A DNA stretch of 48,528 bases from Defluviicoccus sp. (GTDB lineage Bacteria > Pseudomonadota > Alphaproteobacteria > MPNO01), in NCBI GenBank assembly GCA_022823775.1, contig JAJEHI010000083.1, forward strand, positions 1-48,528, given 5' to 3'. A program made the position numbers and the translations under genes. Positions 1-48,528 of the stretch are shown piece after piece. The notes under the pieces are model-generated. The model was not told the origin of the DNA, made no database searches, and saw only the letters and a list, made by a program, of their open reading frames with translations. Each line of letters opens with the position of its first letter. Within the stretch, counting starts at the first letter, position 1.

Positions 1-2
1 AC

Positions 3-746
3 GCGCACGGGACTTTCGTGATGAACACGCGCCACGACGTCGTGGTCTGCGGCGTCGACCTCGCGCTCGAGATCATGCGCTTCCAGGAGCCCGGCTGCGA
101 GACCGAAGCGCTGACGCCGGACGGCACACCGGCGGAGGCCGGCGCCACTCTCGCCCGCGTCGAAGGGCCGGCGCGGGGGCTGCTGACGGCGGAACGCACG
201 GCGCTCAACCTGTTCCAGCTCCTGACAGGCATTGCCACGCGGACGGCGGAGTACGCCCGGCTGGTCGAGGGGACGGGGGCGACGCTGATCGACACGCGGA
301 AAACCATCCCCGGCTACCGCGCGCTCTCGAAATACGCTTCCTGCGTAGGCGGGGCGCGTAACCACCGCATCCGTCTCGACGACGGGCTGTTGGTCAAGGA
401 CAACCACATCGCGGTCTGCGGCTCGATCGCCGCCGCGATGGCCAGGGCGCGGGCGCTCACCCCCTCCCTCACTAAGATCGAGATAGAGTGCGACACGCTC
501 CAACAGGTGCGCGAGGCGGCGGACGCGCACGCCGACGTGATCCTCCTCGACAATATGAGCTCGACCATGATGCGCGAGGCGGTCGACATCGTCGACGGGC
601 GCTGCGAGGTCGAGGCGTCCGGCGGGATTACGCTCGAGACCATCCGCGAGAAGGCGGAAAGCGGGGTCGACTACATCTCGGTCGGGCGGATGACCCAGTC
701 GGCGCCCGCCGCCGATATCGGTCTCGACGTCACCATCTCCGCCTGA
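3..746 (+). CDS. nadC: Nicotinate-nucleotide diphosphorylase (carboxylating), 5' partial
   Basis: Quinolinate phosphoribosyltransferase: quinolinate plus PRPP gives nicotinate mononucleotide, CO2 and PPi in de novo NAD synthesis. Seen in the sequence are the family motifs RTALNLFQLLTGIATRT, DTRKTIPGYR, NHRIRLDDGLLVKDNH, the LLDNM strand and the EASGGI phosphate-binding loop. The reading frame is open to the window edge, and the residues before the first in-frame GTG (18) and ATG (21) still fit the family, so the N-terminal 30 to 40 residues lie outside the window. The family is usually about 280 residues and 247 are present. It sits 4 nt before phnN, so the two are probably cotranscribed. That is unusual, since nadC normally accompanies nadA and nadB. 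Family assignment is firm; the true start cannot be seen. Confidence 0.88.
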   Translation, partial: AHGTFVMNTRHDVVVCGVDLALEIMRFQEPGCETEALTPDGTPAEAGATLARVEGPARGLLTAERTALNLFQLLTGIATRTAEYARLVEGTGATLIDTRKTIPGYRALSKYASCVGGARNHRIRLDDGLLVKDNHIAVCGSIAAAMARARALTPSLTKIEIECDTLQQVREAADAHADVILLDNMSSTMMREAVDIVDGRCEVEASGGITLETIREKAESGVDYISVGRMTQSAPAADIGLDVTISA

Positions 747-750
747 GCGC

Positions 751-1305
751 ATGGCGCGCGGTACGCTCTTCCTCGTCGTCGGGCCGAGCGGCGCCGGCAA
801 GGACACGCTGATTGCCGGCGCGCGCGCCGCGCTGGAGCCGGGCGGACGCCACGTCTTTCCGCGCCGCGCGATCACCAGGCCGGCGGCGGCGGGCGGGGAG
901 GGCCACGAAGCGGTCTCGCCCGAGGCGTTCGCCGCGCGCGAGGCCGGGGGCGGGTTCTTCGCGACCTGGAATGCGCACGGGCTCGCCTACGGTCTCCCCG
1001 CGTGCATTTCCGCGGCCCTTGAAGCCGGAAGCCATGTCGTCGTCAACGTCTCGCGGACGATCCTTGCCGATGTAAGTCGACGCGTATCCCCGACGGTGGC
1101 GATCGAGGTCACGGCGCCGCCCGAAATCCGCGCCCGCCGCCTCGCCGACCGCGCGCGCGAGGATGAGGCGGACGCCGCGCGCAGGCTCGTCCGCGAGGGC
1201 GCGCCATTCCCGGACGGCATTCCGGTGCGGCGGGTCGTCAACGACGGGCCGCCGGAGGACGGGATCGCCCGTTTCATCGACGCGCTGGCGGAAACCGATG
1301 CTTAG
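751..1305 (+). CDS. phnN: Ribose 1,5-bisphosphate phosphokinase
   Basis: A 184-residue P-loop kinase that phosphorylates ribose 1,5-bisphosphate to PRPP with ATP. PhnN is best known from phosphonate (C-P lyase) degradation. The Walker A loop GPSGAGKDT (residues 11-19) carries the Asp after the Lys that is typical of PhnN rather than of guanylate kinase. The length also fits PhnN (about 185 to 190). No C-P lyase genes (phnGHIJKLM) are next to it. It lies between nadC, which consumes PRPP, and a TP2 phosphorylase, whose archaeal relatives make ribose 1,5-bisphosphate. The stop overlaps the downstream start by 8 nt, implying translational coupling. A nucleotide-linked rather than phosphonate-linked role is my inference from the neighbours. 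Confidence 0.88.
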   Translation: MARGTLFLVVGPSGAGKDTLIAGARAALEPGGRHVFPRRAITRPAAAGGEGHEAVSPEAFAAREAGGGFFATWNAHGLAYGLPACISAALEAGSHVVVNVSRTILADVSRRVSPTVAIEVTAPPEIRARRLADRAREDEADAARRLVREGAPFPDGIPVRRVVNDGPPEDGIARFIDALAETDA

Positions 1306-2779
1306 ACTGGCCAGGCTCGCCATCGACACCTGGCGGGAGCCGGTCGCCTACCTCCACCGCCGCTGTCCGGAATGCAACGCCGAGAGTTTCCTCGGCCCGC
1401 GTAAGGTCGAGGTGTCGGGCGGCGGGCGGAGCGTCACCTGCGCGCTCAACGTCGTCGACGATGCCGCGCTCGTCGCCCCGGATGCGCTCGCGCTGTCTCC
1501 GCACGCCTTCGACCTGCTCGGTCTCGCGGAGGGGGAGGCTGTCTCGATCCGGCGCGCGCCCGAGCCCGCCAGCCGGCCGGCGCTCAGGGCGAGGATCGCG
1601 GGCCGTCGCTTGAGCGCGGCCGAAATCGACGCGGTGGTCGAGGACATGGTGGCCGGCCGCTACGCCGCGCGCGAGACGGCGGGTTTTCTGGTCGCGGCCG
1701 CGCAGACGCTCGACGACGACGAGGTGATCGCGTTCACCAGGGCGCGCGCCGAGCGCTCCGCGAAAGTCTCCTGGCCGCGGGAGATCGTCGTCGACAAGCA
1801 CTCGATGGGGGGCATCCCCGGGACCCGCGTGACCATGGTGGTTATACCGATCGTCGTCGCGCACGGGCTCACCATCCCCAAGGCCGCCTCGCGCGCGATC
1901 ACCTCGCCCGCCGGCACGGCGGACGCGATGGAGGTGCTGGCCCGGGTCGATCTCGACGCGGGCGAGGTCCGGCGCGCGGTCGACGAGGTCGGCGGCTGCA
2001 TCGTCTGGAACGGAAAGCTCAGCCATTCGCCCATCGACGACGTGATGAATGCCGTCACCCGTCCGCTCGGGATTGTCTCGGACCGGCTCTCGGTGTCCTC
2101 GATCCTGTCCAAGAAGGCGGCGCTCGGCGTGACCCATATCGTGTTCGACATTCCGGTCGGGCCGACCGCCAAGGTGGCCTCCCGGGCCGAGGCGGAGGAA
2201 CTCGCCCGGCTGTTCGTGGTCACGGCGGAAGGGCTCGGCATCGACGTCCGTTGCGAGATCACCGACGGCACCCAGCCTATCGGCCGCGGCGTCGGTCCGG
2301 CGCTGGAAGCGCGCGACGTGATGAAGGTGCTGGCGAACGATGCGGACGCACCCTCCGACCTGCGCGACAAGGCGCTGATGCTCGCCGCCCGGGTGCTCGA
2401 TTTCGACGGCGTCGCCGAACCCCGCGAACGCGCCGAAACCCTGCTCCGGAGCGGCGCGGCGGCGAAGGCGATGGAACGGCTGATAGACGCCCAGGGGCGC
2501 AACCCCGCCCCGCCCGGTCCAGGCGCGCTCACCCGGGAGGTCGCGGCGGCACGCGGCGGCACCGTCGCCTCCATCGATTGCTACCGCATCTCCGGCATCG
2601 CCCGCCGCGCCGGAGCGCCGATGGAAAAATCCGCCGGTCTCGACCTCTTCAAGCAGCGCGGCGACGCGGTGGAGGCGGGCGAACCGCTCTACCGCATCCA
2701 CGCGGCGGAGCAAGCCGACCTCGCCGAGGCGGCGGGCTACGCGGAACGGGACAGCGGGTTCGAGATCGCGGCGGGGTGA
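1298..2779 (+). CDS. TP2-type thymidine phosphorylase / AMP phosphorylase family protein
   Basis: A 493-residue nucleoside-phosphorylase class II protein of the long type, which has an N-terminal domain of about 85 residues before the catalytic part. Archaeal members are AMP phosphorylases (NMP plus phosphate gives base plus ribose 1,5-bisphosphate); bacterial members are usually annotated as putative thymidine phosphorylases. Visible motifs are DKHSMGGIPG (166-175), ITSPAGTADAMEVL (about 201-214) with the SPAGTAD loop in place of the glycine-rich DeoA loop, and LSHSPIDDVMNAVTRPLG (241-258). The ATG at 1298 is chosen because the protein then begins at the family N terminus. It overlaps phnN by 8 nt. 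The frame stays open upstream to 1163, but that part is the shadow of phnN. Whether it acts on nucleosides or nucleotides cannot be decided from the motifs; the phnN coupling favours nucleotides. Confidence 0.82.
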   Translation: MLRLARLAIDTWREPVAYLHRRCPECNAESFLGPRKVEVSGGGRSVTCALNVVDDAALVAPDALALSPHAFDLLGLAEGEAVSIRRAPEPASRPALRARIAGRRLSAAEIDAVVEDMVAGRYAARETAGFLVAAAQTLDDDEVIAFTRARAERSAKVSWPREIVVDKHSMGGIPGTRVTMVVIPIVVAHGLTIPKAASRAITSPAGTADAMEVLARVDLDAGEVRRAVDEVGGCIVWNGKLSHSPIDDVMNAVTRPLGIVSDRLSVSSILSKKAALGVTHIVFDIPVGPTAKVASRAEAEELARLFVVTAEGLGIDVRCEITDGTQPIGRGVGPALEARDVMKVLANDADAPSDLRDKALMLAARVLDFDGVAEPRERAETLLRSGAAAKAMERLIDAQGRNPAPPGPGALTREVAAARGGTVASIDCYRISGIARRAGAPMEKSAGLDLFKQRGDAVEAGEPLYRIHAAEQADLAEAAGYAERDSGFEIAAG

Positions 2780-2855
2780 GGGACGCGCCCCTCGCTTGCC
2801 GACCGGTCGCGGCGCACCTATAAACCCTTCGATCCCGACATCCGAGGAGCCGGAC

Positions 2856-4373
2856 ATGGCCGAGACTGCGCGCGACGCGGTAACCGAAGCGCCCGCCAGG
2901 GCGGGCGGCAATCTGCGGGCGGTACTGCCCTACGCCGATCTGCGCGAGTGGCTGGCGGAGGCGGAAAAGCTCGGCGAGGTTACCGTCGCCAAGGGTCTCG
3001 GCAAGGACGAGGAGATCGGCCAGGCGGCCGAGCTCGTCATGCACTCCGACGAGGCCAACTGCGTCGTCTTCGACGAGATCCCGGGCCATGAGCCGGGCTA
3101 CCGCGTGCTGGTCAATTTCTTCGGCGGCAAGCGCAAGAACATGACGCTCGGTTTCCCGACCGATCTCTCCAAGATCGAGCTCAGCGAGGCCTATTACGAC
3201 GCGCAGCTGAAGGATCTGGAGCCGATCCCGCATGTGACGGTGGACGGCGGGCCGGTGACGGAGAACGTCCTCGAAGGCGACGACGTGGACCTGAGCAGGT
3301 TCCCCGCGCCGTTCTGGCATCCCGACGACGGCGGCCACTATATCGGCACGGGCAGTTTCGACGTCACCGTCGATCCCGACACCGGCTGGATGAATCTCGG
3401 CACCTACCGGGTGATGGTGCAGGACGAGAAGACCGTCGGCTATTACATCTCCCCCGGCAAGCACGGCCGGGTGCACCGCGACAAGTACCTCGCGCGCGGC
3501 GAGCCGATGCCGACGGCGATCGTTGTCGGCGGCGATCCGATGACATTCCTCACAGCTTGCACCGAGATGCCGCCCGGGGTCTGCGAGTACGACATCGTCG
3601 GCGCCATGCGGGGCGAGCCGCTGAGGGTGATAAAGGGGCGCCACACCGGCATCCCGTTCCCCGCCGACGCCGAGATCGTGCTCGAAGGTTTCGTCGACCC
3701 CGAGGAACGCCGCCCCGAGGGGCCGTTCGGCGAATGGACCGGCTATTACGGGTCCGACATGCGCGACGAGCCGGTGATGCACGTGAAGGCGGTCTATCAC
3801 CGCAACAACCCGATCATCCTCGGCTGCCCGCCGCAGCGCCCGCCCGACGAGATGTGCCGCTACCGCGCGGTCACCCGCTCGGCGATGCTGCGCGACGCGA
3901 TCGAGAAGGCCGGCGTCCCCGACGTGCGCGCCGCCTGGGCGCATGAGGTCGGCAACAGCCGGATGCTGCTCGCCGTCGCCATCAAGCAGCGCTATCCCGG
4001 CCACGCCAAGCAGGCCGGCCATGTCGCCGCGATGTGCCATGTCGGCGCCTATGCCGGGAAATACGTCGTCGTCACCGACGAGGACGTCGACATCTCCAAT
4101 CTTGAGGAGATGACCTGGGCGATGATTACCCGGTCCGACCCGGCGACCTCGATCGACATCATCAAGGACGCCTGGTCGACTCCGCTCGATCCGCGCATCC
4201 CGCTCGAGGAAAAGGCCAGGGGCAACATGACCAACAGCCGCGCGATCGTCGATGCCTGCCGGCCGTTCCACTGGAAGGACAACTTCCCGCCGGTGAACGC
4301 GCCGACCCAGGAGGTCGCGCGCAAGGCGCGGGAGAAGTTCGGCTACCTGCTTGAGGGCCGGGACGCGCCTTAG
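2856..4373 (+). CDS. UbiD family decarboxylase
   Basis: A 505-residue UbiD-type (de)carboxylase, expected to use prenylated FMN made by a UbiX partner to add or remove CO2 on aromatic or alpha,beta-unsaturated acids. The conserved catalytic trio is visible: Arg185 in NLGTYR (180-185), and Glu288 and Glu293 in PEGPFGEWTGYYG, with the same spacing as Arg173/Glu277/Glu282 of fungal Fdc1. Asn180 is the expected metal/cofactor ligand. The ATG at 2856 has a GAGGAG ribosome site 6 nt upstream. The N-terminal 20 or so residues are extra compared with the second UbiD in this window (29684-31108). The gene follows the phosphorylase by 76 nt and may share its transcript, although no functional link is obvious. 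No ubiX is in the window. The substrate is unknown. Confidence 0.88.
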   Translation: MAETARDAVTEAPARAGGNLRAVLPYADLREWLAEAEKLGEVTVAKGLGKDEEIGQAAELVMHSDEANCVVFDEIPGHEPGYRVLVNFFGGKRKNMTLGFPTDLSKIELSEAYYDAQLKDLEPIPHVTVDGGPVTENVLEGDDVDLSRFPAPFWHPDDGGHYIGTGSFDVTVDPDTGWMNLGTYRVMVQDEKTVGYYISPGKHGRVHRDKYLARGEPMPTAIVVGGDPMTFLTACTEMPPGVCEYDIVGAMRGEPLRVIKGRHTGIPFPADAEIVLEGFVDPEERRPEGPFGEWTGYYGSDMRDEPVMHVKAVYHRNNPIILGCPPQRPPDEMCRYRAVTRSAMLRDAIEKAGVPDVRAAWAHEVGNSRMLLAVAIKQRYPGHAKQAGHVAAMCHVGAYAGKYVVVTDEDVDISNLEEMTWAMITRSDPATSIDIIKDAWSTPLDPRIPLEEKARGNMTNSRAIVDACRPFHWKDNFPPVNAPTQEVARKAREKFGYLLEGRDAP

Positions 4374-4394
4374 GGTCCGCCCTTCGACACGCCG

Positions 4395-5006
4395 CTACCG
4401 CGACGCCTCGGCGATCTCGGCCTCGACGTCGCCCAGGCGGTCCTTGCCGAAGAAGATTTCCTCGCCGACATAAAAGGTCGGGCTGCCGAAGGTGCCGCGC
4501 TCCACCGAGGCCTCGGTATTGGCGAGCAGCCTGTCCTTGACCGCTTGGTCTCCGGTGCGTTCCAGTAGCGCCGCGCCGTCGATTCCGTCTTCGGCGAGCG
4601 CGGAGACGATGACCTCCGGCTCGTCCATCTTCTTGGGCTCCTCCCACATGTGGCGGAAGACGGCGGCGACGTAGCGGTCCAGCCATCCGTCCATGTCCGC
4701 CGCGACCGCGCCCCGCATGATGCGGAGCGTGTTGACCGGGAAATTCGGGTTCCAGGCGTACTTGTCGATCCGGTGGCGCCGGATGAAGCGGTCGGTCTCG
4801 ATCCGCGCGTATTCCGACTTGTTCCTCACCCCGGCCGTCTGGTCCATCGGCGGGCGGTTGTTGGTGAGCTTGAACACGCCGCCCAGCAGCACCGGGACAT
4901 AGGCGAAGGTGGCGCCGGTTCGGCGCTCGATCTCCGGGATGACGCAATGGCTGAGATAGGCGTTGGGGCTTCCGAAATCGAAGTGGAATTCAACCTTCAC
5001 CGTCAT
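4395..5006 (-). CDS. 2-hydroxychromene-2-carboxylate isomerase / DsbA-like thioredoxin-fold protein
   Basis: A 203-residue kappa-class GST-like protein of the HCCA isomerase family, which interconverts 2-hydroxychromene-2-carboxylate and trans-o-hydroxybenzylidenepyruvate with glutathione in naphthalene-type degradation. The N-terminal strand ends in DFGSPNAYLS, with Ser13 at the glutathione-activating position of the isomerases instead of a DsbA CxxC. The C-terminal FGSPTFYVGEEIFFGKDRL holds the cis-Pro loop. The ATG at 5006 is chosen because the frame upstream is not conserved in type. It is the last gene of a minus-strand run, 13 nt after the SDR. Many members act on other aromatic intermediates, so the exact reaction is open. 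Confidence 0.78.
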   Translation of the reverse strand: MTVKVEFHFDFGSPNAYLSHCVIPEIERRTGATFAYVPVLLGGVFKLTNNRPPMDQTAGVRNKSEYARIETDRFIRRHRIDKYAWNPNFPVNTLRIMRGAVAADMDGWLDRYVAAVFRHMWEEPKKMDEPEVIVSALAEDGIDGAALLERTGDQAVKDRLLANTEASVERGTFGSPTFYVGEEIFFGKDRLGDVEAEIAEASR

Positions 5007-5019
5007 TGTCCTACCCGTC

Positions 5020-5745
5020 CTACCAGGGTTCCATCCAGGGTCTGAGGTCCATCTCGAAAGTCCAGGCATCGCGCGGCTGGACGTGCAGCTGCCAGTATAT
5101 CTCGGCGATGTGATCGGGATTCACGATCCCGTCCTCTTCCTTGAGCGCATAGCGGTCGGGGAAGTTGGAGCGGATGAATTCGGTATCGATCGCTCCGTCG
5201 ACGATCACGTGGGCGACATGGATGTTCTTCGGGGCGAGCTCGCGCGCCATGCTCTGGGCGAGCGCGCGGAGCGCGTGCTTGGCACCCGCGAAGCCCGCGA
5301 ACCGGGCGCGCCCCCGCAAGCTCGCGGTCGCGCCGGTGAAGACGATCGTGCCGCGCTCGCGGGGAATCATCCGCCGCGCCGCCTCGCGTCCCGTCAGGAA
5401 CCCCGCGAAGCAGGAGAGCTCCCACATCTTGAAATAGCGTCTGGCGGTTTCCTCGAGGATGCCGCCCGGCGAATTGGCGCCGATGTTGAAGACCGCCACC
5501 TCGACCGGGCCGATATCGGCCTCGATCTCGTCGAACATCGCGACCACGGCGTCCTCGTTCCGCGCGTCGACGCCGAAGGGATGGACGGTCCCGCCTTCGG
5601 CCTCGATCCGCGCCACCAGACCGTCCAGGTTCTCGCGCTTTCGCCGGACCGGGCACGTTACGTAGCCGCCGCGCGCAAATCGCCGCGCCACCGCACCGCC
5701 CGTCGCATCTCCCGCGCCCACGACGACTGCTACCGGATCGGTCAT
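5020..5745 (-). CDS. SDR family oxidoreductase-like protein with altered catalytic residues
   Basis: A 241-residue short-chain dehydrogenase/reductase fold. The dinucleotide loop is GAGDATGGAVA (10-20), a variant of TGxxxGxG, and the structural FNIGAN replaces NNAG. At the active site Lys156 is present in FAGAKHAL, but the position four residues earlier, normally the catalytic Tyr, is Phe152. The usual Ser thirteen residues before that is Ala139. I recall this Phe-containing form as a recurrent SDR subgroup in proteobacteria, so it is probably a real lineage and not decay. The gene lies between the MFS carrier and the HCCA isomerase-like gene on the minus strand. Whether it still performs hydride transfer is uncertain. 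Confidence 0.8.
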   Translation of the reverse strand: MTDPVAVVVGAGDATGGAVARRFARGGYVTCPVRRKRENLDGLVARIEAEGGTVHPFGVDARNEDAVVAMFDEIEADIGPVEVAVFNIGANSPGGILEETARRYFKMWELSCFAGFLTGREAARRMIPRERGTIVFTGATASLRGRARFAGFAGAKHALRALAQSMARELAPKNIHVAHVIVDGAIDTEFIRSNFPDRYALKEEDGIVNPDHIAEIYWQLHVQPRDAWTFEMDLRPWMEPW

Positions 5746-5807
5746 CGCGCCTCGCTCGTTATCCGCGCCAGTTTGCTCATCCGGACCCGGCACCGCCACC
5801 CTGGCCG

Positions 5808-7016
5808 TCACCCCCGGCCGCGCGCCAGGGCGGCTACGGCGGCGGCGGTCAGCGCGGCGCCCATCGCGACGGCGGCGAAACCCCATATCCAGGCCGCGGG
5901 GTTTTCGCGTCCTCCGGCGGCTTCGAGCGCGGTGCCGAAGGCGACCGGCCCGACCAGCGCGCCGGCGAATCCGATGAAGGCGAAGATCCCCATCGTCGTC
6001 CCCTGGAGCCGCGGATCGGCGCTGAGCAGCGCGCCGGTTGTCGTGGGGCCCGTCCGCCCGTAATTGAGCACCGCGCAGGCGACCAGCAGTGCCACCACCG
6101 TCCAGTAGTCCAGCCCGACCGCCGCGCCGGTGGCGATGGCGACGGCGAAGGAAACGACCGCCGTTCCGATCAGTACGGCGCGGACGCCGAAGCGCTCGCC
6201 GAGCTCCGATATTGCGACCGCGCCCGCGACGCCGATGAACGCGATGCCGGCCGCGATGGCGGTCGGCGACAGGAAGGCCGGCTCCTCGCCCGGGCGCCCG
6301 AGGAGGAAGACCAGGTAGGGGACGAGCCACGTCCGGAGCCCGACAGATTCGAACAGACCGCCGAAATTGGCGAGCACATAGGCCATGACGCTCCGGTTCG
6401 CGAAGACCGGCCGGACGTCGAACGGGTTGGGCGCCGCACTCGCGTCCGGCGCCTGGCGGGGCAGGACGAGGAATATCAGCAGAAACGCCAACCCGAACCC
6501 AAGACCCGCCACCACGAACGCCCAGCGCCACCCCCAACCCGCCGCCGCCTCTCCGCCGACGATGAACGAGAGCGCCGACCCGATGGCGAAGACCGACGCG
6601 TAGTAGCCCGAGGCGCGCGAGCGCATGGCGCCGGGCACGTTGTCGCTCATCGCCTTGAGCCCTGGCATGTAGGTTCCGGCAAGCCCTACGCCCGCGAGAA
6701 ACCGCCAGAACAACGCCGACCAGAATCCGTCGGCGAGACCCGCGAAGCCGAAGGAAGCGAGCATTCCGATCAGCGCCGATCCGAGATAGATCCGCCGCGG
6801 GTCTATCCGGTCGGCGAGGCTCGAAAGGATCGGGACGGCCGCGATATAGCCCGCGAAGAAGATGCCGCCCAGCCACCCGGCCTCGATATCGCTGAGCGCC
6901 CACGCCTCGATCAGGGTCGGCAGCAGGGCCGCGACCACCATGAAGGACAGGTTGACGCCCGTGAGCGCGAGGCAGAACGCGCCGACAAGGACGACGGGCG
7001 AGACCGCTGGCGCCAT
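5808..7016 (-). CDS. MFS transporter
   Basis: A 402-residue major facilitator with about twelve hydrophobic segments and short loops, located in the inner membrane. The cytoplasmic loop between helices 2 and 3 is LADRIDPRRIYLG, a typical MFS loop of the GxxxDRxGRR kind. Gly-rich helices follow (LAGVGLAGTYMPGLKAMSD, helix 4 region), with a central loop near residues 190-210. Substrate class cannot be read; relatives of this type are often annotated as cyanate or aromatic-acid carriers. It starts 22 nt after the RidA gene and precedes the SDR by 62 nt, so it probably imports or exports the compound handled by this five-gene run. Confidence 0.85.
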   Translation of the reverse strand: MAPAVSPVVLVGAFCLALTGVNLSFMVVAALLPTLIEAWALSDIEAGWLGGIFFAGYIAAVPILSSLADRIDPRRIYLGSALIGMLASFGFAGLADGFWSALFWRFLAGVGLAGTYMPGLKAMSDNVPGAMRSRASGYYASVFAIGSALSFIVGGEAAAGWGWRWAFVVAGLGFGLAFLLIFLVLPRQAPDASAAPNPFDVRPVFANRSVMAYVLANFGGLFESVGLRTWLVPYLVFLLGRPGEEPAFLSPTAIAAGIAFIGVAGAVAISELGERFGVRAVLIGTAVVSFAVAIATGAAVGLDYWTVVALLVACAVLNYGRTGPTTTGALLSADPRLQGTTMGIFAFIGFAGALVGPVAFGTALEAAGGRENPAAWIWGFAAVAMGAALTAAAVAALARGRG

Positions 7017-7038
7017 TCGGGGATGTGCCGGGACGCGC

Positions 7039-7431
7039 TCAGTCGACGGCTTGCGCGGCCTTTATCTCAACCTCCACGACCATTTCCGGCTGGGCCAGCG
7101 CCGAGACGTAGAGGAGCGTCGAGGCCGGCTTGTGGTCGCCCAGGAACCGGTCGCGGATCGCCATGTGCGCGTCCCGGTCCCCGACCTGGGTGAGGTATTG
7201 GGTGACCATCACGATGTCCTCGATACCCATCCCGTTGGCATCGAGGATCTTGACGACGTTGTTCCAGGCCGCCTCCGTCTGGGCCTCCACGCCGTCTGGA
7301 ATGGTCCCGTCGGGCAGCGTACCGACCTGGCCCGAAACGACCAGCCAGCGCGCGTTGGGCGACACCTCGATCGAATGGACGTAATGGCGGAAGGGAGGGC
7401 AGACGCCTTCGGGATTCATGGACTTGAACAT
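7039..7431 (-). CDS. RidA family protein lacking the catalytic Arg
   Basis: A 130-residue RidA/YjgF-type trimeric barrel protein (MFKSMNPEGV start). Classic RidA hydrolyses reactive enamine/imine intermediates and needs Arg105. Here the aligned sequence is HKPASTLLYV, with Ser104 where FPARSCV would have Arg, so imine deaminase activity is doubtful. Glu120 is kept. The start at 7431 has a GAAAGG ribosome site 9 nt upstream. An ATG at 7440 overlaps the preceding hydrolase stop as ATGA but has no spacing for a ribosome site. Operon position after an alpha/beta hydrolase resembles rutC-rutD of pyrimidine catabolism, but no rutA or rutB is present. It may bind a ligand or act on another bond. Confidence 0.85.
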   Translation of the reverse strand: MFKSMNPEGVCPPFRHYVHSIEVSPNARWLVVSGQVGTLPDGTIPDGVEAQTEAAWNNVVKILDANGMGIEDIVMVTQYLTQVGDRDAHMAIRDRFLGDHKPASTLLYVSALAQPEMVVEVEIKAAQAVD

Positions 7432-7436
7432 GCGAG

Positions 7437-8237
7437 TCATCCTTTCGGTTCGCCGAGAAATCGGGTGAGCGCTTCGTCGAAGGCGCCCGGATTGGCGACG
7501 GTGCAAATGTGGCCGGCTGCGGGCAACGAGACATGACGCGCGCCGGGGATCGCATCCGCCATTCCCTGCATGACTTCGGGCGGCGCGCCGACGCGGTCCT
7601 CGGCGCCCGAGACCAGCAGCGTCGGCACGTCGATACCCGGGAGCCCCGCCGTATAGTCCATCGTCAAGAGCGCCGCGATGCAGCCGAGATAGCCGTCCAC
7701 CGACGTCTTCACGATCATCGCGCGGATCTTCTCCATCACCTCCGGATTGGCGGCGCGGAAGGCTTCCGGGAACCAGCGCTCCGCCGTCGTGTCCGCGATG
7801 GCCTCGATACCGCCCGCCCTGGCGCGCTCGATCATCGGCGGCCAGATCGCGCGGTACTGGGGGACGGGCTCGGACCGGCAGGCCACCGGGACCAGCGCGT
7901 CGAGCCGGTCCCCGTGTTCGAGCGCGAGCCCGATCGCGACCACGCCGCCGAGCCCGATGCCGACCAGGGTCGAGCGTTCGATCCCGAGCGCGCCCCAGAG
8001 CCCGAGGATGTCGCCGATCAGCATGTCGAGCGAATACGGCGGAGGCGTCGCCTCGCTGCCGCCATGGCCACGGCTGTCGAAGCGCAGCAGGCGGCGATTC
8101 GCGGAAAGCGCCTCGACATGCGGATCCCACATGGTGAGGTCGTTGGTCATCCCGGTGGTGAAGGTGATCCAGGGCGCGCCGTCGGGCCCGTCGATCCGGT
8201 AGTTGAGGCCGATATCCCCGACCCTGGCGATTGGCAT
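7437..8237 (-). CDS. Alpha/beta hydrolase-fold protein with nucleophile replaced by Gly
   Basis: A 266-residue alpha/beta hydrolase of the 3-oxoadipate enol-lactonase-like group. The fold landmarks are clear: oxyanion-region TTGMTNDLTMW (27-37), DSRGHGGS (54-61), Asp214 in GAEDR and His243 in AGHICTV. The nucleophile elbow reads VGIGLGGVV, so the GxSxG serine is Gly95 (codon GGG on the coding strand). With Asp and His retained but no nucleophile, ordinary ester or lactone hydrolysis by a covalent intermediate is not expected. It could be a water-activating hydrolase, a lyase or a binding protein. It is the first gene of the minus-strand run that continues with RidA and the MFS carrier, and it is divergent from the SDR at 8315. 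Confidence 0.85.
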   Translation of the reverse strand: MPIARVGDIGLNYRIDGPDGAPWITFTTGMTNDLTMWDPHVEALSANRRLLRFDSRGHGGSEATPPPYSLDMLIGDILGLWGALGIERSTLVGIGLGGVVAIGLALEHGDRLDALVPVACRSEPVPQYRAIWPPMIERARAGGIEAIADTTAERWFPEAFRAANPEVMEKIRAMIVKTSVDGYLGCIAALLTMDYTAGLPGIDVPTLLVSGAEDRVGAPPEVMQGMADAIPGARHVSLPAAGHICTVANPGAFDEALTRFLGEPKG

Positions 8238-8314
8238 GCCGTGCTCCCGCTTTGGTCGCGGCGATCTTAACGCGGTATTCTGGATCGTTGCGAACCCACG
8301 AGCGAGGAAGAGGA

Positions 8315-9070
8315 ATGAGCCGGCGGGAGTTGGAATCGAGAGTCGCCATCGTCACGGGAAGCGTGCGCGGCATCGGCCGCGCAACGGCCCTTGCCTTTGC
8401 CGAAGCCGGCGCGGCCGTGGTCGTCAACGGCCGGAAATCGGCTGAGGCCGCGGACCAGATCGCGCGCGAGGTCGAGGACGCCGGCGGCAGGGCCTGCGTC
8501 CACCTCGCCGATGTCAGCGATCCTGGGCAGGCGAAGGGGCTGATCGAGGAAACCGTCGCCGCCTTCGGCCGACTCGACATCCTGGTCAACAACGTCTCGC
8601 ACCGGATCGCCAAGCCCGTCGTCGAGACCAGCTACGAGGAGTGGCGCGACGTGCAGGCCAATACGGTCGATTCGGCCTTCCTTTGTATCCGGCAGGCGGT
8701 TCCCCATCTGATCGTGGGCGGCGGCGGATCCATCGTCAATATCGGCGGGGTGTCGGGCCATCGGGGGGTGAAAAACCGCGCCGCCGTCGCGGCGGCGAAG
8801 GCGGGACTCGCAGGGATGTCCGCGGCGCTCGCCGTCGAGCTCGCGCCGCACAACATCAACGTCAACTGCGTCTCCCCCGGCAGCATCGACAATTACGAGG
8901 CGACCGGGCACGTGCCGGCGCACTTCCGGGAAAACCCGATCCCGATGGGGCGGATGGGAACCGTCCGAGAAATCGCCGCCATGGTGCGGCATCTCTGCGG
9001 CCCGGAAGGGCGCTACGTCGCCGGCCAGACGATCCACGTCTGCGGCGCGTGGAACGTGTCGATCTCCTGA
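8315..9070 (+). CDS. SDR family oxidoreductase-like protein with altered catalytic residues
   Basis: A 251-residue classical-length SDR with a normal cofactor loop TGSVRGIG (14-21), NNVSH in place of NNAG, the helix-4 Asn116 and a typical VSPGSID after the sixth strand. The catalytic residues differ from the norm: Lys162 is present in VAAAKAGL, but the Tyr position is Val158 and the Ser position is Gly145 (NIGGVSG). The ATG at 8315 follows a strong AGGAAGAGGA ribosome site; an upstream in-frame start at 8231 would overlap the divergent hydrolase gene. Family is certain, but a standard ketoreductase reaction is doubtful. The gene is alone on the plus strand. Confidence 0.85.
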   Translation: MSRRELESRVAIVTGSVRGIGRATALAFAEAGAAVVVNGRKSAEAADQIAREVEDAGGRACVHLADVSDPGQAKGLIEETVAAFGRLDILVNNVSHRIAKPVVETSYEEWRDVQANTVDSAFLCIRQAVPHLIVGGGGSIVNIGGVSGHRGVKNRAAVAAAKAGLAGMSAALAVELAPHNINVNCVSPGSIDNYEATGHVPAHFRENPIPMGRMGTVREIAAMVRHLCGPEGRYVAGQTIHVCGAWNVSIS

Positions 9071-9082
9071 CCGGGCGGTCAG
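9067..9082. terminator. Small hairpin spanning two convergent stop codons
   Basis: CTGACC-GGGC-GGTCAG forms a 6-bp stem that contains the stop codons of both convergent genes. There is no U-tract, so it is at best a weak bidirectional terminator. Confidence 0.25.
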
Positions 9083-9384
9083 ATCTCCTGGATCAGTTCG
9101 AGGACCTCGCGGGTTCGCGTCACCTTGCCGGTCCAGAGCCGGTCGAACTCGGCGATCATGCCCTTGAGCGCGTCGGATCCCATGACCCGGTTCACGTCCG
9201 CGAGATCGGCGAACTCGTAAAACGCGATATGGACGTTGTCGTCCACGTCGCTCCAGCCGCGGCTGGCGCCGGCCGCGCCGAACGCTTCGGTCGCCTGCGG
9301 CAGATGCTCGTCCCGGTACCACACGTCGAACGCGTCCCTCGCGGCCGGGTCCACCTCCGCCCGAACGATCAGAAAGGCCGTCAT
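9079..9384 (-). CDS. Small ferredoxin-like (dimeric alpha/beta barrel) protein, DUF4286/EthD-like
   Basis: A 101-residue protein whose pattern (MTAFLIVRAEVDPA strand, WYRDEHLPQA helix, IAFYEFAD strand) fits the dimeric alpha/beta barrel proteins grouped as DUF4286 or EthD-like. These fold like monooxygenases or muconolactone isomerases and usually act on or bind aromatic intermediates. The ATG at 9384 has GGAGGA 6 nt upstream; an upstream ATG at 9408 lacks a site. It converges on the SDR at 8315. No catalytic residue can be named and function is unknown. Confidence 0.72.
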   Translation of the reverse strand: MTAFLIVRAEVDPAARDAFDVWYRDEHLPQATEAFGAAGASRGWSDVDDNVHIAFYEFADLADVNRVMGSDALKGMIAEFDRLWTGKVTRTREVLELIQEI

Positions 9385-9471
9385 CGCAACTCCTCCGATT
9401 TTCCGCACATTCGTTTCAGGATAGGCCCGTTCCCGGCCCCGGCAGGGCCTACCGACCGCCCGTCAACCGGA

Positions 9472-9640
9472 GCATTTTCCGACCGGGCGCGACCGCGACC
9501 GGCTGTCGCCCCAGAGGCCCCTCACCCTGACCCTCTCCCCGCTGGGGAGAGGGGACACGCTCGCCGACTCCTTACCTTCTCCCCTCCCGCTTGCGGGAGG
9601 GGCCGGGGGAGGGAGGCCACCCGATCGGGTCGGAAAATGC
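9472..9640. repeat. 169-bp palindromic intergenic element with 13-bp terminal inverted repeats
   Basis: The element is bounded by the perfect 13-bp inverted pair GCATTTTCCGACC (9472-9484) and GGTCGGAAAATGC (9628-9640). Inside are two further perfect hairpins: a 10-bp stem with a 3-nt loop (9531-9540 with 9544-9553) and a 10-bp stem with a 2-nt loop (9581-9590 with 9593-9602). The pyrimidine-rich runs of the CCTCACCCTGACCCTCTCCCC kind resemble intergenic repeats common in alphaproteobacteria. No target-site duplication is evident and no protein is encoded. A REP/MITE-like mobile palindrome is the most likely nature. Confidence 0.72.
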
Positions 9641-9677
9641 CGTGTTCCATATGAGCCCCCTTCGAAACGCCGCTGCC

Positions 9678-9742
9678 GCGCCTACTTCGGGCGAGGATAT
9701 CGTTGAAATCGAGAAGGAATATTCCTCATCCCGAGTAGGCGC
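9678..9742. repeat. Long imperfect inverted repeat (about 23-bp arms)
   Basis: The left arm 9678-9700 (begins GCGCCTACT, ends GAGGATAT) pairs with the right arm 9719-9742 (begins ATATTCCTC, ends AGTAGGCGC). Twenty-one positions match, with two small indels, around an 18-nt loop. There is no U-tract. The arms are unrelated to those of the element just upstream, so this is a second, different palindromic repeat. Confidence 0.6.
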
Positions 9743-9816
9743 GCCAGCGCCGTATCGGGACGCGCCACGGTCGACCTATGCGCCAAGCTTTCCACCGGAA
9801 CGGACAGGCTCTTAAG

Positions 9817-9974
9817 TCAGGGTCGCCCGCCGCTTGTGGCTTCGCCGAAGCCGTCGCCTTCAATTTCACTCCAGCGTGCATCGCTCATCCCAGCACCACC
9901 CTGCGGTTGGCCAGCAAGCGCGCTTTGCGGTCCTTCAGCGTGACGATTTCGGACATGGGAACGATTTGTAGCAT
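9817..9974 (-). pseudogene. Possible collapsed remnant of a two-gene nucleotidyltransferase/HepT-like pair
   Basis: Reading leftward on the minus strand, a short frame MSEIVTLKDRKARLLANRR continues four residues and stops at 9885. Its stop overlaps, as ATGA, an ATG at 9888 that opens MSDARWSEIEGDGFGEATS before a stop at 9817. The first looks like the N terminus of a minimal nucleotidyltransferase and the second like the N terminus of a HepT-type HEPN protein, as if an internal deletion had joined the two starts. The resemblance is from memory and short. No ribosome site is visible. It could equally be chance. Confidence 0.22.
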
Positions 9975-10017
9975 GAGACCGGGCAGACCCGGAACGCCGC
10001 GCTCCCGCCGCGTCGTC

Positions 10018-11718
10018 TCAATGCGTGTCGAACACAGCCTGGTATCGGGCGAGCGCGTCCCGGATCGCGGCGAGCTCCGCATCGGTCGGGTTGTCCGGAT
10101 CGGCGGCCGGGGGCAGCGACCCGAAGCGCAGCAGGCAGGCCATCAGCAGGAGCCGCGCCTTGGTCGCCGTCAGGTTGGCGCCCGAGATCTGGTAGTCGCT
10201 GTAATCCGCGAAACCCTGGGTGTGGCCGCGCCCCACCCGCGCGACGGGGATGCCGCAAGCCGTCGCCCGCAAGAGCACCGAATGGCGCGCCGCCGAGGTG
10301 TTGAGCCCGTACGGCACCAGCCCCTCGACCACGAAGCCCGCGAGGCGTCCGAGCGACAGCTTGTGCTCGACCGAAGCGGCGAGGTCCTGCTCCAGCGCCG
10401 GGTCGTCGCCGATCTCGAGCCCGGCATAGCAGCCGTTCTTCTCGATCGACACTACCGGGATCGCGTGCGCCAGAAGGTTGCCGTCCGCGTCCTTGACCGC
10501 GATGTCGAAGCGCTCGATCCCGCCATCCGCCCGCGCCCGGACGGCGGTGGTCTCGGCGGGCAGGCGGCTCAAATTCACCTCCGAACCGGACGTATGCCTG
10601 TAGACCGGCAGGTAGGTGAGCATGAAGCGGCCGGTATAGTGGACCTGGCCGATGATTCCGCCATGCCCGCCGGTCGCCACGTAGCCGCCCGGCCGGGCGT
10701 CGACCTTTGCGACCTCGCGGGCGGCGAATATCTGCTGTTCCTGGATGACGACGGCGCCGCAGCGGTCGCGCCCGTCGGCGTCGGCCCAGATGCCGGACGC
10801 GATATAGCGCACGCAATCGACGATGTTGGCCGGCCCGTCATTGCTGATCTGACCCTGCGGGCGCTGGGCGGCGACGCCGCAGATCGGCTTGTCGGTGTCG
10901 ATCAGGAGGTTGAACCAGTAGGCGCTGTCCTCCACGTCGGGGCTGCCCTGGGTCCAGATGACCCCGTCATAGGCGTCGTCGGCGACCAGCGCCTGCATGT
11001 CGTTGGTCGCCTTGGCGAGCGTCGGCCGGGGCGGCGGCGCGGTCAGGTGATAGGGCTTGTAGGGAAAGAAATCCGCGCCCCGCCGTTCCTCCGGGATGTC
11101 GCCGTCGCCGATGTCCGGCCGTTCTGCCTCCGCGAGGCCGCTTCTGTATCCGCCGGGCGGGACGCCCCGGTAGAAATCGACGTCGGCGAGCGCCGAGATG
11201 GCGCTTGCGATGCCGTAATCGTCGACCATGAGCCGGTCGATCTCCTCGAAGCTGCGCGACCCGTCCGGGTAAAATCCCTGGCGCGCCTCCTCGTCCGGCG
11301 CGCCGGGCGTCGCGCATTCCTCCTCCCAGGCCCGGCCGTCCGCCTGGCGCGCCATGTAAGGCAGGGGGTAGAGCCCGTCCTCGGGCAGCATCTCGATCTC
11401 GTACACCGGTTTGTCTTCCGGCGAGGTGCGTTCGGCGCTGAACGCGCCGTCGGCGCCGATATAGCCGTCCGGCGGGGCGTAGAGCGCCGCCGCGTCCGCC
11501 TCCAGGGGATGCGCCGAGAACTGCTCGACATAGACTTTCGCCGGGGCGGCGAGACGCTGCCCGCGAAGCGCGTCGTAGGGCAGGGCGGTTCCGTCCGCCC
11601 CGTTCAGCAGCGGCAGCCCGTGTTTCCGGCGAGCCTTGTTCGAGGTCACCAGCGGCGGGGTGTTCTGGATCGTCGCCGTCGGTCCCGCCAGATGTGCAAT
11701 TCGCACTTTACCGGTCAT
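10018..11718 (-). CDS. Large asparaginase-fold domain protein
   Basis: A 566-residue protein related to L-asparaginase/GatD. The N terminus has TATIQNTPPLVTSNKARRK. The second substrate-binding region appears only near residue 255 as WTQGSPDVEDSAYW (the VTHGTDTMEET region of asparaginase), followed by SNDGPANIVD (292-301). Canonical type I/II asparaginases are about 330 residues with the two regions some 70 residues apart, so about 150 residues are inserted here. The catalytic GTDT motif is GSPD (258-261), so Thr89-Asp90 of the E. coli enzyme are not conserved as such. There is no signal peptide, so it is cytoplasmic. It diverges from the amide ABC transporter, which suggests a role in amide nitrogen use. 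Amidase activity is inferred, not shown. Confidence 0.68.
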   Translation of the reverse strand: MTGKVRIAHLAGPTATIQNTPPLVTSNKARRKHGLPLLNGADGTALPYDALRGQRLAAPAKVYVEQFSAHPLEADAAALYAPPDGYIGADGAFSAERTSPEDKPVYEIEMLPEDGLYPLPYMARQADGRAWEEECATPGAPDEEARQGFYPDGSRSFEEIDRLMVDDYGIASAISALADVDFYRGVPPGGYRSGLAEAERPDIGDGDIPEERRGADFFPYKPYHLTAPPPRPTLAKATNDMQALVADDAYDGVIWTQGSPDVEDSAYWFNLLIDTDKPICGVAAQRPQGQISNDGPANIVDCVRYIASGIWADADGRDRCGAVVIQEQQIFAAREVAKVDARPGGYVATGGHGGIIGQVHYTGRFMLTYLPVYRHTSGSEVNLSRLPAETTAVRARADGGIERFDIAVKDADGNLLAHAIPVVSIEKNGCYAGLEIGDDPALEQDLAASVEHKLSLGRLAGFVVEGLVPYGLNTSAARHSVLLRATACGIPVARVGRGHTQGFADYSDYQISGANLTATKARLLLMACLLRFGSLPPAADPDNPTDAELAAIRDALARYQAVFDTH

Positions 11719-11799
11719 GGTCTCCCTCCCTGCTTCTGTTTCGAGAGAGTCTATTTGGCGCCGGAGCGCCCGCGCAACCGCGTGCCCGACAAAGCGGTC

Positions 11800-11828
11800 T
11801 TGTCGCCCGGAAACCGGGTTGCTACCGT
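11800..11828 (+). promoter_or_regulatory. Candidate promoter of the amide-type ABC operon
   Basis: TTGTCG (11800-11805), a 17-nt spacer and TACCGT (11823-11828) give a weak sigma70-like pair 67 nt before the ATG at 11895. The spacer begins with a small palindrome, CCCGG-AAA-CCGGG (11806-11818), that could be an operator. Confidence 0.25.
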
Positions 11829-11894
11829 CAATTCACGCCAATCGGGGCGCCGTGCGACCCGCCTGAGCAATGCGGGCGAACCGGAGGGAACAAA

Positions 11895-13133
11895 ATGACC
11901 GTCAAACGCCGTTCGTTCATCAAGACATCCGCCGCGGGCGCCGCGGCGCTCGCCGCCGGGCCGTATTTCTGGCCGAAAGGCGCATCCGCCGCCGACACCG
12001 TCAAGGGCGGCGCGATCTACGATCTTTCCGGCGACCTGCAGCTGTTCGGGAAGAACCAGTGGGCCTGCGCCGAGATGGCCATCGACGAGATCAACGCCGC
12101 CGGAGGCGTGCTCGGCAAGAAGCTCGAGGTCAAGACCTACGACTCCCAGTCGCAGATGCAGGCCTACAACCAGTACGCAAGGCAGATGGTGCTGCGCGAC
12201 AAGGTGGCGGTGGTCCAGGGCGGGCTGACCAGTTCCTCGCGCGAGGTCATCCGGCAGATCCTGCACAAGCTCAAGACCCTTTATTTCTACAACACCAACT
12301 ACGAGGGCGGGGTTTGCGACCGGAACTTCTTCGCCACCGGCGCGACGCCCGGCGGTTATGTCGATCTGCTCTCCGGCGAGGCGATGAAGCGCTGGGGCAA
12401 GAAGGTCTACATCATGGCCGCCGACTACAATTACGGCCAGATCACCGCCAAATGGATCCAGAAGGCGGTCAAGGACGCCGGCGGAAAGGTGGTGGGCGAG
12501 GAGTTCTTCCCGCTCACCGTCAACCAGTTCGGCCCGACCATCAGCAAGATCCAGGCGGCCAAGCCCGACTTCGTGATGAACGTCTTCGTCGGCCCGGCGC
12601 ACGCCTCGTTCTACGGCCAGTGGGCATCCGCCGGCATGAACAAGAAAATCCCGATGGTCTCGACCACCTTCGGCGCGGCCGGCGAGGTGGTCCGCATGCC
12701 GCCCGAGATCGCCGACGGGATCCTCACCTGCTACTCGTACTACGAGGACCTCGACATCCCGTTCAACAAGAAGTGGCTGGCCGAATTCCGCAAGCGCAAC
12801 GGCACCGATTACGGCTATCTGACCGACGTGCCGCCGAAGGACTGGTACGGGTGGATTTTCTGGGCCAAGGCGGTCAACGAAGCCGGTACCACCAAGCGCG
12901 AGAAGGTCATCGAGGTGCTCGAGGGCGGGCTCACCGTCGACGGTCCGGGCGGACCGCTCACCATGGACGCCAAGACCCATCACTGCACGATGGACATGTA
13001 TATCGGCCAGGCTAAGGGCGGGAAGTTCGAGATCCAGAAGAAGGTCGCCCAGGTGCCGCCCACCAATACCGGCAACCAGTGCGACCTGATCGCGAGGCCC
13101 GACACAAACGTCATGTACGAGCCCAAGATATGA
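11895..13133 (+). CDS. ABC transporter substrate-binding protein, urea/short-chain amide type
   Basis: A 412-residue periplasmic binding protein of the Leu/Ile/Val-urea-amide family (UrtA/FmdD-like). The N terminus carries a twin-arginine signal, KRRSFIK, followed by an Ala-rich core and a likely cleavage site after about residue 32 (ASA). The mature part starts with GGAIYDLSGDLQLFG, the typical first lobe of these proteins, and includes DEINAAGGVLGKKLEV. GGAGGGA-type spacing before the ATG at 11895 supports the start. It heads an operon with two permeases, two ATPases, an amidase and an amidohydrolase. No urease gene follows, so a carboxamide other than urea is the more likely ligand. Confidence 0.88.
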   Translation: MTVKRRSFIKTSAAGAAALAAGPYFWPKGASAADTVKGGAIYDLSGDLQLFGKNQWACAEMAIDEINAAGGVLGKKLEVKTYDSQSQMQAYNQYARQMVLRDKVAVVQGGLTSSSREVIRQILHKLKTLYFYNTNYEGGVCDRNFFATGATPGGYVDLLSGEAMKRWGKKVYIMAADYNYGQITAKWIQKAVKDAGGKVVGEEFFPLTVNQFGPTISKIQAAKPDFVMNVFVGPAHASFYGQWASAGMNKKIPMVSTTFGAAGEVVRMPPEIADGILTCYSYYEDLDIPFNKKWLAEFRKRNGTDYGYLTDVPPKDWYGWIFWAKAVNEAGTTKREKVIEVLEGGLTVDGPGGPLTMDAKTHHCTMDMYIGQAKGGKFEIQKKVAQVPPTNTGNQCDLIARPDTNVMYEPKI

Positions 13134-13172
13134 TCCGGAAGGGGACGGGTATGCAACCGTAACGGGCCTCAA

Positions 13173-14039
13173 ATGGACCTTGCGGTCGTCGTCGTCATCC
13201 AGATCCTCTACGCGGTCGCCAGCCTGGCGCTGATCAGTATCGGGCTGGCGATCATTTTCGGCATGATGGGCGTGATCAACTTCGCCCATGGCGAGTTCCT
13301 GATGATGGGCGGTTACGCCTTCATCCTGAGCTACAACGCGGGCGTCAATTTCTGGATCGCGATGCTGGTCGTGGCTCCGGTCACGATCGCCGTCATCGGA
13401 GTGGTCGTCGAACGGCTCATCATCCGCCATCTCTACGGAAGGGTGATCGAGACCGTGCTCGCCACCTGGGGGCTCAGCCTGTTCCTGATCGGGCTCGCCG
13501 CGACCGTGCTCGGCTACCACCAGAAGGGCGTCAACCCGCCCTTCGGGACGATCCGCATCGGCGCCTATCAGGAGGGCGGTTACACGTTTTTCGTCATTTT
13601 CGTGACGCTTGCGCTGATGGCGGCCCTCTATGTCGGCTTCAAGTACACCCGCTGGGGCCTGATCGCGCGCGGCACCATGCAGAACGCGCAAATGGCTTCG
13701 GGCATCGGCGTCAATGTCGACCGGGTCTACGCCACCACCTTCGGGATCGGCGCCGCGTTGAGCGGGCTCGCCGGCGCGATCCTCGCCCCGATCGCGGGCG
13801 TGCTGCCCGAGATCGGGGTCACCTACGTGGTCAAGGCGTTCATCACCGTGATCGGCGGCGGGGCGGTGGCGCTCGCCGGCACCGGGGCCGCCTCCTCCCT
13901 GTTCGGCGCGGTCAGCCAGGCGGTCACCTTCCTCAGCCGCCCGGTGGTCGGCGAGGTCGCGCTGCTCGTCGTCGCCATCGTCCTGCTCCGGCTGCTGCCG
14001 CTCGGCATCACAGGGCGCTATTTCCGGCGCGGCCTGTGA
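13173..14039 (+). CDS. ABC transporter permease, LivH/UrtB family
   Basis: A 288-residue inner-membrane permease with about eight helices. The LivH-family landmarks are MMGVINFAHGEFLMMGGY (about 31-48) and GLAGAILAPIAGV in the C-terminal half. It forms the translocation pore with the next gene product. The ATG at 13173 is the only sensible start, although the ribosome site is weak; an ATG at 13151 runs straight into a stop. It lies 39 nt after the binding-protein gene. Confidence 0.9.
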   Translation: MDLAVVVVIQILYAVASLALISIGLAIIFGMMGVINFAHGEFLMMGGYAFILSYNAGVNFWIAMLVVAPVTIAVIGVVVERLIIRHLYGRVIETVLATWGLSLFLIGLAATVLGYHQKGVNPPFGTIRIGAYQEGGYTFFVIFVTLALMAALYVGFKYTRWGLIARGTMQNAQMASGIGVNVDRVYATTFGIGAALSGLAGAILAPIAGVLPEIGVTYVVKAFITVIGGGAVALAGTGAASSLFGAVSQAVTFLSRPVVGEVALLVVAIVLLRLLPLGITGRYFRRGL

Positions 14040-14041
14040 GG

Positions 14042-15043
14042 ATGAGCCGCAACGCGCTCGGGCTGTGGACGATGGGCGTGCTGTCGCTCGTCCTCGTCTT
14101 CGGCGTGCCGGCGATCGTCGAGACCTTCGCGCTGATCGACTTCACCCTGTTCATCGCGATGGCGATCCTCTCGCTCAGCCTCGCCTTCGTCTGGGGGTTC
14201 GGCGGCATCCTGTGCTTCGGCCAGTCGGCGTTCTTCGGGCTGGGCGCCTATACCTACGCGGTCGCCGTCATCAACATGGGCGAGAGCACGGTGCCGATCC
14301 TGCTCGGCATCCTGTTGCCCGTCATCCTCGCTCTCGTGCTCGGCTATTTCATGTTCTACGGGCGGGTGAGCGACGTCTATCTCGCGGTCATCACTCTCGC
14401 CGTGTCTCTCGTTTTCTATTACCTGATCGGGGCGTCGGCGGGGGAGGAGTACAAGATCGGCTCGGCGCGGCTCGGCGGTTACAACGGCATGCCTTCTGTC
14501 CCGCCGATCAACGTTCCCGGCGACCCATCGGCAGCGGTCGAGTACGAGGCGCTCTACGTGCCGGCGGCGGTATTGCTGGCGGTCGTCTATTTCGGCCTGC
14601 GAGCCCTGCTGGCGAGCGATTTCGGCCGCGTTCTGGTCTCGATTCGCGAGAACGAGGCGCGCACCGAATTGCTGGGTTACGACGCGCGCCGGATCAAGAC
14701 GGTCGCGCTCGCCATCGGCGCAGGCATCGCCGGGCTCTCGGGCGTCCTGTTCTGCGCCTGGGGCGCCTATGTCAGCCCGACCGTCTTTTCGCTCGTCTTC
14801 ACCGCGCAGATCATCATGTGGATCCTGGTCGGCGGGCTCGGCACGCTGACGGGCGCGATCCTCGGCTGCGTGCTCATCCAGTATCTCGCCACCTGGCTCG
14901 GCGAGACCAAGATCGCCGACGTCAACATCGTCCTCGGCGCGATCTTCGTAGCGATCGTCCTGCTGGTGCCGAGCGGTTTCGTGCCGATGTTCGCTCGGCT
15001 CGGCGATACCCTGACGCGACGCCGGGGCGAAGCCGGATCATGA
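14042..15043 (+). CDS. ABC transporter permease, LivM/UrtC family
   Basis: The second permease of the system, 333 residues, with about nine to ten helices. Family marks are FGGILCFGQSAFFGLGAY near residue 55 and the cytoplasmic segment SIRENEARTELLGYDARRIK, which contacts the ATPases. Translation could also begin at the GTG at 14036, which overlaps the previous stop codon; the ATG at 14042 is two codons later and neither has a strong ribosome site. The 3' end overlaps the next gene as ATGA. Confidence 0.9.
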   Translation: MSRNALGLWTMGVLSLVLVFGVPAIVETFALIDFTLFIAMAILSLSLAFVWGFGGILCFGQSAFFGLGAYTYAVAVINMGESTVPILLGILLPVILALVLGYFMFYGRVSDVYLAVITLAVSLVFYYLIGASAGEEYKIGSARLGGYNGMPSVPPINVPGDPSAAVEYEALYVPAAVLLAVVYFGLRALLASDFGRVLVSIRENEARTELLGYDARRIKTVALAIGAGIAGLSGVLFCAWGAYVSPTVFSLVFTAQIIMWILVGGLGTLTGAILGCVLIQYLATWLGETKIADVNIVLGAIFVAIVLLVPSGFVPMFARLGDTLTRRRGEAGS

Positions 15044-15786
15044 CCGGCCCGCCGCTTCTGGAGACCCGCGGCCTGACCATGCGGTTCGGCGGCGTTACCG
15101 CGGTCGCCGGGGCGGATTTCACTCTCGGCCCGGGCGAGCTGCGCTGTCTCATCGGTCCCAACGGCGCCGGCAAGAGCACGTTCTTCAAGTGCCTGACCGG
15201 GCAGCTCCGCCCGACCGAGGGCGAGATCCTGTTCGACGGCGAGAGCCTCGTCGGCGAGGAGCCGCACGCCATCGCCCGGCGCGGCATTTCGATCAAGACC
15301 CAGGTGCCCAGCCTGTTCGACGGGCTCAGCGTCGCCGAGAATTTGCGGCTCGCCGCGGCGCGCACGCGCAACCGGGCGGAGACCAGGGCGGCGGTGGATG
15401 AAATCGTCGGGCTGGTCGGCCTCGCCGACAGGGCGGACAGCATCGCCAGCCAGCTCCCTCACGGCCAGCGGCAATGGCTGGAGCTCGGCCTCGTCCTCGC
15501 CTGCGATCCCCGGCTGATGCTGCTCGATGAGCCCACCGCCGGAATGACCAAGCAGGAGGTGGCGCGCACCGCCGGGATCATCCGCGAGATCGGCCGCGAC
15601 CGGGCGATGATCGTCGTCGAGCACGACATGCAGTTCATCCAGATGATCGCGCACCGGGTGACCGTGTTCCACCAGGGCCGGATCCTGGCCGAGGACACGA
15701 TGGACAACATCCTCGCCGACGAGCGGGTGCGCGACGTCTATCTCGGCAAGCAGGCCGGCGCCGGGCGGGAGCGGGGCGATGCTTGA
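15040..15786 (+). CDS. ABC transporter ATP-binding protein, LivG/UrtD type
   Basis: A 248-residue ATPase. Walker A is GPNGAGKST, Walker B is LMLLDEPTAGM, and the H-loop is VVEHDM. The ABC signature is LPHGQRQWLELG rather than LSGGQ, which matches the SHGQKQWLE-like signature of UrtD and separates it from ordinary LivG. This supports urea/amide-type transport over branched-chain amino acids. The ATG overlaps the upstream stop as ATGA and the 3' end overlaps the next gene by 8 nt. Confidence 0.9.
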   Translation: MTGPPLLETRGLTMRFGGVTAVAGADFTLGPGELRCLIGPNGAGKSTFFKCLTGQLRPTEGEILFDGESLVGEEPHAIARRGISIKTQVPSLFDGLSVAENLRLAAARTRNRAETRAAVDEIVGLVGLADRADSIASQLPHGQRQWLELGLVLACDPRLMLLDEPTAGMTKQEVARTAGIIREIGRDRAMIVVEHDMQFIQMIAHRVTVFHQGRILAEDTMDNILADERVRDVYLGKQAGAGRERGDA

Positions 15787-16492
15787 GGTCAACGGCCTGC
15801 GGGCGGCCTATGGGCGCATCCCCATTCTCCACGGCATCGATCTCGAAATCGCGGCCGGTGAGGCGGTGGGCATCCTGGGCCATAACGGCATGGGCAAGAC
15901 GACCCTGATGAAGACGTTGATCGGGCTCGTCCCCGCAACCGACGGGTCGATCGCGTTCGATGGCGTTGACGTGACCCGCGAGCGGGCCGACCGGCGGGTG
16001 CGGCGCGGCATGGGCTACGTGCCGCAGGGGCGCGAAATATTTCCGAGGCTCAGCGTGCGCGAGAACCTGCGCATGGCGGCTCTCGCGGCCGGCGGGTCGG
16101 ACGAGAGCGCGGTCGACGAGGTGCTGGCCGATTTCCCCCGGCTCGAGCCCCTGCTCGACCGGGAGGGCAGCGCGCTGAGCGGCGGCGAGCAGCAGATCCT
16201 CGCCATCGCGCGCTGCCTGTGCACGCGCCCGCGGCTGCTCCTGCTCGACGAGCCGACCGAGGGGATCCAGCCCTCCATCGTCGAGCAGATCGGCGAGAAC
16301 CTGGCGGCGCTCCGCGCCTCGCGCGGGCTGACCGTCGTGCTGGTCGAGCAGAATCTCGACTTCACAGCGGCGCTGTCGAGCCGGGTGTTGCTGATCCAGA
16401 AGGGCGAGATCGTCCGCGCGCTTCCGCCCGAGAGCCTGCGCGATCCCGAGATCATCGAGGAGTTCGTGGGCGTCGGCGCGGGCACCGTCTGA
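15779..16492 (+). CDS. ABC transporter ATP-binding protein, LivF/UrtE type
   Basis: The second ATPase, 237 residues. Walker A is GHNGMGKTTL, the Q-loop region is YVPQGREIFP, the signature is LSGGEQQ and Walker B is LLLLDEPTEGIQPSI. The GHNGMGKTTL and EGIQPSI forms are those I associate with UrtE. It overlaps the previous ATPase gene by 8 nt and ends 11 nt before the amidase, with a GAGGGAGGGA ribosome site in the gap. Confidence 0.9.
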   Translation: MLEVNGLRAAYGRIPILHGIDLEIAAGEAVGILGHNGMGKTTLMKTLIGLVPATDGSIAFDGVDVTRERADRRVRRGMGYVPQGREIFPRLSVRENLRMAALAAGGSDESAVDEVLADFPRLEPLLDREGSALSGGEQQILAIARCLCTRPRLLLLDEPTEGIQPSIVEQIGENLAALRASRGLTVVLVEQNLDFTAALSSRVLLIQKGEIVRALPPESLRDPEIIEEFVGVGAGTV

Positions 16493-16503
16493 GGGAGGGA
16501 AGA

Positions 16504-18015
16504 ATGTTCAGGACACCGACCGTCGGGCAGCTTCGCGACTGCGCCGCCGATCTCGGGATGAGCCCGTCGGACGACTACCTCGAATCGGTGCAGGGCATCG
16601 TCGGCCCGCTGGTCGACGCCTATCGCCAACTGGAAGCCGTGCCGGACGACATGCCGGAGGTGCGCTATCCGCGCACGCCGGGCTACCGGCCCGGATCGGA
16701 GGAGAACCCGCACGGCGCCTGGTACGTCAAGACCGCGATCAAGGGCGCGAGGCGCGGCAAGCTGGCCGGCAAGCGGGTCGCCATCAAGGACAATATCTGC
16801 GTCGCCGGGGTGCCGATGATGAACGGCGCCTCGGTCATGGAAGGCTACGTTCCCGACGTCGACGCGACCGTGGTCGCCCGAATACTCGATGCCGGGGGCG
16901 AAATCGCCGGCAAGGCGGTGTGCGAGTATTTCTGCGTCTCGGGCACCAGCTCGACCAGCGCCACGGGGCCGGTTCATAACCCGCGCAAGCACGGCTATTC
17001 CGCCGGCGGCTCGTCGTCGGGCAGCGCCGCCGTGGTCGCGGCCGGCGATGTCGAAATGGCGCTCGGCGGCGACCAGGCGGGCTCGATCCGCATCCCCTCC
17101 AGCTATTGCGGGGTCTACGGCATGAAGCCGACCTTCGGCCTGGTGCCCTATACCGGCGCGGCGTCGCTGGAGACGACCATCGACCATTGCGGGCCGATGA
17201 CGGACACGGTGGCCAACAACGCGCTTCTTCTCGAAGTGCTGGCGGGCCCCGACGAGTACGATTCGCGCCAGCGCAATGTGAAGGTCAACCGTTACACGAG
17301 GGCCCTCGGCGAAGGCGTCGAGGGGCTTCGCATCGGCGTGGTCCGGGAATCCTTCGGCCTCCGCGAGTCCGAGCCCGATGTCGACGCCAAGGTGCGCAAG
17401 GCGGCGGAACGCCTCGCAGGCCTCGGCGCCGAAGTGGTCGAGGTCTCGATTCCGATGCACAGCATGACGCGGCCGATCTGGATCCCGATCGGTCATGACG
17501 GCGGCTTCGTCACCATGATGACGATGAACGGCGGCGGCTCGAACCATGAGGGGCTCTACGTCACCTCGATGCTCGACCGCGCCGCCGGCTGGCCCGGCCG
17601 CGCCGACGAGCTCGCCGACACCATCAAGATCATCGCGCTGTTCGGCTACTACTCGCTCAAGACCTATCGCGGGCGCTACTACGCCAAGGCGATGAATCTC
17701 AGGCGCCGGTTGCGCGCGGCCTACGACGCGGCGCTTGGGGATTGCGACCTGCTGCTCATGCCGACTCTGCCGATGAAGGCATCGAAACTGCCGCCGAAGA
17801 ACCCGACGCCGGAGGAGACCACCAAGGTCGCGTGGGAAATGCTGGCCAATACCTGCGGGTTCAACCTGACCGGCCACCCGTCGATGAGCCTGCCATGCGG
17901 TCTGGAGGACGACCGGCCGATCGGGCTCATGCTGACCGGACGGCACTGGGAGGAAGGCACGATCTACCGCGCCGCCCACGCCTTCGAGCAGTCGGGCGAC
18001 TGGACGACGTTCTAG
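16504..18015 (+). CDS. Amidase signature family enzyme
   Basis: A 503-residue amidase-signature hydrolase, expected to release ammonia from a carboxamide. The Ser-cisSer-Lys machinery is complete: Lys95 in VAIKDN, Ser170 in GGSSSGS, and nucleophile Ser194 in GGDQAGSIRIP. These fall one residue before Lys96/Ser171/Ser195 of the Rhodococcus N-771 amidase, and an N-terminal helical extension of about 75 residues as in that enzyme is present. It is the first gene after the ABC transporter with an excellent ribosome site, so it probably acts on the imported amide in the cytoplasm. It is a paralogue of the amidase at 25252-26781. Confidence 0.9.
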   Translation: MFRTPTVGQLRDCAADLGMSPSDDYLESVQGIVGPLVDAYRQLEAVPDDMPEVRYPRTPGYRPGSEENPHGAWYVKTAIKGARRGKLAGKRVAIKDNICVAGVPMMNGASVMEGYVPDVDATVVARILDAGGEIAGKAVCEYFCVSGTSSTSATGPVHNPRKHGYSAGGSSSGSAAVVAAGDVEMALGGDQAGSIRIPSSYCGVYGMKPTFGLVPYTGAASLETTIDHCGPMTDTVANNALLLEVLAGPDEYDSRQRNVKVNRYTRALGEGVEGLRIGVVRESFGLRESEPDVDAKVRKAAERLAGLGAEVVEVSIPMHSMTRPIWIPIGHDGGFVTMMTMNGGGSNHEGLYVTSMLDRAAGWPGRADELADTIKIIALFGYYSLKTYRGRYYAKAMNLRRRLRAAYDAALGDCDLLLMPTLPMKASKLPPKNPTPEETTKVAWEMLANTCGFNLTGHPSMSLPCGLEDDRPIGLMLTGRHWEEGTIYRAAHAFEQSGDWTTF

Positions 18016-18028
18016 CGGAGGCCCGGAG

Positions 18029-19075
18029 ATGGCGGCGATCGACGCCGACGCCCATGTGATCGAGACCACCGCGACGTTCGCCTATCTGAGCGAGGAGGAC
18101 AGGGAACACCTGCCCGGGATCGTCGAGCAGACCTTCGGCAACGAAGCCAGGAACAATGCCGGCGAGCCGATGCGCGAATTCTGGGTCGTCGACGGGGCGA
18201 TCCACGGCAAGGACCGCAATGTCGGCCTCGACACGCCGAGGGAATCGCGCGAAATGTCGGATGTCCCGGCCCGGCTGCGCCACATGGACGCGCTCGGGAT
18301 CGACGTCCAGGTGCTGTACCCGACCCTGTTCCTGCGCCCGATCGCGCGCTCTTTCCGCAGCGAAGCGGCGCTGGTGGGGGCCTACAACCGCTGGCTCGCC
18401 GACATCTGGACGCAGGGCGGCGGGCGGCTCCGCTGGGTCGTCATGCCCGCCTTGCGGTCGATGCACGGGATCCGCGCGCAGCTCGAGTTCGGCAAGGAGC
18501 ACGGCGCCTGCGGCGTGTTCATGCGCGGGCTGGAATGCGACCTGCCGCTGGCGCATCCCTATTTCTTTCCGCTCTACGAGGCGGCCCAGGAGCTCGACCT
18601 TCCCGTCTGTATCCATTCGGCCAACGGTTCGATCGTCCACCACGATTTCTATGTCAACGACACCACCTTCACGATGTTCAAGCTGACCGTCGTGGGCGCG
18701 CTGCATTCGCTGATCGAAAAGGCGGTACCCGCCGAGTTCCCGCGCCTGCGCTGGGGGTTCATCGAGGCCAGCGCGCAATGGGTGCCCTATGTGCTGAACG
18801 ATCTGGAAGACCGGTTCCGGCGGGCCGGCAAACCGTTCTTCGATGCCCCGCTGGCCGAGAACAACATGTATGTCGCCTGCGAGGTGACCGACGACCTGCC
18901 CTACGTCCTGCGACACGCGGGAGAGGACAACCTCGTGGTCGGCACCGATTACGGCCACCACGACCCCTCGGCCGAGATCGACGCCATTCAGCTCATCCGC
19001 GAGGACGAACGCGTGCCCCGGCATGTGCGCCAAAAGATCCTGGAAGCCAACCCCCGGGCGCTTTACGGGCTTTAG
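18029..19075 (+). CDS. Amidohydrolase 2 (ACMSD-like) family protein
   Basis: A 348-residue TIM-barrel metal-dependent hydrolase or decarboxylase. The expected metal ligands are visible: Asp7 and His9 in DADAHV, the strand-5 His in PVCIHSA, and the late Asp in GTDYGHHD. The first motif is DxH rather than HxH. Members include ACMS decarboxylase and the gamma-resorcylate-type decarboxylases as well as true hydrolases, so a C-C or C-N bond could be the target. GGAGG lies 8 nt before the ATG. It follows the amidase by 13 nt and may process the acid that the amidase releases. Confidence 0.85.
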   Translation: MAAIDADAHVIETTATFAYLSEEDREHLPGIVEQTFGNEARNNAGEPMREFWVVDGAIHGKDRNVGLDTPRESREMSDVPARLRHMDALGIDVQVLYPTLFLRPIARSFRSEAALVGAYNRWLADIWTQGGGRLRWVVMPALRSMHGIRAQLEFGKEHGACGVFMRGLECDLPLAHPYFFPLYEAAQELDLPVCIHSANGSIVHHDFYVNDTTFTMFKLTVVGALHSLIEKAVPAEFPRLRWGFIEASAQWVPYVLNDLEDRFRRAGKPFFDAPLAENNMYVACEVTDDLPYVLRHAGEDNLVVGTDYGHHDPSAEIDAIQLIREDERVPRHVRQKILEANPRALYGL

Positions 19076-19098
19076 CAACCCAAGACATTGGACCGAAA

Positions 19099-20904
19099 GT
19101 GATTTATCGCTGCACGCTTGCGACGCTGCTCCTCGTCTCCTTGCTTTCCGCTCCGATGGCGGGCGCCGCCCGGCCGAGCCACGGCATCGCCATGCACGGA
19201 GGCCTCAAGTACGGGGCGGACTTCCGCCATCTCGACTACGTCGACCCCGACGCGCCGAAGGGGGGCGAGCTCCGGCGCGCGGTGCGGGGGACCTTCGACA
19301 ACCTCAACCCGTTCCTGATCAAGGGCGTCCCGGCGCACGGTCGCCACCTGGTTTTCGAGAGCCTGCTCAAGCGGACCTGGGACGAGCCGTTCTCGCTTTA
19401 CGGGCTGATCGCCGAGACGGTCGAGGTGCCGGACGACCGTTCCTCCGTCACCTTCACGCTCAGGCCGGAAGCACGGTTTCACGACGGCCGGCCCATCGCC
19501 GTGGAAGACGTGGTGTTCTCCTGGGAGACGCTGAAAGAGAAGGGCCGGCCCAACCACCGGCTCTACTACAAGCAGGTCCGCCACATCGAGCGGCCCGGCG
19601 AACGCACGATACGTTTCGTCTTCGACGCCGCCTCGCCCGACCGCGAATTGCCGCTGATCCTCGGTCTGATGCCGATAATCTCGAAGTCCTACTACACCGG
19701 GGTGGAATTCGAGAAGACCACGCTGGTCCCCCCGGTCGGCAGCGGCCCGTATCGCATCGAGAAGGTCGATGCCGGTCGCAGCATCGTCTATCGCCGCGAT
19801 CCCGATTACTGGGGGCGCGAACTCGCCGTCAACCGGGGGCAGCACAATTTCGACCGCGTCCGGTACGACTATTACCGCGACGGCGACGTGATGATCGAGG
19901 CCTTCAAGGCGGGCGAGTACGACCTCCGCCTCGAGTTCTCCGGCCAGCGCTGGGCGACGGCTTATGACTTTCCGGCCGTAGAGGACGGAAGGGTGAAACT
20001 GGAAACGCTTCCCAACGGCCGTCCGTCGGGCATGACGGCCCTGGTGTTCAATTCGCGCCGCGAGATCTTCGCCGACCGGCGGGTGCGCCACGCACTGGCG
20101 CACGCATTCGATTTTGCCTCGATCAACAGGACCCTGCTGCACGGCGCCTACCGCCGGACCCGAAGCATCTTCGACAACTCGGAGCTCGGTTCGCGCGGCG
20201 TCCCGCAAGGCCGCGAGCTCGCCCTGCTGGAGCCGTTCCGGAGCGGCCTGCCGCCCGAGCTGTTCGAGAAGCCCTACCGCCCGCCGGGGGAAGGGGGCGG
20301 TGTCCGGGCGAATCTTCGGGCGGCGAAGCGCATTCTGGCCGGAGCGGGCTGGGTCGTACGCGACGGCGCGCTTCGGCGAGCCGGGGACGGGCCCGGGATG
20401 GCGTTCGAGATCCTGCTGGTCGATCCGGCGAACGAGAAAATCGCGCTCGCATTCGCCCGCAATCTCAGGCGCCTCGGCGTCCAGGCGCGGGTCCGCACTG
20501 TCGACACGCCGCAGTTCCAGAACCGGCGCAATACCTACGATTTCGACATGATCGTCTACCGCTGGGGCATGTCGCTCTCGCCGGGCAACGAACAGGCGTT
20601 CTACTGGGGGAGCAAGGCGGCCGGGCAGGAAGGAACCCGCAACTATCCCGGCATACGCAACCCCGCGGTCGACGGGCTCATAAAGCGGATGACCGAGGCG
20701 CGCGAGCGCGAGGTCTTCGTCGACGTCGTCCGTGCCATGGACCGGGTGCTGCTGTGGGGGTACTACTTCGTCCCCCTCTACTACCTGCAAGGCGACCGGG
20801 TCGCCTACTGGAACCGGTTCGGCAGGCCCGCCGTCACCCCGCTCTACGGGGTGGTGATCGACGCCTGGTGGGAAGATCCGGCGAAAGAGGCGATCAAGCG
20901 CTGA
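19099..20904 (+). CDS. Peptide-type (family 5) extracellular solute-binding protein
   Basis: A 601-residue periplasmic binding protein of the oligopeptide/microcin C (YejA-like) group, with a signal peptide from about residue 5 to 24 ending in MAGAA. After it come HGIAMHGGLKYG, DAPKGGELRRAV, the VGSGPYRIEKVDAGRSIVY block and DPDYWGRELAVNRG, all usual for YejA. GTG at 19099 is taken as the start because the signal peptide follows at once; the frame continues open upstream through the amidohydrolase shadow. The ribosome site is poor, so coupling to the upstream gene is likely. No cognate yejB/E/F-like permease or ATPase is in the window, so it is an orphan here. Confidence 0.85.
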   Translation: MIYRCTLATLLLVSLLSAPMAGAARPSHGIAMHGGLKYGADFRHLDYVDPDAPKGGELRRAVRGTFDNLNPFLIKGVPAHGRHLVFESLLKRTWDEPFSLYGLIAETVEVPDDRSSVTFTLRPEARFHDGRPIAVEDVVFSWETLKEKGRPNHRLYYKQVRHIERPGERTIRFVFDAASPDRELPLILGLMPIISKSYYTGVEFEKTTLVPPVGSGPYRIEKVDAGRSIVYRRDPDYWGRELAVNRGQHNFDRVRYDYYRDGDVMIEAFKAGEYDLRLEFSGQRWATAYDFPAVEDGRVKLETLPNGRPSGMTALVFNSRREIFADRRVRHALAHAFDFASINRTLLHGAYRRTRSIFDNSELGSRGVPQGRELALLEPFRSGLPPELFEKPYRPPGEGGGVRANLRAAKRILAGAGWVVRDGALRRAGDGPGMAFEILLVDPANEKIALAFARNLRRLGVQARVRTVDTPQFQNRRNTYDFDMIVYRWGMSLSPGNEQAFYWGSKAAGQEGTRNYPGIRNPAVDGLIKRMTEAREREVFVDVVRAMDRVLLWGYYFVPLYYLQGDRVAYWNRFGRPAVTPLYGVVIDAWWEDPAKEAIKR

Positions 20905-20956
20905 CGGAGGCCGGATTGCCCGTTTCCGGTGGAACCTCTAGGGTGCGCCGCGCGAA

Positions 20957-20984
20957 CCGGTCGCCTCGACCGTCGAGGCGCCGG
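20957..20984. terminator. GC-rich hairpin after the peptide-binding protein gene
   Basis: CCGG, a 1-nt bulge and CGCCTCGA pair through a 3-nt loop with TCGAGGCG and CCGG: a 12-bp stem with one bulge, 52 nt after the stop codon at 20904. There is no U-tract. It could separate the amide operon from the TRAP genes by attenuation or protect the 3' end of the upstream message. Confidence 0.4.
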
Positions 20985-21005
20985 CCAACAGGGAGGCCAA
21001 GACGA

Positions 21006-22094
21006 ATGAAGACCGTTCACCAACGCATTCTGGGAGCGTCGGCCGCCACGCTACTGGGCGCCGCGATCGCGGTCGGATCCCCGCCCGCCGGGGCCGAGAC
21101 CATCAATATCCGGATCGCGTCCGGTCATCCGCCCACGGTGGTCTATGCCGGGCTGATGAAGAACTTCTTCCAGCCGGAACTCAAGAAGGCCGTCGAGTCG
21201 AAGACCAAGTACAAGATCAACTTCATCGAGGGTTATAGCGGCTCCATCGTGAAGGTCTTCGATACGCTCGAAGGCGTGCAGAACGGCGTCGTCGATATCG
21301 GCGGCTTCTGTTACTGCTTCGAGGCCTCGAAGCTACCGATGCACGCCTTCCAGATCATGCTGCCCTTCGGCACCATGGATCCGGTGCAGAGCGTCGCGGC
21401 GGCGGCGGACATCTACCGCCAGTTTCCGAGCCTTGAGAAGCGGTTCCACGACTTCAACCAGACCCTCATCGCGATCATCGGCGACGGCGGTTACAACCTC
21501 GGAACGCAATTCGCGTGGAAGAAGCTGAGCGACCTCAAGGGAAAGAAGATCCTGGGCGCGGGCCTCAACCTCAACTGGATGAAGCAGGCCGGGATCGGAA
21601 TCGTCCCGGTGACCGACGGGCTGCCGGGCTGGTATCAGAAGCTCAAGACCGGCGTTGCCGAGGGCGGCATCATGTTCCCCAGCGCCTGGGGCAAGACCTT
21701 CGGGCTGTGGGAAGTCGGCAAGTTCTACACCACCATCGGGTTCGGCTCGATCACCTGGCACGGACTGACGGTTAACAACCGGTTCTGGGCCAAGCTGCCG
21801 GCCGAGTTGAAGCCGATCGTCCAGGAAGTGGCCGACCGCTTCGAGATCAAGACGGGGTCCGCGAACAAGGTGGGCTACGAGAAGGACATGGCCTGGCTGC
21901 GCAAGAACATCACCGTCTCCGACCTGCCGGCGGACGTCCGGCTCGCCTGGGCGAAGGGGCTGGCGCATTGGCCGCAGGCTCACGCCAACGAGCTCGAGAA
22001 GAAGGGCTTCCCGGCCAAGAAGATCCTGAACGCCTACCTGGCCGCGGCGGAGAAGCAGGGCTACAAGTGGCCCGTCCGCTACGTAGTCAAGTAA
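21006..22094 (+). CDS. TRAP transporter substrate-binding protein (DctP family)
   Basis: A 362-residue periplasmic receptor with a Sec signal peptide ending near residue 30 (AGA). The TRAP pattern is visible: IRIASGHPP at the mature start, LSDLKGKKILGAG at about 174-186 and YQKLKTGVAEGGI after it. In most DctP proteins the segment is LKGLKIR, with an Arg that clamps the ligand carboxylate; here that position is Leu183. The ligand may therefore not be bound by the usual carboxylate salt bridge. The ATG at 21006 has GGGAGG about 9 nt upstream. DctQ and DctM follow. Confidence 0.88.
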   Translation: MKTVHQRILGASAATLLGAAIAVGSPPAGAETINIRIASGHPPTVVYAGLMKNFFQPELKKAVESKTKYKINFIEGYSGSIVKVFDTLEGVQNGVVDIGGFCYCFEASKLPMHAFQIMLPFGTMDPVQSVAAAADIYRQFPSLEKRFHDFNQTLIAIIGDGGYNLGTQFAWKKLSDLKGKKILGAGLNLNWMKQAGIGIVPVTDGLPGWYQKLKTGVAEGGIMFPSAWGKTFGLWEVGKFYTTIGFGSITWHGLTVNNRFWAKLPAELKPIVQEVADRFEIKTGSANKVGYEKDMAWLRKNITVSDLPADVRLAWAKGLAHWPQAHANELEKKGFPAKKILNAYLAAAEKQGYKWPVRYVVK

Positions 22095-22102
22095 CGGCGC
22101 GC

Positions 22103-22131
22103 GGCCGGCCGGAATGGGCGTCCGGCCGGCC
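22103..22131. promoter_or_regulatory. Hairpin between TRAP binding-protein and permease genes
   Basis: A perfect 10-bp stem, GGCCGGCCGG (22103-22112) with CCGGCCGGCC (22122-22131), around a 9-nt loop, beginning 8 nt after the stop codon. Such hairpins after binding-protein genes commonly raise the stability of the upstream message or reduce read-through into the permease genes. There is no U-tract. Confidence 0.55.
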
Positions 22132-22179
22132 TCTCTGCCCCATCCGGGTGTCCGCGCGCGGGATTGACGGAGGCTCGGC

Positions 22180-22707
22180 GTGAACCTCGTGACGCTGACC
22201 GACCGCGTCTCCAAGGCCCTCATGGTGCTTGCGGCGGTATGGGCCTTCGCTCTCGTATTCCTGGTGCTCGGCGACATTGTCGGCAGGGGCGCGTTCGACG
22301 CGCCCATCTACGGCACCGTCGAAATGGTGAGCGCTTCGGTCGTGATCATCGTCTTCCTACAGGCCGGCTACGCGATCCGCAGCCGGTCGATGCTCAGGGC
22401 GGATTTCCTCGTGATCCACCTGCCGGACAAGATTCAGCGGGTATTGCTGGCGTTCGGCTATCTGCTGGGAGCCGTGTTCTTCCTGATGATCATCACCGGC
22501 GGCTGGGAGGAAAGCATCCGGTCCTACGTCGAGGGCGAGTTCGAAGGCGAGGGCGCGCTCAGGGTGCCATCCTGGCCGGCCCGCTGGACGGTTCTGATCG
22601 GCAGCGCGCTCGCCCTGCTCAACTATTGCGTGATGGCCTACCTCGACGTGTTCAGGCCGGACCTGGCGCAGTCCGAAGCGGAAGCCGATGGCGGCGTTGG
22701 GCTGTAG
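22180..22707 (+). CDS. TRAP transporter small permease (DctQ family)
   Basis: A 175-residue inner-membrane protein with four predicted helices, the standard DctQ size and topology, including RGAFDAPIYGTVEMV between helices 1 and 2 and the basic loop RSRSMLRADFL. GTG at 22180 is well supported by ACGGAGG 6 nt upstream. It pairs with the large permease that begins 22 nt after it. Confidence 0.88.
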   Translation: MNLVTLTDRVSKALMVLAAVWAFALVFLVLGDIVGRGAFDAPIYGTVEMVSASVVIIVFLQAGYAIRSRSMLRADFLVIHLPDKIQRVLLAFGYLLGAVFFLMIITGGWEESIRSYVEGEFEGEGALRVPSWPARWTVLIGSALALLNYCVMAYLDVFRPDLAQSEAEADGGVGL

Positions 22708-22729
22708 AGGCGCATAGGGACCGACGACC

Positions 22730-24094
22730 GTGTTCGACGCCAATGTCGCCGTCCTGCTTGTGGTCTGCCTGGTCGCGCTTGTCGCGGTCGGAGTGCACAT
22801 CGCCATAGCGCTCGGCATGACCAGCGCCCTCGGGATCTTCATGGTCACGGGCGCCGATTCCTACGCCTTCCACTCGGTCCAGACCATGCTCGCGGCAACC
22901 GCCTACGAGGCGATCCGCGCCTATGTCTTCGCGGTGATCCCGCTCTTCATGCTGATGGGAGAATTCATCGGCAAGTCGGGCACGGTCACCGATGTCTATC
23001 GCGGCATCAACCGCCTGCTGCACAGATTGCCCGGCCGGCTGGCGATCGCCACCGTTCTCGGCAATGCGCTGTTCTCCTTCGTGACCGGCGTCAGCATCGC
23101 TTCCGCGGCAGCCTTCTCCCGCATCGCCTATCCGGAAATGAAGAGGTTTGGATACCATCGCGGGTTCGCATTGGGCACCGTCGCCGGGTCGAGCTGCCTC
23201 GGCATGCTGATCCCGCCCAGCGTCCTGATGATCGTCTGGGGCATCCTCACCGAGCAGTCGATCGGCCAGATATTTGCCGCGGGCATCCTGCCCGGGTTCC
23301 TGCTGACGGTCATGTTCGTGGCCTACGTGCTCGCCATGGCGCTCCTGAAGCCGGAGCTGGTCGGCGCGGGTTCGGAGCGGGCCGAAACCGCGGTCGGGCT
23401 GGAGGACGTCGAAGAGGTGTCGACGCTCCAGTTCCTGGTGAGCCTGTTCGGCATTCTCGCGGTGATCGTCGTCGTGCTGGGCGGCATCTGGTTCGGCGTC
23501 TTCACGCCGACCGAAGGCGCCGGCGCGGGCGCGTTCATCGGTCTCGTCCTCGCGATCGCCAAAGGGATGCGCCTGCCCGACTTCATCGACTCGATCCTAT
23601 CGGTCGGCCGTACCTCCGCACCGATCCTGCTGTTGCTGATCACCGCCGCTCTCTATTCCCGCACGCTAGCCATGACCGGCATGACCAACGCCATCGAGGG
23701 GGTGTTCCTGGGGACGGGGATGCCGCCCTGGGTGATCCTTACGGTGATGGTGCTGATCTGGTTCGCGCTCGGCATGATCATCGATTCGATCTCGATCATG
23801 CTGCTGACCGCCGCGATCTTCGCGCCCATCGCCGTCAAGCTCGGCTACGAGCCGATCGCGTTCGCGATCATCGCGATCATCGCGATCGAGGCGGGTCTGT
23901 TGACGCCGCCTTTCGGACTGCTGGTCTACACCGTCAAATCGGCGATCCAGAACTTCGATTCCGAGATCAGCGTGATGACGATCTTCAGGAGCTCGATACC
24001 CTACTGGATCATCATGCTGATCGGGATGACGGTGATCATCCGCTTCCCGGAGATCGCCACCTACCTGCCCGACCTCCTGTTCCAGCCGACCTGA
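22730..24094 (+). CDS. TRAP transporter large permease (DctM family)
   Basis: A 454-residue membrane carrier subunit with about twelve helices. Characteristic DctM stretches are IPLFMLMGEFIGKSG (about 81-95), SSCLGMLIPPSVLMIVWG and LLTPPFGLLVYTVKS near the C terminus. It couples solute uptake to a sodium or proton gradient. The start is GTG at 22730, with AGGGA 9 nt upstream. The gene ends 22 nt before the convergent Rieske gene. The cargo is unknown. Confidence 0.9.
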   Translation: MFDANVAVLLVVCLVALVAVGVHIAIALGMTSALGIFMVTGADSYAFHSVQTMLAATAYEAIRAYVFAVIPLFMLMGEFIGKSGTVTDVYRGINRLLHRLPGRLAIATVLGNALFSFVTGVSIASAAAFSRIAYPEMKRFGYHRGFALGTVAGSSCLGMLIPPSVLMIVWGILTEQSIGQIFAAGILPGFLLTVMFVAYVLAMALLKPELVGAGSERAETAVGLEDVEEVSTLQFLVSLFGILAVIVVVLGGIWFGVFTPTEGAGAGAFIGLVLAIAKGMRLPDFIDSILSVGRTSAPILLLLITAALYSRTLAMTGMTNAIEGVFLGTGMPPWVILTVMVLIWFALGMIIDSISIMLLTAAIFAPIAVKLGYEPIAFAIIAIIAIEAGLLTPPFGLLVYTVKSAIQNFDSEISVMTIFRSSIPYWIIMLIGMTVIIRFPEIATYLPDLLFQPT

Positions 24095-24116
24095 CCGGGC
24101 GCGTTTCCGGCCCACC

Positions 24117-25223
24117 CTACGCCTGCAGCAGCTCCGCGGCTGCCCGACCGCGCTGTTCCTCTTCCAGCAGCCGGGCAACGATGTTGCGCGCGGCGACCCC
24201 GCCGGCATCGGCGTTGATGTCGATGAAGGGCGAGTCGGGGTTCGCGTCGATGCGCCGCTGCTGTCCCTCCAGCATCCACTTGTCCTCGAGGAACGTCTTG
24301 TCGACGCCTTTCTTGAAGTAGTCGGAGAGGTCGGAATCCTCGAGCTGGTGGTTGCGCGGGAAGGTCCAGAAATAGTGGGTCGAGCCCACGGTCTCGGGGG
24401 TCAGCGCATCGATAACCGTATGGGTGACACCCCTGGATCGGTCGCCCTCCGGCGCGCCGCTGCCGGCGAGTGCGACGCCTACGTCGAGCCAGACATGGGA
24501 CGGCGGTTCGAAGCGGATGATCTGCCAGCGGTCGACCTTCTCTCGCGTCTTGTCGAACCCGCCGGACCGCGCATAGAAGGGCGGCGGGTCGATGGCGTGC
24601 ATCCAGCGCGTCGCGGTGACGCTCGGGATATCGCGCGAGACGCGCTCCAGCGCCGTGCCCCTGACCCCGTCCATCGTATCCCGTTCCACCTTGGCCAGCG
24701 GCGTGTTGGCGACATGCTCGTTGCCGATGGTGGAGGCGTGCAGGAAGGTCTCGTGGGTGAGGTCGAGCAAATTGTCGACCAGAAGCTGGTAGTGAGCGCC
24801 GACATGGAGGTAGCCGGACACCATCGTCCAGGCCGGATCGTCGTGCCAGTGGAGTTCCGGAATCTCCGATTCGTCGGCCTGCGCGGGGTCGCCCATCCAG
24901 ATCCACAGGAACCGCCAGCGTTCGACCAGCGGGTAGGTGCGCACCTTCGAGCCGGGCGGAATCCGGGTCTGGCCGGGAATCCCGATGACCGTCCCGTCCG
25001 GCGCGTAGACCATGCCGTGATAGCCGCACTGCAAATTGTCGCCCGTCACCCGGCCGAAGGACAGCGGGGCGTGGCGGTGGCAACAGCGGTCCTCGAACGC
25101 CACCGCTCTTCCGTCCCCGATCCGGTACATGACGACCGGCTCGTCGAGGATCGTACGGGCGAGGGGCTCTTGGCCGACTTCATGGTCCCACGCGGCCACG
25201 TACCAGTAGTTCCTGAGAAACAT
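24117..25223 (-). CDS. Rieske non-heme iron oxygenase (vanillate demethylase-like)
   Basis: A 368-residue oxygenase component. The [2Fe-2S] ligands are Cys47-x-His49 and Cys66-x2-His69, separated by the canonical 16 residues. The mononuclear iron site is in DNLLDLTHETFLH (150-162), His157 and His162, with a later Asp expected. Length and the MFLRNYWYVAAW start match VanA-type O-demethylases and related oxygenases acting on aromatic acids. Reductase is not encoded nearby. It is the last gene of a three-gene run (flavoprotein, amidase, Rieske), 28 nt after the amidase, so its substrate may be the acid or amide handled there. Confidence 0.9.
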   Translation of the reverse strand: MFLRNYWYVAAWDHEVGQEPLARTILDEPVVMYRIGDGRAVAFEDRCCHRHAPLSFGRVTGDNLQCGYHGMVYAPDGTVIGIPGQTRIPPGSKVRTYPLVERWRFLWIWMGDPAQADESEIPELHWHDDPAWTMVSGYLHVGAHYQLLVDNLLDLTHETFLHASTIGNEHVANTPLAKVERDTMDGVRGTALERVSRDIPSVTATRWMHAIDPPPFYARSGGFDKTREKVDRWQIIRFEPPSHVWLDVGVALAGSGAPEGDRSRGVTHTVIDALTPETVGSTHYFWTFPRNHQLEDSDLSDYFKKGVDKTFLEDKWMLEGQQRRIDANPDSPFIDINADAGGVAARNIVARLLEEEQRGRAAAELLQA

Positions 25224-25251
25224 GCCTCTTCCCTTTCTCCGGTGGACCGCG

Positions 25252-26781
25252 CTATCCCTTCTCGCCTTGGGTCTGCCAGTCGCAGGACTGCTCGTAGGCG
25301 TGCGCCGCGCGGTAGATCGTGGTCTCCTCGAAGTGGCGCCCGACCAGCATCAGCCCGACCGGCTTGTCATCCGCGCCCATCCCGCAGGGGATCGAGATCG
25401 CCGGGTGGTGGCTGACGTTGAACGGCGCGGTGTTGCCGATAGCTTCCCAGCAATGGCCCATGGTCTCAAGGAACGGCGCGTCGCGCGGCGGGATTCTCGA
25501 CGTCGTCATCCGCGCTGTCGGCATTAGCAACAAATCGTTTTCGGCAAGCACCGCATCGTAAGCCGCGGTCAGCAACCGGCGCTGGTTCTGCGCCTTGGCA
25601 TGGAAATGCCCGCCATAGGCCTTGTCCGTGTAGCGCCCGAGCAGCAGGCCGAAGCGGAAGGTGTGCGGAAACTCCTCCGCGCGTGACGCGGCCCGGGCCA
25701 TCTCGTCGATCAGCGAGGTCGGATAGACGCCGCCGATATTCTTGCCGAACCCGTAGCCGCGGAACATCGTGTGGTACATCCCGTCGGCGCAGATCCCGCC
25801 CCAGATCGCGAGCCCGGTCGGGTGCATCGGGATCGAGACCTCCGTGACCTCCGCACCCAGCGATTCGAGGTGCCGGGCGGCCGCGCGCACGGTCGCGTCG
25901 ACATCGGGGAGCGAGTCGTAACAGCCGAAACCCTCGGAGACGACGGCGATCCGCATACCCCGGACATCGCCGCCGAGCGCGTCGGTGTAGCTGTCCACAC
26001 TTGGCACCCGCTGGCGCGGATCGAGCCCGTCCTCGCCCGCCATGGATTCGAGGAACAGCGCGTTGTCGGCGACGTTGTCGGTCATCGGGCCCGTGTGGTC
26101 GACGGTCGTCTCGATCCCCATGATCCCGGTATAGGGGATCAGGCCGAAGGTGGGTTTGATGCCGACGATCCCGGTCATCGACGCCGGGATGCGGATCGAG
26201 CCCGCCTGGTCGCCGCCGAGCGCCATGTCGACCTCCCCCGAGGCGACCAGCGCCGCGCTCCCGGTGGAGGAGCCGCCCGGCGTGTGGCCGGGATTGCGCG
26301 GGCTCTCCGCGATGTCCGAGGCCGAGGTGTTGCTGCCGCCGGAGACGCAGAAATACTCGCACACCGATTTGCCCAGGATGGTGGCGCCAGCGTCCAGCAG
26401 GCGCGTCACCACGGTCGCGTCGATATCCGGAACATAGCCTTCGAGCACCGACGCGCCGTTCATCATCGGGATGCCGGCGACGCAGGCGCTGTCCTTGATC
26501 GCGACCGTCCTTCCCTTTAGCGGGCCGTCGGCCGCGCCTTCGATCCGTGCCTTCACGTACCAGCCGCCATGCGGGTTCTCCGTCCGGTCGGGCCGCGACC
26601 ACGCGCCGCGCTCGTACTTCACCGGCGGCAAATCGTCCGGCGTTTTCTCGATCTCGTTGAAGGCATCGGCGAACGGCGCCCAGAAGGTCCGCATGTCCTC
26701 GGCGGTCGCGTCGTCGACCGTGAAGCCCATCTCTCCGGCGAGTTCCTTGATCGTGCTCGCGCTCGGCATCTCGTATTTCAT
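25252..26781 (-). CDS. Amidase signature family enzyme
   Basis: A 509-residue amidase. With the ATG at 26781 the catalytic residues fall at Lys96 (VAIKDS), Ser171 (GGSSTGS) and Ser195 (GGDQAGSIRIP), exactly the numbering of the Rhodococcus N-771 amidase, which supports the chosen start and the close family relation. A GAAGGAA ribosome site precedes it; a GTG-type upstream extension to 26796 is less likely. It is a clear paralogue of the amidase at 16504-18015, with shared stretches such as VAGIPMMNGASVLEGYVPD. It lies 16 nt after the flavoprotein gene and is followed by the Rieske gene. Confidence 0.9.
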   Translation of the reverse strand: MKYEMPSASTIKELAGEMGFTVDDATAEDMRTFWAPFADAFNEIEKTPDDLPPVKYERGAWSRPDRTENPHGGWYVKARIEGAADGPLKGRTVAIKDSACVAGIPMMNGASVLEGYVPDIDATVVTRLLDAGATILGKSVCEYFCVSGGSNTSASDIAESPRNPGHTPGGSSTGSAALVASGEVDMALGGDQAGSIRIPASMTGIVGIKPTFGLIPYTGIMGIETTVDHTGPMTDNVADNALFLESMAGEDGLDPRQRVPSVDSYTDALGGDVRGMRIAVVSEGFGCYDSLPDVDATVRAAARHLESLGAEVTEVSIPMHPTGLAIWGGICADGMYHTMFRGYGFGKNIGGVYPTSLIDEMARAASRAEEFPHTFRFGLLLGRYTDKAYGGHFHAKAQNQRRLLTAAYDAVLAENDLLLMPTARMTTSRIPPRDAPFLETMGHCWEAIGNTAPFNVSHHPAISIPCGMGADDKPVGLMLVGRHFEETTIYRAAHAYEQSCDWQTQGEKG

Positions 26782-26797
26782 CGTTCCTTCCCCCAAT

Positions 26798-28204
26798 TCA
26801 GTCCGCCGCTCCGATGTCGCGCGCGGCCGTCTCCGCCGCTACCAGTCCGAGCAGGAACGCCTTGATCAGTCCACCGATATAGGCGGCCTCCGGCCCCCCC
26901 TCGACGCCGCCCACGGTCGAGCCCGCGGCATAGAGACCGGGGATCGGCGTGTCGTCCGGTCTCAGCACGCGCGCCGCGCCGTCGACCGCGATGCCGCCCA
27001 TCGTCACCGTAATACCCGCCGCGAGCGGAATCGCGTGGAAGGGCGGGGTTTCGATGGGCACCGGCGTATAGCGATCCGCGGTCCGGGTCGGCGTGAGCGC
27101 GGCCGTGCGGCCCGCTCTCGCGGCGGCGTTGAATTCCGAGACCGTGACCTCGAGAGTCCCCGTATCGAGCCCGCAACGGATCGCGAGTTCCCCGATGGAG
27201 CCTGCCGAGTGGAGCGTTCCCCCGGCTTCCACCAGCAGCGGGTTGGGCGGCACCAGGTCGGCCTCCCTCGCCTGTTCCCAGACGGCCGAATCGAAGATCG
27301 CGGTCGCGGCCAGCGGGTCGTCGAGGCGGGCGATGGCGTTGGTGACGTAGACGCCGCCCACACCCTCGTCGACGAAGCGTCTGGCATCGGCACCCACCAC
27401 GATGCCCGAGGCGCAGATCACGTCGACCTGCGGATAGGGCCAGAGCTCCGGATCGGTCATCACGTCGCGCGAGAGCACGTGGCCGTAGAACTTGTCGAGC
27501 CCGACCAGTGCGGCTCCGGCGTCCTCGGCCATGCGGAGCCCGTCGCCGCGTCCGGTCTCGGTGTTGCGCTGGCGGATGCGGTCCGGCTGTCCGGTTAGGT
27601 GCCGGGCGAGGAGTTCGCGGTCGGCCTGAAAGCCGCCATCGGCGATCACGACCGCGCCGGCTTCGATCGTCGAAGTGCCGTTCGCGTCCCGGACTTCGAC
27701 GCCGCGGCACACGCCGTCTTCCATGACCAGGGCGAGCGCTTCGGTGCCGCGCAGGATGGTTCCCCCGGCGGCCCGGAGCCGCGCTTCCAGGCCACGCAGA
27801 AAGAGGTCCGGACCGTTCCCTTCCCAATCCAGGCCCGCGCCCATCCTCCGGACCGGCGCAAGGCTCGGCAGGCCGTAGTTGCGGCGAGGCACGACCTCGA
27901 GCGTGGCCCCGTGGGATTCGATCCAGGCGGCCACGCGCCCACCGTTCTCGGCGAAGGTCCTTGCCAGATCGGGGCGTGCCGTTCCCCCGGTCCCGCTCAT
28001 CACGCGCTCGTAGACGATCTCCGGCGGGTCGTCCGCGTTCGCGAGCGCCGTGTGGAGCACACCGGTGCACACCCGCGAATTGCACATATAGAGCTCGTCC
28101 TCGCCGCGCTCGATCGCAACGGCCCCGAGGCCGGACTCCGCGGCGCGAACCGCCGCCGTCATCCCGGCGAAACCGCCCCCGATCGCAGCCAGGTCGACCT
28201 TCAT
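26798..28204 (-). CDS. FAD-dependent oxidoreductase, fumarate reductase/succinate dehydrogenase flavoprotein-like
   Basis: A 468-residue FAD_binding_2 protein. The N-terminal strand and loop AAIGGGFAGMTAA (6-18) is a GxGxxG dinucleotide site, AIERGED ends the second strand, and the C-terminal ITVTMGGIAVDG and GLYAAGSTVGGVEGG bind the flavin. This architecture is shared by fumarate reductase, 3-ketosteroid dehydrogenase and tricarballylate dehydrogenase, so the reaction is probably dehydrogenation or reduction of a C=C bond. There is no signal peptide, so it acts in the cytoplasm. First gene of the operon with the amidase and Rieske oxygenase; divergent from the RidA at 28297. Confidence 0.85.
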   Translation of the reverse strand: MKVDLAAIGGGFAGMTAAVRAAESGLGAVAIERGEDELYMCNSRVCTGVLHTALANADDPPEIVYERVMSGTGGTARPDLARTFAENGGRVAAWIESHGATLEVVPRRNYGLPSLAPVRRMGAGLDWEGNGPDLFLRGLEARLRAAGGTILRGTEALALVMEDGVCRGVEVRDANGTSTIEAGAVVIADGGFQADRELLARHLTGQPDRIRQRNTETGRGDGLRMAEDAGAALVGLDKFYGHVLSRDVMTDPELWPYPQVDVICASGIVVGADARRFVDEGVGGVYVTNAIARLDDPLAATAIFDSAVWEQAREADLVPPNPLLVEAGGTLHSAGSIGELAIRCGLDTGTLEVTVSEFNAAARAGRTAALTPTRTADRYTPVPIETPPFHAIPLAAGITVTMGGIAVDGAARVLRPDDTPIPGLYAAGSTVGGVEGGPEAAYIGGLIKAFLLGLVAAETAARDIGAAD

Positions 28205-28296
28205 CCCCTACCCTCTTGCCGCCTCGCGTGCGTTGCGGCGAACGCGCCGCGCTGGCATCGTAGCCGCGAATTCATCACCGAGACTAGGGGACGAAG

Positions 28297-28671
28297 ATGG
28301 CGATCGAAAGACACCAGGCGAGGCACGGCAAGGTCGTGAACGGAAAGCAGATGCCGTCGATGAGCAGCATCGTCGTGCACGGCGACACGATCTATCTCGC
28401 CGGGCAGGTCGGGCACGGCGGCGGGGACATCAAGGCCCAGACCCGGGAGATTCTCGACAATATCGACGCCCAGCTCGCCTCCGTCGGCAGCGACAAGTCG
28501 AAGATCCTCTCGGCCAATCTGTGGATTACCGATTTCGAGAATTTCGGAGCGATGAACGAGGTGTGGAACGCCTGGATCGATCCAGACAACATGCCCGCGC
28601 GCGCTTGCGTGCGCTCGGAACTGGCGCGGCCGGAGTTCCTCATCGAGATCATGGTGACCGCGGCGAAGTAG
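28297..28671 (+). CDS. RidA family protein with the catalytic Arg
   Basis: A 124-residue RidA-type protein. Unlike the RidA at 7039-7431, it keeps the catalytic arginine: Arg102 in MPARACV aligns with Arg105 of E. coli RidA, and Glu117 in FLIEIMV matches Glu120. It is therefore a candidate 2-iminoacid/enamine deaminase or a related hydrolase. GGGGACGA precedes the ATG at 28297. It diverges from the flavoprotein-amidase-Rieske operon and converges on the NMT1-like gene. It may remove reactive imines formed by the flavoprotein, but that is inference. Confidence 0.87.
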   Translation: MAIERHQARHGKVVNGKQMPSMSSIVVHGDTIYLAGQVGHGGGDIKAQTREILDNIDAQLASVGSDKSKILSANLWITDFENFGAMNEVWNAWIDPDNMPARACVRSELARPEFLIEIMVTAAK

Positions 28672-28692
28672 CCGCGGCTGAAGAAGTGCGGC

Positions 28693-29622
28693 TCAGGCGC
28701 CGAGCAGATCGTGCGCCTGGGCCTGCCGCCTGGCGTCGATCAGGCTCTGCTCGCCCACGTCGTCGAGCATGTCCCAGCTTCGCATCCACTCGTAGGTGCG
28801 CTGGAGCTCGTGCTCGGGGATCGGCGCCGGGTCGGTGACCTGGATCCGGCTCAGCCGGAGGTCGTCGACCGTGAGCTCCGCAAGCCCCGGATGCTGCCCT
28901 TCGTGATAGTCGAGGAAGATCTGCGCGTATTTCCGCTTGTCCGCGTTTATCAGTTCGACTGCCCTGGAGACCGCCCGGTTGAACGCGGCGTAAGTGTTGG
29001 CGTCGACCGCGTCCGAGACCACCTCGGTGCCGTGATAGAGCGCTTCGCAGATCACCCTGCAGCCGTTCTTCTCGGCCAGCGTGATGTAGGGCTCGGTCAG
29101 CGTCGTCGCCTCGACCTCCCCCGTGAACATCGCGTCGTAGCGCGCCGCCGAGCCGTTCGGCGCGCGGCAGGTCTTGATGTCCTCCCGCGGCATGAAGCCT
29201 TCGAGGAGGTGCATGGTGAGATAGTGGGTGCCGAAGAAATACGGCACGCCGATCATCCGCCCGGCGAGCTGTTGCGGGGTGAAGACGTCCGAATCCGGCC
29301 TGACCACGATGGCCGCACAGGTGACGATGGAGCGCCTGCCGACCTGCCGGCCGCGCGCCGAACTGTCTTGGACGCGGCGGTAATTCCCCCACTCGCAGGC
29401 GTTGTACATGTCCGCGCCGCCCTGCTCGAAGGTGTTGCCGTGGCTGCCGAAGGCGGAAAACGCGTCCGGCGAGGTCTCGCCGGTGTCGATCTCTCGCGGC
29501 GTATTGACCCTGCCCACCCACTCGATCCTGACGCCCTCGGCCTCGAACAGCCCTTCCCGGTCCGCCACCAGTTCGGCGAGACCCTGGAACGGCGCCGTGG
29601 TTTCCAGCCTCAACGTTTTCAT
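28693..29622 (-). CDS. NMT1/THI5-like substrate-binding protein without a signal peptide
   Basis: A 309-residue periplasmic-binding-fold protein of the nitrate/taurine/pyrimidine-precursor group. It begins directly with the first beta strand and helix of the fold, MKTLRLETTAPFQGL and LVADREGLFEAEGV, so there is no export signal or lipobox, and no further in-frame start lies in the 61 nt before it that would add one. No ABC permease or ATPase of this class is near. The CCCFC motif of THI5 pyrimidine synthase is absent. It is most likely a cytoplasmic ligand-binding or catalytic protein. It follows the UbiD gene by 61 nt on the same strand. Confidence 0.78.
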   Translation of the reverse strand: MKTLRLETTAPFQGLAELVADREGLFEAEGVRIEWVGRVNTPREIDTGETSPDAFSAFGSHGNTFEQGGADMYNACEWGNYRRVQDSSARGRQVGRRSIVTCAAIVVRPDSDVFTPQQLAGRMIGVPYFFGTHYLTMHLLEGFMPREDIKTCRAPNGSAARYDAMFTGEVEATTLTEPYITLAEKNGCRVICEALYHGTEVVSDAVDANTYAAFNRAVSRAVELINADKRKYAQIFLDYHEGQHPGLAELTVDDLRLSRIQVTDPAPIPEHELQRTYEWMRSWDMLDDVGEQSLIDARRQAQAHDLLGA

Positions 29623-29683
29623 GAGGTCCTCCCGGGATGCCGACCGAGAATATCAGGTGAACGGCCCGATCGGCAATTGGCGG

Positions 29684-31108
29684 CTACGGCAGCATGTCGG
29701 CGTATTTTGACCGGATGCGGTCGTCGAACTCCTTGGAGGAGCGGGCGACGATGGGGAAGCTGTCGCGGCGGTTGAACGGGATGCACGCATCGACCACCAC
29801 GCGCGCGCTGCGCCGGTCGGTATCGCCGTCATAGCACATCGGGTCGAGATGGCTGCTCCAGCCGCCGCGGACGGTCTCCATGTCCTCGCGCGGGTCGAAC
29901 CGGGTGCACATCGCCCACACCACGTCGTCCATGTTCGTCGGGTCGATATCGTCGTCGACCACCACCACCCAGCGGTTGCAGTAGGCGCCGGCATGGCAGG
30001 ACGCCGCGATCATTCCCGCTTGCTTGGAATGGCCGCCATACATCTGCTTGATCGAGACGGTGAGCCACATCCGGCTGCCGCCGGCCTCGTGCGCCCAGAC
30101 GCCCCTGACCTCCGGGACGCCGGCGGCCTCGAGCTGGTTCCACACCGCGCCGCAGCGATAGGTGCCGAGATAGAACGTGTTGTCGTTGGGCGGCACCGCC
30201 GGGATCGCGCCGGTCAGCACCGGGTTGTCGCGGTGCATGAAGGTCTCGATGCGGATCGCAGGCTCCTCGCGCTGGCCGCCGGCGTAGTAGCCGGTCCATT
30301 CGCCCAGCGGACCCTCCAGCACCTTGTCGCCGGCATGGATGAAGCCCTCGAAGGCGATCTCGGCGCCGGCCGGCACCGGCAGTCCCGTCTTCGGCATGTT
30401 GATGACCTCGATGGGCTCCCGCATCAGCCCGCCGACGGCGTCGAACTCGTTCTTGCCATAGGGGATCTCCAGCCCGGCGATCATGAAGAAGGCGGGATGC
30501 ATGCCGGCAACCACCGCGACGGGGCAGGCTTCGCCGCGCTGGTGGTACTTCTCCATGATCAGCCGGCCGTGCTTGCCGGGCGACATCATCACCGTCGCGA
30601 CCGCCGGCTCGTGCGACTGAACGCGGTAGCAGCCGAAATTGATCCAGCCGGTGTCCGGGTCCTTCATCACCACCATGCAGCCGGTGCCGATGAAATGCCC
30701 GCCGTCGTGCTCGTGCCACTTGGGCGTCGGGATGGTGGTGATGTCGACCGCCGCGCCCTCGCTGACATTGTCGAGCAGCGGGCCGCCATTGACCTCGCGC
30801 GGCGCGTGGGTCGGCGCGTCGCCCATATAGTCGCGCCACCAGCGGATCAGGTCCATCTCGGAGGCTTCCGGGTCGAGGCCCAGCGCGACGTTTATGCGCG
30901 GCACCGAGGTCAGGATGTTCGCGATAACCCGGTGGCCCTTGGGGAAGCCCGGAACCTCGTCGAACATCACCGCCGGGTTTCCCATCTTGCGCTGGAAGAT
31001 GTCGACGAGACCGCCGATTTCCTCGTGATGTTCCACGCCCGTGAGGGTCTGGAGCTCGCCGATGCGCTCGACGCCCTCCAGCCAGTTCCGCAAGTCCTTG
31101 TTCGCCAC
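29684..31108 (-). CDS. UbiD family decarboxylase
   Basis: A 474-residue prenyl-FMN-dependent (de)carboxylase family protein. Catalytic residues are in place: Asn157 and Arg162 in NFGCYR, Glu265 and Glu270 in LEGPLGEWTGYY, with the same 103-residue spacing as in the other UbiD of this window. The start is GTG at 31108, supported by AAGGAG 7 nt upstream. It is shorter at the N terminus than its paralogue and clearly diverged from it, suggesting a different substrate. It lies 48 nt after copA and 61 nt before the leaderless NMT1-like gene. No ubiX is seen. Confidence 0.88.
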   Translation of the reverse strand: MANKDLRNWLEGVERIGELQTLTGVEHHEEIGGLVDIFQRKMGNPAVMFDEVPGFPKGHRVIANILTSVPRINVALGLDPEASEMDLIRWWRDYMGDAPTHAPREVNGGPLLDNVSEGAAVDITTIPTPKWHEHDGGHFIGTGCMVVMKDPDTGWINFGCYRVQSHEPAVATVMMSPGKHGRLIMEKYHQRGEACPVAVVAGMHPAFFMIAGLEIPYGKNEFDAVGGLMREPIEVINMPKTGLPVPAGAEIAFEGFIHAGDKVLEGPLGEWTGYYAGGQREEPAIRIETFMHRDNPVLTGAIPAVPPNDNTFYLGTYRCGAVWNQLEAAGVPEVRGVWAHEAGGSRMWLTVSIKQMYGGHSKQAGMIAASCHAGAYCNRWVVVVDDDIDPTNMDDVVWAMCTRFDPREDMETVRGGWSSHLDPMCYDGDTDRRSARVVVDACIPFNRRDSFPIVARSSKEFDDRIRSKYADMLP

Positions 31109-31156
31109 GCCGCCGCTCCTTCTTGCCGGAAAAGACAGTCTAGCGGCAGCGGGGAC

Positions 31157-33388
31157 TCACGCGAAGCGGCGGAGACGGAGCGAATTGGCGACGACCAGCA
31201 CGCTCGAGACGCTCATCGCGGCGGCGGCCAGCATGGGGTCGAGCAGGAGTCCGAAGACCGGGTAGAGCGCGCCCGCGGCGAGCGGGATCAGCGCCACGTT
31301 GTAGGCATAGGCCCAGAACAGGTTCACGCGGATCGTGGCGAGCGTCTTCCGGGCCAACCGGATGGCGGTCACGACGCCGCGCAGATCGCCGGACATCAGG
31401 ACGACGTCCGCCGTCTCCACCGCGATATCCGTCCCGGTGCCGATGGCGATTCCGGCATCCGCCTCGGCGAGCGCCGGGGCGTCGTTGATCCCGTCGCCCA
31501 CGAAGGCGACCGTGCCGTCGCCGCGTCTCAGCGCCTTCACCGTTTCCGCCTTGCGGTCCGGCAGGACCTCGGCTTCTACGCTGGAGATACCGAGCGAGCG
31601 TGCGACCGCCTCCGCTGTCGCCCGGCTGTCGCCGGTGATCATCGCGATATCGAAGCCCTGCGCCGCGAGATCGGATATTGCCTGCCGGCTTTCCTCCTTC
31701 GGCGGATCGCGAAACGCGAGAACGGCGGCAAGATCGCCGTCGATCGCGGCCAGAACGGCGGTCTTGCCGGCACGGGCAAGGTCGGCGCGGACCCTCTCCG
31801 ACACCGCGCAGTCGATGTCGCGGCCGTTCAGAAAGCGGGCCGAGCCGACGACGACCTCGTGCCCCTCGACCCTGGCGGCGATCCCGAGACCCGGTTCCAC
31901 CGAAAACCCGTCCACGGGGGCGAGCGGTCCGGGCGCGGCGTCGACTGCGGCGGAGGCGAGGGGGTGCTCGCTCAGCGTTTCCGCTGCGGCGATCAGGGCG
32001 AAAACCTCGTCATTCACCGTCCCCGACCCGTCGGGAAGGAGCCGGTCGGTAAGAACCGGTCGTCCGGCGGTCAGCGTACCTGTCTTGTCGAAGGCGATCG
32101 TGCGGGCGCGCGCGAGCGTCTCCAGCGCGGCGCCGTTGCGGATCAGCACGCCGCGCTCCGCGCCGACGCCGGTGCCGACCAGGATCGCCGTGGGCGTCGC
32201 GAGCCCCATCGCGCAGGGACAGGCGATCAGCAGGACCGAGACAGCGGCGACGAAGGCATAGCTCAGCGCGGGCGGCGGCGCGAAAGCGAGCCAGGCCGCG
32301 AAGGCGAGCGCCGCGACGGCGAGCGCGCACGGCACCAGAATCCCCGCGATACGGTCGGCCTGGCGGGCGATGGGCGCCTTGGCGGATTGGGCTTCGGCGA
32401 CGGTAGCGAGGATCCGGCCGAGCACGGTGTCGCCGCCGATGCGCTCGACCCGGACCGTCAGCGCACCCGCCCCGTTGACGGTGCCGCCGAATACCTCGTC
32501 GCCCTCCTGCTTGGCGACCGGAACGGGCTCCCCGGTGACCGTGGACTCGTCGACGAAGCTGTCGCCCGCGGTCACCGACGCGTCGACCGGAACCCGCTCG
32601 CCCGGCTTGATCAGCACCGTGTCCCCGACCGCGACCTCTTCGACCGGGACTTCCCGCTCGGTCCCGTCGCGCAGCACCCGCGCCGTCGCCGGACGGAGGT
32701 CCATGAGGCTCGCGATGGCGTCGGACGCCCGGCCGCGCGCGATGGCTTCGAGCAGCCGGCCCAGCAGGATCAGCGTGACGATCACGCCCGCCGCCTCGAA
32801 ATATGGCACCGCCGTCCCTTCCGGGAAGATCGACGGCGCGACCAGCGCGAGGACCGAGTAGCCGAAAGCCGCGCCCGCGCCGATCATCACCAGGCTGTTC
32901 ATCCCCGGGCTCGCGTGGCGAAGCTCGGCCCAGCCATGAACGAAAAACCCGCGCCCCGACCACAGCACCACCGGGGCGGCGAGCAGGAGCTGCACCCAGA
33001 GCCATGCCTGCTCTCCGGCGACCGAGGCGAGACCGGTACCGGGCAGCATCGATCCCATCGCGATCAGGAACAGCGGCACCGTGAAGGCGGCCGCGACCAC
33101 GAACCGCCGCTTGAGGGTCGCGATCTCCTCCTCGTTCGCCGCCCGCGTGTCCTCGCCGGGGGCGGTCCCGGCATCGATTTCACCCGCCCCGTAGCCCGCG
33201 CCCCGGATTGCCTCGGCGATCGCCGGCGGGTCGAGGATGTCCGGCAGATAGACGATCCGCGCCCGCTCGGTCGCCAGGTTGACGTCGGCGCCGGCGACAC
33301 CCTCCAGCGCGTTCAGCGTGCGTTCGACCCGGGCACGGCAATTGCCGCAGGTCATTCCGTCGACGCGCAGAGTGAGTTCGGCGGTCAT
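31157..33388 (-). CDS. copA: Copper-translocating P1B-type ATPase
   Basis: A 743-residue heavy-metal P-type ATPase. There is one N-terminal HMA domain with GMTCGNC (Cys14, Cys17). Eight transmembrane segments are expected, the ion-binding CPC sits at 390-392 (ACPCAMGLATPTA), the phosphorylated Asp434 lies in DKTGTLT, and GDGxND is present as VGDGINDAPAL. CPC with a single CxxC domain indicates Cu(I) export from the cytoplasm. The ATG at 33388 is chosen because the HMA domain follows at once; an ATG at 33421 would add eleven residues, and neither has a strong ribosome site. No CueR-type regulator or copper chaperone gene is adjacent, so it looks like a housekeeping gene among catabolic ones. 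Confidence 0.92.
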   Translation of the reverse strand: MTAELTLRVDGMTCGNCRARVERTLNALEGVAGADVNLATERARIVYLPDILDPPAIAEAIRGAGYGAGEIDAGTAPGEDTRAANEEEIATLKRRFVVAAAFTVPLFLIAMGSMLPGTGLASVAGEQAWLWVQLLLAAPVVLWSGRGFFVHGWAELRHASPGMNSLVMIGAGAAFGYSVLALVAPSIFPEGTAVPYFEAAGVIVTLILLGRLLEAIARGRASDAIASLMDLRPATARVLRDGTEREVPVEEVAVGDTVLIKPGERVPVDASVTAGDSFVDESTVTGEPVPVAKQEGDEVFGGTVNGAGALTVRVERIGGDTVLGRILATVAEAQSAKAPIARQADRIAGILVPCALAVAALAFAAWLAFAPPPALSYAFVAAVSVLLIACPCAMGLATPTAILVGTGVGAERGVLIRNGAALETLARARTIAFDKTGTLTAGRPVLTDRLLPDGSGTVNDEVFALIAAAETLSEHPLASAAVDAAPGPLAPVDGFSVEPGLGIAARVEGHEVVVGSARFLNGRDIDCAVSERVRADLARAGKTAVLAAIDGDLAAVLAFRDPPKEESRQAISDLAAQGFDIAMITGDSRATAEAVARSLGISSVEAEVLPDRKAETVKALRRGDGTVAFVGDGINDAPALAEADAGIAIGTGTDIAVETADVVLMSGDLRGVVTAIRLARKTLATIRVNLFWAYAYNVALIPLAAGALYPVFGLLLDPMLAAAAMSVSSVLVVANSLRLRRFA

Positions 33389-33633
33389 GAAGCAGTGCTT
33401 TCGCTCCGGATGGATCGTCATTTAGCTAGATAGGCGCCGCGTCCGGGTCAAGCTGGCCGGCCGCCGAGCGGTTCAGCCGGGAGACCGGGGTTGCGGTGTT
33501 CGTCGAGGCGGCGGCGCCGGTCGACCGCGCACCCGCAATCCGTGCGGCCGTCGAGAAGGCGAAGGCCGACATAATTCCCGGCCGGATCGCCGTGCACGAC
33601 TACGCGAAGGACCGGCGCCGCCTGCTCCGAACC

Positions 33634-34458
33634 CTAGCCGGCGCGGCGGGCCTCCTGGGCCACTTCGGTGTCCTGGTAGCGCGCCCACATCTCCTTGAGG
33701 AAGGCCATGCAGTCGGGATCGAGATCCTCCTTCGGCAGGGGGTCGGTGTCCCAGTGACCATAGCGGTCCTCGCCGCGCATCGGGAGCGCGGTCCGCCGCC
33801 CGATCGTCGAGCGGCAATGCGCCGGCATGTAGAAATAGGCGACGCCGACCCTCGGCCCGTCGGTCTCGTTGGCGAGCGAGCCGTGCGCGGTGCGTTCGTG
33901 GTGGAGGGAGAATTCGCCCGCCTCGAGCTCCATGAAAACCGCCCTGTCGTCCTCGAGCCCCCGGATCGTCTGGCCCCGGGCGAGCAGGTTCTGGGGGTCG
34001 TAGGTCTCGTCATGGTCGAGATCCGGCCCCTTGTGCGAGCCGGGCATCACCCGCATGCAGCCGTTCCTGCGGGTCGCCGGAGTGAGCGCCACCCAGGCGG
34101 TGACCTCCTCATGGGGATCGAGCCCGTAATATGCCGAATCCTGATGCCAGGAGACGAAGCGGGGATCGTTCCCCTTCTTCTGGAACAGCGAGGTCCCGAA
34201 CAGCAGGATGTCCTCGCCGATCAGCGACTCGACCGCGTCCAGGATCGCCTGGTTGCGTGCGAGCTCAACGATCCAGGGTGCCGCCACATGCGCCTTGATC
34301 TTGAGATAGGTCTGCGGCTCGACGCCGAGCACGGTCTCGTAATGCTCCAGCTTGAGGCGGTAGCGCTCCGCTTCTCCGGCGTCGATGGCGCGTTTGGGGA
34401 ACAGGTAGCCGTGTTCCTCGAAATGGGCGACTTCGGCCGCGCTCAGGCTTCCCGCCAT
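33634..34458 (-). CDS. Phytanoyl-CoA dioxygenase (PhyH) family protein
   Basis: A 274-residue Fe(II)/2-oxoglutarate-dependent oxygenase. The iron triad is visible as His105-x-Asp107 in WHQDSAYYG and the distal His192 in TAHGS; Arg203 in GPRVGVAYFY is the expected 2-oxoglutarate anchor. The N-terminal HFEEHGYLF motif is typical of PhyH. Substrates in this family range from phytanoyl-CoA to small natural products and osmolytes, so the substrate here is unknown. It is a single gene, about 245 nt upstream of copA's 5' side on the same strand. The 200-odd bases between the two show no gene. Confidence 0.88.
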   Translation of the reverse strand: MAGSLSAAEVAHFEEHGYLFPKRAIDAGEAERYRLKLEHYETVLGVEPQTYLKIKAHVAAPWIVELARNQAILDAVESLIGEDILLFGTSLFQKKGNDPRFVSWHQDSAYYGLDPHEEVTAWVALTPATRRNGCMRVMPGSHKGPDLDHDETYDPQNLLARGQTIRGLEDDRAVFMELEAGEFSLHHERTAHGSLANETDGPRVGVAYFYMPAHCRSTIGRRTALPMRGEDRYGHWDTDPLPKEDLDPDCMAFLKEMWARYQDTEVAQEARRAG

Positions 34459-34529
34459 GTCACTATCCCGTCGGTGTCACCCGGCGATGGTAGCAAGAGA
34501 CCTGGCGGAAGACGAGGCGTCGCGGCCCG

Positions 34530-34919
34530 TCACTTGAGCTTCGCCACCGCGAGCGGGACCTCGAATTTCTTGCACCACAGCCAGACCTCGTTGTACTTCG
34601 CCGGGTCGATCCGGGCGGGGAGGCGATAACGGGCGGCGCCCTTGAGGGATTTCAACCGCCCGAGCGTCGTGCTCGCGTCATAGCCGTCATTGCCGAAGGC
34701 TATGCGCGGATCGGGCGCGCGGTCGAGGCGGAAGTCTTCGGCGAACCGCATCACCCAGCGGCCCTTTTCCTGCGCGACGGAGACCCCGCCCGACGATTTG
34801 TGCCCGCTCTTGCCCTCGAAGGTGCCGCTGCGCGCCTGCTGCGCCTGCGCCGCGGCGACCGAGATCAGCCCGGCGGCGATAGCCGCGACGAGCGGTCTTG
34901 CGAGTTTCAAAGCACCCAT
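34530..34919 (-). CDS. Exported DM13-domain protein
   Basis: A 129-residue protein with a Sec signal peptide (residues 1 to about 26, ending AAAQAQ) and a single DM13 domain: RSGTFEGKSGHKSSGGVSV, a central GRWVMRFAEDF, and the closing block YNEVWLWCKKFEVPLAVAKL with its one Cys. DM13 domains are thought to be periplasmic redox or cofactor-binding modules, although the function is not settled. GAGGAGGGA lies just before the ATG at 34919, so the longer frame to 34982 is not used. It is divergent from the GST at 35021. Confidence 0.8.
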   Translation of the reverse strand: MGALKLARPLVAAIAAGLISVAAAQAQQARSGTFEGKSGHKSSGGVSVAQEKGRWVMRFAEDFRLDRAPDPRIAFGNDGYDASTTLGRLKSLKGAARYRLPARIDPAKYNEVWLWCKKFEVPLAVAKLK

Positions 34920-34964
34920 GGCCGTTCCCTCCTCGATCCTGACCTCAAATATGATGTGCCGACG

Positions 34965-34994
34965 ATGACGGAAAAAGGGCAAGCCGGCTATGCT
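34965..34994 (+). promoter_or_regulatory. Candidate promoter of the GST gene
   Basis: ATGACG (34965-34970), an 18-nt spacer and TATGCT (34989-34994), matching the sigma70 consensus at 4 and 4 of 6 positions, ending 26 nt before the ATG at 35021. An A-run (34972-34976) opens the spacer. Confidence 0.28.
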
Positions 34995-35020
34995 CTCGCC
35001 CTCCGTCCGGGAGGCTTCGC

Positions 35021-35806
35021 ATGTTGACGCTTTACGAACACTCGACCTCGGTCTGCGTTATCAAGGTCCGGCTTACCCTGCTGGAGAAGGGCATCGACTA
35101 CGAGGGCCGCTTCGTCGACCTCCGGCGCGGCGACCAATTCGACCCCGAATACCGGAAGATCCACCCGGGCGCGGTGGTGCCGGCGTTGATCCACGACGGT
35201 CAGACGATCCTCGAATCCTCGGTCATCCAGTATTACCTGGAGGACGCCTTCCCGGAGCCCTGCCTGATGCCCGAAGATCCCGTCGCGCGCTACCGGGTGC
35301 GGCTCCTGATGAAGACCGTCGACGATCCGGTCCACCCTGCGACGGGGCTGCTGACGCACGCGATCGCCTTCCGCAAGGACTACCGCACGCCGGAGGCGAT
35401 CGAGGCCCGCATGGCGAAGATCCCCGACCCGCGCCGGCGGGCGCGCCAGCGCGCGGTCTACGAGGAGGGGCTCGGCGCCTCGCTCGCCGTCGATGCGGTG
35501 CGCGACATGGAGGCGGCGTTCGCGCGCATGGACGAGACTCTCGCCCACGGCCCCTGGCTCGGCGGGGACCTCTATTCGCTCGCCGATGCGGCGGCCACCC
35601 CCTACGCCAACCGGATGAACGACCTCGGCCTGTTCGGCATCTGGGCCGAACGCTACGGGAGGGTGGCCGAGTGGTTCGACCGCATCCGCGCGCGTCCGAG
35701 CTACAGGACGGGGATCGCCGACTGGGTCACCGACGACGACCGCGACCGCATGGCCCCGGTCGAGGAGGACGCGGCGGGAAGGGTGGCGGCGATCCTGGCG
35801 GGGTAA
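35021..35806 (+). CDS. Glutathione S-transferase family protein
   Basis: A 261-residue GST: an N-terminal thioredoxin-like domain (MLTLYEHSTSVCVIKVRLTL, with HPGAVVPALIHDGQTILESS as the cis-Pro and glutathione Glu-Ser motif) and an all-helical C-terminal domain that is longer than usual by about 40 residues. GGGAGG precedes the ATG. Class and substrate cannot be assigned; the beta/theta-like N terminus and aromatic-rich surroundings suggest dehalogenation, ether cleavage or isomerisation roles. It is followed by a small BrnA-like frame. Confidence 0.85.
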   Translation: MLTLYEHSTSVCVIKVRLTLLEKGIDYEGRFVDLRRGDQFDPEYRKIHPGAVVPALIHDGQTILESSVIQYYLEDAFPEPCLMPEDPVARYRVRLLMKTVDDPVHPATGLLTHAIAFRKDYRTPEAIEARMAKIPDPRRRARQRAVYEEGLGASLAVDAVRDMEAAFARMDETLAHGPWLGGDLYSLADAAATPYANRMNDLGLFGIWAERYGRVAEWFDRIRARPSYRTGIADWVTDDDRDRMAPVEEDAAGRVAAILAG

Positions 35807-35877
35807 AGGCATTTGACCGCGACACGAACATCCGCGTGATAGGCTCACGGAAGCAGACTTGGCGACGACGCGAACTC

Positions 35878-36057
35878 ATGCCCATACCGAAAGAGCGTTT
35901 GGCTGAGATCGCCGCGATCCCCGACGCGGAGATCGACACTTCCGATATCCCCGGGATGGACGAAGAATTCTTCGCGTCGGCGAAGCTGGTCTTGCCGCCG
36001 GGCACGTCCCGGGAAGCGGTCCTGCGCGCGCATAATCTGGCCCGTCGAGGCGGATAG
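35878..36057 (+). CDS. Small BrnA-antitoxin-like protein
   Basis: A 59-residue acidic protein with the motif EIDTSDIPGMDEEFFASA, which resembles the region of BrnA/DUF4415-type antitoxins just before the DNA-binding helix. A GTG at 35836 would extend it by 14 residues. No BrnT toxin frame lies immediately upstream, where BrnT would be expected. No clear ribosome site is present. It could be an orphan antitoxin or an unrelated small protein. Confidence 0.5.
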   Translation: MPIPKERLAEIAAIPDAEIDTSDIPGMDEEFFASAKLVLPPGTSREAVLRAHNLARRGG

Positions 36058-36068
36058 GACCGACAGAA

Positions 36069-36572
36069 GTGAACCGGGAGCTGGTCAAAGCCGTCGTCAT
36101 CCTGCCCGGGACCGCCCTGGTCTACGTTCCCGGCGCGTTGATCTGGCTGACGGCCGGTCTGCCGGGCGGCTGGGCGCCGGCGGGCACGGCCGATTCCCGG
36201 TTCTGGATCGGCGTCGCGCTCGCCGTGCCGGGGTTCGCACTGGCGGTCTGGACCGTCCGCCTGTTCGTCACCGTAGGCGAGGGCACGCCCGCGCCCTGGG
36301 CGCCGCCGCGGAAGCTGGTGGTGCGCGGCCCCTACCGCCATGTCCGCAACCCGATGCTGTCGGCGGTCAACGTCATGCTCGCCGCCGAAGCGCTCCTGTT
36401 CGGCTCGTGGTACATCGCCGGCTGGATGGCGGTCTTCGTCGTCCTCAACACGGTCTATTTCATCCGCAGGGAGGAGCCCGCGCTGGAGGAACGCTTCGGC
36501 GAGAGCTACCGGCTCTACAAGGCGAACGTGCCGCGCTGGATGCCGCGATGGAAGCCGTGGGACGCGCCGTGA
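36069..36572 (+). CDS. Isoprenylcysteine carboxyl methyltransferase/phospholipid methyltransferase-like membrane protein
   Basis: A 167-residue integral membrane protein with about four hydrophobic segments and the conserved C-terminal SAM-binding features of the ICMT/PEMT family: VVRGPYRHVRNPM (about 92-104) and EEPALEERFGESYRLYKANV near residues 135-155. Bacterial members methylate lipids or unknown small thiols and acids at the membrane. The start is GTG at 36069, 11 nt after the small BrnA-like frame. Its 3' end lies 10 nt from the convergent permease gene. Confidence 0.82.
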   Translation: MNRELVKAVVILPGTALVYVPGALIWLTAGLPGGWAPAGTADSRFWIGVALAVPGFALAVWTVRLFVTVGEGTPAPWAPPRKLVVRGPYRHVRNPMLSAVNVMLAAEALLFGSWYIAGWMAVFVVLNTVYFIRREEPALEERFGESYRLYKANVPRWMPRWKPWDAP

Positions 36573-36582
36573 TCGTCGTCGC

Positions 36583-37512
36583 CTACCACCGATCCTCCCG
36601 CACATAGGGCAGCCCGAGCGCGCCCGGCGCGGCCGAGCGCCTCTTCCCCGCTACCCCCACCCAGACCAGCACGGCGAGCGTCGCGAGGAACGGAGTCATC
36701 TGGAGGAAATATTGGGGCACCGGCCAGCCGGCGGCGAAGATGCGGGGGATCAGGGCCTCGATGCCGCCGAACAGGAGCGCGCCGAGCACCGCGCGGCCCG
36801 GCATCCAGCGGGCGAAGATCACCAGCGCGATGGCGATCCAGCCGCGCCCGTGGGTCATCTCGTTGACCCAGATCTTGGCTGCCGCGAGCGCCAGATAGCC
36901 GCCGGCCATCCCGCACAGCACGCCGCCCGCCGCGACCGCGCAGAAGCGGTAGGCATCGACCGCGATGCCCGCGGCGTCGGCGGCCTGCGGGTTCTCGCCC
37001 ACCGCGCGCAGGTTGAGCCCGGCCCGGGTGCGGAACAGGAAGTACCAGACCCCGAACGCGATCGGGATCGTGAGATAGACCATCGCGTCCTGGGCGAAGA
37101 CCACCTTGCCGAAGAAGGGGATTTCGGAGAGAAAGCCGAGATCGAGCTTCCGGAACCCGGCGATCGCGGTATCGTTCCAGCGGAGCCCGATCAGCCCGGT
37201 GAGCCCGGCCCCGAAGAACACGATGGTGATCCCGGTCACCACCTGGTCGGCGCGCAGTACCACGACCACGAAGGCGAACAGGAAGGCGATGAGGAGCCCC
37301 GCGAACGCGGCCGCCGTCATGCCCACCGCCGTGCTCTCGCCGAACTCGATATAGCAGGCGACGCCCGCCAACGCGCCGCACAGCATCATCCCCTCGGCGC
37401 CGAGATTGATGACGCCGGCGCGCTCGTTCACGATCAGCCCCAACGTCGCCAGCAGGAGCGGCACCGCGAAGACCGGAGTGAAGGCGAGCCAGTTGGCCAG
37501 GAACTCGATCAT
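36583..37512 (-). CDS. ABC transporter permease of the BMP-type (nucleoside) system
   Basis: A 309-residue permease with about eight to nine helices. The NupQ/YufQ-type signature INLGAEGMMLCGALAG lies near residues 36-51, and VGENPQAADAAGI is the cytoplasmic coupling loop. It is the distal gene of a binding protein-ATPase-permease-permease operon and overlaps the upstream permease as ATGA at 37509-37512, which fixes the ATG at 37512. In this family both permeases form the pore for nucleosides or related ligands. Confidence 0.88.
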   Translation of the reverse strand: MIEFLANWLAFTPVFAVPLLLATLGLIVNERAGVINLGAEGMMLCGALAGVACYIEFGESTAVGMTAAAFAGLLIAFLFAFVVVVLRADQVVTGITIVFFGAGLTGLIGLRWNDTAIAGFRKLDLGFLSEIPFFGKVVFAQDAMVYLTIPIAFGVWYFLFRTRAGLNLRAVGENPQAADAAGIAVDAYRFCAVAAGGVLCGMAGGYLALAAAKIWVNEMTHGRGWIAIALVIFARWMPGRAVLGALLFGGIEALIPRIFAAGWPVPQYFLQMTPFLATLAVLVWVGVAGKRRSAAPGALGLPYVREDRW

Positions 37513-38624
37513 CGCCCGTCCCCGCGCAGCCAGTGCACCCGGTAGCGCACCAGGAAGTCGGACGCGGCGACGCACATCACCACGATCGCCTGGATCAGCG
37601 AGACCAGCGCCTGGGGCAGGCTGTAGAACACCTTGACGCTCTGCCCGGCCGCGTAGAGCCCGCCGATCAAGAACGCGACGACCAGCACTGCGGCCGGATT
37701 ATTGCGCGCGAGGAAGGCGATCATGATCCCCGAGAAGCCGTAGCCTGCCGCCATCGTGCCGGTGAGCCGGTGCTCCTGCGCCGCCCCCATGACGAAGCCG
37801 GCGGCGCCCGAGAGCGCGCCCGACAGGCCGACCGCCAGGAAGATCGTCATCGCCACCGGGATGCCGGAGGCGAGCGCCATATGCGGGTTGGCGCCGACGA
37901 AGCGCATATAGACGCCGAAGCGGCTCCGCTGCATCAGCCACCAGACGAGGGCGACGGCCACGAGGCTGATCAAGAGCCCGAGATGCACCTTCTCCCAGCC
38001 CAGCAGAGGCAGGCGCTCCGCCGCGTCGAAGGCTTCGGAGTGCGGAAAGCGGTCGCGCGGGTCCTGCCAGGCGCCGTAGATCTGGTTGAGAACGAACTGA
38101 TAGGCGACGTAGTTGAGCAGCAGCGTCGAAATCACCTCGTTGACGCCGAAGCGGATCTTGAAGATCGCCGGCGGGACGATCCACAGGAACCCGCCGACGA
38201 TGGCAAACACCAGCATCAGCCCGATCCTGATCGACGGCGGGCCGACGTCGAAGATCGCGATCACCGTCGCGCCGATGGCGCCCCAGAAGAACTGCCCCTC
38301 GATGCCGATGTTCCAGAAATTGACGCGGAATGCGACCGCGGCGCTCAGCCCCACCAGGATCAGCGGGCTGCACTCGATCAGCACGGAGGACAAGCCCAGC
38401 CGGTCGAAGAAGGTCAGCACCACGAACTCGTCGAAGATGTTGGCCGCCTCGACGCCCGCCGCCAACAGGATGGCGACCGAGATGGCGAGTCCGACGCCGA
38501 GCCCGAAGGCGATGAAGGCGGCGTGCTTGAAGCGCCCTATCGACTGCCGGACTTCGAGGTTGAGGCGTCCGAAGCGACGCGCGCGGAAGGTTCGGCCCGG
38601 CGCGGCGGCGGCGCGGTCAGGCAT
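37509..38624 (-). CDS. ABC transporter permease of the BMP-type (nucleoside) system
   Basis: A 371-residue permease, the longer partner (NupP/YufP-like). After a basic cytoplasmic N terminus of about 35 residues it has nine to ten helices, with VNFWNIGIEGQFFWGAIGA (101-119) as family mark and VGANPHMALASGIPVAMT as the coupling loop. It overlaps the ATPase gene upstream by 8 nt and the next permease by 4 nt, so the genes are translated together. Confidence 0.88.
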   Translation of the reverse strand: MPDRAAAAPGRTFRARRFGRLNLEVRQSIGRFKHAAFIAFGLGVGLAISVAILLAAGVEAANIFDEFVVLTFFDRLGLSSVLIECSPLILVGLSAAVAFRVNFWNIGIEGQFFWGAIGATVIAIFDVGPPSIRIGLMLVFAIVGGFLWIVPPAIFKIRFGVNEVISTLLLNYVAYQFVLNQIYGAWQDPRDRFPHSEAFDAAERLPLLGWEKVHLGLLISLVAVALVWWLMQRSRFGVYMRFVGANPHMALASGIPVAMTIFLAVGLSGALSGAAGFVMGAAQEHRLTGTMAAGYGFSGIMIAFLARNNPAAVLVVAFLIGGLYAAGQSVKVFYSLPQALVSLIQAIVVMCVAASDFLVRYRVHWLRGDGR

Positions 38625-40113
38625 GGCCGACCATCAGCCGGCCGACCTCGTGGCGGTTTGCCGGACGCTCGAACTCGCCCACGATGCGCCCCCGGTTGAG
38701 CACGCCGATCCGGTCCGACAGGTCGAGCACCTCGTCGAGATCCTCGCTGATGAGGAGTACGGCCGCGCCCCGGCCGCGCGCCTCCAGGAGCTGGCTCTGC
38801 ACCGCCGCGCAGGCGCGCACGTCGAGCCCCCGCGTGGGCGAATGGGCGACCAGAATGCCGCCGCCGCCCGACAACTCGCGGGCCAGCACCAGCTTCTGCG
38901 CGTTGCCGCCGGACAGCAGCCGCGAGCGGGATGCCGGCCCATGGCACTGGATCTCGAAAGCGTCGATGGCGGCCTCGGTATCGCCGCGCATCCGGCCCGA
39001 CGCCACCCACCAGGTCCCGTAGCGCCCGGCGGCGAGCCCCGTCAGTCCGAAATTCTCCGCTACCGACAGGTCGGCGGTCAGGCCGTAGAGGTAGCGGTCC
39101 GCCGGGACGGTGCCGAGTCCGCCCCTGCGGCGCTCGCCCGGATGGGCGGAGGTTCGGTCCTCGCCGTCGAGCGCAACCCGGCCGCCCAAAGCGGAACGCA
39201 CGCCCATGAGCACCTCGGCGAGTTCCGTCTGGCCGTTGCCGCCGACGCCCGCGACGCCATAGATCTCTCCCTCGCCGACGGCGAGGCTGACGCCGGCGAG
39301 CGCCGCCACCCCGTCGTCGCGCGCGGCGGCCAGCTCTTCGATGGCGAGCCGCACCCTGCCGCCACCGCTTCTCGCGGCCGCCGCGCTGCGCGGTGCGGAG
39401 CCCACCATCAGCTCCGTCATGCGCTCGTCGCTGAGCGCCTTCGGATCCTCGTCGGCGACCGTCCGCCCGGCCCGCATGATGGTGACCCGATCGGCGAAAT
39501 CGTGCACCTCGCGCAGCTTGTGGGTTATCAGGACGACCGCCGTGCCGCGCTCCGCCAGCCCGCGGATCACGGCCAGCAGCCGGTCCGCCTCGTCGTCGGT
39601 CAGCACCGCGGTCGGCTCGTCGAGGATCAGGATGCGCGTGCCCGACATCAGCACCTTGACGATCTCGACCCGCTGGCGTTCGGCGACCGAGATCGAATCG
39701 ATCCGCGCCTGCGGGTCGAGATCGAAGCCGAGCTCGCCGCAGTAGCGTTCGATGGTTTCGGCGACCAGTGCGAGTTCGTCCGTCCAGCGACCGCCCAGCC
39801 GGTTCGCCATCGCAACGTTCTCGGCGACCGTGAACGGGCGCACCAGCTTGAAGTGCTGGTGGACCATGCCGATGCCGAGCGCGCGGGCATGCGCCGGCCC
39901 GTCGATCCGGACCGGACTGCCGTCGACGGCGATCGAGCCCCGGTCCGGCGCATAAAGGCCGCAGACCACGTTCATCAGCGAAGACTTGCCGGCGCCGTTT
40001 TCGCCCAGGAGGGCGTGGACCCGTCCGTGCTCGGCACGGAACCACGCCCCGTCGAGCGCCCGGACTCCGTCGAACTCCTTGGTGACATCGCTCATTTCGA
40101 GCGCGACGGTCAT
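38617..40113 (-). CDS. Two-domain ABC ATPase of the BMP-type (nucleoside) system
   Basis: A 498-residue tandem ATPase. Domain 1 has Walker A GENGAGKSS, signature ISVAERQRVEI and Walker B ILILDEPTAVL. Domain 2 has a degenerate Walker A, GVGGNGQTE, signature LSGGNAQKLVLAREL and HSPTRGLD in place of a full Walker B. This asymmetry is normal for the simple sugar/nucleoside family (MglA, YufO/NupO). The IGMVHQHFKLVRPFTVAENV Q-loop region matches the nucleoside branch. It lies 73 nt after the binding-protein gene, with a strong hairpin in between. Confidence 0.9.
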   Translation of the reverse strand: MTVALEMSDVTKEFDGVRALDGAWFRAEHGRVHALLGENGAGKSSLMNVVCGLYAPDRGSIAVDGSPVRIDGPAHARALGIGMVHQHFKLVRPFTVAENVAMANRLGGRWTDELALVAETIERYCGELGFDLDPQARIDSISVAERQRVEIVKVLMSGTRILILDEPTAVLTDDEADRLLAVIRGLAERGTAVVLITHKLREVHDFADRVTIMRAGRTVADEDPKALSDERMTELMVGSAPRSAAAARSGGGRVRLAIEELAAARDDGVAALAGVSLAVGEGEIYGVAGVGGNGQTELAEVLMGVRSALGGRVALDGEDRTSAHPGERRRGGLGTVPADRYLYGLTADLSVAENFGLTGLAAGRYGTWWVASGRMRGDTEAAIDAFEIQCHGPASRSRLLSGGNAQKLVLARELSGGGGILVAHSPTRGLDVRACAAVQSQLLEARGRGAAVLLISEDLDEVLDLSDRIGVLNRGRIVGEFERPANRHEVGRLMVGHA

Positions 40114-40133
40114 CGGCGGCGCTCCAACGGGAC

Positions 40134-40163
40134 GCGCCCGGCCGGCGGGGGCCGGCCGGGCGC
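40134..40163. promoter_or_regulatory. Hairpin between BMP binding-protein and ATPase genes
   Basis: A perfect 13-bp stem, GCGCCCGGCCGGC (40134-40146) with GCCGGCCGGGCGC (40151-40163), around a GGGG loop. It starts 23 nt after the binding-protein stop and has no U-tract on the coding strand. It probably stabilises the binding-protein message or limits read-through, giving more receptor than transporter. Confidence 0.6.
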
Positions 40164-40186
40164 AAACGCTGGTGTCGGGATTCGGC

Positions 40187-41278
40187 TCAGAGCTGGCCGA
40201 TGACGCCCTTGACCAGATACTTCATGCCCCACAGATCGGCATCCGACGGCGTCTTGCCGGCGGCGACGACCTCCTTGCCCTTGTTGTCCACGATCGGGCC
40301 GGTATAGACGTGCCAGCCGTCGATGATCTTCTGACGCGCCGCCATCACCTTGTCGACCACCGCCTTGGGCACGATCTCGTTGCAGCAGGCGATGTCTGTG
40401 CCGCCATGCCCGAGCCCGACGAACTCGCCATAGGGTTTGGTCTTCCAGCTGCCGGACGAGATCTGCTTGTAGAGCGGGATCAGGAAGCGATCCCACACCC
40501 AGACCGAGGAGCAGAGCGTGGCCTTGGGCGCGAACTCGCGCATGTCGCGGTGGTGGCCGGTGCCCCACACGCCCTTCTCCTGGGCGGCGACCTGGACCGC
40601 CGGGGTGTCGACATGCTGGCCGATAACGTCGACGCCGCGCTCGATGAGGGCGAGCGCGGTGGCCCGTTCCTTGACCGGATCGTTCCAGGAGCCGGTATAG
40701 ACCACGTTGACCGTCGCCTTCGGGTTCACCGCCTGGGCGCCCATCGCATAGGCGTTGACCGTCCAGGTAACGAGGCCGAGCGGATGGGCGGCGACGAAGC
40801 CGAGCTTGTTCGACTTGGTCATCGCGCCGGCGACCATGCCGCAGAGATACTGGCTCTCATAGGTCCGGCCGTAATAGGACTGCAAATTGGGGCCGTTGGT
40901 GATCCCGGCCGGGTTCACGAAAGCGATGTCGGGATATTCCTTCGACAGCTCCAGGAAGGTGTCGCTGTAGCCGAAAGCGGACCCGTTGATGACGTTGAAG
41001 CCCCGGCTGATGAAGCGTTCGACCACGGGGCGGATGGCGGAGGCCTTCTCCGGCACCCTCTCGGCGTAGGGAATTTTCCAGCCGAGCTTCTTCTCGACCC
41101 GGATGCGGGCCTCGTCGATCGCCTGGGTCCAGCCGCCGTCGTTCTTGGAGGCGAAATAGACGAAGGCGACTTTCGGATCGCCCTTGAGCTTGAACTGGGC
41201 CTCGGCCGTGCCGGCCGCGCCCATCGCAAGCGCCGTCGCCGCAGCCGCCGCGCCTGCAAAGAGTGTCCTGGTCTTCAT
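40187..41278 (-). CDS. BMP family ABC substrate-binding protein
   Basis: A 363-residue basic-membrane-protein (PnrA/BmpA) type receptor. It has a signal peptide (residues 1 to about 27, ending TAEA), then KVAFVYFASKNDGGWTQA, the first beta strand and ligand loop with the Asp-Gly-Gly-Trp typical of this family. FVNPAG and HPLGLVTWTVNAYAMGAQ follow. Family members bind purine nucleosides; a minority bind other ligands. GGGGAGAG precedes the ATG at 41278. First gene of the transporter operon. Confidence 0.88.
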   Translation of the reverse strand: MKTRTLFAGAAAAATALAMGAAGTAEAQFKLKGDPKVAFVYFASKNDGGWTQAIDEARIRVEKKLGWKIPYAERVPEKASAIRPVVERFISRGFNVINGSAFGYSDTFLELSKEYPDIAFVNPAGITNGPNLQSYYGRTYESQYLCGMVAGAMTKSNKLGFVAAHPLGLVTWTVNAYAMGAQAVNPKATVNVVYTGSWNDPVKERATALALIERGVDVIGQHVDTPAVQVAAQEKGVWGTGHHRDMREFAPKATLCSSVWVWDRFLIPLYKQISSGSWKTKPYGEFVGLGHGGTDIACCNEIVPKAVVDKVMAARQKIIDGWHVYTGPIVDNKGKEVVAAGKTPSDADLWGMKYLVKGVIGQL

Positions 41279-41377
41279 TCGTCGCTCTCCCCTGGTTGGC
41301 AATCCTGTGGCGGCATCTTAGGAAATTTCATGCCCTCGGGGCGAACGATTCCTGTACCCGAGGGTCGGCGGAGCGCT

Positions 41378-42022
41378 TCAGGCGGAGGGCGAGTCCGGCT
41401 GCCTGCCCGGGTGGGCGGCGGCGAAGGCTTCGAGTTCGTTGCACGCCTCGAAGATGCGCATGACCGTCGGATAGGCTTCGGTAGGGCACTTGAAACGCTG
41501 CGCGTTGAACATCTGCGGCACCAGGCACACGTCGGCCATGCCCGGCGCGTCCCCATGGCAGAACGCGCCGGTGTATTCGCTGTCGGCCAACAGGCGTTCG
41601 AGCGCGACGAACCCTTCGGCGATCCAGTGGCGGTACCACGCGTCGCGCGCGGCATCGTCGTGGCCCAGCGGCCCCTGCAGGTATTTGAGCACCCTGAGAT
41701 TGTTGAGCGGGTGGATGTCGCAGGCGACGATCTGCACCAGCGCGCGCACCCGCGCCCTCTCTTGCGGGTCGCCGGGCAGCAGCGCCGGATCCGGACGGAT
41801 CTCCTCCAGGTACTCCATCTGGGCGACGGACTGGATCAACGTGCGCTCGCCGTCGACCAGGGCCGGAACGAGGCGTTGCGGGTTGACCGCCTCGAACGCT
41901 GCTTCTCGGTGCACCCCGCCGGGCAGGTCGATCGCGATTTGCTCGTAGTCCAGCCCCTTCAGGTTCAGCGCGATGCGCATGCGATAGGCGGCCGATGACC
42001 GGAAATAGGAATAGAGTTGCAT
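41378..42022 (-). CDS. maiA: Maleylacetoacetate (or maleylpyruvate) isomerase, zeta-class GST
   Basis: A 214-residue zeta-class GST. The N-terminal SYFRSSAAYRMRIALNLKGL contains the Ser-rich glutathione motif of the class (SSCSWRVRIAL-like), with QRLVPALVDGERTLIQSVA as the cis-Pro and Gln-Ser motif and the zeta-typical DIHPLNNLRVLKYL in the helical domain. These enzymes isomerise maleylacetoacetate (tyrosine/homogentisate route) or maleylpyruvate (gentisate route). No homogentisate dioxygenase or fumarylacetoacetase is adjacent. A GGAGG ribosome site precedes the ATG. Between an IclR regulator and the BMP transporter, 100 nt upstream of the latter. Confidence 0.85.
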   Translation of the reverse strand: MQLYSYFRSSAAYRMRIALNLKGLDYEQIAIDLPGGVHREAAFEAVNPQRLVPALVDGERTLIQSVAQMEYLEEIRPDPALLPGDPQERARVRALVQIVACDIHPLNNLRVLKYLQGPLGHDDAARDAWYRHWIAEGFVALERLLADSEYTGAFCHGDAPGMADVCLVPQMFNAQRFKCPTEAYPTVMRIFEACNELEAFAAAHPGRQPDSPSA

Positions 42023-42134
42023 GGGGAACCTCCGCGCCGCCGTCAGGTTGCGCTTCCGGTTCTAAAGCCTGGGTCGCACCCCGTCCACCGGAGACGGCCC
42101 GGTGTCGCGCATGGCGGGCGTGCCGATGGACCGC

Positions 42135-42953
42135 TCATTCTCGGACCTGTTTGCCCTCGCCGCCGTCGCCGGCATGCCCGAGCCGGCGGGACAGGCGGTC
42201 GGCGAACTCCGCCAGCGCCGCCGCCGCCGCGCCGTCCCACGCAACATCCAGCGTCTCCTGACGCCCCATCACCCCGACAACCGTCGACAACTCCCCCCGA
42301 TGGTCGAAAATCGGCGCCGCCATCGCGTTGACCCCGGCGAACAGCGCACCCCGGACTCGCGCCAGACGGCGCTCTCGAACCTCGCGTAACAAACTGTCGC
42401 GCCGCGGCCCCGGTAGATCGAGGGCCGCGGCCGGCCGGTGCCGCGGGCGCGCGCCATCCATTTTGGCGAACCGGTCCACCCGGGCGCGCGGCATGTAGGC
42501 GGCGAAAACCTGCCCCGCCGCGGTCGACAGGAACGGCAGAACCGAACCCACCCGGATGTTCAGGGTCACCGGATGGGCGCTCTCCTCAAGGCCGATGCAG
42601 GTCACCCCCATGTCGCCCCAGATCGCCAGGAACACAGTCTCGTCCACCCGGTCGCGGAGCTCCGGCAGGGCCTCGTAGGCCACCCGGATCGGATCGACCC
42701 GGCGCAGCCCGGCCAATCCGATCGAGATGGCCAGCGGCCCGATGCTGTAGGCGCCGTTGCGCTCCGGCTGCGCGACCAGACCGCTGCGCGTCAGGCTGAT
42801 CAGGTAACGGTGCACCTTGGCGCGATGCATCCCCGCGGCAACCGCGAGCTCGCCGAGCGGCATCTGCCCGCCGCCCTCGGCCAGCGCGCCCAGGATCGCC
42901 GCGGCGGTCTCGACCGAGCCGATACCGGGCCGGCTCTCCCCCTCTGCCGCCAT
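42135..42953 (-). CDS. IclR family transcriptional regulator
   Basis: A 272-residue regulator: winged helix-turn-helix in residues about 10-75 (SVETAAAILGALAEGG, then LAVAAGMHRAKVHRYLISL as the HTH) and a C-terminal GAF-like ligand domain beginning near residue 85 (IGPLAISIGLAGL) and including the FLSTAAGQVFAAYMP loop. The ATG at 42953 is chosen; a TTG at 42998 would lie upstream of the promoter's predicted start point. It is divergent from the catabolic operon at 43065 and upstream of the zeta-class GST. IclR proteins of this kind usually control the neighbouring aromatic catabolic operon and themselves. Confidence 0.88.
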   Translation of the reverse strand: MAAEGESRPGIGSVETAAAILGALAEGGGQMPLGELAVAAGMHRAKVHRYLISLTRSGLVAQPERNGAYSIGPLAISIGLAGLRRVDPIRVAYEALPELRDRVDETVFLAIWGDMGVTCIGLEESAHPVTLNIRVGSVLPFLSTAAGQVFAAYMPRARVDRFAKMDGARPRHRPAAALDLPGPRRDSLLREVRERRLARVRGALFAGVNAMAAPIFDHRGELSTVVGVMGRQETLDVAWDGAAAAALAEFADRLSRRLGHAGDGGEGKQVRE

Positions 42954-42976
42954 CCCGTCCCTCGACAGCGTCCCCG

Positions 42977-43005
42977 TTGACTCATAAAATATAACCAATC
43001 ATATT
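42977..43005 (+). promoter_or_regulatory. Candidate promoter of the catabolic operon
   Basis: TTGACT (42977-42982), a 17-nt spacer and CATATT (43000-43005), matching the sigma70 consensus at 5 and 4 of 6 positions, 60 nt before the ATG at 43065. It lies in a strikingly AT-rich patch of otherwise GC-rich DNA. Confidence 0.5.
42988..43005. promoter_or_regulatory. Candidate IclR operator palindrome
   Basis: AATAT-N8-ATATT, an 18-bp inverted repeat whose two half-sites coincide with the -10 boxes of the two divergent promoters. A dimeric regulator bound here would cover both. Confidence 0.42.
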
Positions 43006-43016
43006 AACTATGACAA
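42988..43016 (-). promoter_or_regulatory. Candidate promoter of the IclR gene
   Basis: On the minus strand TTGTCA (43016-43011), a 17-nt spacer and TATATT (42993-42988), each matching 5 of 6 consensus positions. The expected start point is near 42981, giving a leader of about 28 nt before the ATG at 42953. It overlaps the divergent promoter. Confidence 0.5.
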
Positions 43017-43064
43017 GAAACGCGCCTTGTTCGATGCGAAACGTGGCATGAGGGGAGAGACCGC

Positions 43065-43688
43065 ATGAGCCAGACCGTCAAGGACGAGCCTACCGCGGAC
43101 ACGGCAGCGATCGATCCGGCGCGCGAGGGGGATTCGGGCTTCGGCAACGCCCGCGTGATCACCGCCGACGAGTACTTCCAGCGCGTGCGCCACACGAACG
43201 TGCGCGGCTGCAAGTGGGAGGCCGAAGAATGGCAGGAGAAGCTTGACGAATTGGGCAAGGACCCGATCCGGCACGCCGAAAGGCGTTTCATCAGCCTGAT
43301 CAACGAGGATCACGGCGACCTTGCCGGCGCGTCTCCCGGCATCTTCATCGGCATTCAGCTGATCCATCCGGGCGAGCTGGTCCCCAATCACCGGCACAAC
43401 TCGGTGGCGATCTACCACTATTTGCAGGGCACCGGCTTCACCACCGTCGAGGGCACGCGGTACTCCTACAAGAAGGGCGACACTATCGTCTGCCCGCCCT
43501 GGGCCTATCACGAGCACGAGGCCACGGGCGACGAGGACACGATCATGTATGTGTGCCAGGACATGACGGAGATGGCGGCCAAGCGGACCCTGTTCTTCGA
43601 GGAGCCGGTGGGCGTCGAGAACGTCCGCCACATGGTGCAGGGCACCAGCAAGTCGTGGAGCGCGACCCGGGATCCGGACATGGAATAG
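43065..43688 (+). CDS. Single-domain cupin, gentisate dioxygenase-like
   Basis: A 207-residue cupin. The metal-binding block is HPGELVPNHRHNSVAIYHYL (101-120) with His109 and His111, followed by VEGTRYSYKKGDTIVCPPW and His149 or His151. This resembles one cupin domain of gentisate 1,2-dioxygenase (HRH, then ...GD...P.W..H.H), but those enzymes have two domains and about 350 residues. A metal-dependent dioxygenase or an isomerase is possible. GAGGGGAGAG precedes the ATG. It is the first gene of the IclR-adjacent operon. Confidence 0.8.
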   Translation: MSQTVKDEPTADTAAIDPAREGDSGFGNARVITADEYFQRVRHTNVRGCKWEAEEWQEKLDELGKDPIRHAERRFISLINEDHGDLAGASPGIFIGIQLIHPGELVPNHRHNSVAIYHYLQGTGFTTVEGTRYSYKKGDTIVCPPWAYHEHEATGDEDTIMYVCQDMTEMAAKRTLFFEEPVGVENVRHMVQGTSKSWSATRDPDME

Positions 43689-43717
43689 GGCGGTAACTCG
43701 CTCCGAGGGAGGCAGCG

Positions 43718-44662
43718 ATGGAATTCGTGGGCATCGAGTCGGTGGTTTTCGGAACGTCCGATCTCCCGGCGGCCGGCAAGTTCTTCGCCGATTGGGGCCT
43801 GAAGACGGTCAAGAAGGGTCGTTCGGAGAAGATCTTCGCGACCGAAATCGGCAGCCGGATCGTGGTCCGGGCGGACGGCGCCAGGGGGCTCGGGCCGCCG
43901 TTGAGCCCGGCCGACGGGTTCCGCGAGGTGGTCTGGGGAGTGAAGGGAAAGCGCGACCTCGCGCGCATCGCGAAGGAGCTCGGCGCCGACCGCGAGCTCA
44001 AGGTCGACCGCGACGGGACGATCCACACCCACGACCCCAACGGGATCGGCATCGGATTCCGGGTCTGGCCGCACAGGAAGCGGCTTTCCGTCAAGGCGGC
44101 CGCGTTCAACACCGGTGCCGAGCGGACGCGGATCGACACCCCGGCGCCGCTTTACGACGAGGGCGCGTCTCCGCTCGGGATCGGCCATGTCGTGTTCCTC
44201 GCCGCCGACCTCGAGGCAGGGGAGAAATTCTATCGCGAGCGGCTGGGCTTCCGCTTGTCCGACCGTTATTCGGGCGGCCGTGCGGTGTTCCTGCGCTGTT
44301 CGGCCGAGAACGAGCACCACAACCTGTTCTTCCTCAACACCAACGGGGCGAAGACCGAACTCCAGCACGTCGCGTTCCAGGTGCGCGACATACACGAGAT
44401 GTTCGGCGGCGGGGTCCGGATGCGGGAGCTCGGCTACAAGACCGACGTCGGGCCTGGCCGTCACCCGGTGTCGTCGGCCTATTTCTGGTACTTCGAGAGC
44501 CCGCTCGGCGGCGCGGTGGAGTACTACGCCGACTCGGACTACGCGACCGAAGCGTGGAAGCCGAGGACATTCGAGGGGCTGCGGTTTTCGCAATGGCACG
44601 TCCAGGACGGCGTCGGTCCGGCCGTCGGCGGACGGGTCAAGGAAGAACGGCCGGCCAACTGA
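43718..44662 (+). CDS. Extradiol dioxygenase-like VOC superfamily protein
   Basis: A 314-residue two-module vicinal-oxygen-chelate protein of the type I extradiol ring-cleavage group (2,3-dihydroxybiphenyl/catechol 2,3-dioxygenase). The catalytic second module carries the full iron triad: His157 (GIGHVVF), His217 (LQHVAFQV) and Glu268 (GGAVEYYAD). The first module lacks the ligands, as in the real enzymes. A GAGGGAGG ribosome site precedes the ATG. It is expected to open a catechol-type ring made by the downstream Rieske oxygenase. Substrate unknown. Confidence 0.85.
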   Translation: MEFVGIESVVFGTSDLPAAGKFFADWGLKTVKKGRSEKIFATEIGSRIVVRADGARGLGPPLSPADGFREVVWGVKGKRDLARIAKELGADRELKVDRDGTIHTHDPNGIGIGFRVWPHRKRLSVKAAAFNTGAERTRIDTPAPLYDEGASPLGIGHVVFLAADLEAGEKFYRERLGFRLSDRYSGGRAVFLRCSAENEHHNLFFLNTNGAKTELQHVAFQVRDIHEMFGGGVRMRELGYKTDVGPGRHPVSSAYFWYFESPLGGAVEYYADSDYATEAWKPRTFEGLRFSQWHVQDGVGPAVGGRVKEERPAN

Positions 44663-44680
44663 ACCGGGGAGCACGCAGCC

Positions 44681-45004
44681 ATGGAAGAAAGGCCGCGCTA
44701 CGTTCACCGAACGCTCAATACCGGCCCGAGCGACTACGAGAAGGCGCTGAGCCGGACTCTGTTCGGGATTCTGAGCAAGAGCATTCACGATCTCCCCGGG
44801 ATCGTGCAGGCGCTCAACGAGAGCGATCTCGGGCCGCCGGACGACGAACGCTGGACCGAAGCCAACTTTACGGCCGAGATGGAGCGGCTCGGCGCCTATC
44901 CCAACAGCAGCGGCGCGCCGTTGGGCGGGCATCCGGCGGGCATCGTGCCGCCCGGCACCTCGACCCGCGAGCGCCCGCCCAAGGGCGGACACGGGAGGCA
45001 TTGA
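44681..45004 (+). CDS. Small recombinase-like helix-turn-helix domain protein
   Basis: A 107-residue protein, PxxYVHRTLNTGPSDYEKAL at the N terminus, a predicted helical centre (ALSRTLFGILSKSIHDLPGI, VQALNES) and a Gly/Pro-rich basic tail (PPGTSTRERPPKGG). I recall such frames as 'recombinase-like helix-turn-helix domain' proteins that sit directly before Rieske oxygenase genes in aromatic operons; no recombinase function is implied. The stop is 1 nt from the Rieske start, so it is cotranslated. It might be an oxygenase accessory protein. Confidence 0.6.
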   Translation: MEERPRYVHRTLNTGPSDYEKALSRTLFGILSKSIHDLPGIVQALNESDLGPPDDERWTEANFTAEMERLGAYPNSSGAPLGGHPAGIVPPGTSTRERPPKGGHGRH

Positions 45005-45005
45005 G

Positions 45006-46046
45006 ATGGACGGGATGCGTACCCGACAGGAAAAGGTCGACCATCTTCTGGCGACGGGAATCCGCAATCGCTGGTGGTGCATCGGACCCTCGGCGATGGT
45101 GCAGGACGCGCCGGTCGCGCTGACGCGTCTCGGCGAGAAGCTGGTCGCCTGGCGCGACGAAACCGGCAAGGTCAACCTGGTCGCGGACCGGTGTCCGCAC
45201 CGCGCAGCCGCGCTCTCCATGGGCAAGGTGATCGAGGGCAGGCTCACCTGCCGCTACCACGGCGTCCAGGTCGGCGGCGACGGGAGCGTGCTCGACGTGC
45301 CCGCCTTCCCGGGTTGCGAGCTGGTCGGCCGCGAGCTGGTGAAAGCCTATCCGACGGTCGAGCATTTCCAGGCCATCTGGGCCTGGTTCGGCGACGAGGC
45401 GCATGCCGAGCCGCCGCCGATCGATCTGCCGGAAGAGCTCACCTCGCCGGAATGGACGGGTTTCCTGGTGTCCACCACGTGGCACGGAAACTATCAATAC
45501 GTGCTCGACAATTTCGTCGACATCATGCACCCGCCCTATCTGCACGACGACACCTACACGCTGGCCTATGGCGACAAGTCGGACGTGGTCCAGATCGACG
45601 ACACCGAGACCGGCTTCATCGTCCGCCGCAAGGAGGACAAGGAGAGCAATGTCGAGCGGATGGAATTCGTCGCCTGCAACAACGCCCATGCGCGGGTCGG
45701 CGTCTATATCCCGCCTGGGGGCGGGCCGGGCGGGTTCCTGCGGATCATCGCGACGGTGGTGCCGATCGACGAGAACTCGAGCCAGTTCAACGCGTGGCGG
45801 ATGCGCAAGCTGGACGGCTGGCAGGGCGCCATGTTCCGCTTCATGTTCAACAACATGTACGAGCCGCTGACCTGGGAGGTGATCGAGCAGGATCGCGAGA
45901 TCCTGGAGACCCTGCCGCCCTGGCCGGCGCCGGAGAACCTGTACCAGCACGATCTCGGCGTGGCCCGGATCCGGCGTTACTACCGCAGGGAGGCCGAGGC
46001 GCAGGTCGACGCCCTCGAACGTCTGGCCGAGGGAGAGGCGGCCTGA
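45006..46046 (+). CDS. Rieske aromatic ring-hydroxylating oxygenase
   Basis: A 346-residue oxygenase component. Rieske ligands are Cys63-x-His65 and Cys82-x2-His85 with 16 residues between, and the mononuclear iron site is in DNFVDIMHPPYLH (168-180), His175 and His180, with Asp172 as the bridging residue. Size and motifs fit phthalate/vanillate/toluene-sulfonate-type monooxygenases and dioxygenases. GGAGG lies 7 nt before the ATG at 45006; an in-frame ATG at 45015 is an alternative. No reductase gene is visible in the operon, so it may share one encoded elsewhere. Confidence 0.9.
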   Translation: MDGMRTRQEKVDHLLATGIRNRWWCIGPSAMVQDAPVALTRLGEKLVAWRDETGKVNLVADRCPHRAAALSMGKVIEGRLTCRYHGVQVGGDGSVLDVPAFPGCELVGRELVKAYPTVEHFQAIWAWFGDEAHAEPPPIDLPEELTSPEWTGFLVSTTWHGNYQYVLDNFVDIMHPPYLHDDTYTLAYGDKSDVVQIDDTETGFIVRRKEDKESNVERMEFVACNNAHARVGVYIPPGGGPGGFLRIIATVVPIDENSSQFNAWRMRKLDGWQGAMFRFMFNNMYEPLTWEVIEQDREILETLPPWPAPENLYQHDLGVARIRRYYRREAEAQVDALERLAEGEAA

Positions 46047-46056
46047 GGCGGGCGCG

Positions 46057-46677
46057 ATGCTGAAGATCTGGGGACGCGCCAACTCGATGTGCGTCCAGAA
46101 GGTGTTGTGGTGCTGCGGCGAGGCCGGGATCCCGTTCCAAAGGGTCGATATCGGCGGCAAATTCGGCGGCAACGATTCGCCGGAATACCGGGCGCTCAAC
46201 CCCAACGGCGTGATCCCGACCGTCGACGATGACGGCTTCGTGCTGTGGGAGTCGAATTCCATCGTGCGCTACCTGGCGGCCAAGCACGACGCGGGCAATC
46301 TGTGGCCGACCGACCCGGTCGAACGCGCCGATGCCGAGCGCTGGATGGACTGGCAGCTCTCGACCGTTTACCCGCACATGCCGACGATCTTTCTCGGGCT
46401 GATCCGCACGCCGCCCGAGAAGCGCGACATGGCGGCGATCGGGGCCGCGATAGACCGTGTGACCGAAGTGCTCGCGGTCCCGGAGCAACGCCTCGGCGAC
46501 CGCGATTTCCTCGCCGGCGGACACCTCACCATGGCCGACATTCCGCTTGGCATCTCGATCTACCGCTTCTTCAAGATGGTCGCCGACTGCCCGTCCTTCC
46601 CCAATATCGAGGCGTGGCAAGCGCGGCTCGAGTCCCGCCCGGCGTTCGAAGAGTTCGTCGCCGGCCCCCTGCACTGA
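46057..46677 (+). CDS. Glutathione S-transferase family protein
   Basis: A 206-residue GST. The N-terminal domain begins MLKIWGRANSMCVQKVLWCC, with Ser10 the candidate glutathione-activating residue, then NPNGVIPTVDDDGFVLWESN holds cis-Pro and the Glu-Ser pair. The C-terminal domain has the DFLAGGHLTMADIPLGIS N-capping motif. It resembles yfcG/theta-type GSTs. It begins 10 nt after the Rieske gene in the same operon, so it probably handles a ring-cleavage product, for instance by isomerisation. Confidence 0.87.
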   Translation: MLKIWGRANSMCVQKVLWCCGEAGIPFQRVDIGGKFGGNDSPEYRALNPNGVIPTVDDDGFVLWESNSIVRYLAAKHDAGNLWPTDPVERADAERWMDWQLSTVYPHMPTIFLGLIRTPPEKRDMAAIGAAIDRVTEVLAVPEQRLGDRDFLAGGHLTMADIPLGISIYRFFKMVADCPSFPNIEAWQARLESRPAFEEFVAGPLH

Positions 46678-46688
46678 CGGAGACCCAG

Positions 46689-47702
46689 ATGGATTACATT
46701 CGCGCCGAGGCGAAGGATTACGCGTTCGAGCACTGGCACGGTTGCTGCAACGTCATCCTGCCGAGCTTTACCGACGATCTGTCGGGCCTCAACGAGCAGG
46801 CCATTCGCCACGACGTGCGGCGCAATATCGAGCAGGGGTTCTGGGGCGCGCTGATCGTCTCGGAGTGCGGCACCACCAAGGACGAGATGCGCCAGTTCAT
46901 GGAGATCGCCGTCGACGAGGCGGCGGGCAGGCAATGCTTCCTCGTGCACGGGACCCACGACACGCCGGACGACATCGTCGAGATGTGCAAGGCGGGCGAG
47001 GCGATCGGCATGGGCGGGCTGCTGCTCGGCCATCCCAACTCGTTCTACCCGGAGACCCGGGATCAGCTTTACGATTATCTCGCGTATGTCTGCGAGCGGA
47101 CCGACCTTGCCGTCTGCCTGTTCGCCGCGGGGCACTGGAACTATGCGCGACTGCATCCGAGCGGCTATCCGCCCGACGTGCTCGCGCGCGCCTCGGATCT
47201 GGAGAACGTCGTCGCGGTCAAGTACGAGGTCGCGCGCCCCGGGATCGCCGGCGATTACGAGTTCTGGAAGATGATCCGCGACAAGCGCGTGCTGTTCTCC
47301 GATCCCTTGGAGGCGCATGCGCCGCTGACCGTCGAGATGTTCGGCCAGCAATGGATGGGAACCAGCAACTACGAGTATTTCGGCGAGCGCATCCCGAAAT
47401 ACTTCAAGATGCTCCGAGAGGGACGTTACGAGGAGGCGATGAAGGTCTACTGGTCGCTCCAGCCGGTGCGCGCCACGCGTTTCGCGGTCCAGGGAACCTT
47501 CGCCGGCGCCAACTTCATCCACCGCTATCTGTGGAAGTACCAGGCCTGGCTGCACGGCTACGCCGGCGGGCCGATGCGCCAGCCGATCATGAAGCTGACC
47601 GACGCGCAGATGACGCAGGTGCGTGCCGGTCTGGTGCGCGCCGGGTTCGAGCCGGAGGACGCGCCGTTCTCCGAGTTCTACCGGGGCCGCTATCCGACGT
47701 GA
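46689..47702 (+). CDS. Dihydrodipicolinate synthase family aldolase/hydratase-lyase
   Basis: A 337-residue class I aldolase of the DapA/NanA superfamily. Lys178 in VVAVKYE is the Schiff-base lysine. The loop SECGTTKDE (58-66) replaces the GTTGE motif, and LFAAGHWNY replaces YNxPxR, so the usual catalytic Tyr may be Phe145. The length is close to trans-o-hydroxybenzylidenepyruvate hydratase-aldolase (about 330), which cleaves aromatic ring-fission products, but other members act on sugars. The context of Rieske and extradiol genes favours the aromatic role. It lies 12 nt after the GST gene. Confidence 0.82.
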   Translation: MDYIRAEAKDYAFEHWHGCCNVILPSFTDDLSGLNEQAIRHDVRRNIEQGFWGALIVSECGTTKDEMRQFMEIAVDEAAGRQCFLVHGTHDTPDDIVEMCKAGEAIGMGGLLLGHPNSFYPETRDQLYDYLAYVCERTDLAVCLFAAGHWNYARLHPSGYPPDVLARASDLENVVAVKYEVARPGIAGDYEFWKMIRDKRVLFSDPLEAHAPLTVEMFGQQWMGTSNYEYFGERIPKYFKMLREGRYEEAMKVYWSLQPVRATRFAVQGTFAGANFIHRYLWKYQAWLHGYAGGPMRQPIMKLTDAQMTQVRAGLVRAGFEPEDAPFSEFYRGRYPT

Positions 47703-47712
47703 GGACGCGCCG

Positions 47713-48528
47713 GTGACGCTCATTCTCGAACACGCCGACGTGATCGCGGCGGTCGACATGCACGATGCCATCGACGCCATGGAGGCTGCCTTCGCCGAGG
47801 AGGGCTCGGGCGGCGTGAAGCAGCCTCCTCGCACCAATATCCCGCTCGCGAACGGCTTCCTGCGGATCGGTCCCGTCGTGATGGAGCAGAGCGGCTGGAT
47901 GGGGTTCAAGGCCATGAACCTCTCCGCCGGTATCGGCGTCCGCTACCAGGTCCACCTCTACACGGTGGCCGACGGGGACCTCAAGGCGATCATGGACGCT
48001 CAGCATTTGACGACGCTCCGCACCGGGGCGACCAGCGCGGTGGCGACGCGGCGGCTCGCCCGCGAAGAAGCGGTCACGGTCGCGGTGCTGGGCTCCGGCG
48101 TCGAGGCGCGCGCCCAGCTCGAAGCCGCGCATGCGCTCGGTCTGGTCGCCAAGGCGCGTGTGTTCAGTCCGACCCGGGAGAACCGGGAAGCGTTCGCCGC
48201 CGACTATTCTGAAAGCCTCGGGATCGAGGTCGCGCCGGTGGGGGACGCGCGCTCGGCGGTGGACGGAGCCGGGATGGTGGTCGCGGCGGTCAAGTCGAGC
48301 GAGCACGCGCTCTACGGCGCCTGGCTGGAACCCGGCATGCACGTGAATTCGGTCGGCACCGCCCGGCCCAACCAGCGCGAGATAGACCCGGAGACGTTCG
48401 CGCGCAGCGACATCACCGTCGTCGACACGCGCCACGGCGTCCTCAACGAGGCGGGCGACGCCATCGAGGCGGCGGACGCGATCGTGCCGGACGAGGTGCA
48501 CGAGCTGTGCAGCGTGGTCGCCGCCGAT
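47713..48528 (+). CDS. Ornithine cyclodeaminase/mu-crystallin family protein, 3' partial
   Basis: Open from GTG at 47713 (GAGGA about 8 nt upstream) to the window edge, 272 codons without a stop; the family is about 315-330 residues, so the C-terminal fifth is missing. The Rossmann loop VAVLGSGVEARAQL and the substrate motif LRTGATSAVATRRLA are typical, with the conserved Lys in MGFKAMN. Members include ornithine cyclodeaminase, alanine dehydrogenase and ketimine/imine reductases, so it probably reduces a cyclic imine or converts an amino acid by NAD(P)-dependent chemistry. It ends the visible part of the catabolic operon. Confidence 0.85.
   Translation, partial: MTLILEHADVIAAVDMHDAIDAMEAAFAEEGSGGVKQPPRTNIPLANGFLRIGPVVMEQSGWMGFKAMNLSAGIGVRYQVHLYTVADGDLKAIMDAQHLTTLRTGATSAVATRRLAREEAVTVAVLGSGVEARAQLEAAHALGLVAKARVFSPTRENREAFAADYSESLGIEVAPVGDARSAVDGAGMVVAAVKSSEHALYGAWLEPGMHVNSVGTARPNQREIDPETFARSDITVVDTRHGVLNEAGDAIEAADAIVPDEVHELCSVVAAD

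Follow-up and report, generated by a model that had tools for sequence, protein, structure and literature searches.

A link between nadC, phnN and quinolinate that includes the proteins Bug27 and Bug69 has been published for Bordetella, Variovorax and Jezberella (PMC11452294), and quinolinate is bound by Bug27/69-type members of the TctC proteins (PMC11452294). The study proposes an uptake for NAD rather than a PRPP cycle and does not mention a phosphorylase. Ribose 1,5-bisphosphate, the compound that PhnN is expected to phosphorylate, is formed in archaea by NMP (AMP) phosphorylases such as TK0352 of T. kodakarensis (PMC9700705; PDB 4ga4-4ga6) and proceeds from there to ribulose 1,5-bisphosphate. 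In proteobacteria, TP2-type phosphorylases are found in pairs with the PRPP synthase Prs, often with an overlap of 4 nt between both genes, and the aerobic degradation of nicotinate by NicAB and either NicC or 6-hydroxynicotinate reductase is encoded in named clusters which start from nicotinate and, in those compared here, contain no annotated nadC or phnN. In the present study, we describe a locus of Defluviicoccus sp. where nadC and phnN are followed by a gene coding for a TP2-type phosphorylase. We consider it rather probable that the products of the three genes form a closed PRPP cycle in which quinolinate is decarboxylated to nicotinate, whereby we infer the activities of all three enzymes, above all the use of nicotinate mononucleotide (NaMN) as substrate of TP2.

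The first base of the analysed window, a stretch of 48,528 nucleotides, is also the first base of contig C16 in its genome (G000), and the first ~46 residues of NadC, which in relatives is 291-293 residues long, are thus missing. All three genes are located on the plus strand. The truncated nadC (3..746), whose 5' end is cut by the contig edge, encodes a predicted quinolinate phosphoribosyltransferase that despite its truncation exceeds the cut-off of the family model TIGR00078 (270.7 versus 198.4 bits). It is followed by phnN (751..1305), encoding a predicted PRPP-forming ribose 1,5-bisphosphokinase of 184 residues, which scores 172.9 bits against TIGR02322 (cut-off 156) and contains the P-loop GPSGAGKD at residues 11-18 (781..804). 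The third gene (1298..2779) encodes a phosphorylase of 493 residues, the proposed NaMN phosphorylase, whose assignment to TP2 is based on its full-length match to PRK04350 (600 bits, cut-off 434) and TIGR02645 (518 bits, cut-off 434.6), on its position in a tree and on its predicted fold. The protein stays below the cut-offs for classical thymidine and pyrimidine-nucleoside phosphorylases (124.6 versus 570.7 bits for TIGR02643 and 175.6 versus 409.05 bits for TIGR02644) and below that of the archaeal AMP phosphorylase equivalog TIGR03327 (AMP_phos; 413.6 versus 535 bits). The initial annotation had described the three genes as coupled, and we find the same gap of 4 nt between nadC and phnN and overlap of 8 nt between phnN and TP2 (1298..1305). 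Compared to the homologous gene of locus L052, the differences in TP2 are distributed as 35/32/116 over the three codon positions, and this dominance of the third position indicates that the frames are under protein-level constraint.

For comparison, relatives were searched for the gene families and genome contigs were scanned, and class-, phylum- and order-wide surveys and a search of plasmids completed the set. Gene order, gap and overlap are kept in all five Defluviicoccus loci that were read (L051-L055), whereas 16 further loci combine phnN and TP2 in a single open frame of ~590-720 residues, in which the P-loop of PhnN is conserved and the N-terminal domain of TP2 is in some cases retained and in others lost. 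In each of these 16 fused loci, nadC is found directly upstream on the same strand, at a distance of 3-27 nt in the eleven cases that were measured. Several alpha- and betaproteobacterial families and, as judged by kinship, other (gamma-) proteobacteria harbour fused loci, three of which reside on plasmids (Variovorax sp. SRS16, Pacificitalea manganoxidans and Paraburkholderia sp. 22B1P). The fusions are rare, as they were detected in 3/386 genomes of the class and 4/397 genomes of the phylum in even draws. The three-gene order, whose conservation the initial annotation had proposed to investigate, is thus not confined to this genome but recurs in 21 loci, five of them split and 16 fused, which has led us to reject a chance adjacency of the trio.

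In a tree built from the catalytic parts of TP2, all 21 module proteins (16 fused, five split) constitute one clade with a long stem (SH-aLRT 99). Adjacency to nadC is observed for all 21 members of this clade and for none of 89 other TP2 loci, with a Fisher p of 5e-23 that overstates independence since the loci share ancestry. A gene for PRPP synthase follows TP2 in 20 of the 89 non-module loci; these pairs also couple a TP2 to a PRPP-forming enzyme, but they belong to other TP2 branches, have a hydrophobic base site, use Prs as partner and lack nadC. The occurrence of PhnN and TP2 as one protein in 16 loci implies a close connection between the step that forms ribose 1,5-bisphosphate and the step that consumes it, and our data support the view that nadC, phnN and TP2 form a functional unit around ribose 1,5-bisphosphate, PRPP and quinolinate phosphoribosyltransferase.

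The NadC proteins of the module form one group in a tree (support 93, with long outgroup branches). Two of the genomes examined, G365 and G591, contain a second nadC beside nadA, and their module NadCs share 78-79% identity with module NadCs of other organisms but only 41-49% with their own nadA-linked paralog. The module appears to have been inherited as a set. Neither nadA nor nadB is found among the examined genes upstream of module nadC, which mostly encode transporters, and a supply of the enzyme by an upstream nadA-nadB pair was thus rejected. NadA was also not found in the genome of the window itself, although its absence, which is shared by 67 of 97 relatives, shows no enrichment over these relatives and was dropped as a marker of the module. 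As this genome encodes 3-hydroxyanthranilate dioxygenase (HaaO), quinolinate in the lineage of the window probably comes from 3-hydroxyanthranilate.

The PhnN of the module belongs to the same enzyme family and is expected to catalyze the same reaction as its counterpart in the C-P lyase pathway. The initial annotation had found no C-P lyase genes in the window, and on the scale of whole genomes PhnJ was found neither in G000 nor in its genus. Elsewhere, PhnJ is present in six of 16 module genomes, and in four of these six a second, separate PhnN is encoded on the same contig at a distance of 2-8 kb from phnJ, which in G591 is part of a full phn operon. The module is thus apparently unrelated to phosphonate use. 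A second phnN in G000 was considered as part of a C-P lyase operon, but it turned out to be located in a strain copy of the nadC-phnN locus with 91% identity, which ends at the edge of its contig (C87). Similarly, a conversion of ribose 1,5-bisphosphate by R15P isomerase was rejected because none of the 16 module genomes contains a match above the cut-off of TIGR00511.

The initial annotation had described a linear chain from a nucleotide via PRPP to NaMN. In such a chain, TP2 would phosphorolyse ordinary nucleotides (AMP, CMP, UMP), PhnN would convert the product to PRPP and NadC would use it for the synthesis of NaMN from quinolinate and thus of NAD. Its individual steps have precedents, since the NMP phosphorylase of T. 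kodakarensis, the closest characterised enzyme, catalyzes the first reaction (PMC9700705), a PhnN-dependent formation of PRPP is known in E. coli (PMC9700705) and a link of nadC and phnN with quinolinate uptake has already been proposed (PMC11452294). However, a normal Prs is present in 16/16 module genomes tested, so that an extra supply of PRPP is not obviously needed, and the chain would consume one nucleotide for each nucleotide that it produces.

The AlphaFold model of TP2 (pLDDT 94.3) finds its best match in the AMP phosphorylase of T. kodakarensis (Z 55.1 for 4ga4 and 48.0 over 484 residues for 4ga5), including the N-terminal domain, compared to Z 42-45 for pyrimidine phosphorylases and about 28 for TrpD. 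Both proteins share 37-40% identity and the catalytic residues, which in module TP2 are retained as H168, S268 and K272, and ribose 1,5-bisphosphate would be their common product, although in this case it would be converted to PRPP via PhnN instead of ribulose 1,5-bisphosphate. Whereas this fold match would suit a nucleotide phosphorylase, the residues of the base site depart from it exactly in the module clade. Of 421 alignment columns, nine distinguish the module proteins from Prs-linked TP2. Three of these nine coincide with active-site positions of thymidine phosphorylase, of which ten were considered on the basis of known active-site residues (PMC2719695; hypergeometric p 8e-4). Residues R150 (codon at 1745..1747, plus strand, as all following), N238 (2009..2011) and H243 (2024..2026) take the place of Met, Gly and Leu of the Prs-linked clade, in each case in 21/21 versus 20/20 sequences. 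The same strict separation is found for N251 (2048..2050) at the base-pocket position of human Tyr199 and E. coli Tyr168, where the Prs-linked clade contains Ile, and a nearly complete one (18/21 versus 18/20) for S265 (2090..2092) at the position of human Ile214 and E. coli Ile183, which is occupied by Met in the Prs-linked clade. The column of human Ser117 and E. coli S86 contains Ser (S169) in the module clade and Cys in the Prs-linked clade, and a Glu that is invariant outside of the module clade (20/20 Prs-linked and 68/68 other proteins and T. kodakarensis) is replaced by Thr, Val or Asn within. Only the module clade thus has polar residues where archaeal AMP phosphorylase and Prs-linked TP2 have hydrophobic ones, two known base-pocket positions among them. 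To judge from these exchanges, the base pocket may have become polar and more positive, which would suit an anionic carboxylated pyridine base. Together with the missed AMP_phos cut-off, the remade pocket weakens the assignment as AMP phosphorylase on which the initial annotation had built.

A possible further indication for the substrate comes from neighbouring genes. A search of all TP2 loci with queries from named clusters identified genes of nicotinate catabolism in the vicinity of the module, in part directly adjacent to it, in four of 21 loci, in contrast to none of 89 other TP2 loci. In the primary windows alone, the numbers are 3/21 and 0/89, with a Fisher p of 0.006 where shared ancestry again overstates independence. 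In G701, nadC is divergent from a gene for 6-hydroxynicotinate reductase, which is followed by UPF0280, two AA_synth genes and NicB/NicA, and a set of 6-hydroxynicotinate reductase, UPF0280, AA_synth and NicB/NicA is located ~5 kb from nadC in G1028, where it is only seen in the extended window. In G636, NicT- and NicC-like genes are found directly upstream of nadC with NicA/NicB nearby, and in L103 the same position is occupied by the C-terminal part of NicB. The same queries returned no nicotinate catabolism gene in the window, in the Defluviicoccus loci or in the f3 family, and in such loci the product could be directed to NAD or elsewhere. The location of these genes near the module in four loci would be easier to reconcile with a TP2 that releases nicotinate from NaMN and thus closes a PRPP cycle, and it is left unexplained by the linear chain. 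From the initial proposal, we thus retain the unit of ribose 1,5-bisphosphate, PRPP and NadC, whereas its direction is weakened by the presence of Prs in all 16 genomes tested, the expense of one nucleotide per nucleotide made and the nicotinate genes. In light of the changed base pocket and the nicotinate-catabolism neighbours we favor the cycle and regard the linear supply of PRPP as unlikely.

In the proposed cycle, NadC would convert quinolinate and PRPP to NaMN, CO2 and PPi, TP2 would cleave NaMN with phosphate to nicotinate and ribose 1,5-bisphosphate and PhnN would use ATP to regenerate PRPP from the latter under release of ADP. The net reaction would turn quinolinate, ATP and Pi into nicotinate, CO2, ADP and PPi, with PRPP acting as recycled carrier, and NaMN from the first step could also be diverted to NAD. 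In terms of thermodynamics, phosphorolysis should be favourable for a pyridinium glycoside but not for AMP. Such a cycle would explain the cohesion of exactly these three enzymes, the fusion of PhnN and TP2, the presence of a second nadC in genomes with nadABC and the proximity of nicotinate degradation genes. We lean towards the view that the locus encodes an undescribed pathway with catalytic PRPP and a new NaMN-specific phosphorylase, which at the expense of one ATP per molecule would convert quinolinate to nicotinate and so open it to the degradation routes of the latter, with the fusion of PhnN and phosphorylase freeing nicotinate from NaMN and regenerating PRPP.

Two other roles of an enzyme acting on pyridine nucleotides were considered. 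Phosphorylases are reversible, and TP2 might thus work in anabolic direction by attaching a base such as nicotinate to ribose 1,5-bisphosphate, which would in this case yield NaMN, with PhnN draining a surplus. With cleavage of the pyridinium glycoside being energetically favoured, no gene in the module seen to produce ribose 1,5-bisphosphate and PhnN consuming this compound, this appears highly improbable, even though an archaeal conversion of nucleosides to NMPs via ribose 1,5-bisphosphate has been described (PMC9700705). Alternatively, TP2 could split NMN or NaMN originating from the breakdown of NAD, possibly by FRG- or SIR2-like neighbours, with PhnN saving the ribose as PRPP and NadC using quinolinate to restore NaMN, for instance when stress has depleted NAD. 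Proteins with FRG domains, which were proposed as possible NADases (PMC9503650), are encoded near the module in six of 21 loci compared to none of 89 others, and a SIR2-like gene is located directly downstream in L041 and L183. However, most module loci including the window are devoid of FRG and SIR2 genes, the NADase activity of these proteins is putative and FRG genes are often found on the opposite strand, which makes this role improbable. The presence of such possibly NAD-related proteins near some modules is not accounted for by the PRPP cycle.

The link of nadC and phnN to quinolinate was already known (PMC11452294), whereas we have found no earlier report of the phosphorylase part and the PRPP cycle, and the exact phrase NaMN phosphorylase is absent among the literature matches listed. 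The relationship is illustrated in the plasmid locus of Variovorax sp. SRS16 (L212), which with its order nadC, 'phnN' and TctC resembles the described arrangement of nadC with phnN and a quinolinate-type binding protein, but where the gene named phnN encodes a PhnN-TP2 fusion. Two annotated plasmid fusions carry the RefSeq name 'PhnN' only. If correct, the proposed cycle would assign a function to a clade of uncharacterised phosphorylases, masked in reference annotation as 'PhnN' or 'thymidine phosphorylase', and it would provide PhnN and ribose 1,5-bisphosphate with a physiological role in bacteria outside of phosphonate metabolism. It would also constitute a new route for the breakdown of quinolinate, a neurotoxic product of tryptophan and precursor of NAD, in which the use of PRPP as recycled carrier rather than as consumed building block would be unusual. 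Finally, transporters of the TRAP-TAXI, TctC and MFS types adjoin many modules, and in the window the surroundings of the module, with genes for UbiD, a Rieske oxygenase, a TRAP transporter and an amidase, read as a catabolic island.

A gene coding for an FRG-domain protein, a homologue of the defence candidate PDC-S15, is found near the nadC-phnN-TP2 module in the compared loci L103, L206, L212, L215, L181 and L182, which corresponds to six of the 21 module loci versus none of the 89 other TP2 loci. In two further loci, a gene encoding a SIR2_2-like protein of about 400 residues is located directly 3' of the PhnN-TP2 fusion (L183, 7478-8683; L041, 7322-8524), with which it overlaps in L183; the two proteins share 43% identity and their lineages are distant from each other. 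Of the two UbiD-family decarboxylase genes in the window (2856-4373 and 29684-31108), the first retains its position right behind the module in Defluviicoccus. Paired AA_synth (PF06684) genes (L180, 14624-15789; L229, 7879-9134; L234, 5233-6497) together with UPF0280 adjoin the 6-hydroxynicotinate reductase gene, and they probably account for uncharacterised steps of this nicotinate route.

The genome bin of the window carries a second copy of the start of nadC-phnN at the end of contig C87 (L177), which shows 91% identity, stops at the contig edge and probably reflects a strain mixture in the MAG.

Outside the module clade, a PRPP synthase gene directly follows TP2 in L033, L034, L056-L059, L061, L063, L094, L188-L196 and L214, often with a 4-nt overlap, and these pairs constitute a second recurrent tie of TP2 to PRPP formation. 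Another TP2 group, comprising many of L066-L127 and originating mostly from gut-type alphaproteobacterial MAGs, is often adjoined by dnaK/dnaJ; in its members, the base-binding Lys of thymidine phosphorylase is mostly replaced by Ile. Finally, L186 contains a stand-alone phnN (10177-10764) that is divergent from a TP2 gene, with nadC being absent.
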